Source of the DNA: a virus
Reading direction: 5' to 3' (one strand)
Virus record (IMG/VR): IMGVR_UViG_3300032285_002163
Coordinates: 1 to 37,838 of that record
DNA: 37,838 bases
Made by a program: the position numbers and the translations under genes. Shown here piece after piece: positions 1-37,838 of this stretch (its first letter is position 1; each line of letters begins with the position of its first letter). The notes beneath the pieces are model-generated. The model was not told the DNA's origin and ran no database searches. It saw only the letters and a program-made list of their open reading frames with translations.

Positions 1-1
1 A

Positions 2-268
2 TTTGACATGGAACGTTGGGGCCAATACTACAAGCCAGCAGGTATGGGCGGTAGTGGATCTGCAACAGGTTCTACAACTGCTAAGGCACCAGTAGCGTCA
101 ACCGTGGATGAAGATGATGTCCCTTTTGAGAGTGCGGCATCAGCACCCGCAGTTAAAGTTGCTGAAGCGGCTCCTGTGGCAGAGAAAACTGCACCAGCGT
201 CGAGCGGCAGTGAAGCAAGTGCAAGAGCGCAAGACATCCTTGCAATGATTCGCAATCGTCAGAAGTAA
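2..268 (+). CDS. C-terminal part of a gp32-like ssDNA-binding protein (partial)
   Basis: The frame is open to the left edge (two codons precede the first visible ATG), so the gene is truncated 5'. The visible ~88 residues are low-complexity Ala/Ser/Pro with one acidic patch (VDEDDVPF) resembling the acidic protein-interaction tips of ssDNA-binding proteins, and they end in a basic helix (ILAMIRNRQK). The gene sits 15 nt upstream of the UvsX recombinase. In T4-type phages gp32 works with UvsX and has a disordered acidic C-terminal region. The OB-fold and zinc-binding core would lie outside the window, so gp32 is inferred from composition and position only. Confidence 0.5.
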   Translation, partial: FDMERWGQYYKPAGMGGSGSATGSTTAKAPVASTVDEDDVPFESAASAPAVKVAEAAPVAEKTAPASSGSEASARAQDILAMIRNRQK

Positions 269-283
269 TTAAGGAGATAGACT

Positions 284-1342
284 ATGGGAAAAGCCTTCGA
301 TATTTCGAAGTTCCGTAAGTCTATCACCAAGTCTATTGACGGACTTGGTATAGGCTTTAATGATCCGACAGATTGGATCTCAACGGGCAATTACGCACTC
401 AACTACCTTATTTCCGGTGACTTCTTCAAAGGAGTTCCATTAGGCAAAGTAACGGTATTTGCTGGCGAATCAGGAGCAGGTAAGTCGTACATCTGTTCAG
501 GTAATATTATCAAACATGCTCAAGAACAAGGCATTTATGTTGTCTTAATCGACTCAGAAAATGCGTTGGACAAGGCTTGGCTAGAAGCACTAGGTGTTGA
601 TATTTCAGAAGATAAACTGCTGAAACTTAACATGGCTATGATTGATGACGTTGCTAAAACTATCAACGAATTTATGACAGAATACAAATCAATGGATGCT
701 ACAGATCGTCCAAAGGTTTTGTTTGTAATTGATTCGCTAGGTATGCTGTTAACACCAACTGACGTAAATCAGTTCGAAGCAGGAGATCTTAAAGGTGATA
801 TGGGTCGTAAGCCTAAAGCACTTACGGCACTGGTTCGTAACTGTGTTAATATGTTTGGTAATTATAACGTCGGCTTGGTATGTACTAATCACACATACGC
901 TTCGCAAGATATGTTTGATCCGGATGATAAAATCTCAGGAGGACAAGGCTTCGTTTACGCATCTTCTATCGTGGTTGCTATGAAGAAGTTGAAGTTAAAA
1001 GAAGATGAAGATGGTAATAAAGTTAGTGACGTACTAGGTATTCGTAGTGCTTGTAAGATTATGAAAACCCGCTATGCGAAACCATTTGAATCAGTCCAAG
1101 TTAAGATTCCATATTCAACAGGTATGGCTCCTACGTCAGGTTTAGTTGACATGTTCGAAAAGATGGGTGTATTGTCTAAGGTTGGTAATAAATTAGCGTA
1201 CACCAGTAAAGAAACTGGTGAAATTGTTGCCGAGTTCCGTAAAAATTGGACAGAAGATAAGTTACATATCATTATGAAAGAGTGGGACGCAACTGCGGCA
1301 CAAACATTAACTACAACTATCGATACAGAGGAAGAAGCATAA
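284..1342 (+). CDS. uvsX: UvsX, RecA-like recombinase
   Basis: 352 residues, close to T4 UvsX (about 390). It is the strand-exchange ATPase that forms filaments on ssDNA for recombination-dependent replication. Walker A is GESGAGKS (residues 61-68). A Walker B-type strand ends in FVID (147-150), followed by SLGML. A conserved polar stretch NHTYAS lies near residue 205. The C-terminal tail is acidic (IDTEEEA). The ATG has an AAGGAG Shine-Dalgarno 8 nt upstream. The stop codon overlaps the next start in TAATG. The recA/uvsX assignment is secure. Confidence 0.95.
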   Translation: MGKAFDISKFRKSITKSIDGLGIGFNDPTDWISTGNYALNYLISGDFFKGVPLGKVTVFAGESGAGKSYICSGNIIKHAQEQGIYVVLIDSENALDKAWLEALGVDISEDKLLKLNMAMIDDVAKTINEFMTEYKSMDATDRPKVLFVIDSLGMLLTPTDVNQFEAGDLKGDMGRKPKALTALVRNCVNMFGNYNVGLVCTNHTYASQDMFDPDDKISGGQGFVYASSIVVAMKKLKLKEDEDGNKVSDVLGIRSACKIMKTRYAKPFESVQVKIPYSTGMAPTSGLVDMFEKMGVLSKVGNKLAYTSKETGEIVAEFRKNWTEDKLHIIMKEWDATAAQTLTTTIDTEEEA

Positions 1343-1596
1343 TGGATGAGAATCTAATTATTACCCTTTGGGATTTATTCCGTGAATACATCCCAGAAAA
1401 AAATCGTGAGATGGCGGCAAATCAGTACGTTGATTTTTTGCTAGGTAACGATATTACTGCTGACACATTGTCGGGTTATACTGGCTACGATCCCCACCTC
1501 GATGACGCTATCAAATTGGTGATAGAAGAAGAAGGCGTGGACGACGACGAGCCGTATGACGAAGATAATATGGGCTACGAAGACGAGGAATACTAA
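1342..1596 (+). CDS. small acidic protein between UvsX and UvsY-like gene
   Basis: 84 residues. The frame stays open back to 1282 inside uvsX, but the ATG at 1342 shares TAATG with the uvsX stop and is the natural start. The N-terminal half reads as an amphipathic helix containing LWDLFREYIP. The last 20 residues are almost all Asp, Glu and Tyr, which makes an acidic tail. Small acidic proteins at this position are familiar from marine T4-like phages, but no function is known to me. The acidic tail and coupling to uvsX suggest a protein that contacts the recombination machinery (inference). Confidence 0.8.
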   Translation: MDENLIITLWDLFREYIPEKNREMAANQYVDFLLGNDITADTLSGYTGYDPHLDDAIKLVIEEEGVDDDEPYDEDNMGYEDEEY

Positions 1597-2048
1597 TGTG
1601 GTACAGTAAGGTCAGTCGAGATATTTCTCACTTGCCAGATTGTATTGAGTATTTCTACGCTCAATTAGACGAGGCTAGGAAGGAAGTTAAGGTATATGGC
1701 AATCTTGAGAAAGCCAGTGCCGCACTTCCTGGCATTGTTGAGCAACGTTTCAACCAGCTTCAAGAAATTGAAGCTGTGTTGGAATATCTAAATATTGAAC
1801 TTAGACGTACGAAGTCAAAAGCGTTTAAGAAATACTTAGAGAATTATCAACGTGCTCTAAGCTCACGTGACTGTGAGAAATATGTTGACGGTGAGGCCGA
1901 CGTAGTTGACCTAGAAAAGATTATCAACGAATTTGCATTGTTGCGTAATCAATGGTTAGGAATTATTAAGGGCCTTGATATTAAACAATGGCAAGTTTCT
2001 AACATAATCAAACTTAGAACTGCTGGAATGGAAGATGTGCATATCTAA
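1596..2048 (+). CDS. UvsY-like recombination mediator (candidate)
   Basis: 150 residues, predicted mostly helical. Length, helical character and position between uvsX and uvsW fit UvsY, the mediator that loads UvsX onto gp32-coated ssDNA. The C-terminal part (helical pair from about residue 80, then GLDIKQWQVSNIIKLRTAG) resembles the end of T4 UvsY, where a helix carrying IKHIQDMR precedes the C-terminus. No catalytic motif is expected. Start and stop are both TAATG overlaps with the neighbours, so translation is coupled to uvsX. Alternative: an unrelated helical protein of the same operon. Confidence 0.5.
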   Translation: MWYSKVSRDISHLPDCIEYFYAQLDEARKEVKVYGNLEKASAALPGIVEQRFNQLQEIEAVLEYLNIELRRTKSKAFKKYLENYQRALSSRDCEKYVDGEADVVDLEKIINEFALLRNQWLGIIKGLDIKQWQVSNIIKLRTAGMEDVHI

Positions 2049-3274
2049 TGTTTGTAGAAACACTAATACAACGGCTGGCTGGCTACGACAAATTTATATT
2101 TGAGCCAGAGATGGTATCTCCTGGTTGGGAGAGGAATTTTGTTGAGTCGTTAGCAAATCAACTGTCTAACGGTAATACACTTACTGAAAAACAGGCCAAT
2201 CTATCTATCAAACTTATAAAGAAATATAAACCTCAATTAGAGGCATATTTCAAAACAACGCTTGATTTAGATAATCCAGTGTTTGCTCATCCTTTTAGAA
2301 AACTTTATATCGAAAAGAGTATTACAGTTAATAAAAACTCAATATATGTAAAGTTTCCGTATGATGAAGCAATAATTAAATCTATCCAGAAATTTGTCAG
2401 CGATACAGCATGGACTCCCGAAACTGGTTATCAAAACTCTAGTCATAAAGCCGCAGTCGGCGCATGGAATCACGAAGATAAAGTGTGGTCGTTCTCGTTA
2501 AGAGAAGAAACAGTTTTATGGTTAGGAACAACATTAGTCCCGCAGGGATTTGTTGCAGATGATACATTTAAGAATTGGTTTGATGACATCAACAACATTA
2601 TTTGCCAAGCAGATGAATATGCGATCACAGCCGTTAATGATGGAGACCGATTCAGTTTTAAAAATGCATCTTCAAAGATTCCCAATTTAGAAACTTCAAA
2701 CGTAATTGAGTTTCTGTTTCATGCTAAGAACTACGGGGTTAGTATTTGGGATCAGGCTATAGATGCTAGATTAAAAGAAGAAGTAAAATCTCCGGTTACT
2801 CTGGCGTTCTTAAACAACCAAGGTATGATATACGTTGACAGCAATGTGTATGAGCTAGATCATTTTAAAGAATTAATTTTATTTGGCGGACCAGTGTTAA
2901 TTGTGATTCCTGGTGGTAGTGAAATAAAACATACTAAAGCATGGCACCAACTGGCATTAGATGCAGGAATTAATAATTCTGAAATCAGTGTGATGTTTAG
3001 AACTCCTAATCAAGACAATGGCGGATTTAATCAGTACGTTAAAGAAAATGAGTTGAATAATATTGTGTCTGAAAATACCAAAGTAGTTTTTGTTAGTACA
3101 AAAATTCCTAAACCTTTGGTCAAATCTGGTATTGAATTTAATACAGTAATCAACTTAGGTTACTATAACAATATGCATTTTAGTATGAACATTCTCTTGA
3201 CTTCGCCAGCCAACATAGTGTATTATAACGATAAGAAGCCCCAAGGAGCAACTATTTGTCTACCGCAAAACTGA
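2048..3274 (+). CDS. helicase-like protein without Walker motifs, partner of UvsW
   Basis: 408 residues, not assigned to a known family. Residues about 95-160 (ITVNKNSIYVKFPYDE, then KVWSFSLREE) resemble the HARP/SMARCAL1-type module that precedes SF2 motor domains. The C-terminal half alternates short beta strands and helices (GPVLIVIPGG, TKVVFVST, NTVINLG) like a RecA-type fold, but there is no GKT/GKS Walker A and no DExH box. It overlaps uvsW by 19 nt, which suggests coupled translation. A catalytically dead helicase paralogue serving as an accessory subunit is inference from this pattern. Confidence 0.6.
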   Translation: MFVETLIQRLAGYDKFIFEPEMVSPGWERNFVESLANQLSNGNTLTEKQANLSIKLIKKYKPQLEAYFKTTLDLDNPVFAHPFRKLYIEKSITVNKNSIYVKFPYDEAIIKSIQKFVSDTAWTPETGYQNSSHKAAVGAWNHEDKVWSFSLREETVLWLGTTLVPQGFVADDTFKNWFDDINNIICQADEYAITAVNDGDRFSFKNASSKIPNLETSNVIEFLFHAKNYGVSIWDQAIDARLKEEVKSPVTLAFLNNQGMIYVDSNVYELDHFKELILFGGPVLIVIPGGSEIKHTKAWHQLALDAGINNSEISVMFRTPNQDNGGFNQYVKENELNNIVSENTKVVFVSTKIPKPLVKSGIEFNTVINLGYYNNMHFSMNILLTSPANIVYYNDKKPQGATICLPQN

Positions 3275-4713
3275 TCATCAAAGATGAGGTCAACGTAAAA
3301 TTTGAGAATTTAGATTTAGATACTAGAAAAGAATTAGTAAAGAAATTCAAGTATTTTAATCAGGCCGCACGGTACCAACCTGCATACAAATTAGGACGTT
3401 GGGACGGCTGTACGAGCTTCTTTGGATTGGGCGGGACAACCTATGTTAGTATGCTTGATCAAATATTACCTTACTTAGAAAGTCAAGGATACTATATCGA
3501 AGTAGAAGACGAGAGAGTTAGTCCTGTACTAGAGTTTGAAAAAATTAAAGAAGACTTCTGGGGCGATATGTGCTGGCCAGAAGGACATCGCTTTGCCGGA
3601 GAGCCAATTAGGCTACGTGATGACCAGGTTGAAGTAGTTAATACATTCTTAGAAAATCCACAGGCACTACAGTCAGTGGCAACAGGTGCAGGCAAAACTA
3701 TTATGACTGCAACCCTGAGTAAGATTTGTGAAAAATATGGCAGAAGTTTAGTTATTGTTCCGAATAAGAGTCTTGTAGAACAAACTGAAGAAGATTATGT
3801 TAACGTTGGACTAGATGTAGGTGTATACTATGGAGATCGTAAAGATTTAGGCAAGACACACACTATTTGCACATGGCAATCATTAAACATACTTGATAAG
3901 AAAACTAAAAACGGTGAAGCGGATCTTATTACTTTGGCTGAATTCCTTGAGGGAGTTAGTTGTATTATTGTTGACGAAGTTCACCAAGCTAAAGCAGAAG
4001 TATTAAAGAATTTATTGACACAAAACTTGCGTAATGCTCCTATCCGTTGGGGACTTACTGGTACTGTTCCTAAAGATCCGCTTGAGTTTGAAAGCATTAA
4101 GTGTAGTCTTGGTCAAGTAGTAGGTTATGTTACTGCACATGAATTGCAAGAAAAAGGCATCTTAAGTACATGTCACGTTAATGTAATTCAAACACAAGAA
4201 TGGAAAGAGTTTCAAACTTATCCAGAAGAATTAAAGTATCTAGTCACCGATGATACTAGAATGGAGTGGGTTAGTAAGTTAGTCAAGGGCATTGCCGATA
4301 CTGGTAACACCCTAGTATTAGTAGATAGGATCGAAACAGGCGAATTCATCATAAACGAAATTCCCGAAGCGGTGTTTATCAGTGGTAAAATAAAATCAAC
4401 AAAACGCAAGGAACAGTATCGTGAAGTGGCAACTAATGATGACAAGATTATTGTGGCGACTTATGGTGTGGCCGCTGTGGGTATTAATATCCCTCGTATT
4501 TTTAATTTGGTTCTTCTGGAAGCCGGAAAGAGCTTTGTTAGAGTTATACAAAGTATTGGACGAGGTATTCGCAAAGCAGAAGATAAAGACTTCGTACAAA
4601 TCTGGGACATCACAGCGAACACCAAATACGCCAAGAGACACCTAACAGAACGTAAAAAGTTTTATAAAGAAGCCAAATATCCGTTTACGATTGAGAAGGT
4701 AAAAACTCCATGA
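3256..4713 (+). CDS. uvsW: UvsW, SF2 DNA/RNA helicase
   Basis: 485 residues, close to T4 UvsW (about 500). This is the RecG-like branch-migration and R-loop helicase that shifts T4-type phages to recombination-dependent replication. Walker A ATGAGKT is at 142-148, motif II DEVH at 240-243, motif III LTGT near 267, and motif VI QSIGRGIRK at 432-440. The N-terminal 115 residues form the DNA-recognition domain. The start is a TTG at 3256, chosen because a perfect AAGGAG lies 7 nt upstream inside the end of the preceding gene and no ATG occurs near. It ends with an ATGA overlap. Confidence 0.95.
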   Translation: MSTAKLIIKDEVNVKFENLDLDTRKELVKKFKYFNQAARYQPAYKLGRWDGCTSFFGLGGTTYVSMLDQILPYLESQGYYIEVEDERVSPVLEFEKIKEDFWGDMCWPEGHRFAGEPIRLRDDQVEVVNTFLENPQALQSVATGAGKTIMTATLSKICEKYGRSLVIVPNKSLVEQTEEDYVNVGLDVGVYYGDRKDLGKTHTICTWQSLNILDKKTKNGEADLITLAEFLEGVSCIIVDEVHQAKAEVLKNLLTQNLRNAPIRWGLTGTVPKDPLEFESIKCSLGQVVGYVTAHELQEKGILSTCHVNVIQTQEWKEFQTYPEELKYLVTDDTRMEWVSKLVKGIADTGNTLVLVDRIETGEFIINEIPEAVFISGKIKSTKRKEQYREVATNDDKIIVATYGVAAVGINIPRIFNLVLLEAGKSFVRVIQSIGRGIRKAEDKDFVQIWDITANTKYAKRHLTERKKFYKEAKYPFTIEKVKTP

Positions 4714-5402
4714 GTAAGATCGTAGTTGAAGCGTATGCCCCTTCCGGAATGCTGATCGACTTATTTCCTATCGTTAAAACTAAAGATGCTATTCCTAACT
4801 GGTTTAAAAATCTTCCTGGTAAGCCCGGCGAAGATGTAAAGAACGTAAGACAATGTCCAGCCGCAAAAGATTTATTTGATAAAGGGATGATAATTCCTTT
4901 ATGGGCAGATTACGAAATCACTATCAACAATGACGGAACTGGTAGTATCGATTCTGGCATGAGATTTAACAATTTAAGTCCAGCAGAAGTTCATAATGTA
5001 AATGCACAGGCCAGGGGTGCATGGCCAGGATACACCAATATAAAATTCGTATCACCGTGGTATATTTGGTGTAGCGAACCGATCGAATGGATGTGGTCAC
5101 AGCCGGTCTGGTGGCAAAACAATCCTCAAGAATTTACCACAGTCACTGGTATATCTGAGTTTAGATATCAGCACGAAAGTAACATAAATTGCTTGATTAA
5201 AAAGCCGCAATCAAGTATAATGTTAAATGTTAAGGCAGGAACACCTATGGCCCAACTAATTCCGTTAACTGAAAGAGATTGGGAATTAAAATTAGATGTT
5301 ATGACACCTGAAGTATTTTCACGTAAATTTTCCAAGTGGAATTATTCATTAAATCCTGTCATGGCTTATCAAAGATTAAAAAGTATAATAACAAAGGATT
5401 GA
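4710..5402 (+). CDS. Trp-rich conserved phage protein of unknown function
   Basis: 230 residues with an ATGA overlap with uvsW. The middle (about 90-160) is rich in Trp and Tyr (PWYIWCSEP, MWSQPVWWQN), followed by strands and the stretch GTPMAQLIPL near the C-terminus. There is no signal peptide, membrane segment or recognisable catalytic signature. It looks like a soluble beta-rich fold. It is embedded in the replication operon, but nothing in the sequence ties it to replication. Function unknown. Confidence 0.8.
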   Translation: MSKIVVEAYAPSGMLIDLFPIVKTKDAIPNWFKNLPGKPGEDVKNVRQCPAAKDLFDKGMIIPLWADYEITINNDGTGSIDSGMRFNNLSPAEVHNVNAQARGAWPGYTNIKFVSPWYIWCSEPIEWMWSQPVWWQNNPQEFTTVTGISEFRYQHESNINCLIKKPQSSIMLNVKAGTPMAQLIPLTERDWELKLDVMTPEVFSRKFSKWNYSLNPVMAYQRLKSIITKD

Positions 5403-5410
5403 ATAACAAG

Positions 5411-5914
5411 ATGCAAATACTAACATTAGATAATAAGACATTCTATTTGAATGATCTTCCGGAAGAAATAGACGAAGACTTTCGTTATTCAGTTTTAGAT
5501 AACAGCGATCCTCATAATCCTGATTACTTTTTTCTTCCTTTGATCTTTTTAGAATCATTTACTGGACCAGCCGCAGTATTACAAGTTGGGCCGTATCAAG
5601 TAACTATGCCGTTAGATTGGTGTACTATTGTGGGCGATCCAGAAGGCCCGGAGATGGAAGTACTACCGTTAACAAGTCTCAATGACAGAGGGTTTAGGAC
5701 TTTTTGTTTCAATCCATTAACCAGCTTCCGACCAGAATTTCATGACATCGACATTATTAATGTATACCAAGATGTCAAGTGGTACTTTCCGAAGATGAAG
5801 CCAGGGCAACTGTTAACAACACCACTTACTGGTGGCGATGAACCTATGTGTGCATTCTTTGTTAAAGAAGTTAGCCGTCAAAGTGAAATTGTAGATTATA
5901 CTAAGTGTTGGTAA
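5411..5914 (+). CDS. conserved T4-like phage protein, unknown function
   Basis: 167 residues. The frame is open back to 5336 inside the previous gene, but ATG 5411 directly follows that gene and gives the sensible start (MQILTLDNKTFYL). Recognisable conserved-looking blocks are LDNSDPHNPDYFFLPLIFLES, MPLDWCTIVGDPEG and VKWYFPKMKPGQLL. From memory this pattern resembles a hypothetical family of marine T4-like phages. It is probably cytoplasmic. No enzyme motif is visible. Confidence 0.8.
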   Translation: MQILTLDNKTFYLNDLPEEIDEDFRYSVLDNSDPHNPDYFFLPLIFLESFTGPAAVLQVGPYQVTMPLDWCTIVGDPEGPEMEVLPLTSLNDRGFRTFCFNPLTSFRPEFHDIDIINVYQDVKWYFPKMKPGQLLTTPLTGGDEPMCAFFVKEVSRQSEIVDYTKCW

Positions 5915-5915
5915 T

Positions 5916-6209
5916 ATGGGAAATCTTAAACCAGGAGCACGTTATATCTATGAGAGAAACAACGGTGTAACTTACGCTCGAGAATTTGGTGCCGATCCTA
6001 GTACACGAGAAGCAATAGGATGGGACTATGATCCTACCAAACCAAACTTTGATCCAAGAACAGGCGATGGTCGACCATTACACGACCATATAATGGAATC
6101 TAAGCTCTGGGGAGAAATTCATCGAATGGCGAAAACCAATCCTACTTTACAAGAAGCCCTTGAACGTGTTAAAATAATATATCACCTGAGTAAAGATAAA
6201 GATGCTTGA
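5916..6209 (+). CDS. small conserved phage protein, unknown function
   Basis: 97 residues beginning MGNLKPGARYIYERNNG, with a short N-terminal beta region and a C-terminal helix (LQEALERVKIIYHLSKDK). Asp, Gly and Pro are frequent in the middle, suggesting loops. It starts immediately after the preceding stop and overlaps the next gene by 8 nt. The family appears conserved in T4-like phages (from memory), with no known function. Confidence 0.78.
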   Translation: MGNLKPGARYIYERNNGVTYAREFGADPSTREAIGWDYDPTKPNFDPRTGDGRPLHDHIMESKLWGEIHRMAKTNPTLQEALERVKIIYHLSKDKDA

Positions 6210-6654
6210 CATTAAACGAGAATTAAACGCTATAGACATGAGAGATTATGACTTCTATAGTAGGCTCACGCCAGAAGAAAGGAAAGAGTTTAGTCCATTT
6301 ATTTTGATGAGATACAGCTCTAATGTGCAAGGCGATACTGAATTACAAGAATGGTTCTTAGAAAGAACTAACGAACTTGTAAACAAACATCACTGGGTAT
6401 TAAGTAAGAATCATAAAGAATTGCTGTGGAAACTGTTTGCAGGTTGTGGTGCAGGTGTTAAGACATACCATCCTTATCTCAAAGCGGGCACAAAAGAAAA
6501 AGCAGTTAAGATCGAAAAGTTATTGGCTGAATTAAATCCTGCAATGAAGCTCAGTGATATTAAGGCATGGGCTAAGATGATGACTAAAGCCGATAGAGAA
6601 GAACTGTTTGATAAGATGGGATTTGATAAGAAGCAACGTAAGGAGTACGAATGA
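6202..6654 (+). CDS. gp62-like clamp-loader small subunit (candidate)
   Basis: 150 residues, largely helical. Its block order fits the short gp62 of marine T4-like phages: an N-terminal acidic segment, a block EFSPFILMRYSSN comparable to the PF-VNR-LSY block, helices ending in a basic Tyr-containing turn, and a C-terminal KAWAKMMTKADREELFDKM. In T4, gp62 pairs with gp44 to load the gp45 sliding clamp. Here no gp44 or gp45 is adjacent, which weakens the call. It overlaps its neighbours by 8 nt upstream and ATGA downstream. Confidence 0.5.
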   Translation: MLDIKRELNAIDMRDYDFYSRLTPEERKEFSPFILMRYSSNVQGDTELQEWFLERTNELVNKHHWVLSKNHKELLWKLFAGCGAGVKTYHPYLKAGTKEKAVKIEKLLAELNPAMKLSDIKAWAKMMTKADREELFDKMGFDKKQRKEYE

Positions 6655-6938
6655 AATTTAGAAAGAAACCAGTAGTGATCGAAGCAATTCAATTTGAGTA
6701 TAGCGAACGTGGCATCTATGAGCTTCAGCAGTTCTGTGGTAGTGCATTAGGTAAGTTCAGTAAGCAACGTCATCCTACTGCCAAAGGTGAAGCAGAACTA
6801 GGAACACTAGAAGATGGTGTTCACCTAACAGTTAAACACATCGCTACAGAAGGTGACTGGATCATCAAAGGTGTACAAGGTGAATTCTACGCCTGTAAAC
6901 CAGATATTTTTGAAGCAACATACGAACCTGCAGAATGA
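6651..6938 (+). CDS. PGDYG-domain phage protein
   Basis: 95 residues starting MKFRKKPVVIEAIQF, the hallmark opening of a small family very common in phages (PGDYG family). The characteristic C-terminal strand-turn motif is GDWIIKGVQGEFYACKPDIF. The biochemical role is unknown. The start has AAGGAG 5 nt upstream and an ATGA overlap with the preceding gene. It ends with another ATGA overlap. Confidence 0.88.
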   Translation: MKFRKKPVVIEAIQFEYSERGIYELQQFCGSALGKFSKQRHPTAKGEAELGTLEDGVHLTVKHIATEGDWIIKGVQGEFYACKPDIFEATYEPAE

Positions 6939-7630
6939 TTCAATTGGCTGAACAACCTTTTAATTGCACACATTGTGGCAAGGCCTTCATGAAAGAGAAG
7001 ACCTTGTTTGCTCACATGTGCGAGCCCAAACGCCGAGCAATGCAAAAGGACGAAAAACGTGTTCAGAGTGGATTTTATGCCTTTAATCAATTTTATAAAA
7101 TCAGACAAGGCGCCAAGAAACAGAAAACTTACGATGAATTTTGCAAGAGTGCATACTACAACGCCTTTGTAAAGTTTGGTAGTTTCTTAAACAACGTGGC
7201 TCCGCTGTATCCTGAAAAATTCATAGATTTTGTGATTAAAAGCGACATTAAACTTGATCACTGGTGCAGAGATGAACTGTATGATACCTATCTTTATGAG
7301 ATGTTGAAGATAGAACCAGTTGAAGCCGCATGCCAGCGCACTATCACAACAATGATTGAGTGGAGTGACTCGAGCGGTGCTCAATGGAACCACTATTTCA
7401 ACTATGTTAACTTTAATCGAGCAGTACATGACATTAAGAATGGCAAGATCTCTGCATGGGTCATGTTAAATTGCACAAGTGGCAAAAAGATGCTTGAAAA
7501 CTTTAACGATGAACAATTAGAACTCATTGACAAGGCACTAGATATTCCATTCTGGGTCAAACATTTTAAATCTAACAAAGATGATGTTGCTGTCGTAAGA
7601 GAAATCTGTGAGGGGAGCGGAATTGAGTAA
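6935..7630 (+). CDS. zinc-finger protein conserved in T4-like phages
   Basis: 231 residues. The N-terminus carries one C2H2-type finger: C11-x2-C14 in NCTHCGKAF, then H27 with C29 (AHMCE) as the second pair. The rest is helical and aromatic, with YDEFCKSAYYNAFVKFG and DHWCRDELYDTYL. From memory this architecture recurs near replication genes of marine T4-like phages, but its activity is not established. DNA or RNA binding by the finger is inferred. Confidence 0.82.
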   Translation: MIQLAEQPFNCTHCGKAFMKEKTLFAHMCEPKRRAMQKDEKRVQSGFYAFNQFYKIRQGAKKQKTYDEFCKSAYYNAFVKFGSFLNNVAPLYPEKFIDFVIKSDIKLDHWCRDELYDTYLYEMLKIEPVEAACQRTITTMIEWSDSSGAQWNHYFNYVNFNRAVHDIKNGKISAWVMLNCTSGKKMLENFNDEQLELIDKALDIPFWVKHFKSNKDDVAVVREICEGSGIE

Positions 7631-7952
7631 ACCAATGCCATATTCAAACGCACTGGCAAAATTTTGTGAAGCGTTTGAAGCTGTTCCATCGTCGAGTGAT
7701 CGAAAGTTTTATAGGCGTACTAGGGTCGACTGGTCTGACTACAATGACCCTAAGATTGATTACGTTACTGAGACAGTAGATGCGGTAGCAATACATATTC
7801 CTATCTATAAGTTAGACGATTTTGTCAGCGCAATTGATGAGCAGAAATATAAAGAGATGGAAATACGTGATAATGTGCCTGCTGTGAAGTTAGCATACGA
7901 ACGTTATCAACTAATGTTAAAAATGTGTGGAGGCGACTTTGCCGGATATTGA
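7623..7952 (+). CDS. conserved small protein, unknown function, TTG start
   Basis: 109 residues (SKPMPYSNALAKFCEAF at the N-terminus). Candidate starts are GTG 7608, TTG 7623 and ATG 7635. TTG is preferred because AGGGGAG lies 5 nt upstream, whereas ATG 7635 has no such site at the right distance. The C-terminal segment VPAVKLAYERYQLMLKMC is a long helix. It overlaps the next gene by 14 nt if that gene starts at its own TTG. No known domain. Confidence 0.72.
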   Translation: MSKPMPYSNALAKFCEAFEAVPSSSDRKFYRRTRVDWSDYNDPKIDYVTETVDAVAIHIPIYKLDDFVSAIDEQKYKEMEIRDNVPAVKLAYERYQLMLKMCGGDFAGY

Positions 7953-8526
7953 TATTGACTTCGCTGATAGAACAAAGATACTAGATATTGTCAAAAATAT
8001 CACTGCATCCATTGAAGAAGATGGAAATTTTAAGAAGCACAACACAGGTGTGTACTGTCATTCTATTCCATACAACCCCTTAACAGGATTATCTACTATA
8101 GATTATAAGGAAGCAGAAGAGCGAGGGTATTTTAAGATAGACTTTTTGAATGCCAGCGTGTACAACTCAATAAAAAGCGAAAAACACATCAAAGATCTGC
8201 TGGCTGTCGAACCTCTATGGGATTTATTGGAACAAAAGGATTTTTGTGATTTGATATTCCATGTAAATGGATATCATAATTTGATAGCGGAACTAAAACC
8301 TAGAAGTATTGAAGAATTGGCTATGTTTTTAGCCCTGTTGAGACCGGGGAAAAAGCATCTTGTCTCGATTGTCAGTGAAAAAGGCTTCCAAGCAGTGAAA
8401 AATGAAATCTGGGTTAAAACAGAAGACGCTTATTACTTTAAGAAAAGTCATGCTGTTGCCTATGCTCATGCTATTGTGGTACAGATGAATCAAATCTGTG
8501 AATCAATTAGCTATCCTTACGCCTAG
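7939..8526 (+). CDS. miniature DNA polymerase III alpha (DnaE)-like protein
   Basis: 195 residues containing, in DnaE order, four blocks typical of bacterial Pol III alpha: PDIDIDF (2-8), holding the paired catalytic aspartates; YFKIDFLNASV (64-74), matching the KFDFLGL block with the third aspartate (D68); KPRSIEELAMFLALLRPGK (120-138); and FKKSHAVAYAHA (167-178). Full DnaE is about 1,160 residues, so nearly all of PHP, thumb, most fingers and beta-binding regions are absent. The TTG start is chosen for the perfect GGAGG 5 nt upstream. A GTG at 7927 is the alternative. Polymerase activity is doubtful; a decoy or clamp-loader contact is possible. Confidence 0.75.
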   Translation: MPDIDIDFADRTKILDIVKNITASIEEDGNFKKHNTGVYCHSIPYNPLTGLSTIDYKEAEERGYFKIDFLNASVYNSIKSEKHIKDLLAVEPLWDLLEQKDFCDLIFHVNGYHNLIAELKPRSIEELAMFLALLRPGKKHLVSIVSEKGFQAVKNEIWVKTEDAYYFKKSHAVAYAHAIVVQMNQICESISYPYA

Positions 8527-8896
8527 GTGCTCTAACTAATTGTATTGATTTACGTTTGATGCGTTTTTCTGCAATTTCGCTCAAATTTACAGTCGGTCCA
8601 AATAATATTACAATATCTTTGCTGTTAAATGTTTTGATATAAGGTCTGAAAACAGACATTTCTTGTTTTAAGAAAATATTAATGGGGATTTTACGATTAC
8701 TTTCCCACCACCAGGTCTCTCCGAGCTCTAAAAAGCTGGTTTTTTCAAATTCTGTGCGAATTACACTAAAATCGTAGATGCTGGTAACATTGGCGTCATT
8801 GTTAATAACAATGCCAACGTACTCATTTTCATTAACTTTTACGCAACTTATAAAAGGAAACTTATTTTGGAATTCTTGATCTTTGTTTGACTTCAT
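8507..8896 (-). CDS. conserved T4-like phage protein, unknown function
   Basis: 129 residues, the only minus-strand gene in this stretch, convergent with and overlapping the mini-DnaE gene by 20 nt. Visible blocks are FPFISCVKVNENEYVGIVINN, FLELGETWWWESNRKIPINIF and a basic C-terminus (KRIKRKSIQLVRAPRRK). From memory this matches a hypothetical widely conserved in marine T4-like phages. The basic tail suggests nucleic-acid contact (inference). Confidence 0.8.
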   Translation of the reverse strand: MKSNKDQEFQNKFPFISCVKVNENEYVGIVINNDANVTSIYDFSVIRTEFEKTSFLELGETWWWESNRKIPINIFLKQEMSVFRPYIKTFNSKDIVILFGPTVNLSEIAEKRIKRKSIQLVRAPRRKDS

Positions 8897-8902
8897 TTAA
8901 CC

Positions 8903-8910
8903 TATAAATA
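8903..8910 (+). promoter_or_regulatory. T4-type late promoter box
   Basis: Perfect TATAAATA, the T4 late consensus, ending 6 nt before the ATG at 8917. In T4 the box occupies -13 to -6, so transcription would begin about 1 nt before the start codon, giving an effectively leaderless mRNA. No Shine-Dalgarno is present. Confidence 0.8.
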
Positions 8911-8916
8911 TGCAAT

Positions 8917-9825
8917 ATGCAGAAATTACCAATCTATTTATATACCAACTCTTACGCTATCACGTTAGATCTGGATAACTCACGGGGTGTTAACAACGTT
9001 ATGTACCAACGCAATCTTATTTTTCAGAAGGGCCTTAAAAATAAGGTCCAAATACAATTTAAAAATTCAGACCAAAAGCCTGTTCCTATTTCAAGTGGCA
9101 CATTTTTCTTCAGAATGTTCGACCATGACAACATCATGCCGTTTGAGCCTAAAGAATTAGACATCATAGACGACGGTGTTACTACAAGCACACGCGGCTT
9201 GGCTGTTCTAACATTGAATGAAAGCGACACCATGGACCTTGCAACCAAGACATACACCTTTAGTGTCACGGCCCTTGATACAGACGGTAGTTACGTTCCA
9301 ACCTACTCCAATACTTATTACGGAGTAAATGGTACAGCTGAAATTCGCGAAGACATCGAACCATTTTTGACTGAAAGTTTTTCAACTGATGCCTTTAATT
9401 GGTATAGAGATACTCCAATCGATCGTCAAGGTATCCCACAAAGCAACTGGTGGACATTTAGCAGTGGTACTATTGAAGCAAACCCCGCATTTAACTCAAA
9501 TAATGGGTTGCAAACTTTTGCATTTTACCTAACAAATTTCAAAGGACACATTGATATCTATGGAACATTGGAAGATACACCTAGTGGACAAGGTAATGGA
9601 AATGAATCATATGCTCTATTACAATCAATACCTTATAGTCGCAATTTTACCGGGATTGACTACATCAATCTAAATGGTAATTATACCAATTTTAAAGTCA
9701 AGTACGTCCCTGATGCGGATGCGCTCGGTGCAAATTGGTACGGGGCCAGCGTTCCTGGCAATCCAGTCCCTGGGCAACCATACTGGCCTAACGGAAAACT
9801 TGACAAAGTCCTATTTAGAAGTTAA
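8917..9825 (+). CDS. probable virion structural protein
   Basis: 302 residues, beta-rich, with YTNSYAITLDLDNSRG at the N-terminus, a segment GLKNKVQIQFKNSDQKPV and a Gly/Asn/Pro-rich C-terminus. The N-terminal fold pattern recalls baseplate or fibre-associated proteins of T4-like marine phages. It is placed behind a perfect late promoter, which supports a virion role. The ATG is selected by the promoter geometry rather than a ribosome-binding site. The exact virion component is unknown. Confidence 0.72.
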   Translation: MQKLPIYLYTNSYAITLDLDNSRGVNNVMYQRNLIFQKGLKNKVQIQFKNSDQKPVPISSGTFFFRMFDHDNIMPFEPKELDIIDDGVTTSTRGLAVLTLNESDTMDLATKTYTFSVTALDTDGSYVPTYSNTYYGVNGTAEIREDIEPFLTESFSTDAFNWYRDTPIDRQGIPQSNWWTFSSGTIEANPAFNSNNGLQTFAFYLTNFKGHIDIYGTLEDTPSGQGNGNESYALLQSIPYSRNFTGIDYINLNGNYTNFKVKYVPDADALGANWYGASVPGNPVPGQPYWPNGKLDKVLFRS

Positions 9826-9834
9826 AATAGTTGC

Positions 9835-10833
9835 ATGAATCTGATTCAAGCGACATTTATAAATTTCTTACCTCCAAAAAGAAAGGCAACTCCGAGTGGA
9901 TGGATCAGTTTCAACGCACCCTGTTGTGTCCACAACGGAGACTCATCAGACAAGCGGCAACGTGGGGGCGTCAAAACATCAGGTGATGACGGTTTTCAGT
10001 ATCATTGCTTCAATTGTGGTTTCAAAGCTGGGTGGATGCCTGGTAAACTATTAAGTAAAAATACTAAAAATCTCATGAGGTGGATGGGAGTACCAGATGA
10101 TGACATTAACAAGTTATCACTCGAAGCACTCAAGAATAAAGAAGAATTAGACAAAACGCCGATACCCCTAAATTTTGGGCTCGAACCACGAAATTTGCCA
10201 GAAAATTGCAAAACTATAGATCAGTGGATTGAAGAAGGTTGCGAGGACGAGGATTTTTTAAATGTCATTGCCTACGTACTTGACCGAGGGATGGAGCTCG
10301 ACTGGTATGACTGGATGTGGACTCCTGAGGCAGGTTACAAAGATCGCGTAATTTTGCCATTTTTTCATAAAAATGTGGTTGTAGGCTGGACAGCCCGAAA
10401 AATTCGTGATGGCAAGCCAAAGTACTTGACTACTGCTCAACCAGGATATGTTTTTAATTTAGACAGACAAGACGAAAATAGGAAATTTGTGATTGTTGTT
10501 GAAGGGCAGTTTGACGCGGTTGCAGTAGACGGTGTTGCTATCATGCATAATGAGCCAAATCCTACTCAAATTTCACGAATTTCTGCACTAGGACGTGAAG
10601 TCATTATTGTCCCTGACAACGACAAGCCTGGGGCTAAATTAATATCCGCGGCCATAGACAACCATTGGTCGGTTAGTTTGCCAGACTGGGGACCAGACGT
10701 TAAAGACGTTGCAGATGCAGTGAAGAAATTTGGCAGAATTTACACACTTTTCACCATTTTACAATACCGTGAAACTGGTGAGACGAAAATTAAACTTTTA
10801 AAGAAACAACTTGAAAACAAACATGACGACTAA
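9835..10833 (+). CDS. gp61-like DNA primase
   Basis: 332 residues. The N-terminal zinc-binding region has C30, C31 and H33 in CCVHNGDSS and C58-x2-C61 in HCFNCGF. The central Toprim domain has EGQFDA (222-227) and VPDND (258-262), the metal-binding acidic motifs of DnaG-type primases. T4 gp61 (342 residues) has the same size and layout and synthesises RNA primers with the gp41 helicase, encoded immediately downstream with an 11-nt overlap. Start ATG 9835 follows the preceding gene by 9 nt. Confidence 0.92.
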   Translation: MNLIQATFINFLPPKRKATPSGWISFNAPCCVHNGDSSDKRQRGGVKTSGDDGFQYHCFNCGFKAGWMPGKLLSKNTKNLMRWMGVPDDDINKLSLEALKNKEELDKTPIPLNFGLEPRNLPENCKTIDQWIEEGCEDEDFLNVIAYVLDRGMELDWYDWMWTPEAGYKDRVILPFFHKNVVVGWTARKIRDGKPKYLTTAQPGYVFNLDRQDENRKFVIVVEGQFDAVAVDGVAIMHNEPNPTQISRISALGREVIIVPDNDKPGAKLISAAIDNHWSVSLPDWGPDVKDVADAVKKFGRIYTLFTILQYRETGETKIKLLKKQLENKHDD

Positions 10834-12262
10834 TCAAATACCTAACTACAGTTCGGACGTTCAGAAACTTTATATTGAAATGTTCATGAGCGATGCTGAG
10901 ACATTTTTTCGGTGTAACAACATATTTGACCCCGAAAATTTCGACAGAAAATTGCAAGACGTAGCAGGCTTTATTAAACATTATGTTGACGAATACAAAG
11001 TCATGCCGGAGGCTTCGATTGTTAATGCATCGTGTGATACTAACTTAAATCCTGCGGCTTTGCCCAAGGAAAACTATGATTGGTTGATGGCAGAATTTGA
11101 GCAATTTTCACGTCACAAAGCACTAGAACGAGCAATTTTAAAATCAGCAGATCTGTTGGATAAAGGCGACTACGGTCCAGTAGAAAAGATGATTAAAGAT
11201 GCTGTACAGATCAGTTTACAAAAAGACATGGGTACAGATTATTTTGAAGATCCCCGCAAACGTCTTGAAGGATTAAAGAACACAAACGGTCAAGTTAGCA
11301 CAGGATGGCCTAGCGTTGATAAGAAATTATATGGCGGCTTTAACAGAGGTGAGCTTAACATTTGGTGTGCGGCGTCGGGCGGTGGTAAGAGTTTGTTCTT
11401 AGCTAATCAAGGAATCAACTGGGCATTAGCAGGTTTAAATGTTTTATATCTTACATTTGAATTGGCTGAAAATTTAGTGGCCATGCGTATGGATAGTATG
11501 ATTACTGATATTCCAACTCGTGAAATTTTTAAGAGTCTTGATGACGTTGAATTAAAAGTTAAGATGACAGGCAAGAAGGCAGGTAGTGTACAAATCAAAT
11601 ATATGCCAAGCGGTAAGAACGCAAATGACATACGTGCATATCTCAAAGAATATCAAGTCAAAAAAGGCTACAAGCCAGACGTTATTTTAATTGACTATTT
11701 GGACTTGATGATGCCGTTAAGTATCAAAGTTAGTCCGAGTGACTTGTTCGTTAAGGACAAATATGTATCAGAAGAGTTGCGTAACTTAGCGATGGAAACA
11801 CAGGCTATTGTAGTTACTGCTTCACAGTTGAATCGTAGTGCTGTTGAAGAAATTGAATTTGATCACAGTCATATTTCAGGTGGCTTGAGCAAGATTCAAA
11901 CTGCTGATAACGTGATTGGTATCTTTACAAGTCGTGCTATGAAGGAACGTGGACGTTATCAAATACAGTTTATGAAGACACGTAACTCATCTGGTGTAGG
12001 ACAGAAAGTTGACTTGGAATTTGATGTTGATACGCTGAGAATTAAAGACTTGTTTGAAGATGAAGATAACGGAGGCTTTGCTAAACCTAGAGAAAGCATC
12101 TATGCTAATCTTAAAAAGACATCAACTGTTATTGATAAAGACACAGGTGAAATTAAATCCGTTGATCCTACAGAAGGCATTGGTATCAACAAGATCAAAG
12201 GTGTCCAAGGTAGCAGTAAAGTTAGAGAATTGTTAGCGGGACTTAATCCAGAGAAAGACTGA
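10823..12262 (+). CDS. gp41-like replicative DNA helicase (DnaB family)
   Basis: 479 residues, matching T4 gp41 (475). It is a hexameric 5'-3' helicase of the replication fork. Walker A AASGGGKS is at 183-190 and Walker B VILIDYLDLM at 287-296. Further DnaB-type features are LTFELAE (motif H1a region) and QLNRSA (H3 region). ATG 10823 is preferred to an in-frame TTG at 10811. It overlaps the primase end, which fits a coupled primosome operon, and its TGA shares TGATG with the next start. Confidence 0.95.
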   Translation: MTTNQIPNYSSDVQKLYIEMFMSDAETFFRCNNIFDPENFDRKLQDVAGFIKHYVDEYKVMPEASIVNASCDTNLNPAALPKENYDWLMAEFEQFSRHKALERAILKSADLLDKGDYGPVEKMIKDAVQISLQKDMGTDYFEDPRKRLEGLKNTNGQVSTGWPSVDKKLYGGFNRGELNIWCAASGGGKSLFLANQGINWALAGLNVLYLTFELAENLVAMRMDSMITDIPTREIFKSLDDVELKVKMTGKKAGSVQIKYMPSGKNANDIRAYLKEYQVKKGYKPDVILIDYLDLMMPLSIKVSPSDLFVKDKYVSEELRNLAMETQAIVVTASQLNRSAVEEIEFDHSHISGGLSKIQTADNVIGIFTSRAMKERGRYQIQFMKTRNSSGVGQKVDLEFDVDTLRIKDLFEDEDNGGFAKPRESIYANLKKTSTVIDKDTGEIKSVDPTEGIGINKIKGVQGSSKVRELLAGLNPEKD

Positions 12263-12837
12263 TGCAAGTTCATCAAATGAATTCGTTCTATCTAGTAGAT
12301 AAGATAGAACAGCATAGCATGATCAAAGATCGACTATTGTCTTTGCTTGATAGATGGCCGTCTGAACATCCTCGTTTGGGCAGTGATGATATTGATCGTG
12401 TTGATAAACTTGATTGGGGCGACAGTAAAAATGTAGATCGACCATGGGTCAGACTTTTCGCTCCGATCCTACAGCATCGTCTAGTTCACATGATGCACCA
12501 AGTGGGTTACAAAGATGTTAACATAGAAAATCTATGGTTTCAACAATATGTAAAAAACGATATACACAATTGGCATATTCACGGTTCAACATGGGTCGGT
12601 GTTTATTATTTAGAAATGGATCCTCGTAGCCCGATTACTGAATTAATGGATCCTATGACACAAAAAACTAAGATAGTTCCTAATTTAGTTGAGGGAGATA
12701 TTATAGTGTTTCCTAGTCATGTGATACATAGAGCTCCTAGGATTTCGTCAGACATTCGTAAGACGATTATTTCTTTTAACTATACTTGTGGAAATATTGA
12801 AACTGGGTTGATGGACGAAATCAGCGAATTAAAATAA
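12262..12837 (+). CDS. putative 2OG-Fe(II) oxygenase
   Basis: 191 residues. The core NWHIHGSTWVGVYYLEM carries H105 and H107 and matches the HxH-containing signature followed by GVYYL seen in phage 2OG-Fe(II) oxygenases. A distal block VEGDIIVFPSHVIHRAP supplies H156, and RKTIISFNY supplies R166 for 2-oxoglutarate. It is translationally coupled to the helicase by TGATG. The substrate is unknown; protein or nucleobase hydroxylation is possible. One of four such enzymes in the window. Confidence 0.82.
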   Translation: MQVHQMNSFYLVDKIEQHSMIKDRLLSLLDRWPSEHPRLGSDDIDRVDKLDWGDSKNVDRPWVRLFAPILQHRLVHMMHQVGYKDVNIENLWFQQYVKNDIHNWHIHGSTWVGVYYLEMDPRSPITELMDPMTQKTKIVPNLVEGDIIVFPSHVIHRAPRISSDIRKTIISFNYTCGNIETGLMDEISELK

Positions 12838-13389
12838 CGAAGAAATTTTTTGATTTACACAATGACTAATCGCCCGTTGCCATTGTTCTTCTCCGGTACC
12901 ACTTAGACATATATCTTCAGTAGCATCAGCAGTTAACCATCTGTGATCGGGCATCCAGGGTGCTACTCCGCTTTGCTCTCCATCTAATTGCCCTGCACTC
13001 CAGGCCGCTAATCCTATACCAGCTCTCCACAATAGCGGACCTTCATTTCCTGCTATTGCAGACAGGATACTGTAGTCCCCGGTGATGCCTAAGTTAGGTG
13101 CAATCTGTAGTGTACTGTTACTGAACCAATCCATAGTATGCACGATATGTACTCTTGTAGGTTCTACAGGTCCACCTATGTAAACCGGAGCATGACCTGG
13201 GTAATTAATACCAGCGGCCGACATTACAGTTTTGATGTCAACGCTTGATGCTTCTTTGTTGACCATAACACCCCATGCTCCGTTAATGCCATGTTGGGCA
13301 AGTAAAATCACACTTTTTGCAAAGTGCGAACTCTGATTTTTTGGTTGAGCTACGAGTATTTTCCCGGCAAGTGATTCAAAACTGGACAT
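12829..13389 (-). CDS. AlgH/YqgE-like protein
   Basis: 186 residues. The whole length follows the AlgH/YqgE (UPF0301) pattern: GKILVAQP, SVILLAQHGINGAWGVMVNK, VYIGGPVEP, then a Trp/Gly block with LAAWSAGQLDGE and a closing WMPDHRWLTADA before a helix. Family members are bacterial proteins of uncertain biochemical role. Upstream in-frame ATGs exist at 13395 and 13443. The start at 13389 is preferred because a late box ends 5 nt before it. It is convergent with the oxygenase gene (9-nt overlap). Confidence 0.85.
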   Translation of the reverse strand: MSSFESLAGKILVAQPKNQSSHFAKSVILLAQHGINGAWGVMVNKEASSVDIKTVMSAAGINYPGHAPVYIGGPVEPTRVHIVHTMDWFSNSTLQIAPNLGITGDYSILSAIAGNEGPLLWRAGIGLAAWSAGQLDGEQSGVAPWMPDHRWLTADATEDICLSGTGEEQWQRAISHCVNQKISSLF

Positions 13390-13394
13390 AGACA

Positions 13395-13411
13395 TATTTA
13401 ATCCATAAATA
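13395..13411. promoter_or_regulatory. back-to-back late promoter boxes
   Basis: Minus-strand ATTAAATA (13402-13395) lies 5 nt before the AlgH-like start. Plus-strand CATAAATA (13404-13411) lies 7 nt before the nucleotidyltransferase start. The two boxes are 1 bp apart and drive divergent genes. Neither gene has a Shine-Dalgarno. Confidence 0.65.
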
Positions 13412-13418
13412 TAATCAT

Positions 13419-14108
13419 ATGTACATCTTTGAATATAATCCACCGATCGAACTGCATGATGAGCTAAACCCTGCTCTATGGGAAGGTGAGGAAATTAGGC
13501 GTCAAATCCAGGTCAAATTGCTTAAAATCGCCAAGGAATTCTACGATTTTTTGTCGGTTTCGGCGCCGATCGAAGACGTTTTAATCACAGGGTCTCAAGC
13601 CAACTACGTGTATACACAATGGTCTGATATTGATCTACATATAGTAATTGATTATAATAAAGTCAAATACGACGGTGATGTAAAAAAGCTGTTTGATGCC
13701 AAAAGAAAAGAGTGGAAACGAATGTATCCTCTCAAACTCGAAGGCATACCTGTAGAACTATATGCTGAGAATTCGAATGAGCCTGCGGTAACATCTACCT
13801 ATAGTTTACTGTCAAACAAGTGGTTAAAGAAACCTGCACCTCCATTAAAAAGTTATGATTTTGAAGGTGTAAAAGCATTGGCCTATCAATGGGAAATAGT
13901 GATCAAAAAAGCCATAGATGTTAACGAACTTCCTATACTACAAAAAATAAAAAACATGCTGAGCCTGTTCCGTAGAAAAAGTCTCGCACATGACGGCGAG
14001 TTTGGAACCGGTAATCTAGCGTTCAAAGCTCTTAGAAATTCTGGACACATTGCTGACTTACTAGATGCAACTGATGCTCTAGAAAATAATTCAAATCCTG
14101 TCAACTAA
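13419..14108 (+). CDS. nucleotidyltransferase (Pol beta/MNT superfamily)
   Basis: 229 residues. The signature GSQANYVYTQWSDIDLHIV (58-76) is the G-S-x(10)-D-x-D motif of the superfamily, with metal ligands D70 and D72. A third acidic residue is likely in IPVELYAE about 50 residues later. The C-terminal half is helical and basic (LFRRKSLAHDGE). Family members add nucleotides to RNA, proteins or antibiotics; the target here is unknown. A toxin-like or tRNA-modifying role is possible but unsupported by neighbours. Confidence 0.85.
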   Translation: MYIFEYNPPIELHDELNPALWEGEEIRRQIQVKLLKIAKEFYDFLSVSAPIEDVLITGSQANYVYTQWSDIDLHIVIDYNKVKYDGDVKKLFDAKRKEWKRMYPLKLEGIPVELYAENSNEPAVTSTYSLLSNKWLKKPAPPLKSYDFEGVKALAYQWEIVIKKAIDVNELPILQKIKNMLSLFRRKSLAHDGEFGTGNLAFKALRNSGHIADLLDATDALENNSNPVN

Positions 14109-14153
14109 TCATAATCCCTAGGCGTTGTATATATATGCTAGGAGGCATTATGT

Positions 14154-14468
14154 ATGAAACTACTACAAACCTTAACTCTTGCGAGTTTGATATTAATAAG
14201 TGGGACAAGCCAAGCAAATCCGAATCATTGGAATCACTATGGTCCGAATCATGGTTATTACAATCGATACGATTGGGTTGCGCCGCTTGTGATAGGAGGC
14301 GTAGTGGGGTATGCGATCACAAGGCCACAGCCCGTGATAGTACAACAACCAACCGTAGTGTATCCTAACCCCCAACCACAACCTGTTCCATACGGTTACC
14401 ATTATGAAAACATTCTTGATGCTAACTGTAATTGCTACAGACTGGTGTTAGTTCAAAATCAACCTTAA
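14154..14468 (+). CDS. small exported protein with glycine-rich membrane segment
   Basis: 104 residues. The N-terminus is a clear signal peptide (MKLLQTLTLASLILISGTSQA, cleavage near residue 21), followed by His/Asn/Tyr-rich sequence, a hydrophobic glycine-rich segment APLVIGGVVGYAI and a Pro-rich stretch. It probably resides in the periplasm or envelope. GGAGG lies 8 nt before the ATG; an ATG at 14150 is out of frame. This architecture is typical of host-type envelope proteins, so acquisition from a bacterium is plausible. The downstream neighbour is also exported. Confidence 0.75.
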   Translation: MKLLQTLTLASLILISGTSQANPNHWNHYGPNHGYYNRYDWVAPLVIGGVVGYAITRPQPVIVQQPTVVYPNPQPQPVPYGYHYENILDANCNCYRLVLVQNQP

Positions 14469-14478
14469 AGGAAATATC

Positions 14479-14688
14479 ATGAACAAAATTATCGCAACCT
14501 TAGTAGCATTGTCAGCAGTATCAGTATTTGCCGCAGAACCAGCTAAAGCTCCTGCAACTCCAGCATCGGCTCCAGCAAAAGTAGAGAAGAAGGCAGAAGT
14601 TACGCCCACCAAAAGCGACAAAAAAGAGCATAAAAAGGCTGACACAAAAGCCACTGCTGAAGCAACAAAATCCGCAACAGCAAAGTAA
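14479..14688 (+). CDS. small exported Ala/Lys/Pro-rich protein
   Basis: 69 residues: signal peptide to about residue 18 (MNKIIATLVALSAVSVFA), then a disordered Ala/Pro and later Lys/Thr-rich tail. AAAGGA precedes the ATG. Similar low-complexity secreted peptides are common in betaproteobacteria, but composition alone cannot prove relationship. The role is unknown; the cationic tail could bind envelope polyanions (inference). Confidence 0.65.
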   Translation: MNKIIATLVALSAVSVFAAEPAKAPATPASAPAKVEKKAEVTPTKSDKKEHKKADTKATAEATKSATAK

Positions 14689-14701
14689 TCTAGACGATAA
14701 T

Positions 14702-14865
14702 GATGACCTCATAATAGACGATGAGGTCACATTTGGTCGTAATCTAAGAAGCAGAGATTTTGGTAAGTTAGTACACGAAGATGTTGAATTATCAGATCAT
14801 GTAAAATTTAGATTATGGTTAGCTAGACAGTTAGCTATGAGAGCATACGAAAAAGCCCACGCATA
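14702..14865 (+). CDS. small conserved-looking gene with no canonical start codon
   Basis: An open frame ends at TAA 14863-14865 and encodes a protein-like C-terminus: TFGRNLRSRDFGKLV, then ELSDHVKFRLWLARQLAM. The frame has no ATG, GTG or TTG between the in-frame TAG at 14582 and about codon 40 (ATG near 14836). ATA codons at 14711 and 14714 are the nearest candidate starts. Otherwise a +1 frameshift from the preceding gene, or a sequencing error, would be required. The terminator overlaps its end, supporting a real gene 3' boundary. Confidence 0.5.
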
Positions 14866-14877
14866 AGTGGGCTTTTT
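14851..14877. terminator. bidirectional rho-independent terminator
   Basis: Stem AAGCCCAC / GTGGGCTT with a 6-nt loop, flanked by A and T runs, so it terminates both strands. It lies between convergent genes and includes the last codons of the plus-strand gene. Confidence 0.9.
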
Positions 14878-14885
14878 TATTGACA

Positions 14886-15242
14886 TTAAGATCTTAACCA
14901 GGGTGGAGAGTGAGATGTAACTTTAGTAGCTTCTAACTGCTCTAGTTGAATTTTTAAATTGTCAGTTAGTCTAGTAATTTCATCTTCGCCTAACAAAGTC
15001 TCTATCAATTCTTCACATTGTTCTTTACTGATATTAACAAATGGTACAAACTCAGCTGTTTGTTCCAATATCCAATCATGCGGTATTTCGGTACTATTGT
15101 ATAAAGGTGCTGAATTACCTTGATCGTCTCTACCTGTTAGTGTCCAATAGATTCGTGTAATTACATCAGTATGTTGACCTACACGAGCAGTAGTTTCAAA
15201 CTTACTAAAATCCCAGTCGTAAAAGAATTGTGGTTGGCTCAT
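14886..15242 (-). CDS. tail-fibre-operon protein, unknown function
   Basis: 118 residues, last gene of a three-gene minus operon behind the tail fibre. It begins MSQPQFFYDWDFSKFETTARV and has a beta-rich N-terminal half (VITRIYWTLTGRD) and a helical, acidic C-terminus with LIETLLGEDEITRLTDNL. Position suggests a fibre accessory or assembly protein, as is common next to phage fibre genes. No diagnostic chaperone motif is visible. Confidence 0.72.
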   Translation of the reverse strand: MSQPQFFYDWDFSKFETTARVGQHTDVITRIYWTLTGRDDQGNSAPLYNSTEIPHDWILEQTAEFVPFVNISKEQCEELIETLLGEDEITRLTDNLKIQLEQLEATKVTSHSPPWLRS

Positions 15243-15243
15243 A

Positions 15244-15540
15244 TTATTTTGGAATCAATGGGGTTGCTTTTTCTTTCGCATGCTCAGGATCTGGACCGAT
15301 CCAAGCCACTAGATCTGTGTTATTAGAAATACGATGACCGTCTCCTCTAATGATACAAGGTATCACACTCCAACCAGGAACTGCGGCTTCGAAGTCACTC
15401 CATTTCCATTTAAAGTTATCAACGACTCTAAGATCTACAGTGATACCTGCATCTACTAATCGTTTGTTTAAATGTTTGCTCATGTTACATTGTGCTAACG
15501 GACGAGCCCAAAGTATGCAATTTTGAATAGCTGTTGTCAT
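15244..15540 (-). CDS. thioredoxin-fold-like protein without CxxC
   Basis: 98 residues. The pattern NCILWARPLAQCNMSKHL, then GITVDLRVVDN and SVIPCIIRG, follows a glutaredoxin layout: strand, active-site loop, helix, strand, cis-Pro strand. The loop holds a single Cys before CNMSK instead of CxxC, so redox activity is doubtful. AAGGAG precedes the start. It lies directly downstream of the tail-fibre gene. The fold call is tentative. Confidence 0.5.
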   Translation of the reverse strand: MTTAIQNCILWARPLAQCNMSKHLNKRLVDAGITVDLRVVDNFKWKWSDFEAAVPGWSVIPCIIRGDGHRISNNTDLVAWIGPDPEHAKEKATPLIPK

Positions 15541-15553
15541 TTATTATATCTCC

Positions 15554-17269
15554 TTAGATATTGGTTCTGACTAACCAAGAATATTTAATGTTAGTTACAC
15601 CGGCATGCGATGCAGTAGTATCGTTACTGATATTTTTATCACCGTTGTAAACTGGGATCTTAATAACACCGGCGGTTGAATAAGACGCAGAACTTCCTGA
15701 ACTAAATCCTAGTGTAATTCTGTCAGTTTTATTACCGGTAATGTTTGGGTGGATAACATAAGTCAAATCTGGATATACAAATACTTCAAGAGTACCTTTG
15801 TAGTATTCTGTGTTAGTTGGATCGGTGAAGCTAATGGTCATTTCACCGTAGGTAATTCCTGTACAGTCTACAGTCATTAAGGTTGATGTTGTGCCGTAGG
15901 CTTGACCTGCAGGCATATCTACACTACCTGAAACTGTTAGAACAGGTGCTCCTGTAACGCCTTGCTGGCTTACGCCGTAACTGTCCATAATACCAATACG
16001 ACCAATGGTATCAGTTTGCTGTACATAGAATGTATCGCCTGATCCGTAAATGATTGTGTTGTCAATGGTAAAGTATGCTGTTCCGCCTATTGCGTTAACA
16101 CCAGTAACGTTCCAGTCTTGCGTGAACGAACTGTTCCAAATATGCCAAGAGCCTGATTGATAACTGCCCTGCAATTGATTGATCTGATTGGACAACACAC
16201 TTGAGAACGTTGGAATAACGTTGGTGCTGGTTGAGCTTGCATTGGCTGTTACAAATGGTGATGGGTTAAATGGCCCACGTGCCATGTATACGTAATTTTG
16301 ATCAGCTTGTAGTGTACCTGGTAGTTGGTTTACTTGTCCTTTTAGTGTTGAAGGACTTGAAATAGCAATAATCGTTGTGCTGGTGCTTAGGCCAAGTCTA
16401 CCAGTGTTATCAACGCTAAGGCCGGTACCAATAATAACACCGCCAATAGTTGAAGTAGTAGCAGGCGCAATAGTAAATGTAGCGGGCTTGTCTGCCAAGT
16501 CATTGTAGCTACCACTGGCCGCTACAGCGGCAAGACCTAGGTTAGCGCGGCCAATGACCTTTTGCTGTGTGGTATATGTTGTGGCTGTGCTGATGTCTAA
16601 TTTGTTGGCCAACTGTCCAGTAATCAAGCTCAGTGTTGAAGTGCTGGTGCTGAGTAGTGAACTCAACTGTTGAATAACTGCAAATGTTGTACCGCTTGAA
16701 CCAACTAGGTTACCTACAGCATTAGTAACTGCTGTGTTTAGAGTAGCTGTGGTAACAAACGCTGAAAGTGTAGCAGAAGTTAGATATCCTGTGTCATTGC
16801 GAAATGCTGATACTACTGTTGGATAGTCCAGCAGGTCATAGAAACTACCACTGGTTGAAACTACTTTAAATGGGGGGATATGTGTTAGGTCGTTGTAGTC
16901 ACCTGTACGTCCAACATTAGATACTGTACCGCCACCGCCACCTGACGTAGGACTTACCCAACTGAATCCGCCCATTGAATTAGCACTTAGCAACCACGTA
17001 GCTGTGGCCACTGAATCGGTGCGCAACATTGAATTAGTGATCAATCCACTAGGGATTTGTATTTCACTAATTTGTCCGGTCAATTGCTGGAAACTGCTCG
17101 CTCCGCCTGAGCCAGTACTGCTACCTGTAATTTGGATACCACCGGGTGTTACACCATCGCTGATTCTAAAAGACAGGGTATCGAGGTCGACGAATATCTC
17201 GCCTCTGTGGGGCGTAAATGTTGCTCCGGAAGCAAGGCCTTCTTTACCTTGATAACTACGTACTGGCAT
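15554..17269 (-). CDS. tail fibre / receptor-binding protein
   Basis: 571 residues. The N-terminus (GEIFVDLDTLSFRISDGVTPGG) matches the small domain found at the start of many phage tail-fibre and tropism proteins. A collagen-like or linker region follows, then repeated fibre motifs GDYNDLTHIPPF, GSFYDLLDYPTV and GSYNDLADKPAT, long Ser/Thr-rich coil and a beta-rich C-terminal receptor-binding region. It is probably trimeric at the tail tip. AAAGGAAC precedes the start, with a TATATAAA box behind it. Confidence 0.85.
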   Translation of the reverse strand: MPVRSYQGKEGLASGATFTPHRGEIFVDLDTLSFRISDGVTPGGIQITGSSTGSGGASSFQQLTGQISEIQIPSGLITNSMLRTDSVATATWLLSANSMGGFSWVSPTSGGGGGTVSNVGRTGDYNDLTHIPPFKVVSTSGSFYDLLDYPTVVSAFRNDTGYLTSATLSAFVTTATLNTAVTNAVGNLVGSSGTTFAVIQQLSSLLSTSTSTLSLITGQLANKLDISTATTYTTQQKVIGRANLGLAAVAASGSYNDLADKPATFTIAPATTSTIGGVIIGTGLSVDNTGRLGLSTSTTIIAISSPSTLKGQVNQLPGTLQADQNYVYMARGPFNPSPFVTANASSTSTNVIPTFSSVLSNQINQLQGSYQSGSWHIWNSSFTQDWNVTGVNAIGGTAYFTIDNTIIYGSGDTFYVQQTDTIGRIGIMDSYGVSQQGVTGAPVLTVSGSVDMPAGQAYGTTSTLMTVDCTGITYGEMTISFTDPTNTEYYKGTLEVFVYPDLTYVIHPNITGNKTDRITLGFSSGSSASYSTAGVIKIPVYNGDKNISNDTTASHAGVTNIKYSWLVRTNI

Positions 17270-17283
17270 AATGTTTGTTCCTT

Positions 17284-17291
17284 TTTATATA
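17284..17291 (-). promoter_or_regulatory. late-type promoter box of the tail-fibre gene
   Basis: TATATAAA on the minus strand, followed by AAAGGAAC as ribosome-binding site, 14 nt before the tail-fibre ATG. Unlike the leaderless genes nearby, this one has a short leader with a Shine-Dalgarno. Confidence 0.5.
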
Positions 17292-17302
17292 TCCGATTTG
17301 TG

Positions 17303-17310
17303 GTTAAATA
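17303..17310 (+). promoter_or_regulatory. late promoter box
   Basis: GTTAAATA ends 7 nt before the ATG at 17318. Same geometry as the other leaderless late genes; no Shine-Dalgarno. Confidence 0.6.
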
Positions 17311-17317
17311 TATTACT

Positions 17318-17746
17318 ATGCTATTTACCGTCGATACAAAACTTAATCCCCTACCTCAGAGCGTGACTGTGGCACAATGTAACCCGGGAATTGCCTTTGA
17401 AACCCTGCCATTTACGCCCACTGCACAAGACTTTAGATGGTCTGGTGATATCCCTACAGATCAGCAGGGGCGTCCCATTGTACCCGGTACACCAGAAATG
17501 ACCATGCTACAGGACTACTTTTTTAAGGTGGTAAAAATCGACAACGAAAATGTCATAGACCTAGGATTCCGCAATTTTCACTGGCCCGGACATATTACAC
17601 TGGACCAACCTATAAAGATGCGCTATACGCTAACACGCATCAAAAGCCGCCTGGGCTGTAAAGACGTCACTTGGTCAGCAGAATTGATCAACGGTGACGG
17701 CAAGATTGCTGTTACACTGGACATACAACAACGCTGGTACAACTAA
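17318..17746 (+). CDS. unknown protein, possibly hotdog-like fold
   Basis: 142 residues. The frame extends upstream into the fibre gene antisense strand, but ATG 17318, 7 nt behind a late box, is the sensible start. The C-terminal part (FHWPGHITLDQPIKMRYTLTRIKSRLG, then VTWSAELINGDGKIAVTLDI) resembles the last strands of MaoC-like hotdog proteins. The catalytic Asp/His of acyl dehydratases is not apparent. The resemblance could be structural chance, so the function remains unassigned. Confidence 0.65.
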   Translation: MLFTVDTKLNPLPQSVTVAQCNPGIAFETLPFTPTAQDFRWSGDIPTDQQGRPIVPGTPEMTMLQDYFFKVVKIDNENVIDLGFRNFHWPGHITLDQPIKMRYTLTRIKSRLGCKDVTWSAELINGDGKIAVTLDIQQRWYN

Positions 17747-17777
17747 CTCAGGATTCGCCGGTCGGTTGCACGAGAAT

Positions 17778-17785
17778 TTTAAATA
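17778..17785 (+). promoter_or_regulatory. late-type promoter box with a leader
   Basis: TTTAAATA located 30 nt before the glycosyltransferase ATG, with AAAGGA 5 nt before that ATG. A second AT-rich element (CATATAAA) lies between. This is a late gene with a conventional leader. Confidence 0.45.
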
Positions 17786-17815
17786 TGCTATTATATACGC
17801 ATATAAAGGATTCTA

Positions 17816-18640
17816 ATGTACAAATTCACTCCTGGCCCATACACACCAGCAACCCCAGTAGAAGGGCAACCTCTAACCTTTAGCCAAACATGGACTTTTG
17901 GCGACATCATTTATTCCATGATTCCTATCCGTTTGCTAGGTGGGGGCGAATTTTACCTTAGACTAGAAAACCTAGACCACTTGTGCAAAACAGTTATTGG
18001 TTGGCCTGATGGAGGCACACACTCAGGTCGCATGCGCCAAAAAGACTTTGATCTGCTCAAACCCCTGATCGAAGCACAAAGCTATATCACAAAGTGGGCA
18101 GTATGGAATGGCGAGCCGATCACGCATCCCCTGGACAACATCTGCTGTTGGTTCTATGGCAATCAAATTGACAAAGGTCACTATGGTCGACTCTACTCCC
18201 TAGCAGTGGGACTAGATCCAGATCAGTGGGAGCCCGAGATCACACAACCTTGGCTTACACTGGGCAACAACGACCCTGTTCGTGTGGCCGGTAAACCTGT
18301 GGTTGTCAGCAAGACTGATCGCTATGGCAATGGTCAAGTACATCAAGTATGGGCGCAGATGGCGGCAAATCCCGATCAGATCTTGTTTGTAGGCACTGCG
18401 GAAGAACACGCTAACTACGAGCGGGACTTCGGCATCAAGGTCACTTACTATCCTACAAGAGATCTACTGGAACTGGCACAGGTCATAGCAGGTGCAGAAC
18501 TGTATGTGGGTAACCAATCAGTGGGCATGGCCATAGCACAGGGACTGGGAGTTCAATTCTGGTGTGATCATCGCAAGGACAACTGTACACTAGAAGGCTG
18601 TGAAACCTATATGCGCAGACCCAACGGCTTCTACTTCTGA
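17816..18640 (+). CDS. GT9-like glycosyltransferase
   Basis: 274 residues with a GT-B-type arrangement. The N-terminal part includes WTFGDIIYSMIPIRLLGGG, resembling the G-D-x-x opening of heptosyltransferase-like enzymes. The C-terminal half has ILFVGTAEEHANYERDFG, then LAQVIAGAELYVGNQSVGMAIAQGLGV, the donor-site block typical of GT9 (ADP-heptose:LPS transferase) proteins. It is smaller than full enzymes (about 350). The phage target could be virion protein, DNA or host LPS. A second GT-B protein lies at 33663. Confidence 0.7.
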   Translation: MYKFTPGPYTPATPVEGQPLTFSQTWTFGDIIYSMIPIRLLGGGEFYLRLENLDHLCKTVIGWPDGGTHSGRMRQKDFDLLKPLIEAQSYITKWAVWNGEPITHPLDNICCWFYGNQIDKGHYGRLYSLAVGLDPDQWEPEITQPWLTLGNNDPVRVAGKPVVVSKTDRYGNGQVHQVWAQMAANPDQILFVGTAEEHANYERDFGIKVTYYPTRDLLELAQVIAGAELYVGNQSVGMAIAQGLGVQFWCDHRKDNCTLEGCETYMRRPNGFYF

Positions 18641-18698
18641 TCGGGAGTTTCCGGAACGCATCCTAGCCGCGAAGCGGCGAGCGGTAAAACAGAAAATT

Positions 18699-18719
18699 CT
18701 ACCCTCGTTATCAGGGTAG
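18699..18719 (-). terminator. hairpin terminator of the minus operon
   Basis: CTACCCT / AGGGTAG stem with a 7-nt loop. On the minus strand it overlaps the TGA of the DUF2061-like gene and is followed by AATTTTCTGTTTT. A second GC hairpin (GCCGC-GAA-GCGGC, 18666-18678) stands next to it. Confidence 0.6.
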
Positions 18720-18890
18720 TTTACCCCAACTTACCCGCAACCACGCTCGTTCCATCGCATACTGCACACTCGCAAGTATAAGGTGTATCAAGACAGCATC
18801 ACCTAGTCCAGTCCATAGAGCAGTAATAGCCAGGGCTGTGATTCTATAGGCCAGAGTACGTGCCAGCGTTCTAACTCGGGTTTCTGTCAT
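18711..18890 (-). CDS. DUF2061-like small membrane protein
   Basis: 59 residues starting MTETRVRTLARTLAYRITAL. It shows the DUF2061 pattern: a basic arginine-rich N-terminus, two hydrophobic segments (ALAITALW and AVLIHLILASVQYA) separated by a Gly turn, and a C-terminal MERAWLRVSWG. It is an inner-membrane protein of unknown function. Its ATG overlaps the upstream stop in ATGA. The upstream neighbours form a minus operon. Confidence 0.75.
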   Translation of the reverse strand: MTETRVRTLARTLAYRITALAITALWTGLGDAVLIHLILASVQYAMERAWLRVSWGKLP

Positions 18891-19114
18891 AGCGGGGGAG
18901 TAAATTTCGCTATCTTGGCCGTGTACTGATCAATTTGATTTTGTACGCGATTCAGACTTGCTGTGATCTCACGTAAGCGTCTATGATCATCACTGGTGAC
19001 TCTCGCAGAGTCCACAGGTAGACTTGCGTTAACCTGCTGTTCGTAGGCCAATATTTTGGTTTTGCGTTGTTCCAATTGAAGGATGTGCGCCCGCATTTTG
19101 TTTAAGTTGTACAT
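18887..19114 (-). CDS. coiled-coil small protein
   Basis: 75 residues. Earlier in-frame starts exist, but ATG 19114 lies just after the upstream gene's stop and begins a plausible protein (MYNLNKMRAHILQLEQRK). Two amphipathic helices with heptad character (AHILQLEQRKTKILAYEQQV, then LREITASLNRVQNQIDQY) are joined by a loop. The weak box GTTAATTA lies 5 nt before the ATG. Function unknown. Confidence 0.65.
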   Translation of the reverse strand: MYNLNKMRAHILQLEQRKTKILAYEQQVNASLPVDSARVTSDDHRRLREITASLNRVQNQIDQYTAKIAKFTPPL

Positions 19115-19122
19115 ACACTTAA

Positions 19123-19401
19123 TTAACCCCAACGCAACAAGAATAAGGTACGATCTGGCGCACGACGGAAAGCTAGAGAGCAGTAGCCTGGCTTTAGTCC
19201 CCATCCCATGTTGTGATAGGCCCAGTGTGAGTAGTGACTGCCCACATACTGCTCCAACCACGATTCTAGGATTAAGATGCTGTCAACCCAGTCTATTTGA
19301 TGATCGCAGTCACAGCCCGGCCATGGAGCTGATGCCACATAGTCAAATGCGTGTAGATCTGGCAAGTACATCTTGCCCGGTAAGTACAGGCTGTTTCCCA
19401 T
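19123..19401 (-). CDS. unknown protein, late gene
   Basis: 92 residues, aromatic-rich (WLEQYVGSHYSHWAYHNMG, then a basic ending FRRAPDRTLFLLRWG). Cys-Asp-Cys at about 30 (PGCDCDHQ) could bind metal. A late box ends 5 nt before its ATG, which argues for this start. There is no signal peptide and no known domain. Confidence 0.65.
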   Translation of the reverse strand: MGNSLYLPGKMYLPDLHAFDYVASAPWPGCDCDHQIDWVDSILILESWLEQYVGSHYSHWAYHNMGWGLKPGYCSLAFRRAPDRTLFLLRWG

Positions 19402-19406
19402 ACTGA

Positions 19407-19414
19407 TATTTAAG
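19407..19414 (-). promoter_or_regulatory. late promoter box
   Basis: CTTAAATA on the minus strand, 5 nt before the ATG at 19401, putting A of ATG at the predicted +1. Confidence 0.65.
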
Positions 19415-19426
19415 AAAGATTACAAA

Positions 19427-19657
19427 TTAATCGCTACAACCACAGCCTTTTGGACAACGACTAACTTCCCAGTATTGTACATATGGTAGTGAGTGTGCTA
19501 GAGCCATTAGAGCCCACATAGCTGTCATAGAGTGATCTGACAAGCCACATACGCCGCTAGATTGAAATAGACTGTATACGAACCCTAGCACAAACAATGG
19601 GCAAGGAAGATACTTTAGTGTCTGCTTTATGATATGATAAGTGTACAAGCGTGTCAT
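19427..19657 (-). CDS. small membrane protein with Cys-rich tail
   Basis: 76 residues. One or two hydrophobic segments (PCPLFVLGFVYSLFQ, then MTAMWALMALAH) and a tail with three Cys (RCPKGCGCSD). It is an inner-membrane protein with possible metal or disulphide chemistry at the C-terminus. ATG 19657 follows a late box by 5 nt. Function unknown. Confidence 0.6.
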   Translation of the reverse strand: MTRLYTYHIIKQTLKYLPCPLFVLGFVYSLFQSSGVCGLSDHSMTAMWALMALAHSLPYVQYWEVSRCPKGCGCSD

Positions 19658-19662
19658 ACACT

Positions 19663-19670
19663 TATTTAGA
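19663..19670 (-). promoter_or_regulatory. late promoter box
   Basis: TCTAAATA on the minus strand, 5 nt before the ATG at 19657 (spacer AGTGT). It lies just beyond the stop of the upstream oxygenase gene. Confidence 0.65.
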
Positions 19671-20231
19671 CTATAAGATGGTTTTTACCGGATTACGCTT
19701 GACCCACTCTGAGTTAGTGGGCGTAAAGTGTGCATAGGTGCTCATGATATAGCGATCTACGCCCAATGGATCTAGCTGTCCTCTATGTGTATGTGTCCAG
19801 AATGTAGGAAACACTACAGCACGACCCTTACGTGACTCGATAACTGTAGAATCATGCATGAACTCTGTGCCACACTCATTATCACTCAAGTAGACAATTA
19901 TACACAATACACGATGTGCAACAGCTAGATTATGTTCACTGTGCCAACGATCAAAAGCATAAGTGGGTGGAAAATGCTTGAAACGCCAAGGACTGAACTC
20001 TAGGCCGTTATCAATATAGCGTAACTGTGGAAACTGAGCGGTATAGGCACTTAGACAACGGCTGTTAAGATCAGTGAGCATAGCGTGGGTTGATGGGAAG
20101 TCATAGTGACGATAGTGTAGATGCGTAGCCAAATGCTTGCTTGACAGGCCAGCTGACTCAGCTTGACTAATCAACTGATCACACTGATCATGGGTTAGAG
20201 CTGAATCAATGACTAGAGTGAAATCAATCAT
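19671..20231 (-). CDS. putative 2OG-Fe(II) oxygenase with HxE variant
   Basis: 186 residues. The frame is open upstream, but ATG 20231, which overlaps the previous gene by 8 nt, gives MIDFTLVIDSALTHDQC, a natural domain start. Core motifs are DRWHSEH with H97 and E99 (HxE in place of HxD), then FPTFWTHTHRG with H147 or H149, and R160 in DRYIMSTYA. These fit the prolyl-hydroxylase-like fold. The HxE variant may lower or change activity. Substrate unknown. Confidence 0.72.
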   Translation of the reverse strand: MIDFTLVIDSALTHDQCDQLISQAESAGLSSKHLATHLHYRHYDFPSTHAMLTDLNSRCLSAYTAQFPQLRYIDNGLEFSPWRFKHFPPTYAFDRWHSEHNLAVAHRVLCIIVYLSDNECGTEFMHDSTVIESRKGRAVVFPTFWTHTHRGQLDPLGVDRYIMSTYAHFTPTNSEWVKRNPVKTIL

Positions 20232-20454
20232 CTCGGCCCAGTGCGTAGTTGTCCGGAGATTCTGTGACTTCTGGACAGGTGTCTGAGAAGCGAATGGCAA
20301 ACTCTGTGTAGATACTGCTACCAGTGGGAACCCAAAAGCGTGTGCGACGAGCGTGGATTTCAACTTGAAGTTTATGCTGGCTGATAAATGCGAACACTTC
20401 TGCGGCACGGGGATCTTGATTGAGTACGTAGTATTGACGAGTGCTAGGAATCAT
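20224..20454 (-). CDS. small conserved T4-like protein, unknown function
   Basis: 76 residues, basic centre (HARRTRFWVPTGSSIYTEFAIRF), acidic end. From memory it resembles a small hypothetical of marine T4-like phages. The first gene of the oxygenase pair; a late box ends 7 nt before the ATG. It overlaps the oxygenase start. Confidence 0.65.
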   Translation of the reverse strand: MIPSTRQYYVLNQDPRAAEVFAFISQHKLQVEIHARRTRFWVPTGSSIYTEFAIRFSDTCPEVTESPDNYALGRDD

Positions 20455-20461
20455 ATAGCAA

Positions 20462-20469
20462 TATTTAAA
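20462..20469 (-). promoter_or_regulatory. late promoter box
   Basis: TTTAAATA on the minus strand, 7 nt before ATG 20454. Confidence 0.6.
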
Positions 20470-20705
20470 AAATTTCTGCGCAAAATTTTTAAATTGTGAT
20501 TTAGCTGGAGAGAGGGGTTTTGCAAGGTAAAAAAATTCTAGCGCAAAATTCTCATGGTGGTCAAGATCTCGGCCCCTGGTGATCTAATCTAACTGGGGGG
20601 TGATTTACCAATTTACGGCATGCTTGTTGCTTGTGCGCAACAGTTAAGCATGCTTAGTGGCCGGCCACCCCCCACCAGGCCCCACCACCTAAGCATGCTT
20701 TCCTA
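20470..20705. repeat. non-coding gap with palindromes and short repeats
   Basis: I see no gene here. The gap contains GCGCAAAATT twice (20478-20487, 20541-20550), AAGCATGCTT palindromes at 20646-20655 and 20691-20700, a third GCATGC at 20618-20623, and the 12-bp palindrome GTGGCCGGCCAC at 20657-20668, flanked by G- or C-runs. It separates the early cluster end from the late oxygenase operon, so it may hold a terminator or a replication or packaging signal (inference). Confidence 0.6.
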
Positions 20706-20707
20706 TC

Positions 20708-21037
20708 TTAGACTCGACCGTCAAGCTCCTCTAGGTCACTGGGCGCATAGACATCAAAGCCTTCTGACTCCAACTCTTCTAGGGCCGCATTGAAGTCTGA
20801 CATCAGTTCACGGATAGCATTGGCCCTACGCTGATCTTTAGTGCGCTTACGCAATGCGCTACCCTTTACGTACATAAGCTCGTAGTGTTGTCCACAGTAG
20901 AGCGTGCCCTGCACTAGATCGTGTGCGCCACAGTAGGGGCTAGGCCCCCTGTGTGTACGTGCATCGTATGTGGGCCCAAGGTATGTACAGCCGTACTGCT
21001 TGAGTGTTGCCAATGCAGAGCTGTCTGCTGTATACAT
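20708..21037 (-). CDS. small Cys/His zinc-binding-like protein
   Basis: 109 residues. CxxH pairs are separated by about 9 residues (YCGAHDLVQGTLYCGQHYELMY), typical of a small zinc site in phage and GcrA-like proteins. The C-terminus is basic then acidic (KRTKDQRRANAIREL, then ESEGFDVYAPSDLEEL). The start shares TAATG with the AAA+ ATPase stop, so it is coupled. Function unknown; possible DNA-binding regulator. Confidence 0.68.
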   Translation of the reverse strand: MYTADSSALATLKQYGCTYLGPTYDARTHRGPSPYCGAHDLVQGTLYCGQHYELMYVKGSALRKRTKDQRRANAIRELMSDFNAALEELESEGFDVYAPSDLEELDGRV

Positions 21038-21909
21038 TAGGCTCTCCGCATACAGGTAGTCTCAGCCATAGCCTTCCAGTTCATTGGAAAGCTCTTGCGC
21101 AGGTCTGCTATCTTGAGTACCATGCGCAGGCTCAGCTCTCTGAGCTTAGACTTATTAGCGTCAATGAACTCTACGATCTCGTCCTTCTGGATGGGCTCGA
21201 ACTCATAGTGATCAAGCATGCCTGCATCCGTAACCACTTGCTTGATGCGCAGGATCTTCTCACGCTCTGTGTCCATCTGCAGATCGATATAGTGGCAACG
21301 GCTCTCTAATGCATCCAAGTGATCGCGCAGTCGCTTAGACTTCACGTGCTCAAACTTGATGTTGGTAATAAAGATAGCCGCACCCTTGAACTCGAACTTG
21401 TCTGGGATGCCTTCTGAGCGGAGCAAGCGGCTGTCAGTGTTCCACTGGATCACCCTTTTCTTGGAACTGTCCAATGCGCCCTTCAAGATGTTAAGCGAGA
21501 GGTCTTCCATAAGGATTGAGTCGCAGTCATCGAACACGATGACATTCTTAGCATCTGAGTACTCGTAGAGTTTAGCGTAGAGTCCAATGGAGCTCATAGC
21601 ACCCTTGACGATCTCATAACGTGGCTTGCGCTCGCCTAGAACATTGAACAAGTCGTCCTTGGTAAGTACTTCTTCTACACCAAAGCTCTTGCCAACACCC
21701 GGAGGGCCTGATACGATCATAGCACGTACATCACCTGACTTGACAGCTTTGGTCATCTCAGTGAGGATAGCAAAACGCTCGCCCAATCGTGTGATGATCT
21801 GCTCATCAGTTTCTTTAGCAACCTCGCGCTCACGAAGCTTGATAGCTTCTGCATCAAACTCCAAGAGATTGGTTGCGGGCATCGCCTTCTTTGCTTTTGC
21901 TGTAGCCAT
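21037..21909 (-). CDS. AAA+ ATPase
   Basis: 290 residues. Walker A GPPGVGKS is at 68-75 and Walker B VIVFDDCD at 123-130, with a sensor 1 strand AIFITN near 187. Arg residues after the ATPase core (RLRDHLDALESRC) could provide a finger. The N-terminal 60 residues are helical and basic. It is first gene of the early minus cluster, behind a perfect sigma70 promoter. The substrate is unknown; the fold resembles proteins that remodel DNA or nucleoprotein. Confidence 0.88.
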   Translation of the reverse strand: MATAKAKKAMPATNLLEFDAEAIKLREREVAKETDEQIITRLGERFAILTEMTKAVKSGDVRAMIVSGPPGVGKSFGVEEVLTKDDLFNVLGERKPRYEIVKGAMSSIGLYAKLYEYSDAKNVIVFDDCDSILMEDLSLNILKGALDSSKKRVIQWNTDSRLLRSEGIPDKFEFKGAAIFITNIKFEHVKSKRLRDHLDALESRCHYIDLQMDTEREKILRIKQVVTDAGMLDHYEFEPIQKDEIVEFIDANKSKLRELSLRMVLKIADLRKSFPMNWKAMAETTCMRRA

Positions 21910-21940
21910 TTGTTAGTCCTTTTCTGTGTGTTAAATGTGT

Positions 21941-21969
21941 ATTATATGGTCTTTACTTGAGATTGTCAA
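21941..21969 (-). promoter_or_regulatory. sigma70-type early promoter
   Basis: TTGACA-N17-TATAAT, fully consensus. The -35 lies inside the last codons of the upstream 74-residue gene. It drives the AAA+ ATPase gene. Confidence 0.9.
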
Positions 21970-22177
21970 GCATTAATTTAGTCGATTCGTCCACGGTGTC
22001 TATGTCATCCCACACCGCCAACATCATCATCTCTACCACGGTCTCTGCATCGGCTCGCATGCTAGGATGAAGCGCCCGGATAAATGCTTCAACCTCCGCC
22101 CGGGTCTGCATCATCCACAACACGTCAGCGATCGCTCGCTGACGGTTGTTGAGTCCATCGATCTGGACCTTGCTCAT
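21953..22177 (-). CDS. small conserved phage protein
   Basis: 74 residues starting at ATG 22177, which shares TAATG with the upstream stop; longer in-frame extensions lack support. Helical, with LNNRQRAIADVLWMMQTRAE and an acidic C-terminal half (VWDDIDTVDESTKLML). It resembles a hypothetical found in many myoviruses (from memory). Its 3' end overlaps the promoter of the ATPase. Confidence 0.75.
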   Translation of the reverse strand: MSKVQIDGLNNRQRAIADVLWMMQTRAEVEAFIRALHPSMRADAETVVEMMMLAVWDDIDTVDESTKLMLDNLK

Positions 22178-22500
22178 TAGTCCATCCTCGAGCCAGCGTA
22201 GGCCTTGAGTCCCAAAGCCTGCAGGTAGTTGGCATAGGCATAGGCACCAGCTTCTTTGATGTCGATGTTCTGCACTGGCAAGCCAGCTGGATCCCACATG
22301 CTCAAGCAACGTGGTTTGTAGTCCTTGCGGAAGCCTGCCTTGATCAACTCTTTGGCCTGTTTGCTGTTGGTACGGTCTACGTAGACATCAACCCAAGCAA
22401 AACCACAAGCACCGCGGTCACCGCCCCACTTGGCGTACTCTGCGCGACCTGCTTGCTCTGCCAAAACCTTACCTGCTTTGATAACGTCTGCTGTAATCAT
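22177..22500 (-). CDS. conserved small phage protein
   Basis: 107 residues with a central block WGGDRGACGFAWVDVYVD and a Lys-rich helix before RCLSMWDPAGLP. This type recurs in environmental phages as a hypothetical. Cytoplasmic and unassigned. It is directly behind its own TTGACA/TATACT promoter and an AAGGAGC ribosome-binding site in the shared leader. Confidence 0.78.
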   Translation of the reverse strand: MITADVIKAGKVLAEQAGRAEYAKWGGDRGACGFAWVDVYVDRTNSKQAKELIKAGFRKDYKPRCLSMWDPAGLPVQNIDIKEAGAYAYANYLQALGLKAYAGSRMD

Positions 22501-22530
22501 CTATCGCTCCTTTTAAGTGTTTAAGTGTGT

Positions 22531-22559
22531 AGTATAGACTCATTCGCCACGGTTGTCAA
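22531..22559 (-). promoter_or_regulatory. sigma70-type early promoter
   Basis: TTGACA-N17-TATACT followed by the shared leader (ACACACTTAAACACTTAA then AAGGAGC). It overlaps the end of the 62-residue membrane gene. Confidence 0.88.
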
Positions 22560-22728
22560 GTACCCGTGTTGCTAAAACGCCACAGTAGCTGGTCAGCAGG
22601 CCCACGATGGCTACCAGCATGCTACCCAACAGTTCTGTGTCTGTTTGGCTAACTTCGATACCGCCAACACCAGCAAAGGTGATCAAGAAACCCACGAAGA
22701 TCAAAAATGTTGCACCGTCTTTATTCAT
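22540..22728 (-). CDS. two-helix membrane protein
   Basis: 62 residues. Two transmembrane segments (TFLIFVGFLITFAGVGGI and MLVAIVGLLTSYCGVLA) with short charged ends. Similar small inner-membrane proteins are common in phage early regions and may affect host membrane processes (inference). It has its own promoter immediately upstream. Confidence 0.72.
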   Translation of the reverse strand: MNKDGATFLIFVGFLITFAGVGGIEVSQTDTELLGSMLVAIVGLLTSYCGVLATRVLDNRGE

Positions 22729-22754
22729 TTCAGCTCCTAAGTGTTTAAGTGTGT

Positions 22755-22783
22755 AGTATAGCAGGTTTTACCGGAACTGTCAA
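22755..22783 (-). promoter_or_regulatory. sigma70 early promoter with GGTAAAACC in spacer
   Basis: TTGACA-N17-TATACT. GGTAAAACC is placed inside the spacer (22764-22772 on the plus strand as GGTTTTACC). The TGA stop of the upstream gene is contained in the -35. Confidence 0.88.
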
Positions 22784-23019
22784 GCGATTTCTTTGAATAC
22801 TTTGTAGCCCGATCCGCGCAGGGTGTAGATAGCATCCTTGATCTTGCGGGCTTTCTCTTCATACCAGTCCAACATCTCTTTGGCGCTCTTGATGGTGTTC
22901 TCATCGCTAGGTTGATTGAAGAACGAGTGTGTGTAGATGTAGATGGTCTTGCCGTCCTCATCCTTAGACATTTCAATGGTACCAAAATGCTTGTAGGATT
23001 GAATTTCGCCTTGTTTCAT
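22780..23019 (-). CDS. small early protein, unknown function
   Basis: 79 residues (MKQGEIQSYKHFGTIEMSK start, ATG 23019). In-frame codons up to 23076 lie over a promoter and are not used. The N-terminal half is beta-like (KTIYIYTHSFF), the C-terminal half helical and charged (AKEMLDWYEEKARKIKDAIY). No known family. Confidence 0.7.
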   Translation of the reverse strand: MKQGEIQSYKHFGTIEMSKDEDGKTIYIYTHSFFNQPSDENTIKSAKEMLDWYEEKARKIKDAIYTLRGSGYKVFKEIA

Positions 23020-23047
23020 AGTGTGCTCCTTAGTGTCTATGTAGTGT

Positions 23048-23076
23048 ATTATAGGGTCAATCGATCTGGATGTCAA
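23048..23076 (-). promoter_or_regulatory. sigma70-type early promoter
   Basis: TTGACA-N17-TATAAT, drives the gene at 23019. It overlaps the last codons of the 61-residue gene upstream. Confidence 0.88.
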
Positions 23077-23242
23077 CCAATTGACCCTTTGAGAAGATGT
23101 AGTATTCGTTGATCTGACCGTATGTGGCCCAAATACAACGGTTGCCGGGAAGCAGGGTGTAGCTCTTGACGCCCTTCTTTTCTAGGTGATCTGCTACCAC
23201 CATGACTTCTAGTTCGTTGAGTGTAGGGTTGATGCTGATCAT
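23057..23242 (-). CDS. small early protein, unknown function
   Basis: 61 residues beginning MISINPTLNELEVMVVADHL, with a helix and then strands (KSYTLLPGNRCIWATYGQI). It is coupled to the upstream gene by ATGA. Unassigned. Confidence 0.7.
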   Translation of the reverse strand: MISINPTLNELEVMVVADHLEKKGVKSYTLLPGNRCIWATYGQINEYYIFSKGQLVDIQID

Positions 23243-23574
23243 ACCACTTCCTCCAGTGGGCGGAGCATGACAGCAGGGTAGGCGATAGAGCCTTCGTATT
23301 CCAACTGGCTTTGCTCGAACTCTGTTAGGAAGTCATCAGCGACCACACCGTAGCTGACCATGTAGTTACGAGCCGCTTCGTTATCGTATTCAAAGCGAGG
23401 GCGCAAGGCAGTGACCAACTCAGCGAGGTGCTCATCGCTAGGGGTTTCGTTACCTAACTGATAGAAGTAGTCCTCACCGCCTTTGAACTTCCAGTACTGT
23501 GGGCACTCTCCGGTACCGTCCCAATCGTGGGCACCGTAGTTTTCCATGTATTGTGTAGTGATGTGCAGTTTCAT
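23239..23574 (-). CDS. conserved small phage protein
   Basis: 111 residues (MKLHITTQYMENYGAHDWDG at the N-terminus, then CPQYWKFKGGEDYF). In-frame residues before ATG 23574 lie over the promoter and leader. From memory this is a hypothetical widespread in phages. It has an acidic C-terminal half. Function unknown. Confidence 0.75.
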   Translation of the reverse strand: MKLHITTQYMENYGAHDWDGTGECPQYWKFKGGEDYFYQLGNETPSDEHLAELVTALRPRFEYDNEAARNYMVSYGVVADDFLTEFEQSQLEYEGSIAYPAVMLRPLEEVV

Positions 23575-23607
23575 ATGGGCTCCTGTTTTGTTGCTGTCTA
23601 TGTGTGT

Positions 23608-23635
23608 ATTATACACGGTTTTTCCTTTTTGTCAA
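23608..23635 (-). promoter_or_regulatory. sigma70-type early promoter
   Basis: TTGACA-N16-TATAAT, one bp shorter than the other promoters. It drives the gene at 23574 with an AGGAGC ribosome-binding site. Confidence 0.85.
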
Positions 23636-23679
23636 CCGAAATCTGTGATTATTTTTGTTGTATTTTAGCCACAAAAGGT

Positions 23680-23714
23680 GAAGCCCAACGGCGCTTCACA
23701 GCGGGTCGGGCTTC
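23680..23714 (-). terminator. likely terminator and hairpin cluster
   Basis: GAAGCCC / GGGCTTC on the minus strand closes a larger stem that encloses GTGAAGC / GCTTCAC, followed by ACCTTTTG. A second C/G-run hairpin lies at 23715-23743. It falls in a 120-nt gap downstream of the gene at 23759-24028. Confidence 0.55.
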
Positions 23715-23758
23715 GGGGGGTTGCCCGGGACACTACCCCCGGGACTTGGAGCGACTCT

Positions 23759-24028
23759 TTAGAGTGTAATGCCTAGGCTCTTAGCCTTGTAGCCCAACGC
23801 AACGATCTCGCGTGATGGACGGCCCAACTCGTATTCTGTTACATCAACACCATTGCCAGCTGTGCGTGTATTTGCGTACACGGCATAACCAGCTTGACGA
23901 AGACGGCTTGCTTCTGCGGCCAAGTTGCCGATGCCCATCTTCTTAGCTTGAGCGGCAGTCAACTTCTTGCCAGCTTGCAATGTTTGAAATACTTTACCGG
24001 TTTTGGTTTCTAGATTGATTCTTTTCAT
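23759..24028 (-). CDS. small winged-helix-like DNA-binding protein
   Basis: 89 residues. Helices about 12-55 (GKVFQTLQAGKKLTAAQAKK, then IGNLAAEASRLRQAGYAVYA) are followed by a beta wing (YELGRPS), the layout of a compact winged-helix domain seen in many phage hypotheticals. DNA binding is likely but unproven. It could be a transcriptional regulator of the surrounding early promoters. Confidence 0.7.
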   Translation of the reverse strand: MKRINLETKTGKVFQTLQAGKKLTAAQAKKMGIGNLAAEASRLRQAGYAVYANTRTAGNGVDVTEYELGRPSREIVALGYKAKSLGITL

Positions 24029-24073
24029 TTTTTATGTTTCCTCTGTAATTGTGCTGTTCTCCAGCATTTATAT

Positions 24074-24102
24074 ATTATAACACCTATGCTTGGCCAAGTC
24101 TA
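24074..24102 (-). promoter_or_regulatory. sigma70-type promoter with weak -35
   Basis: TAGACT-N17-TATAAT, with the -35 matching consensus at only four positions. It drives the winged-helix-like gene. Confidence 0.6.
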
Positions 24103-24530
24103 GCTTTTTGGATCTTTTCCTGCATCGCTTTTTCCCAACTCCAGTCTAGGCTAGGACGACCGGAAATACCAAATTTCTCAGCACACCAGTAGTTCAGGTA
24201 ATCGAAGAAGGGGAATATGCTGGCGACCTCTTCACTCTTCTCAAACCAATCGTAGTCGATCTTGTAGGTTGCTGTATTGCTTACAGGTGAAAACTCTTTA
24301 GCGCCACAATGCTGTAGATCAACGGCGATCTTCCAACGGCGGACTAAGAGTGCTTCTGTTTCTTTCCATTGTCGCAAGGCCCACTTCTGCTTGCGCTTGT
24401 TTAGGTGAGCGATGGTCGTACGGACTGCATCAATACGCTCTCCTAGTCGCTGGATCTCAGGACCAGCATCACGCCAGTCCTTGGCCACTAGAGCAACGTA
24501 TTCTGTCTTAGGACTTTTTGACTGAAACAT
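24084..24530 (-). CDS. unknown early protein
   Basis: 148 residues from ATG 24530 (a GTG at 24536 is the alternative). The N-terminal half is helical and basic (RTTIAHLNKRKQKWALRQWKETEALLV). The C-terminal half is aromatic (YDWFEKSEEVASIFPFFDYLNYWCAEKFG). It overlaps the membrane gene upstream by 23 nt. No recognised family. Confidence 0.68.
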   Translation of the reverse strand: MFQSKSPKTEYVALVAKDWRDAGPEIQRLGERIDAVRTTIAHLNKRKQKWALRQWKETEALLVRRWKIAVDLQHCGAKEFSPVSNTATYKIDYDWFEKSEEVASIFPFFDYLNYWCAEKFGISGRPSLDWSWEKAMQEKIQKARLGQA

Positions 24531-24693
24531 TGGCACGGAAGAAGGCTCCTAGACATACCACAGCAAACCAAGTCTCCAAGGTATAGGCCACAGCAACGCT
24601 TGGGAATAGAGTATTGAAGGCCCAGATAGTCAGCAACGGGCCAATAGCCACGATCACTACGATCAACGCGATCAAACCAATCAACTTAAACAT
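24508..24693 (-). CDS. small membrane protein
   Basis: 61 residues, two strongly hydrophobic segments (LIGLIALIVVIVAIGPLL and TWFAVVCLGAFF) with a basic C-terminus (RANVSVKKS). Inner membrane. AAGGAT precedes the ATG. It overlaps the next gene. Function unknown. Confidence 0.65.
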   Translation of the reverse strand: MFKLIGLIALIVVIVAIGPLLTIWAFNTLFPSVAVAYTLETWFAVVCLGAFFRANVSVKKS

Positions 24694-24709
24694 AGATAAT
24701 CCTTAAAGT

Positions 24710-24727
24710 CGGGGCACCCAGGCCCCG
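24710..24727 (-). other. intergenic stem-loop
   Basis: CGGGGC / GCCCCG stem with a 6-nt loop in the 39-nt gap between the gene at 24733 and the next start. No U-tract follows, so it may stabilise an mRNA end or attenuate transcription. Confidence 0.5.
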
Positions 24728-24732
24728 TGTGT

Positions 24733-25134
24733 TTAGAAAGGTGCGTCTTCCAACTCAGCGATCACAGCCTTGACAGCCTGCGCTTGAGTCTGCACCTGCG
24801 CTTTGGTAGTCTTCGCTACCGGAGTCTTCGTTGCCTTAGCAACAGGCTTAGAGACCTTAGCCTTAGGTGCCTTTGCAGGCTTAGATGCTTTGGGAGCTCG
24901 CTTACCAGCGGCTTCCTCAAGAGCGGCACGAACTGCCTTGTTGCCGTTATCGAAATCAATCGACAACAGGAAGGCAACTGCATCTTCTTTGGTCATTGGG
25001 TTCTTCAACTCAATGATATCGATATCAGTGTGACCATTCTTGATCAAGACCTTTTGACGCATCACGTCATTGGCAAAACGAACCTTGAACTGACCGTCCA
25101 ACTTAGAAACACCTGCATGTGAAAAAACTGACAT
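24733..25134 (-). CDS. conserved early protein with Ala/Lys/Pro tail and SSB-like tip
   Basis: 133 residues. Residues 1-75 form a small domain (DGQFKVRFANDVMRQKVLIKNG, then HTDIDIIELKNPMTKEDAVAFL) recalling a family common in phages. Residues 76-110 are Ala/Lys/Pro repeats like histone H1 tails (KASKPAKAPKAKVSKPVAKA). The C-terminus ends IAELEDAPF, an acidic Pro-Phe tip similar to the last residues of bacterial SSB. DNA binding with a partner-recruiting tip is inferred. Confidence 0.7.
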   Translation of the reverse strand: MSVFSHAGVSKLDGQFKVRFANDVMRQKVLIKNGHTDIDIIELKNPMTKEDAVAFLLSIDFDNGNKAVRAALEEAAGKRAPKASKPAKAPKAKVSKPVAKATKTPVAKTTKAQVQTQAQAVKAVIAELEDAPF

Positions 25135-25189
25135 AACTGACTCCTTCTGTGTGTGTAAAAATGCGTTAGAACTATCTCTAACTGTTAAT

Positions 25190-25218
25190 AGTATAGCACC
25201 ATGCTATCCAAATGTCAA
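25190..25218 (-). promoter_or_regulatory. sigma70-type early promoter with structured leader
   Basis: TTGACA-N17-TATACT. Its leader is unusual: longer than the others, with a GTTAGAG / TTCTAAC inverted repeat. It serves the gene at 25134. Confidence 0.85.
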
Positions 25219-25221
25219 CCC

Positions 25222-25404
25222 CTAACTGTTGATTGTTTGGTAGGGATCAAACTCATCTTGTGGAGTTTCTGCCACATTGTTTGACTCAAGCCATCCGTAG
25301 ACCTGCTCGATTGGGCAACTCAACATCGCCGCGATAGTCTTAGGACTATAACCCTCGATGTATAGCTGTTCGATATCATATGCTAGATCACTCATCGCGC
25401 TCAT
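25222..25404 (-). CDS. small helix-turn-helix-like protein
   Basis: 60 residues. Helical segment LAYDIEQLYIEGYSPKTIAAMLSCPIEQVYGWLES is typical of a short helix-turn-helix (Tyr-Ser-Pro turn before TIAAML). From memory it resembles a family conserved in T4-like phages. DNA binding is possible. ATG 25404 is chosen for AAAGGAAC 7 nt upstream; ATG 25395 is the alternative. Confidence 0.65.
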   Translation of the reverse strand: MSAMSDLAYDIEQLYIEGYSPKTIAAMLSCPIEQVYGWLESNNVAETPQDEFDPYQTINS

Positions 25405-25453
25405 TTTGTTCCTTTAGTAGTTGTTGAACCATCCATTCGATTACTTTACTCAT
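25388..25453 (-). CDS. 21-residue peptide gene
   Basis: The peptide MSKVIEWMVQQLLKEQNERD (plus Glu) is an amphipathic helix encoded between two early genes. GAGGAGG lies 6 nt upstream of the ATG. It overlaps the stop of the upstream gene and, on the other side, the start of the next gene. Peptides with this MxxxxEWMVxQLxKEQNER flavour are known in T4-like phages (from memory). Small size limits confidence. Confidence 0.55.
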   Translation of the reverse strand: MSKVIEWMVQQLLKEQNERDE

Positions 25454-25655
25454 CAAAGGCCTCCTCGCCCATTTCTGTTACTGTTTCTTCCGTAACGCCA
25501 AGATCGACGATACGGGCTTCTTCGTTACCTGCACCTTGAAAGGCTCCACGGAACGACTGGTGCTCTGCTAGGAAGTCGTATACATCGTATCGATCCCACG
25601 ACTCAGGCACTTCAAGTTCCTGGTATAGCTGTGTGCGTACAATGACCTTCTTCAT
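25446..25655 (-). CDS. small conserved phage protein
   Basis: 69 residues (MKKVIVRTQLYQELEVPESWDRYDVYDFLAEHQSF ordering of strand, helix). A widely seen phage hypothetical. Acidic C-terminus. Coupled to the upstream gene by ATGA. Role unknown. Confidence 0.8.
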   Translation of the reverse strand: MKKVIVRTQLYQELEVPESWDRYDVYDFLAEHQSFRGAFQGAGNEEARIVDLGVTEETVTEMGEEAFDE

Positions 25656-26143
25656 GCGAACTCCTCTTCTTTGATCTTAGACAACGCTGTGCTCAAACGC
25701 TTCCAAGCGCCAGCACTACCCTTCTTGTAAAACCACTTGCCAGCTTGCTGATCTTCGTCATAGCGGAACAAGTAGAAGTACTCAGCACCGCAATGCTCGT
25801 AATGTGTCACTGCCTCTTTGGCTGTGTCAAATCGTTTGTACTCAGTACCAGTCTCTTCGCGGTCGCGTCCGTAGAATGTACACCAGTTCTCAGTCAACAG
25901 TTTATAACCTGCTACTTCTTCAGCCCGCAACTCAAACTGGCTAAAGGCGTGCTTCTCACCAATCTCTGCTCTCAAGGAACTCACGTCGCCTAGCGCGATC
26001 AAATTGTTGACCTTAGGGCTTGCGGCATAGTGCTCGTTGAGAATAGCGCCGTTGTGCTCCAAATAGCCATCCCAGTGGCAGTAGATTGCTTTGACTGCTT
26101 TGGTATTTGGATTCTCAATACCAATCATGCTTCGTGTACCCAT
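25652..26143 (-). CDS. conserved phage protein with CHWDGY motif
   Basis: 163 residues. The opening MGTRSMIGIENPNTKAVKAIYCHWDGYLEHNG is a signature of a family found in very many phages and some plasmids. Tyr/Phe-rich C-terminal half (EYFYLFRYDEDQQ). The conserved Cys/His/Asp could form a metal or active site, but no activity is established. It has a strong promoter upstream. Confidence 0.85.
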   Translation of the reverse strand: MGTRSMIGIENPNTKAVKAIYCHWDGYLEHNGAILNEHYAASPKVNNLIALGDVSSLRAEIGEKHAFSQFELRAEEVAGYKLLTENWCTFYGRDREETGTEYKRFDTAKEAVTHYEHCGAEYFYLFRYDEDQQAGKWFYKKGSAGAWKRLSTALSKIKEEEFA

Positions 26144-26170
26144 TTCAGCTCCTTAAGTGTTTAAGTGTAT

Positions 26171-26199
26171 AGTATAGCACCGATTTACCATCTTGTCAA
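26171..26199 (-). promoter_or_regulatory. sigma70-type early promoter
   Basis: TTGACA-N17-TATACT. The spacer carries GGTAAATCG, a degenerate version of the operator-like 9-mer. Confidence 0.88.
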
Positions 26200-26220
26200 C
26201 CAACCCTACGGACTGTAGGG

Positions 26221-26553
26221 TTATTCGCTTTCGCACTCGCCGTCGAACTCCATAAGATTTTCAATAGCGTCTGCAACACGGTCGCTCTCTGTAGTGTAGA
26301 AAGTAAACTCGCCCAATGTAGTGCGACCCTCTCCCTCTTTGATATATTCGAAGCCGCCGTAGTAGTCTAAGCGCGAGCCTGTGTACGACACAATCGTGTC
26401 CTCGTCAACATACAACATACCGCAACGGTCGTCAAGTCCCAAACGGCTTGCAGGCTCTTTACGCATACCCTGCACATGACGGCTTACCACTTCGTTAATA
26501 GCGTCTAGCATATCGGCCGATGAATCAAACTGTGTGTCTGTAAAAAATCCCAT
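26221..26553 (-). CDS. small acidic conserved phage protein
   Basis: 110 residues, very acidic ends, with GRTTLGEFTFYTTESDRVADAIENL in the middle. From memory a hypothetical in several environmental phages. Cytoplasmic; no motif. Confidence 0.75.
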   Translation of the reverse strand: MGFFTDTQFDSSADMLDAINEVVSRHVQGMRKEPASRLGLDDRCGMLYVDEDTIVSYTGSRLDYYGGFEYIKEGEGRTTLGEFTFYTTESDRVADAIENLMEFDGECESE

Positions 26554-26580
26554 GTCGCTCTCCTAAGTGTTTAAGTGTGT

Positions 26581-26609
26581 AGTATAGCACGGTTTTACCA
26601 ATCTGTCAA
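26581..26609 (-). promoter_or_regulatory. sigma70 early promoter with GGTAAAACC in spacer
   Basis: TTGACA-N17-TATACT, with the 9-mer at 26591-26599 (plus strand GGTTTTACC) and the shared leader. Confidence 0.9.
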
Positions 26610-26612
26610 CCC

Positions 26613-26810
26613 CTATTGTGCAAAGATTTCCTTGCTGAGGATCTCGTCTTCAACGATTTGGTGACAGCTATTGAGGGTCAACTGCATGACCAAATATGCA
26701 TCTGCCTTTTGCTTGGCGGGCATAGTCTCAATCATAGCCTGTATGTCTGCAAGAGACTTTGTTGCAAAGAGTCCGCTACGTGGGATTGGGTTGTTTACGA
26801 TATTGTACAT
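26613..26810 (-). CDS. small conserved phage protein
   Basis: 65 residues: MYNIVNNPIPRSGLFATKSL then a helical C-terminus (TMPAKQKADAYLVMQLTLNS). A hypothetical repeatedly seen in phage early regions. It starts immediately after its promoter and leader. Confidence 0.72.
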   Translation of the reverse strand: MYNIVNNPIPRSGLFATKSLADIQAMIETMPAKQKADAYLVMQLTLNSCHQIVEDEILSKEIFAQ

Positions 26811-26838
26811 ATCTCGCTCCTTAAGTGTTTAAGTGTAT

Positions 26839-26867
26839 AGTATAACACAGGTTTTACCTGTTGTCAA
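26839..26867 (-). promoter_or_regulatory. sigma70 early promoter with extended palindrome in spacer
   Basis: TTGACA-N17-TATACT. The spacer holds ACAGGTAAAACCTGT, which extends the operator to a 15-bp near-perfect palindrome. Confidence 0.9.
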
Positions 26868-26905
26868 CCAAAGACCCTACAGTGCGCAGGGTCTTTGTTG
26901 TTTAA

Positions 26906-27277
26906 TTACAACTCCATACTCGCGTAGCCGTCGTCTTGCATTCCCTGCTCCGTAAAGCCCACAGCCGTCCCTAGCAATGTGCTAACAGCCTCTTCAAATC
27001 CGCTGTCTGTGTACAAGCGCCAGCTTCCCTCGTACTCCTCATCGCCGTCTACCTCATAGCAAACTGCAATGTGTATGTTAGTGTCGCCATCGCCCCAGTC
27101 TGTCTCTGCAATGTGTATGCTTGTAATTGTAACTGTCTCAAGCTCGCAGTCCCATATGCTGTCGCCAGCTAACTGTACTTTCACGTTACACTTGTACTCT
27201 GTGTTAGTAGTGTCGTCCTCTTGTGTAACGCCTACTAATTTTAGTTTTTTGCTAACTTTAAATTGTGTTGCTTGCAT
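26906..27277 (-). CDS. beta-rich early protein, unknown function
   Basis: 123 residues: alternating strands (KCNVKVQLAGDSIWDCELETV, then IHIAVCYEVDGDEEYEGSW) and a short C-terminal helix. It looks like a small beta-sandwich. No known family; acidic. It has its own promoter upstream. Confidence 0.72.
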   Translation of the reverse strand: MQATQFKVSKKLKLVGVTQEDDTTNTEYKCNVKVQLAGDSIWDCELETVTITSIHIAETDWGDGDTNIHIAVCYEVDGDEEYEGSWRLYTDSGFEEAVSTLLGTAVGFTEQGMQDDGYASMEL

Positions 27278-27303
27278 GTCTGCTCCTAGTGTGTTAAGTG
27301 TGT

Positions 27304-27332
27304 ATTATACTGTCAATCTATGTAGTAGTCAA
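27304..27332 (-). promoter_or_regulatory. sigma70-type early promoter
   Basis: TTGACT-N17-TATAAT. The -35 is encoded in the last codons of the 58-residue gene upstream. Confidence 0.82.
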
Positions 27333-27489
27333 CCATTTGCACCAGTTCCGCATGTGTGTTAAACATCTCGTCGCCCCATCGTGTGCCCGCTATTTGCTCG
27401 CCTTCGCAAGTTGCTTCTAGCAATAGTGTCTCCACTTGTGCAAGTAATTTAAAAATCTCTTCTTTTGCGTCTACGTATTGTATTGTCAT
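27313..27489 (-). CDS. 58-residue early gene
   Basis: ATG 27489 has AAGGAG 7 nt upstream and the frame runs to TGA at 27313-27315. The protein (MTIQYVDAKEEIFKLLAQVE, then THAELVQMVDYYID) is helical and acidic. It overlaps the downstream promoter. Below the usual size cut-off, but the ribosome-binding site, length and packing between neighbours support it. Confidence 0.7.
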   Translation of the reverse strand: MTIQYVDAKEEIFKLLAQVETLLLEATCEGEQIAGTRWGDEMFNTHAELVQMVDYYID

Positions 27490-27499
27490 TTTGTGCTCC

Positions 27500-27766
27500 T
27501 TATGCTAAGTCTGCTATTACACGTACATACTCGCCGCCGCCTGTGTGTGCCCACATGTCCGCCGCAACACCTGTGCGTGTTACTTCGTTTGCACAAGTAG
27601 CACGTAAGTAGTTTGCTAACGTGTCCGCATCTTGTGCATTGTAAAAATGCCAAACAACGCTACGCCGTTTGCTTGTTTTGTCCGTTACTGTTCTGTCCGT
27701 ATACTTTGCGCTTACGTTAGTGACGTTACGTGCTAATGCACGTATTTGCTTTGTGTTAAACTGCAT
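27500..27766 (-). CDS. basic small early protein
   Basis: 88 residues with a very basic N-terminus (NTKQIRALARNVTNVSAK, then DRTVTDKTSKRRSVVWHFY). Nucleic-acid contact is plausible. No identified domain. It has its own promoter, and AAGGAGC leads to the next gene. Confidence 0.7.
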   Translation of the reverse strand: MQFNTKQIRALARNVTNVSAKYTDRTVTDKTSKRRSVVWHFYNAQDADTLANYLRATCANEVTRTGVAADMWAHTGGGEYVRVIADLA

Positions 27767-27792
27767 ACTGCTCCTTTAGTGTTTAAGTGTGT

Positions 27793-27821
27793 AGTATAGC
27801 ACACATTGTCCAAAATGTCAA
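27793..27821 (-). promoter_or_regulatory. sigma70-type early promoter
   Basis: TTGACA-N17-TATACT with the shared leader. The spacer lacks the operator-like 9-mer. Confidence 0.88.
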
Positions 27822-27841
27822 GTGTGCTACACAATAACCCT

Positions 27842-28090
27842 TTAGGCTGTAAGGTTATGTTTTGTTTGTAAGTGTGCTATCTCTTTTTGCATTTGTGCAA
27901 TTTTTTCTTTTTCTAGTTTAGCAATAAACTTTACTTTTTTTGCTTCTATGTCTTTGCGAAACTTGTTAGTTGTTACATTAAGCATATAAGACGTTTGTCC
28001 GTAACTTTGCAAAGTGTTTTGCATATTGTAAACTTTAGCACGAGCGGCTGACATTGCGAATGCGTTAACTGCGTTTGCGTATTGACCCAT
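27842..28090 (-). CDS. small helical early protein
   Basis: 82 residues; helix AVNAFAMSAARAKVYNMQNTL and a Lys/Glu-rich coiled-coil C-terminus (EAKKVKFIAKLEKEKIAQMQK region). Function unknown. Confidence 0.65.
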   Translation of the reverse strand: MGQYANAVNAFAMSAARAKVYNMQNTLQSYGQTSYMLNVTTNKFRKDIEAKKVKFIAKLEKEKIAQMQKEIAHLQTKHNLTA

Positions 28091-28116
28091 TTTTGCTCCT
28101 TTTAAAACAAGTGTGT

Positions 28117-28145
28117 ATTATAACATAAAACAAAAACCCGCACAA
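28117..28145 (-). promoter_or_regulatory. sigma70-type promoter with weak -35
   Basis: TATAAT at -10 with a poor -35 (TTGTGC). It overlaps the terminator of the upstream gene, so this is a combined terminator and promoter. Confidence 0.55.
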
Positions 28146-28154
28146 CCGGCGGGT
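28122..28154 (-). terminator. rho-independent terminator
   Basis: Stem ACCCGC / GCGGGT with a 7-nt loop followed by TTTTGTTTT on the minus strand, downstream of the gene at 28167. Confidence 0.8.
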
Positions 28155-28166
28155 CATTTGTGTGGC

Positions 28167-28481
28167 TTAAATGCAACAGAAGTTGTCTGCGTTAATTAAC
28201 TTATTACTTTCTATGTAACGGAGTGTGTCTATGTAATACTCCCGTACAAATGTATCCTGCAACATAATACTATCGTGTAACTTTTGCGCATTTAAGTCCG
28301 CATTAAATGCAACCAAAGCATTAATATTATGCTGTACATCCTTTGTACTATATTTTAAATTGTCTGCTGTAACAGGATAGTTAACGCCGTGTTGTGTAGT
28401 GCTAAAACTAATGTAGTCCTCTGTAGTTTTTAGCATTAATTTGTTAATTTGCAAAATGTGTTTGGGTGTAATTTTACGCAT
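28167..28481 (-). CDS. small early protein, unknown function
   Basis: 104 residues from ATG 28481 (MRKITPKHILQINKLMLK). In-frame codons upstream lie over the promoter. Helical throughout; ends with two Cys (NFCCI). No known family. Confidence 0.7.
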   Translation of the reverse strand: MRKITPKHILQINKLMLKTTEDYISFSTTQHGVNYPVTADNLKYSTKDVQHNINALVAFNADLNAQKLHDSIMLQDTFVREYYIDTLRYIESNKLINADNFCCI

Positions 28482-28502
28482 AAGTGCTCCTGTTAAAAAT
28501 GT

Positions 28503-28531
28503 ATTATAACACACACTTGCATTTTGGGCAA
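28503..28531 (-). promoter_or_regulatory. sigma70-type early promoter
   Basis: TATAAT with -35 TTGCCC and N17 spacing. It is flanked by GTGTGT repeats. Confidence 0.6.
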
Positions 28532-28554
28532 GTGTGTGCAAGTAGTTGACTATT

Positions 28555-28785
28555 TTAGTAGGCTTCTACAACATTAGTGCGCAGTTGTGCTTTTGCGCGA
28601 GCAATGGCATTGTTAATGCTGTATTGTATATATTCTGCGCTGTCAGTAAAATTAGCTACATCGCCGGTAATTAACGCTGTGTTTTTTACTGTAATACGAT
28701 TGTATGCATCGAACGTAAAAACTACGCGATACGTTTTATTTTTTGTTTTAACGATTTTGTAGTACAACTTGCAATTTGTTTGCAT
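28555..28785 (-). CDS. small basic early protein
   Basis: 76 residues from ATG 28785 (MQTNCKLYYKIVKTKNKTYR). Beta-rich basic N-terminal half (TYRVVFTFDAYNRITVKN) and a helical second half (YIQYSINNAIARAKAQLR). No known family. Codons upstream of the ATG overlap the promoter and are not used. Confidence 0.7.
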   Translation of the reverse strand: MQTNCKLYYKIVKTKNKTYRVVFTFDAYNRITVKNTALITGDVANFTDSAEYIQYSINNAIARAKAQLRTNVVEAY

Positions 28786-28812
28786 ACGTGCTCCTTTAGT
28801 GTTTAAGTGTGT

Positions 28813-28841
28813 AGTATAACACACAGAGCCCGTTTTGTCAA
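28813..28841 (-). promoter_or_regulatory. sigma70-type early promoter
   Basis: TTGACA-N17-TATACT with the shared leader. The TGA stop of the SleB-like gene is contained in the -35. Confidence 0.9.
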
Positions 28842-29356
28842 GTCTTTTTGTAAAATATATGCGTTCCAACCTGTTGTATTTTAGCCACAGTCTTGACCCA
28901 ATAGGGCTTGACATAGTCCGCGTGATAGTATGTGGCATCCTGGAGAGGGGCCACTCTAATGTTCTGAGCCAAGACCGTGTGTGCTATCCATCGACTCTCT
29001 AGCCAAGCATCGCCCTGTGGCTTGTGAAGCTTCTTCTTCAGAGTCCACGAGAACTGTGCCTTGGCATAGACTACTGAGCAGATGCTATTGCCCCACTGCC
29101 GCGTTCGCAGTCTGTTGAGGGTAACCTGAGCCACAGCATACTTGCCGTTCTCAGGTTCAAAGCCTGCTTCATAGTAGATGTTCTTGGCCAAGCACTCTTC
29201 GTCAGCTGATGTGTAGTTGACTGTATCCTTAGGCAGTTGGATCAGAAAGGTCTTGATATCATGGACATCCTGACCAACCATCTCGATCTCGGCCTGCATG
29301 AAGGCTAGAACAGCCACTAGGGCCGTTCCTGTGCATATAGCCGCAACCTTATTCAT
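28838..29356 (-). CDS. SleB-like cell-wall hydrolase
   Basis: 172 residues. N-terminal hydrophobic anchor (VAAICTGTALVAVLAFMQA), then the SleB/Hydrolase_2 core: CLAKNIYYEAGFEPENGKYAV (E63 is the candidate catalytic Glu), VTLNRLRTRQWGNSICSVV, QFSWT, and a C-terminal ATYYHADYVKPYWVK. A lytic enzyme against peptidoglycan; the anchor suggests exported or signal-arrest endolysin. It is in the early-region cluster rather than beside holin genes. No holin is recognised nearby. Confidence 0.82.
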   Translation of the reverse strand: MNKVAAICTGTALVAVLAFMQAEIEMVGQDVHDIKTFLIQLPKDTVNYTSADEECLAKNIYYEAGFEPENGKYAVAQVTLNRLRTRQWGNSICSVVYAKAQFSWTLKKKLHKPQGDAWLESRWIAHTVLAQNIRVAPLQDATYYHADYVKPYWVKTVAKIQQVGTHIFYKKT

Positions 29357-29468
29357 CTTCTTCCTCTTCGGCGGGTGGGTAGAACGCTACACTAACTCCG
29401 TCAAAGCCCTGTAGGTTGTCGATCTCAAACCGCACGGGGCAGGTTTCAAGCCAGGTCCAGAAGTCCAT
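29349..29468 (-). CDS. 39-residue acidic peptide gene
   Basis: MDFWTWLETCPVRFEIDNLQ, then GFDGVSVAFYPPAEEEEDE. ATG 29468 shares TAATG with the upstream gene stop and overlaps the SleB start by 8 nt. GAGGAAG lies upstream. The coupling and its compact folded-looking sequence support translation. From memory a similar short protein occurs in T4-like phages. Confidence 0.7.
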   Translation of the reverse strand: MDFWTWLETCPVRFEIDNLQGFDGVSVAFYPPAEEEEDE

Positions 29469-30049
29469 TATTCTTCCTCCTCTTCACGGTTTTCTTCTTC
29501 CCACTCGCGTAGGTTCTCTACGATGCACATGCACTCGTCGATCTCTGGGTTGATGTTGGCTTCTACTTCGTCTGCTGACATATCAGTGTAGTCAAAGTAG
29601 TCATCGCCGTTCTCGTCAAAGATACCGCAGAAGCACATACCTGACTCCCAATAGACCAACTTGACCTTGAAGCCCAAGTCCTGAAACTTCTCCATAGCGT
29701 TGATAGGAGGTGCCCAGGCTGAATCAAAGTTCATACGCAGAGCATTGGGTCCGTCTTCTGTGAGCATATCCTCACCACCAACATCCCACTTGGTGCCCCA
29801 CTCGTTGACGCAGAAGTCATACCAAGTAGAGTAGCCATGCTTCTCAAGATTGGCCTTCTCCTGTGCTTCGAGCTCGATCTGTTTGGGGTCTGTGTCATCA
29901 CCCACGCGACCTGCTACAATGTGCAGGCTTTCGGGCACAGGCACAAACTCTGCTAAGAGCTTGCCCTCGGCATAGGCCTTCTTGGCCCGATCGATCATAG
30001 TAGGATCTTCGTGTTCTAGGACTAGATAGTTGTTACACCAATTAGGCAT
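29468..30049 (-). CDS. DUF1281/YubB-like ferredoxin-fold protein
   Basis: 193 residues. The start MPNWCNNYLVLEHEDP and the block VNEWGTKWDVGGED are the signature of the DUF1281/YubB ferredoxin-like family, spread among phages and plasmids. It is strongly acidic at the C-terminus (EEENREEEEE). The biochemical role is not known. Coupled on both sides to small genes. Confidence 0.78.
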   Translation of the reverse strand: MPNWCNNYLVLEHEDPTMIDRAKKAYAEGKLLAEFVPVPESLHIVAGRVGDDTDPKQIELEAQEKANLEKHGYSTWYDFCVNEWGTKWDVGGEDMLTEDGPNALRMNFDSAWAPPINAMEKFQDLGFKVKLVYWESGMCFCGIFDENGDDYFDYTDMSADEVEANINPEIDECMCIVENLREWEEENREEEEE

Positions 30050-30191
30050 TGTAGACTCCTTCAGGTAAGTAGGCGATTAGGTTCTTTTCGGGCACGGACT
30101 TCAACAGTTCCTCAAGGGCGGTCATGTCGCTACCCTCGAGGTCTTTGACGATCTGATCTAATACAAGATCAATCAGTTGATCTTTGAGCAT
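30042..30191 (-). CDS. 49-residue early protein
   Basis: Starts MLKDQLIDLVLDQIVKDLEG and ends KNLIAYLPEGVYNA. It starts 1 nt after the upstream stop and overlaps the next start by 8 nt. It is a recurrent hypothetical of T4-like phages (from memory). Helical. Confidence 0.75.
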   Translation of the reverse strand: MLKDQLIDLVLDQIVKDLEGSDMTALEELLKSVPEKNLIAYLPEGVYNA

Positions 30192-30192
30192 C

Positions 30193-30459
30193 TTAGACTC
30201 CCATTTCGTAGAATGTTACGGTAGGGTCAATGCTGAGAAGTTCTTCAGCACAACGGCTCAAACGGCGCACCTTGTCACGCACCACATCGCGTGGCAGTTC
30301 GCCATCACAAGTCAAGTTCTCAGGACTCATGTCTGCATCAATCATGTCTGCGATACGCTGACGATCTGCGGCATTCAGCAGGCTCAGTTCTTTGCCCTTA
30401 AAAATTCGGGTCCACTGATTCTTCTGTGCCACATAGGCCTCTAGTGTTGATATATTCAT
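30193..30459 (-). CDS. small conserved early protein
   Basis: 88 residues, helical: TLEAYVAQKNQWTRIFKGKE, then LPRDVVRDKVRRLSRCAEELL. First gene of a coupled operon of four (30459 down to 28838). It has its own strong promoter. Function unknown. Confidence 0.75.
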   Translation of the reverse strand: MNISTLEAYVAQKNQWTRIFKGKELSLLNAADRQRIADMIDADMSPENLTCDGELPRDVVRDKVRRLSRCAEELLSIDPTVTFYEMGV

Positions 30460-30486
30460 CTCTGCTCCTTTAGTGTTTAAGTGTGT

Positions 30487-30515
30487 AGTATAACACAGGT
30501 TTTACCTGTTGTCAA
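30487..30515 (-). promoter_or_regulatory. sigma70 early promoter with extended palindrome in spacer
   Basis: TTGACA-N17-TATACT. The 15-bp ACAGGTAAAACCTGT palindrome in the spacer recurs. The stop codon of the upstream 61-residue gene (TAA) lies inside the 9-mer. Confidence 0.9.
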
Positions 30516-30687
30516 CCTTTATTTTAGAAAAAGTTCTGTGACGGCTGTCAAATCTAATGGGCTTTTTGAAGACCTTGTGCTGGTTGGTCTCACAGTTGAT
30601 GAAGGCCAGCATATTCTCCTTCTTGTCATCTAGCACATAGATGTGATTGGGGAACTCCCAATCGGTAGTCTCTTGCAGAAAGATCAT
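30502..30687 (-). CDS. small conserved early protein
   Basis: 61 residues: MIFLQETTDWEFPNHIYVLDD, then FINCETNQHKVFKKPIRFDS. It overlaps its upstream neighbour by ATGA and the downstream promoter. A frequently seen phage hypothetical of unknown function. Confidence 0.72.
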   Translation of the reverse strand: MIFLQETTDWEFPNHIYVLDDKKENMLAFINCETNQHKVFKKPIRFDSRHRTFSKIKVDNR

Positions 30688-30854
30688 TCTGCTTCTGCCG
30701 GCTCAAACATACGAGCACCCATGTCCATAAAGACGTCAAAGGTCTTAAGGAAGTCCTCGTCATACTTGTGGCGGTTTACTTTGATGGCAAACAGGCCTAC
30801 CAACAAGTCACCATTACCAACTTCTTTCGCTACTCTAACCAGTTCATCAAACAT
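30684..30854 (-). CDS. 56-residue early gene
   Basis: ATG 30854 lies just behind the shared leader (AAGGAGC before it). Translates to MFDELVRVAKEVGNGDLLVG, then LFAIKVNRHKYDEDFL. It ends in an ATGA overlap with the next gene. Helical; below the usual size cut-off but well supported by the promoter and coupling. Confidence 0.75.
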   Translation of the reverse strand: MFDELVRVAKEVGNGDLLVGLFAIKVNRHKYDEDFLKTFDVFMDMGARMFEPAEAE

Positions 30855-30881
30855 ATCTGCTCCTTTAGTGTTTAAGTGTAT

Positions 30882-30910
30882 AGTATAACACAGGTTTTAC
30901 CAGATGTCAA
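30882..30910 (-). promoter_or_regulatory. sigma70 early promoter with GGTAAAACC in spacer
   Basis: TTGACA-N17-TATACT with the shared leader. It drives the 56-residue gene. Confidence 0.9.
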
Positions 30911-30914
30911 CCAG

Positions 30915-31131
30915 TTAGATGTTGTATTTTAACAACGGGGAACCATTGTAGATCTATGTCTACCCTATGCAACGTCTACATAAGGCCTCTACGGTCATTA
31001 CTTCCTACATTCTCCGCCCGCTTCACCCGAAGGCCTGCCTTCATGACCTGGACTAGACCAACATCCGTCGACATTGTCATCTTCCCAGAGCCCTAGCGGT
31101 GTAGGTAACCCCTAATCTCTAACTTGTCTCT
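30915..31131 (-). ncRNA. candidate structured non-coding RNA
   Basis: A gene-poor stretch with its own sigma70 promoter. The minus-strand transcript would include GAAGGC-AG-GCCTTC, GTAGA / TCTAC and, near its end, GTTGT / ACAAC hairpins, and a possible long-range pairing of GGGGTTACC (5' part) with GGTTCCCC (3' part). One 34-codon ORF (31080-30976) lacks a good ribosome-binding site, so a coding alternative remains. No known RNA family is recognised. Confidence 0.45.
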
Positions 31132-31160
31132 AGTATAGCATCGGTTAAACCATCTGTCAA
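31132..31160 (-). promoter_or_regulatory. orphan sigma70 promoter
   Basis: TTGACA-N17-TATACT with no long ORF downstream before 30854. It is embedded in GCATCGGTT / AACCGATGC arms (31138-31167), a 9-bp inverted repeat around the -35 and spacer. Confidence 0.82.
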
Positions 31161-31185
31161 CCGATGCTATCAATAACCCTACCGC

Positions 31186-31479
31186 TTACGCGGTTTCTAA
31201 CTCCTCAACCACTGACAGCATGTTGGCCGGCACTTTCCACAAGCCCATGCCCGTGTTGACTGTCACATACTTGATGGCGATCTTGGTAACGAAGCCACGC
31301 ATCTGACGTCCTGTCTTAGAGCTGGTGAACTGGACATTGTCGCCCACCATGATGCTTCGTTTGATTCGCTGAGCCAGGCGGCTACGATTCCACTGTATTG
31401 AATCAATCATGCTACGGAGTTCTACGTCCGTCCAGACCTGGGTCATGATCGCTGAGTTAACTTCGCTAATTGATAACAT
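31186..31479 (-). CDS. small protein with SH3/KOW-like stretch
   Basis: 97 residues. After a helical N-terminus, VGDNVQFTSSKTGRQMRGFV, then IAIKYVTVNTGMGLWKVPA form a five-strand barrel-like pattern. A widespread phage hypothetical, possibly nucleic-acid or ribosome contacting. It has its own promoter. Confidence 0.72.
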   Translation of the reverse strand: MLSISEVNSAIMTQVWTDVELRSMIDSIQWNRSRLAQRIKRSIMVGDNVQFTSSKTGRQMRGFVTKIAIKYVTVNTGMGLWKVPANMLSVVEELETA

Positions 31480-31507
31480 ATCTGCTCCTTAGTGTGTTTA
31501 AGCCTTA

Positions 31508-31536
31508 ATTATACAGAGGTTTTACCATTCTGTCAA
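31508..31536 (-). promoter_or_regulatory. sigma70 early promoter with GGTAAAACC in spacer
   Basis: TTGACA-N17-TATAAT. The -35 contains the TGA stop codon of the upstream membrane gene. Confidence 0.9.
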
Positions 31537-31757
31537 CCCCATGCTCTAAATAACCCTACAGCGCATACGGCTATAGCTACAACGTTAACGATCATCTGTG
31601 GCTTATTTGCCACACGTACAGTCCAAGCTAGATAGCAGAGCCCGCCCAATAGCCCAAAGAGCGGGTCCAATTGGAACTCCCGGAAGAAGTTCATGAGCAC
31701 GTACATCGCCAAGATGCATACCGTGCCCGTCCACTGTAGTACTTCATTCAGCTTCAT
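31533..31757 (-). CDS. small multi-pass membrane protein
   Basis: 74 residues with three hydrophobic stretches (GTVCILAMYVLMNFF, LFGLLGGLCYLAWT, MIVNVVAIAVCAVGLF). Coupled to the gp88-type gene by ATGA. Possibly PnuC-like in size but without supporting motifs. Function unknown. Confidence 0.68.
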   Translation of the reverse strand: MKLNEVLQWTGTVCILAMYVLMNFFREFQLDPLFGLLGGLCYLAWTVRVANKPQMIVNVVAIAVCAVGLFRAWG

Positions 31758-32458
31758 GCCACAGCCTTCAAACGGATAACGAACCCACTGTAGTCCTTCT
31801 TAGCACGGCCCTTAGCCTTCAAACCAATCAAGCCAACCTTGGGGTCTAAGAAGCGCAAATCAGTTTCATCGGCACTATGCATGCCCGCTGGGATCTCATC
31901 GTATACTGCCGCAACATTCATGCCTTGCGCAAGAGCCATACCCACATCAGCATCGTTAGACTCAGCACGGCTGAATGTCAAGTGATAGTTGGGATACATC
32001 TTAGTCTTACGACCCAATACCTTGGTGTAGTCGTAGAACTGTACTGTAGGGAACAATTGGAACAGATTCATGTCTGTAGTGCCCACCGTGTACTTCTCCC
32101 AGCTCAAGTCGCTCGTACCATTCAAACGGATCACGGGCGTCAAGCCTGCCTTAGCCGCGAACTTGATGGCTTTATTAATGTCGTGATAGAGATCCTTCAT
32201 GAAGCTGTCGCGATCTTCAAAGAAGTAGTTGGTCTTACGGATACGAGCCTTTTGGATCATGTTGGTGTTCTCACCCCGCTTGAACATGCCGCCACGACCG
32301 GCAGTATTAAGGCAAGCGGCAGTACAACCAGCGGTCCGCTTTGGGCATACTTCCTTACCGCTCAAGTCTGCTGGCGCAAGATGCAAGATAAAGCTCAAGT
32401 AGCCTAGCTTCGTACCCTTTTGGATCTTGGGATTTGCTGTGGAAAGTAGTTTGAACAT
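31754..32458 (-). CDS. gp88-domain protein
   Basis: 234 residues. MFKLLSTANPKIQKGTKLGY, then ILHLAPADLSGKEVCP, CTAACLNTAGRG and later LNGTSDLSWEKY, match the Gene product 88 domain found in mycobacteriophage and many environmental phages. Three conserved Cys (two in the CP...GC...C block) suggest metal binding. Activity not established. It has a strong promoter. Confidence 0.85.
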   Translation of the reverse strand: MFKLLSTANPKIQKGTKLGYLSFILHLAPADLSGKEVCPKRTAGCTAACLNTAGRGGMFKRGENTNMIQKARIRKTNYFFEDRDSFMKDLYHDINKAIKFAAKAGLTPVIRLNGTSDLSWEKYTVGTTDMNLFQLFPTVQFYDYTKVLGRKTKMYPNYHLTFSRAESNDADVGMALAQGMNVAAVYDEIPAGMHSADETDLRFLDPKVGLIGLKAKGRAKKDYSGFVIRLKAVA

Positions 32459-32485
32459 AGTCGCTCCTGTGTAGTGTAAGTGTAT

Positions 32486-32514
32486 ATTATACTGCCGGTT
32501 TTACCTTTTGTCAA
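32486..32514 (-). promoter_or_regulatory. sigma70 early promoter with GGTAAAACC in spacer
   Basis: TTGACA-N17-TATAAT. The -35 contains the TGA stop codon of the 70-residue gene. Confidence 0.9.
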
Positions 32515-32723
32515 CCCCTGACAAACTCTACCAGTTCGATCTGTTGTACAAAAGCCACGAACTGATCATAGTTGACTAGACTGTAGGGACTATGATTGTA
32601 GAACTCTAAGGGCATCTTGATCTCCCGTCCCGCCTTATGGCACTCGTGGAACATCTTGATGTTATCCTCTTCTACATCGTCCCAAGTATGGTATTCAAAC
32701 CCTTTGTAGGTATAGTGCTTCAT
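32511..32723 (-). CDS. small early protein
   Basis: 70 residues: MKHYTYKGFEYHTWDDVEED, then PYSLVNYDQFVAFVQQIEL. Follows the GIY-YIG-like gene directly. Aromatic/acidic; unknown function. Confidence 0.7.
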   Translation of the reverse strand: MKHYTYKGFEYHTWDDVEEDNIKMFHECHKAGREIKMPLEFYNHSPYSLVNYDQFVAFVQQIELVEFVRG

Positions 32724-33062
32724 TCAATCTCCTCTTGTATCTGTATTCAACACGGGCTTGACTGCCCTACGGATCGCAACCTCTGTCTTATGCGCTTCTG
32801 CTTTACCTCTGATCACAGCATGGATCAAGATCTCTATCTCGTCTTTGCTGTTGAGTTGACGAAGTTCTGCGCACAAGAGCCAGTCTTTGTTTTCCTTCTT
32901 AGCTCTGTAGAAATGCTTTGCGGCACGAGCCTTCACGCTCTTCTGTATAGTGCTCTCTGTCTTTGCTGTCACCCCAATGTAGTTCTTGCCATTTACGATA
33001 AGCTCGTATATGATGTGATTACGATCGGTGCGCTTTTTACGAGTGGGCTTTTCTAAGTTCAT
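32724..33062 (-). CDS. GIY-YIG-like nuclease-domain protein
   Basis: 112 residues. IYELIVNGKNYIGVTAKTE gives the two-strand signature: I18-Y19-E20 in place of GIY, then Y28-I29-G30. KARAAKHFYRAKK carries the conserved basic helix and HKTEVAIRRA a candidate Glu. Short free-standing GIY-YIG proteins are common in phages. The start is an ATG at 33062 only 6 nt after the -10, so the message would be leaderless. Whether it cuts DNA is untested. Confidence 0.72.
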   Translation of the reverse strand: MNLEKPTRKKRTDRNHIIYELIVNGKNYIGVTAKTESTIQKSVKARAAKHFYRAKKENKDWLLCAELRQLNSKDEIEILIHAVIRGKAEAHKTEVAIRRAVKPVLNTDTRGD

Positions 33063-33068
33063 GTGTAT

Positions 33069-33097
33069 AGTATAACACCGGTTTTACCATTTGTCAA
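33069..33097 (-). promoter_or_regulatory. sigma70 promoter of a leaderless early gene
   Basis: TTGACA-N17-TATACT with GGTAAAACC in the spacer. ATG starts 6 nt after the -10, so A of ATG falls on the predicted +1. No ribosome-binding site. Confidence 0.88.
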
Positions 33098-33139
33098 CCA
33101 TTCGTTTAATGCCCGACTAAACCGTAGGGTCTTTGGATT

Positions 33140-33215
33140 CGTTGTATTTTCGCCACACCCGCCGTGGCTTTTTCGCCACACCCCCTGGCACTCCAACCGT
33201 GGCTTTTTCGCCACA
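33140..33215. repeat. hairpin repeats CGTGGC-TTTTTC-GCCACA
   Basis: Two copies of CCGTGGCTTTTTCGCCACA (33162-33180 and 33197-33215), each a GTGGC / GCCAC hairpin, preceded by a partial copy GTTGTATTTTCGCCACA. No gene lies in this region. The third copy shares TTGTATTTTNGCCAC with sites near 23657, 28873 and, partly, 30925. Confidence 0.7.
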
Positions 33216-33231
33216 GATTGGGATACCCTGG

Positions 33232-33260
33232 TTGACACAAGGGTCAATTTGAACTATAAT
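33232..33260 (+). promoter_or_regulatory. consensus sigma70 promoter on the plus strand
   Basis: TTGACA-N17-TATAAT, perfect. No coding gene follows for about 300 nt; a non-coding transcript is expected. Confidence 0.88.
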
Positions 33261-33261
33261 C

Positions 33262-33560
33262 GTCTATAATTGGATTGGATAGCCGTGACAGGCCGGGTGG
33301 GTAAACATGCTCCGCTAAGGTCCGGACATGTTCCCCTCGTAGATTGCGCCCGTTTATAGGGGCCCTAGTTCTGCTGATACAGACGCTACGTTAACCTACT
33401 CGCCCGCGACAACTACCGTTTTACCGGTAATCCAGCTCATCCCTGCTGTATCGCTACAGTAGGCTTCAACGCTGTGTCTATGACATGTCCTTAGGTACAG
33501 CACCGGTTCATATTATCAGCTACTACACCGCGCGGCCGTACTTCACTTTCGGTTCAGGGT
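33262..33560 (+). ncRNA. candidate structured RNA downstream of the promoter
   Basis: No convincing ORF on either strand. Several hairpins are visible: GGG-TA-AACATG / CATGTT-CCC with TCCG / CGGA above it (33299-33335), CTGTA / TACAG (around 33453), and a palindromic ACCGGT region. The closest boundary downstream is the CAU tRNA on the opposite strand. Phage tRNA neighbourhoods host large RNAs such as GOLLD, but this region is too short and dissimilar to assign. Confidence 0.45.
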
Positions 33561-33564
33561 TTAA

Positions 33565-33642
33565 TGGTGGGCCCTCCGTGAGTCGAACACGGCACCAATG
33601 GATTATGAGTCCACTGCTCTAACCAACATGAGCTAAGGGCCC
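33565..33642 (-). tRNA. tRNA with CAU anticodon (Ile2-like or Met)
   Basis: 78 nt with encoded CCA. Acceptor GGGCCCT pairs with AGGGCCC. The D arm contains GCTC...GAGC, the anticodon loop CTCATAA gives CAU, and the T arm CCGTG-TTCGACT-CACGG is intact. The CTCATAATC context resembles elongator Ile2 tRNAs that need lysidine. An extended -10 (TGCTATAAT) lies just upstream. Confidence 0.93.
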
Positions 33643-33662
33643 TTGTGCTTATTATAGCACAG

Positions 33663-34628
33663 TTATTGCTTGAGTCCTAGTCCTGCCAGCAGATTCTGTG
33701 CTGTATTGGGCTTCTTAGTTTTGTCCAAGAATGAAGTAGGTCCCTTGGCCGCAGAGTTTCCATAAGGTGTGTAGGTCTGCCCTGAACCCCCCGTGTTCTG
33801 CAACGGGGTTTTCTGTGGATTAGGGCGTGGTTCTGCAACGGGGTTTTTGTCCGCTATACTAGATACCTGCATGCCCACGGGATCATCTACTAGAACAAAT
33901 GTCCATGGTCCTAGTAGTACTGGATTACCATCTACACGACGGTTCCACTTGCGCAAGTAGTATAAGTCAGGACCTGACCATATCTTAAGCTGATCGATTA
34001 GGTTAGCAAACACTGAGTCAATCAGTATACAGGTCTCGGCTCCTTCGATGACCTTGAGCCAATCGAACACAGAGTATCCCTCTAGTTCCACTAACTCAAT
34101 ACATTGTACACCTGGCTCAATAACACTTAGATCGATAGGATACTCTAAGTCCGAAGCGGTCCCTTGATAGACCATATAACGATCCTGCTTAACAACCTGC
34201 TCGTATAGTGCAGATTCGGCAACGGGGTTTCTGCGTATACACTGATCTAGATCCCACTTCATGCTAAACGGTAATTCCGCCATAGCATACTTGTACTGAT
34301 CGAACTTGAACTGTGCAAAGTGTGAGGGAACAGTCCGCTCTGGATGGCTAGATAGATACTGATATAGATAAATGATATCTTCTTCCTCGATCCCTAAAGC
34401 CTTAAGCTGTCTAACGGGGTTTTCATAAAAGAATAAACCTTGTGGATCAACGGGCACTGAGATCCAACTTACATAGGGAGCGACCTCACGCATCTGATCG
34501 TAAAAGGGATCACATACGGGCCAGTATACTTCATAACCTTGATCTACCCAATACTTGGCTATGGGTAATGCTATAATGAGATCACCAAGACCTCTACTTT
34601 GAATAACGCCTTTTTTCTGATTTTGCAT
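33663..34628 (-). CDS. GT-B glycosyltransferase-like protein with repeats
   Basis: 321 residues from ATG 34628 (a GTG or other earlier start is unsupported). The N-terminus KGVIQSRGLGDLIIALPIAK is the GT9-like donor-binding opening. A later block AETCILIDSVFANLID resembles the donor site of this class. Residues 260-320 are low-complexity. Four copies of a nucleotide repeat near AACGGGGTTTT lie in the gene. The stop overlaps the lipoprotein start by TGATG. Confidence 0.7.
   Translation of the reverse strand: MQNQKKGVIQSRGLGDLIIALPIAKYWVDQGYEVYWPVCDPFYDQMREVAPYVSWISVPVDPQGLFFYENPVRQLKALGIEEEDIIYLYQYLSSHPERTVPSHFAQFKFDQYKYAMAELPFSMKWDLDQCIRRNPVAESALYEQVVKQDRYMVYQGTASDLEYPIDLSVIEPGVQCIELVELEGYSVFDWLKVIEGAETCILIDSVFANLIDQLKIWSGPDLYYLRKWNRRVDGNPVLLGPWTFVLVDDPVGMQVSSIADKNPVAEPRPNPQKTPLQNTGGSGQTYTPYGNSAAKGPTSFLDKTKKPNTAQNLLAGLGLKQ
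33796..34427. repeat. four dispersed copies of a 15-nt repeat inside a coding gene
   Basis: TTCTGCAACGGGGTTTT (33796, 33831), TTCGGCAACGGGGTTTC (34213) and TCTAACGGGGTTTTC (34409) lie in the glycosyltransferase gene. Three encode NPV (as KNPVAE, RNPVAE, ENPVRQ); the fourth is read in another frame (KTPLQN). Conservation is thus at the nucleotide level. Confidence 0.7.
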
Positions 34629-34816
34629 CAACAATTCTCCGGATTCTGCTGACAATACTTACCACCCCAACCATCAGGAGCACGTATATATTGACGCGGA
34701 CCATCTCGTTCTACACAGTAGTCATATGATCGGCACTGACGGCCCGTAGCAAGACATCCTTGTAGTGATAGAGTTAGCAGAACTAGAAGAACAAGTATAT
34801 AAGATCGTTTAAGCAT
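34628..34816 (-). CDS. small lipoprotein
   Basis: 62 residues. Basic MLKRS, hydrophobic VLLVLLTLSLQGC with Cys at the lipobox-like position (Leu-Gln-Gly-Cys), then a Cys-rich mature part (CRSYDYC, KYCQQNPENC). It is likely an outer-membrane lipoprotein. A Rz1-like o-spanin is conceivable by size, but Pro-rich and lysis context are missing. ATG 34816 is 6 nt after the -10 (the ATG at 34822 lies on it), so the message is leaderless. Confidence 0.65.
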   Translation of the reverse strand: MLKRSYILVLLVLLTLSLQGCLATGRQCRSYDYCVERDGPRQYIRAPDGWGGKYCQQNPENC

Positions 34817-34822
34817 GTACAT

Positions 34823-34851
34823 AGTATACTGGAATTACCGTAAAAAGTCAA
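34823..34851 (-). promoter_or_regulatory. sigma70 promoter of a leaderless gene
   Basis: TTGACT-N17-TATACT, 6 nt before the lipoprotein ATG. Its geometry matches that of the promoter at 33069. Confidence 0.75.
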
Positions 34852-35027
34852 TCAGAATTTGCCTAAAACGGCCGAAATAGTGGTAAAAAGTGAGCCAAAA
34901 CAGTGGAAAAACTCTAGAATATAGGCTAAAAAATTTTGGATGGTGGTGGGGGTGACAGGCTATGCGAGATTACTTTCCACAAAGATCAAAGGATTTCCCA
35001 CTATACAGGCTTTTTCTTTGGTCAGGT

Positions 35028-35069
35028 ATTGACCTCTCACTAGGAACCCTGTATACTATGTGTATACAG
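35028..35069 (+). promoter_or_regulatory. early-type promoter with overlapping operator-like palindrome
   Basis: TTGACC-N18-TATACT on the plus strand. A perfect 8-bp inverted repeat CTGTATAC-TATGT-GTATACAG (35049-35069) covers the -10 and the start of the transcript. No gene other than the zinc-ribbon gene follows. Confidence 0.65.
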
Positions 35070-35116
35070 CGGTTTACAGTGAGCAGTCAAATCCAGAGGA
35101 TTGACGCTTATACACT

Positions 35117-35124
35117 TGTAAATA
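35117..35124 (+). promoter_or_regulatory. late promoter box
   Basis: TGTAAATA ends 5 nt before ATG 35130, putting A of ATG at the predicted +1. Confidence 0.6.
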
Positions 35125-35129
35125 TGCGT

Positions 35130-35666
35130 ATGACAATATATGATAAAATTAGGGGACGTACAGCCAATCCTCCTCGTCGTCCAGCTTCAGCTGACCTTAC
35201 TTTTGACAGCCTGCAGATGGAAGGTGTGGGCTATAACGATCCCAGCAAGCTATGGTTAAACGGGCAGAATCCCAAAGATCCCAATCGTTGGTACTCACGC
35301 AATGGTATACCTTTAAAGTCATATAAAGACTTTGAACCAGGACCCAAAGCATATCGAGATGCACATGCACCCAAGTGCTCTGTATGTGGTAATGAGTGTA
35401 CCAACTGGAATACACGTGAAACAGGGCAGTGGTGGTGTCATTACTGTAGTTCAAAAGTACGTGCTGTGTATAGTCCAGTTGCTATGTTACCACTAGATGC
35501 AGGTGAACACTTAGAGCCTAGTTTAACTGACAAAGCGGGCATGCAGACCTGTGCCAAGTGCTTAACGTCAATGTTACCCAGAAGCGACAACATGGGCTTT
35601 GACTGTCCAAAATGTCATGCCAACTATCGTAATCCAGCACCTGTACGCCCAGGACCAATCATTTAA
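35130..35666 (+). CDS. zinc-ribbon protein
   Basis: 178 residues. Four CxxC-type pairs (CSVCGNEC, WWCHYCSS, CAKC, CPKC) can make two zinc ribbons. N-terminal 70 residues are basic and Pro-rich. In-frame codons upstream reach 34962, but ATG 35130 follows a late box by 5 nt and is adopted. It could be a transcription or packaging accessory (inference). Confidence 0.72.
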   Translation: MTIYDKIRGRTANPPRRPASADLTFDSLQMEGVGYNDPSKLWLNGQNPKDPNRWYSRNGIPLKSYKDFEPGPKAYRDAHAPKCSVCGNECTNWNTRETGQWWCHYCSSKVRAVYSPVAMLPLDAGEHLEPSLTDKAGMQTCAKCLTSMLPRSDNMGFDCPKCHANYRNPAPVRPGPII

Positions 35667-35681
35667 AACGGAATAATACAC

Positions 35682-36329
35682 ATGAGCTTTATACCAAATC
35701 AACCCAATCGTGGGCTTAAACTACGTCCACAAGGACAACGCTATTACTTTTCAACCACCCGTCATTTCTTTAGAGAAGAAGACATTCCACGCTTACGCAG
35801 TCTAGTACCTGAACTCGTTGATGCTACTGTTGCACAAGCTGATGACACAGGTACAACGGCTCAACAAGTGGCCAATCCTCTTATTCGTGCTTCTAGAGTG
35901 GGCTTTATTGAACCCTCTGCGGACAGTCAATGGTTATACAAGCTGATAAGTGCGGGCATTGCGCATCACAATCAAACCTACTATGACTATGCTATAGAAG
36001 GCGTTGAAACCATACAGTTTTCAGAATATCCTGCAGGTGCGGGCTACTATGAGCCACATATGGATTGGGGTGCTGGCACTATATTTGGACGCAATGATAT
36101 ATGCCGTAAGCTGTCGTTTACCATACAGCTATCAAAGCCCGATTCCTATGAAGGTGGCGACCTAGTGCTACACTCTGGTCGTGAGCTTGATGCAGAAACT
36201 AAGTCTTCAATGCGAGAGTTTGGATGTCTTACTGTGTTTCCTAGCTGGCTCTTACACGAAGTCGCTCCCGTAACGCATGGTACTAGACGAAGTCTAGTAG
36301 GATGGGTAGTGGGTCCTGATTTTCTATGA
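35682..36329 (+). CDS. 2OG-Fe(II) oxygenase, prolyl-hydroxylase-like
   Basis: 215 residues. Metal triad: H126-x-D128 in YEPHMDWGAG and H192 in FPSWLLHEVAP, with R202/R203 for 2-oxoglutarate (TRRSLVGW). KLSFTIQLSKP and EGGDLVL correspond to core strands. PKHD-like enzymes are common in phages; the target may be a virion protein or nucleobase. It overlaps its paralogue downstream by 4 nt (ATGA). Confidence 0.9.
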   Translation: MSFIPNQPNRGLKLRPQGQRYYFSTTRHFFREEDIPRLRSLVPELVDATVAQADDTGTTAQQVANPLIRASRVGFIEPSADSQWLYKLISAGIAHHNQTYYDYAIEGVETIQFSEYPAGAGYYEPHMDWGAGTIFGRNDICRKLSFTIQLSKPDSYEGGDLVLHSGRELDAETKSSMREFGCLTVFPSWLLHEVAPVTHGTRRSLVGWVVGPDFL

Positions 36330-36892
36330 ATCGTTCGCAGTTTGCAGTTACTCGTGGGGCTTTTACTCCCGAGGAAATACTACAGATCTGCTCTACAGGG
36401 GATAGTAATCTAGAAGATGGATCTAGCGACTACACGGGTGTTAGCCGTAGCAGTCGTGTCTGCATGATGAAGCCCTCTAGTGAGGATAGTTGGTTGTTTA
36501 ACCGCTTGTGGGCCGTATTAGAAGAGCATAATACCAAATTCTACGGCCTTGATCTAGACTATATACAGCCCCTGCAATACTCTGTATACGATAGCTCGCA
36601 GAATGGGCACTATGAATGGCATCAAGATTGGGGCAGTGCCGTATTTGACCCCAGTCGTCCTGAACTGTGCCGTAAATTAAGTTTTACCCTGCAACTGAGT
36701 GACCCTAAGGCGTATGAGGGTGGACGCTTAGAGATTAACTATGGGCAAGATTATGCGAAAGAAAGCGAGTTTTATCTAGAGCAGGGCTCCTTGATAAGTT
36801 TTCCTAGCTATATGTTGCACCGCGTTACTCCTGTTACTCGGGGTGTGCGCCGGAGCCTTGTAGGATGGTGTGTTGGTGCTGATTATCGTTAA
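36326..36892 (+). CDS. 2OG-Fe(II) oxygenase, paralogue of the preceding gene
   Basis: 188 residues. H99-x-D101 (YEWHQDWGS), H165 (FPSYMLHRV) and R175/R176 (VRRSLVGW) are intact. The sequence pairs with the upstream oxygenase across CRKLSFTLQLSDP, EGGRLEI and FPSYMLH, so the two arose by duplication. The N-terminal ~25 residues differ, as expected for separate targets. Confidence 0.9.
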   Translation: MNRSQFAVTRGAFTPEEILQICSTGDSNLEDGSSDYTGVSRSSRVCMMKPSSEDSWLFNRLWAVLEEHNTKFYGLDLDYIQPLQYSVYDSSQNGHYEWHQDWGSAVFDPSRPELCRKLSFTLQLSDPKAYEGGRLEINYGQDYAKESEFYLEQGSLISFPSYMLHRVTPVTRGVRRSLVGWCVGADYR

Positions 36893-36899
36893 ACTCTCG

Positions 36900-37003
36900 G
36901 TACAAGACGTGCGATCGCGCCGCGGCTTGTACAGAAGGGCCTGGATTTAATATGAAAAACTGTCTACCGCTAAATTTTGCGCTTTGCGCTACCGCTTCGC
37001 GGC
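36900..37003. other. non-coding gap with hairpins and shared repeats
   Basis: I see no strong gene in this 132-nt gap; a 22-codon ORF (36951-37019) is unsupported. GTACAAG / CTTGTAC closes an imperfect GC-rich stem (36901-36933). AAATTTTGCGC (36972-36982) is the inverse of GCGCAAAATT found at 20478 and 20541, and CCGCTTCGCGGC resembles the hairpin at 18666. Confidence 0.55.
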
Positions 37004-37024
37004 TTCATTTGCTGGCATAACGGA

Positions 37025-37603
37025 ATGGATTTACCAAATACTCAACAAGATAATATAGCCCTTATAGGCCGTAGCATGTTCCCTTGGATAGCAGGGGGCT
37101 CGGTATTGGAATTGGGTCCCAGCAACGGCTCATTCTTTACAGAGCTGATAGCGTCACAAAGCTCTGGTTATACAGGGGTGGAATTGGATAGTGATGCTTG
37201 CCTGCTGTTTCGTAAACGCTGGCCTAAACTACATCTAGTGGAACAGGATTGGGCACACGCTGTTCGTGCTCCTGGGCGTTACGACTGTGTTGTCTTGTTT
37301 GGAGTGCTCACACATACTTCTAACCCCCTGGGCTTGTTGGAAGATATCGTACAGTATGTTAAACCAAATAGGATCTTGTTAGAATCAGAGCCAGGGGGTA
37401 CTGTGCGTTGTGTACAGGAAGAGCTAAATGCTCCAGGGCAGGGCCAGGCACTAAGACCCCACTCGGGTCTTAGTATTCAATTGGGCATTGAAGTTTATCG
37501 TTATGCTATGATGAGCTTGGGCTATGTAGAACGTGCTCACTACCCTGGACCCCCAGCTGGGTTTAAATCAGACTGTTGCTACTCGGTATTTGAGCGGGTC
37601 TAG
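37025..37603 (+). CDS. SAM-dependent methyltransferase (class I)
   Basis: 192 residues. Motif I VLELGPSNG at 27-35, motif II GVELDSDA, and RYDCVVLFGVLTHTSNP before helix LLEDIVQYVKP give the Rossmann methyltransferase order. The target motif is not identified. ATG 37025 is chosen over an upstream TTG (36977). It ends overlapping a convergent truncated gene by 36 nt. Confidence 0.8.
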   Translation: MDLPNTQQDNIALIGRSMFPWIAGGSVLELGPSNGSFFTELIASQSSGYTGVELDSDACLLFRKRWPKLHLVEQDWAHAVRAPGRYDCVVLFGVLTHTSNPLGLLEDIVQYVKPNRILLESEPGGTVRCVQEELNAPGQGQALRPHSGLSIQLGIEVYRYAMMSLGYVERAHYPGPPAGFKSDCCYSVFERV

Positions 37604-37838
37604 TTCACCCTGGGTAAAGTCATAGTCTTGGGCAAACAGCTCTAGCCCCAAGTGCCTAGAATCGATTAGATCCTGCACATAGGCCTGAAGCTGGCTCATG
37701 CTAACATCCTTTACTAACCATTCGGTCTTCCAGTCATCTACCATCCAGATATTGTCCACGTACTGACGTTTGATAGTACGCTCTAGGGCTTTGGCTTTGG
37801 CACGTATGCCCGTATAGATATAGCTGAACTTGACTATG
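37568..37838 (-). CDS. truncated gene at the right edge, unknown function
   Basis: The frame is open to the window edge (…FSYIYTGIRAKAKALERTIK upstream of the first visible start) and ends at 37568. The 89 visible residues are charged and helical in the first half, then LELFAQDYDFTQGELDPLKY. The 5' end is missing, so neither domain nor start can be judged. It is convergent with the methyltransferase. Confidence 0.7.
   Translation of the reverse strand, partial: IVKFSYIYTGIRAKAKALERTIKRQYVDNIWMVDDWKTEWLVKDVSMSQLQAYVQDLIDSRHLGLELFAQDYDFTQGELDPLKYRVATV

Follow-up and report, generated by a model that had tools for sequence, protein, structure and literature searches.

Does a 195-codon open reading frame that carries sequence blocks of DNA polymerase III alpha (DnaE), in a fragment of a phage genome, encode a leftover of that polymerase or part of a working enzyme? 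The question arises at open reading frame A of a 37,838-nucleotide stretch of viral DNA, referred to here as the window. A first-pass annotation had described A as a miniature DnaE relative with four recognizable blocks in order and almost all of the polymerase removed, and had proposed that it serves as a decoy, an inhibitor of host Pol III, or a partner-binding scaffold. The relevant features of the window are as follows.

284 to 1342, plus strand: UvsX-like recombinase gene (PHROG_97), in the conserved neighborhood upstream of A, by synteny
3256 to 4713, plus strand: UvsW-like DNA helicase gene (PHROG_16), in the same conserved upstream neighborhood, by synteny
7608 to 7952, plus strand: small open reading frame of 114 amino acids that overlaps the start of A; by position, a small frame also lies directly 5' of A in several relatives
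7929 to 7933, plus strand: putative ribosome-binding site GGAGG, read from the sequence, 5 bases 5' of the TTG start of A
7939 to 8526, plus strand: open reading frame A, 195 amino acids and a stop codon with a TTG start, the predicted C-terminal half (Mg-binding palm and truncated fingers) of a split minimal Pol III alpha
7942 to 7962, plus strand: PDIDIDF block, A residues 2 to 8; Asp3 and Asp5 correspond to E. coli DnaE D401 and D403
8131 to 8148, plus strand: FKIDFL block, A residues 65 to 70; Lys66 and Asp68 correspond to DnaE K553 and D555
8437 to 8466, plus strand: FKKSHAVAYA block, A residues 167 to 176; His171 corresponds to DnaE H760, the modeled steric-gate residue
8507 to 8896, minus strand: convergent gene (PHROG_11637, no Pfam match) sharing 20 bases with the 3' end of A
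9835 to 10833, plus strand: gp61-like DNA primase gene (PHROG_47), in a conserved replication neighborhood, by synteny

The window thus holds a T4-type replication and recombination set (UvsX, UvsW-like helicase, and gp61-like primase) in the order seen in RaK2 and PBECO4. UvsX and UvsW-like genes lie 5' of A in several relatives, and a small convergent gene, followed by primase and helicase genes, lies on its 3' side. A convergent gene was found at this position in every annotated relative inspected (RaK2, PBECO4, Paride, Phosso, Atu_ph07, and Slicko01), where the genes around it are otherwise mostly co-oriented. Most relatives, by a rough count, have ATG at the position of the TTG start of A. 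A 5' neighbor of A (PHROG_11058, 6935 to 7630, plus strand) begins with a C2H2-like zinc finger (Pfam E value of 0.0035, below the cut-off), and a protein with a similar Cys/His start is encoded two genes upstream of A in Slicko01.

The blocks of A follow the DnaE order, namely PDIDIDF, FKIDFL, KPRSIEELAMFLALLRPG, and FKKSHAVAYA. The protein matched PHROG_11778, annotated as "DNA polymerase," with an E value of 8.9e-65, and Pfam DNA_pol3_finger with an E value of 8e-4 and 19.2 bits, just under the curated cut-off of 22 bits; the same Pfam family was detected at an E value of 0.1 or less in 82 of 97 relatives. Profile-profile comparison using hhalign aligned A to DnaE residues 512 to 640 (E value of 3.7e-7; the hhalign values given here for A and B, the second gene described below, are for single comparisons), and the first block of A corresponded to DnaE 400 to 406. 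Profiles were needed for this, as a PDB search with the single A sequence returned weak DnaE matches that ranked below chance matches to AP-3. An AlphaFold2 model of A (pLDDT 91.7, pTM 0.81) was superposed with VIA-align, and residues 1 to 192 fell on E. coli DnaE 400 to 781 (2hnh) with a Z score of 9.4 and a root mean square deviation of 3.6 over 185 residues; the corresponding score against residues 461 to 838 of the T. aquaticus ternary complex (3e0d) was 10.0, while unrelated chains scored below 3. Foldseek gave no match under an E value of 0.001 for the model of A or that of B, though DnaE ranked first, and the mapping of both proteins onto DnaE rests on VIA-align and sequence profiles together. 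Because the PHROG, Pfam, and profile-profile matches and the superposition of a confident model on DnaE 400 to 781 agree, the four DnaE blocks in A are real and beyond chance, as the first-pass annotation had read them. The predicted fold is that of the Pol III palm, and not an unrelated one.

Comparison with DnaE also defines what A has lost. Using conserved motifs as anchors, D5 to H34 of A spans 29 residues, versus 108 for DnaE D403 to H511, an interval that we take to hold the thumb from the domain limits of the E. coli structure. Likewise, R135 to H171 spans 36 residues, versus 121 for DnaE R639 to H760, and the DnaE arginine pair R709/R710 falls in the stretch deleted from A. Nothing is present past about DnaE residue 781. 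At 195 amino acids, one-sixth of the length of the cellular enzymes, A is therefore without the PHP, thumb, clamp-binding, and OB regions, and it does not form a complete one-chain palm either, as it begins at DnaE residue 400 and the GRGS-containing half is a separate gene in relatives. Cellular DnaE from E. coli, Thermus aquaticus, and M. tuberculosis nevertheless has in common with A the palm topology, the Asp triad, the KxD lysine, and the RPG and FxKSH finger motifs. Full-length phage DnaE (PHROG_405, a family profile of 1,190 positions) was only a weak match (2e-8); unlike A, its members are single chains of roughly 900 to 1,160 amino acids or more that carry the thumb and GRGS in the same chain. 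Since R709/R710 lie in the deleted stretch and the thumb is missing, the activity of an enzyme built from A and B could be lost or altered, judging from these sequences.

In a 97-member alignment, D3, D5, and D68 of A, which are equivalent to DnaE D401, D403, and D555, were invariant, as were K66, R11, H34, R135, P136, K168, H171, and Y175. The retention of the catalytic aspartates, read earlier from a single sequence, therefore extends across the family. H760 of E. coli DnaE, the counterpart of H171, has been proposed as a steric gate from structural modeling (PMC8485763). A wider set of 145 A loci was fetched by protein similarity, and 141 of these fit a pattern requiring the aspartates. The other four were read by eye: two keep them (MDIDMDF), one (L235) is cut by a contig end before the Asp block, and one (L249, IMGVR_UViG_3300013126_000015) reads MPDIVIDF, in which the second catalytic Asp has become Val. 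This last was the only such loss among the loci read, and may reflect a sequencing error or else a dead copy; random loss of the aspartates was not seen. Pairwise dN/dS of A was about 0.05 to 0.12 in pairs with estimable dS, and A is thus under strong purifying selection.

The remainder of the palm was found by searching relatives' genomes with PF07733. In 8 of 11 records, this search did not match A and instead recovered a second open reading frame (B) of about 170 amino acids, matched over profile positions 13 to 98, just upstream of PDIDIDF in DnaE. B carries GxGRGSS or GRGSC, and its translations close with EFL and one or two further residues. Its profile aligned to E. coli DnaE 320 to 393 (hhalign E value of 8.4e-11), ending at the last column of B itself. 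Since B ends at DnaE 393 and the first block of A matches DnaE 400 to 406, the cut through the palm falls between residues 393 and 400. The B model was moderately confident (pLDDT 68.2); its residues 61 to 168 superposed on 2hnh 274 to 401 (VIA-align Z score of 7.1) and residues 63 to 169 on 303 to 422 of another bacterial DnaE, 5lew (Z score of 9.0), so that B of near-complete relatives corresponds to about DnaE 274 to 393 with the GRGS motif. Within B, G135, G137, R138, G139, S140, and S141 were invariant in 52 sequences. The two models occupy adjacent, barely overlapping parts of one palm and would meet at a putative interface, as read from superposition with a B model of this moderate confidence. 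A and B are not paralogues of the same segment, as their profiles do not align to each other (E value of 0.62). The B gene was not found in the 37.8-kb window, itself a genome fragment; it is present in a 345-kb relative whose A is 70% identical to that of the window, as well as in the other large genomes searched for it. That almost all of the polymerase has been removed, as first noted, is thus an incomplete view, since relatives encode the remaining half of the active site in a second gene. A alone is not a lone remnant, and the earlier functional proposal was made without B.

The distribution of the two genes was examined next. By tblastn, A was found in 63 phage records, each at 80% coverage or more, mostly large RaK2-, PBECO4/121Q-, PA5oct-, and Atu_ph07-like phages together with two 141-kb Alishewanella phages, and at least 548 IMG/VR stretches hold relatives. 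When records were matched by accession, 59 of the 60 in one tblastn listing for A also appeared in the B listing, the exception being PP728206, a 109-kb record. With fENko-Kae01 and Slicko01, which hold both genes, A and B occur together in at least 61 of the 63 A-bearing records; Slickus01, in which A is present, was left out of the B count. The two genes lay from about 11 kb (Slicko01) to well over 100 kb apart in the records inspected. A family B polymerase, expected from the first reading of the window, was found in relatives of the window phage: the same 8 of 11 related records that carry B also carry it, and the 3 without B, contigs of 145 to 191 kb, lack it as well. Including Slicko01, all nine checked records that hold both A and B encode a family B polymerase. 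Alishewanella phage Slicko01 (OQ508956.1; loci L319 and L320), at 141 kb, is below jumbo size and extends the A-B system beyond jumbo phages. The family B polymerase match fell in two separate open frames in Atu_ph07 (NC_042013.1, 212336 to 213688), Paride (OR805295.1, 88906 to 92683), and Slicko01 (OQ508956.1, 3529 to 5033); by sequence, the family B replicase could itself be split or interrupted in these phages.

Bacterial and archaeal genomes were also searched for a minimal version with the halves joined and for a cellular home of A. Among the matches listed, only two contigs of metagenome-assembled genomes held an A-like gene (PUKM01000272.1, binned as a Natrialbaceae archaeon, and NZHE01000029.1, binned as a Rickettsiales bacterium), and these are probably mis-binned phage contigs. 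The other cellular matches listed were distant, mostly actinobacterial, and over part of A, and were taken as full-length polymerases.

These data bear on the proposal that A acts as a decoy or inhibitor, imitating a portion of the palm of host DnaE and thereby titrating or blocking the host's Pol III or the partners of Pol III. A is DnaE-like and occurs in phages that encode a family B replicase of their own, as such a role would predict; however, a surface mimic needs neither metal-binding aspartates nor a steric-gate histidine, both of which are invariant in A, and A has none of the clamp- and tau-binding regions of DnaE. The complementary half, with its GS motif, is moreover separately encoded and conserved in the same genomes. 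We therefore regard a decoy as highly improbable, and the same observations speak against a simple scaffold.

The evidence points to a two-subunit enzyme, given that the Asp triad and steric-gate His are invariant and that the same genomes have a separate gene for the GS-motif half of the palm that A lacks. In T4-like large phages, A is probably the C-terminal subunit of a two-gene enzyme, a split, minimal, and thumb-less polymerase or nucleotidyltransferase of the C family (Pol III alpha type). A would contribute the metal-binding Asp triad, the KxD lysine, and short fingers bearing the steric-gate His, and would be expected to assemble non-covalently with B into a heterodimer with one active site, presumably using dNTPs. 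Processive replication is unlikely for A-B, in which the PHP domain, the thumb, the clamp-, tau-, and OB regions, and about 85 residues of the fingers are missing; the enzyme would more plausibly make short patches (repair, gap filling, or end or primer processing) beside the family B replicase of the phage. That the heterodimer, formed from two half-palms, carries out nucleotidyl transfer outside replication (short-patch synthesis, priming, or end processing), and that the phage needs this beside that replicase, is a tentative proposal, possible but less likely than not.

Two other readings of the A-B pair were weighed. A complex that is catalytically dead and serves as a structural part of the phage replisome would be in keeping with the missing thumb and partial fingers, with the position of A upstream of primase and helicase genes, and with that of B near the clamp loader gene in RaK2 and Paride. 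It is unlikely, as the catalytic triad, KxD lysine, GRGS motif, and steric-gate His are invariant across wide divergence. An active nucleotidyltransferase other than a template-directed DNA polymerase, such as an end-adding or base-modifying enzyme, would suit a Pol beta-like palm that has no thumb and whose fingers are reduced. Yet A retains the H760-equivalent His, which selects the sugar, together with the RPG and FKKxH motifs of the fingers, as an enzyme using dNTPs on a template would be expected to do, and we give this reading a small chance.

The kind of protein described here was already predicted by Iyer et al. 2021 (PMC7824862), who reported that the minimal Pol III alpha of group 2.2 jumbo phages consists of two separately encoded proteins, an N-terminal NTP-binding half and a C-terminal Mg- and template-binding half, beside a family B polymerase, and who suggested on computational grounds that the pair possibly serves one-strand synthesis or repair. 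A of the window is a further member: like their C-terminal half (PHROG_11778, subunit A), it is a standalone protein, and its relatives likewise encode a family B polymerase and a distant N-terminal partner. It differs in being about 32 to 48% identical to members in named phages, and a 141-kb phage is among the carriers of the pair. Earlier, in 2018, a paper on Atu_ph07 had noted that this phage and its relatives have a Pol III alpha as well as an epsilon subunit (PMC6102473). Biochemical or genetic follow-up on A or B was not found in open-licence PMC papers. The residue-level mapping, structural complementarity, co-occurrence counts, dN/dS, and 141-kb Alishewanella phages are new beyond the earlier prediction.

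Members of the widespread A family often carry no annotation beyond "DNA polymerase" or "hypothetical protein," and A seen by itself can easily be mistaken for a remnant or decoy. If A-B is active, its C-family polymerase core would be very small, and a polymerase active site shared by two genes that divide the palm would be a rare arrangement. Such an enzyme would reveal how small a portion of Pol III alpha suffices for catalysis, and one would have to ask why a second enzyme, of bacterial type, is retained by a phage that has a family B replicase of its own. Should the split be ancient, A-B may be similar to an early form of Pol III, a suggestion made by Iyer et al. 2021 (PMC7824862).
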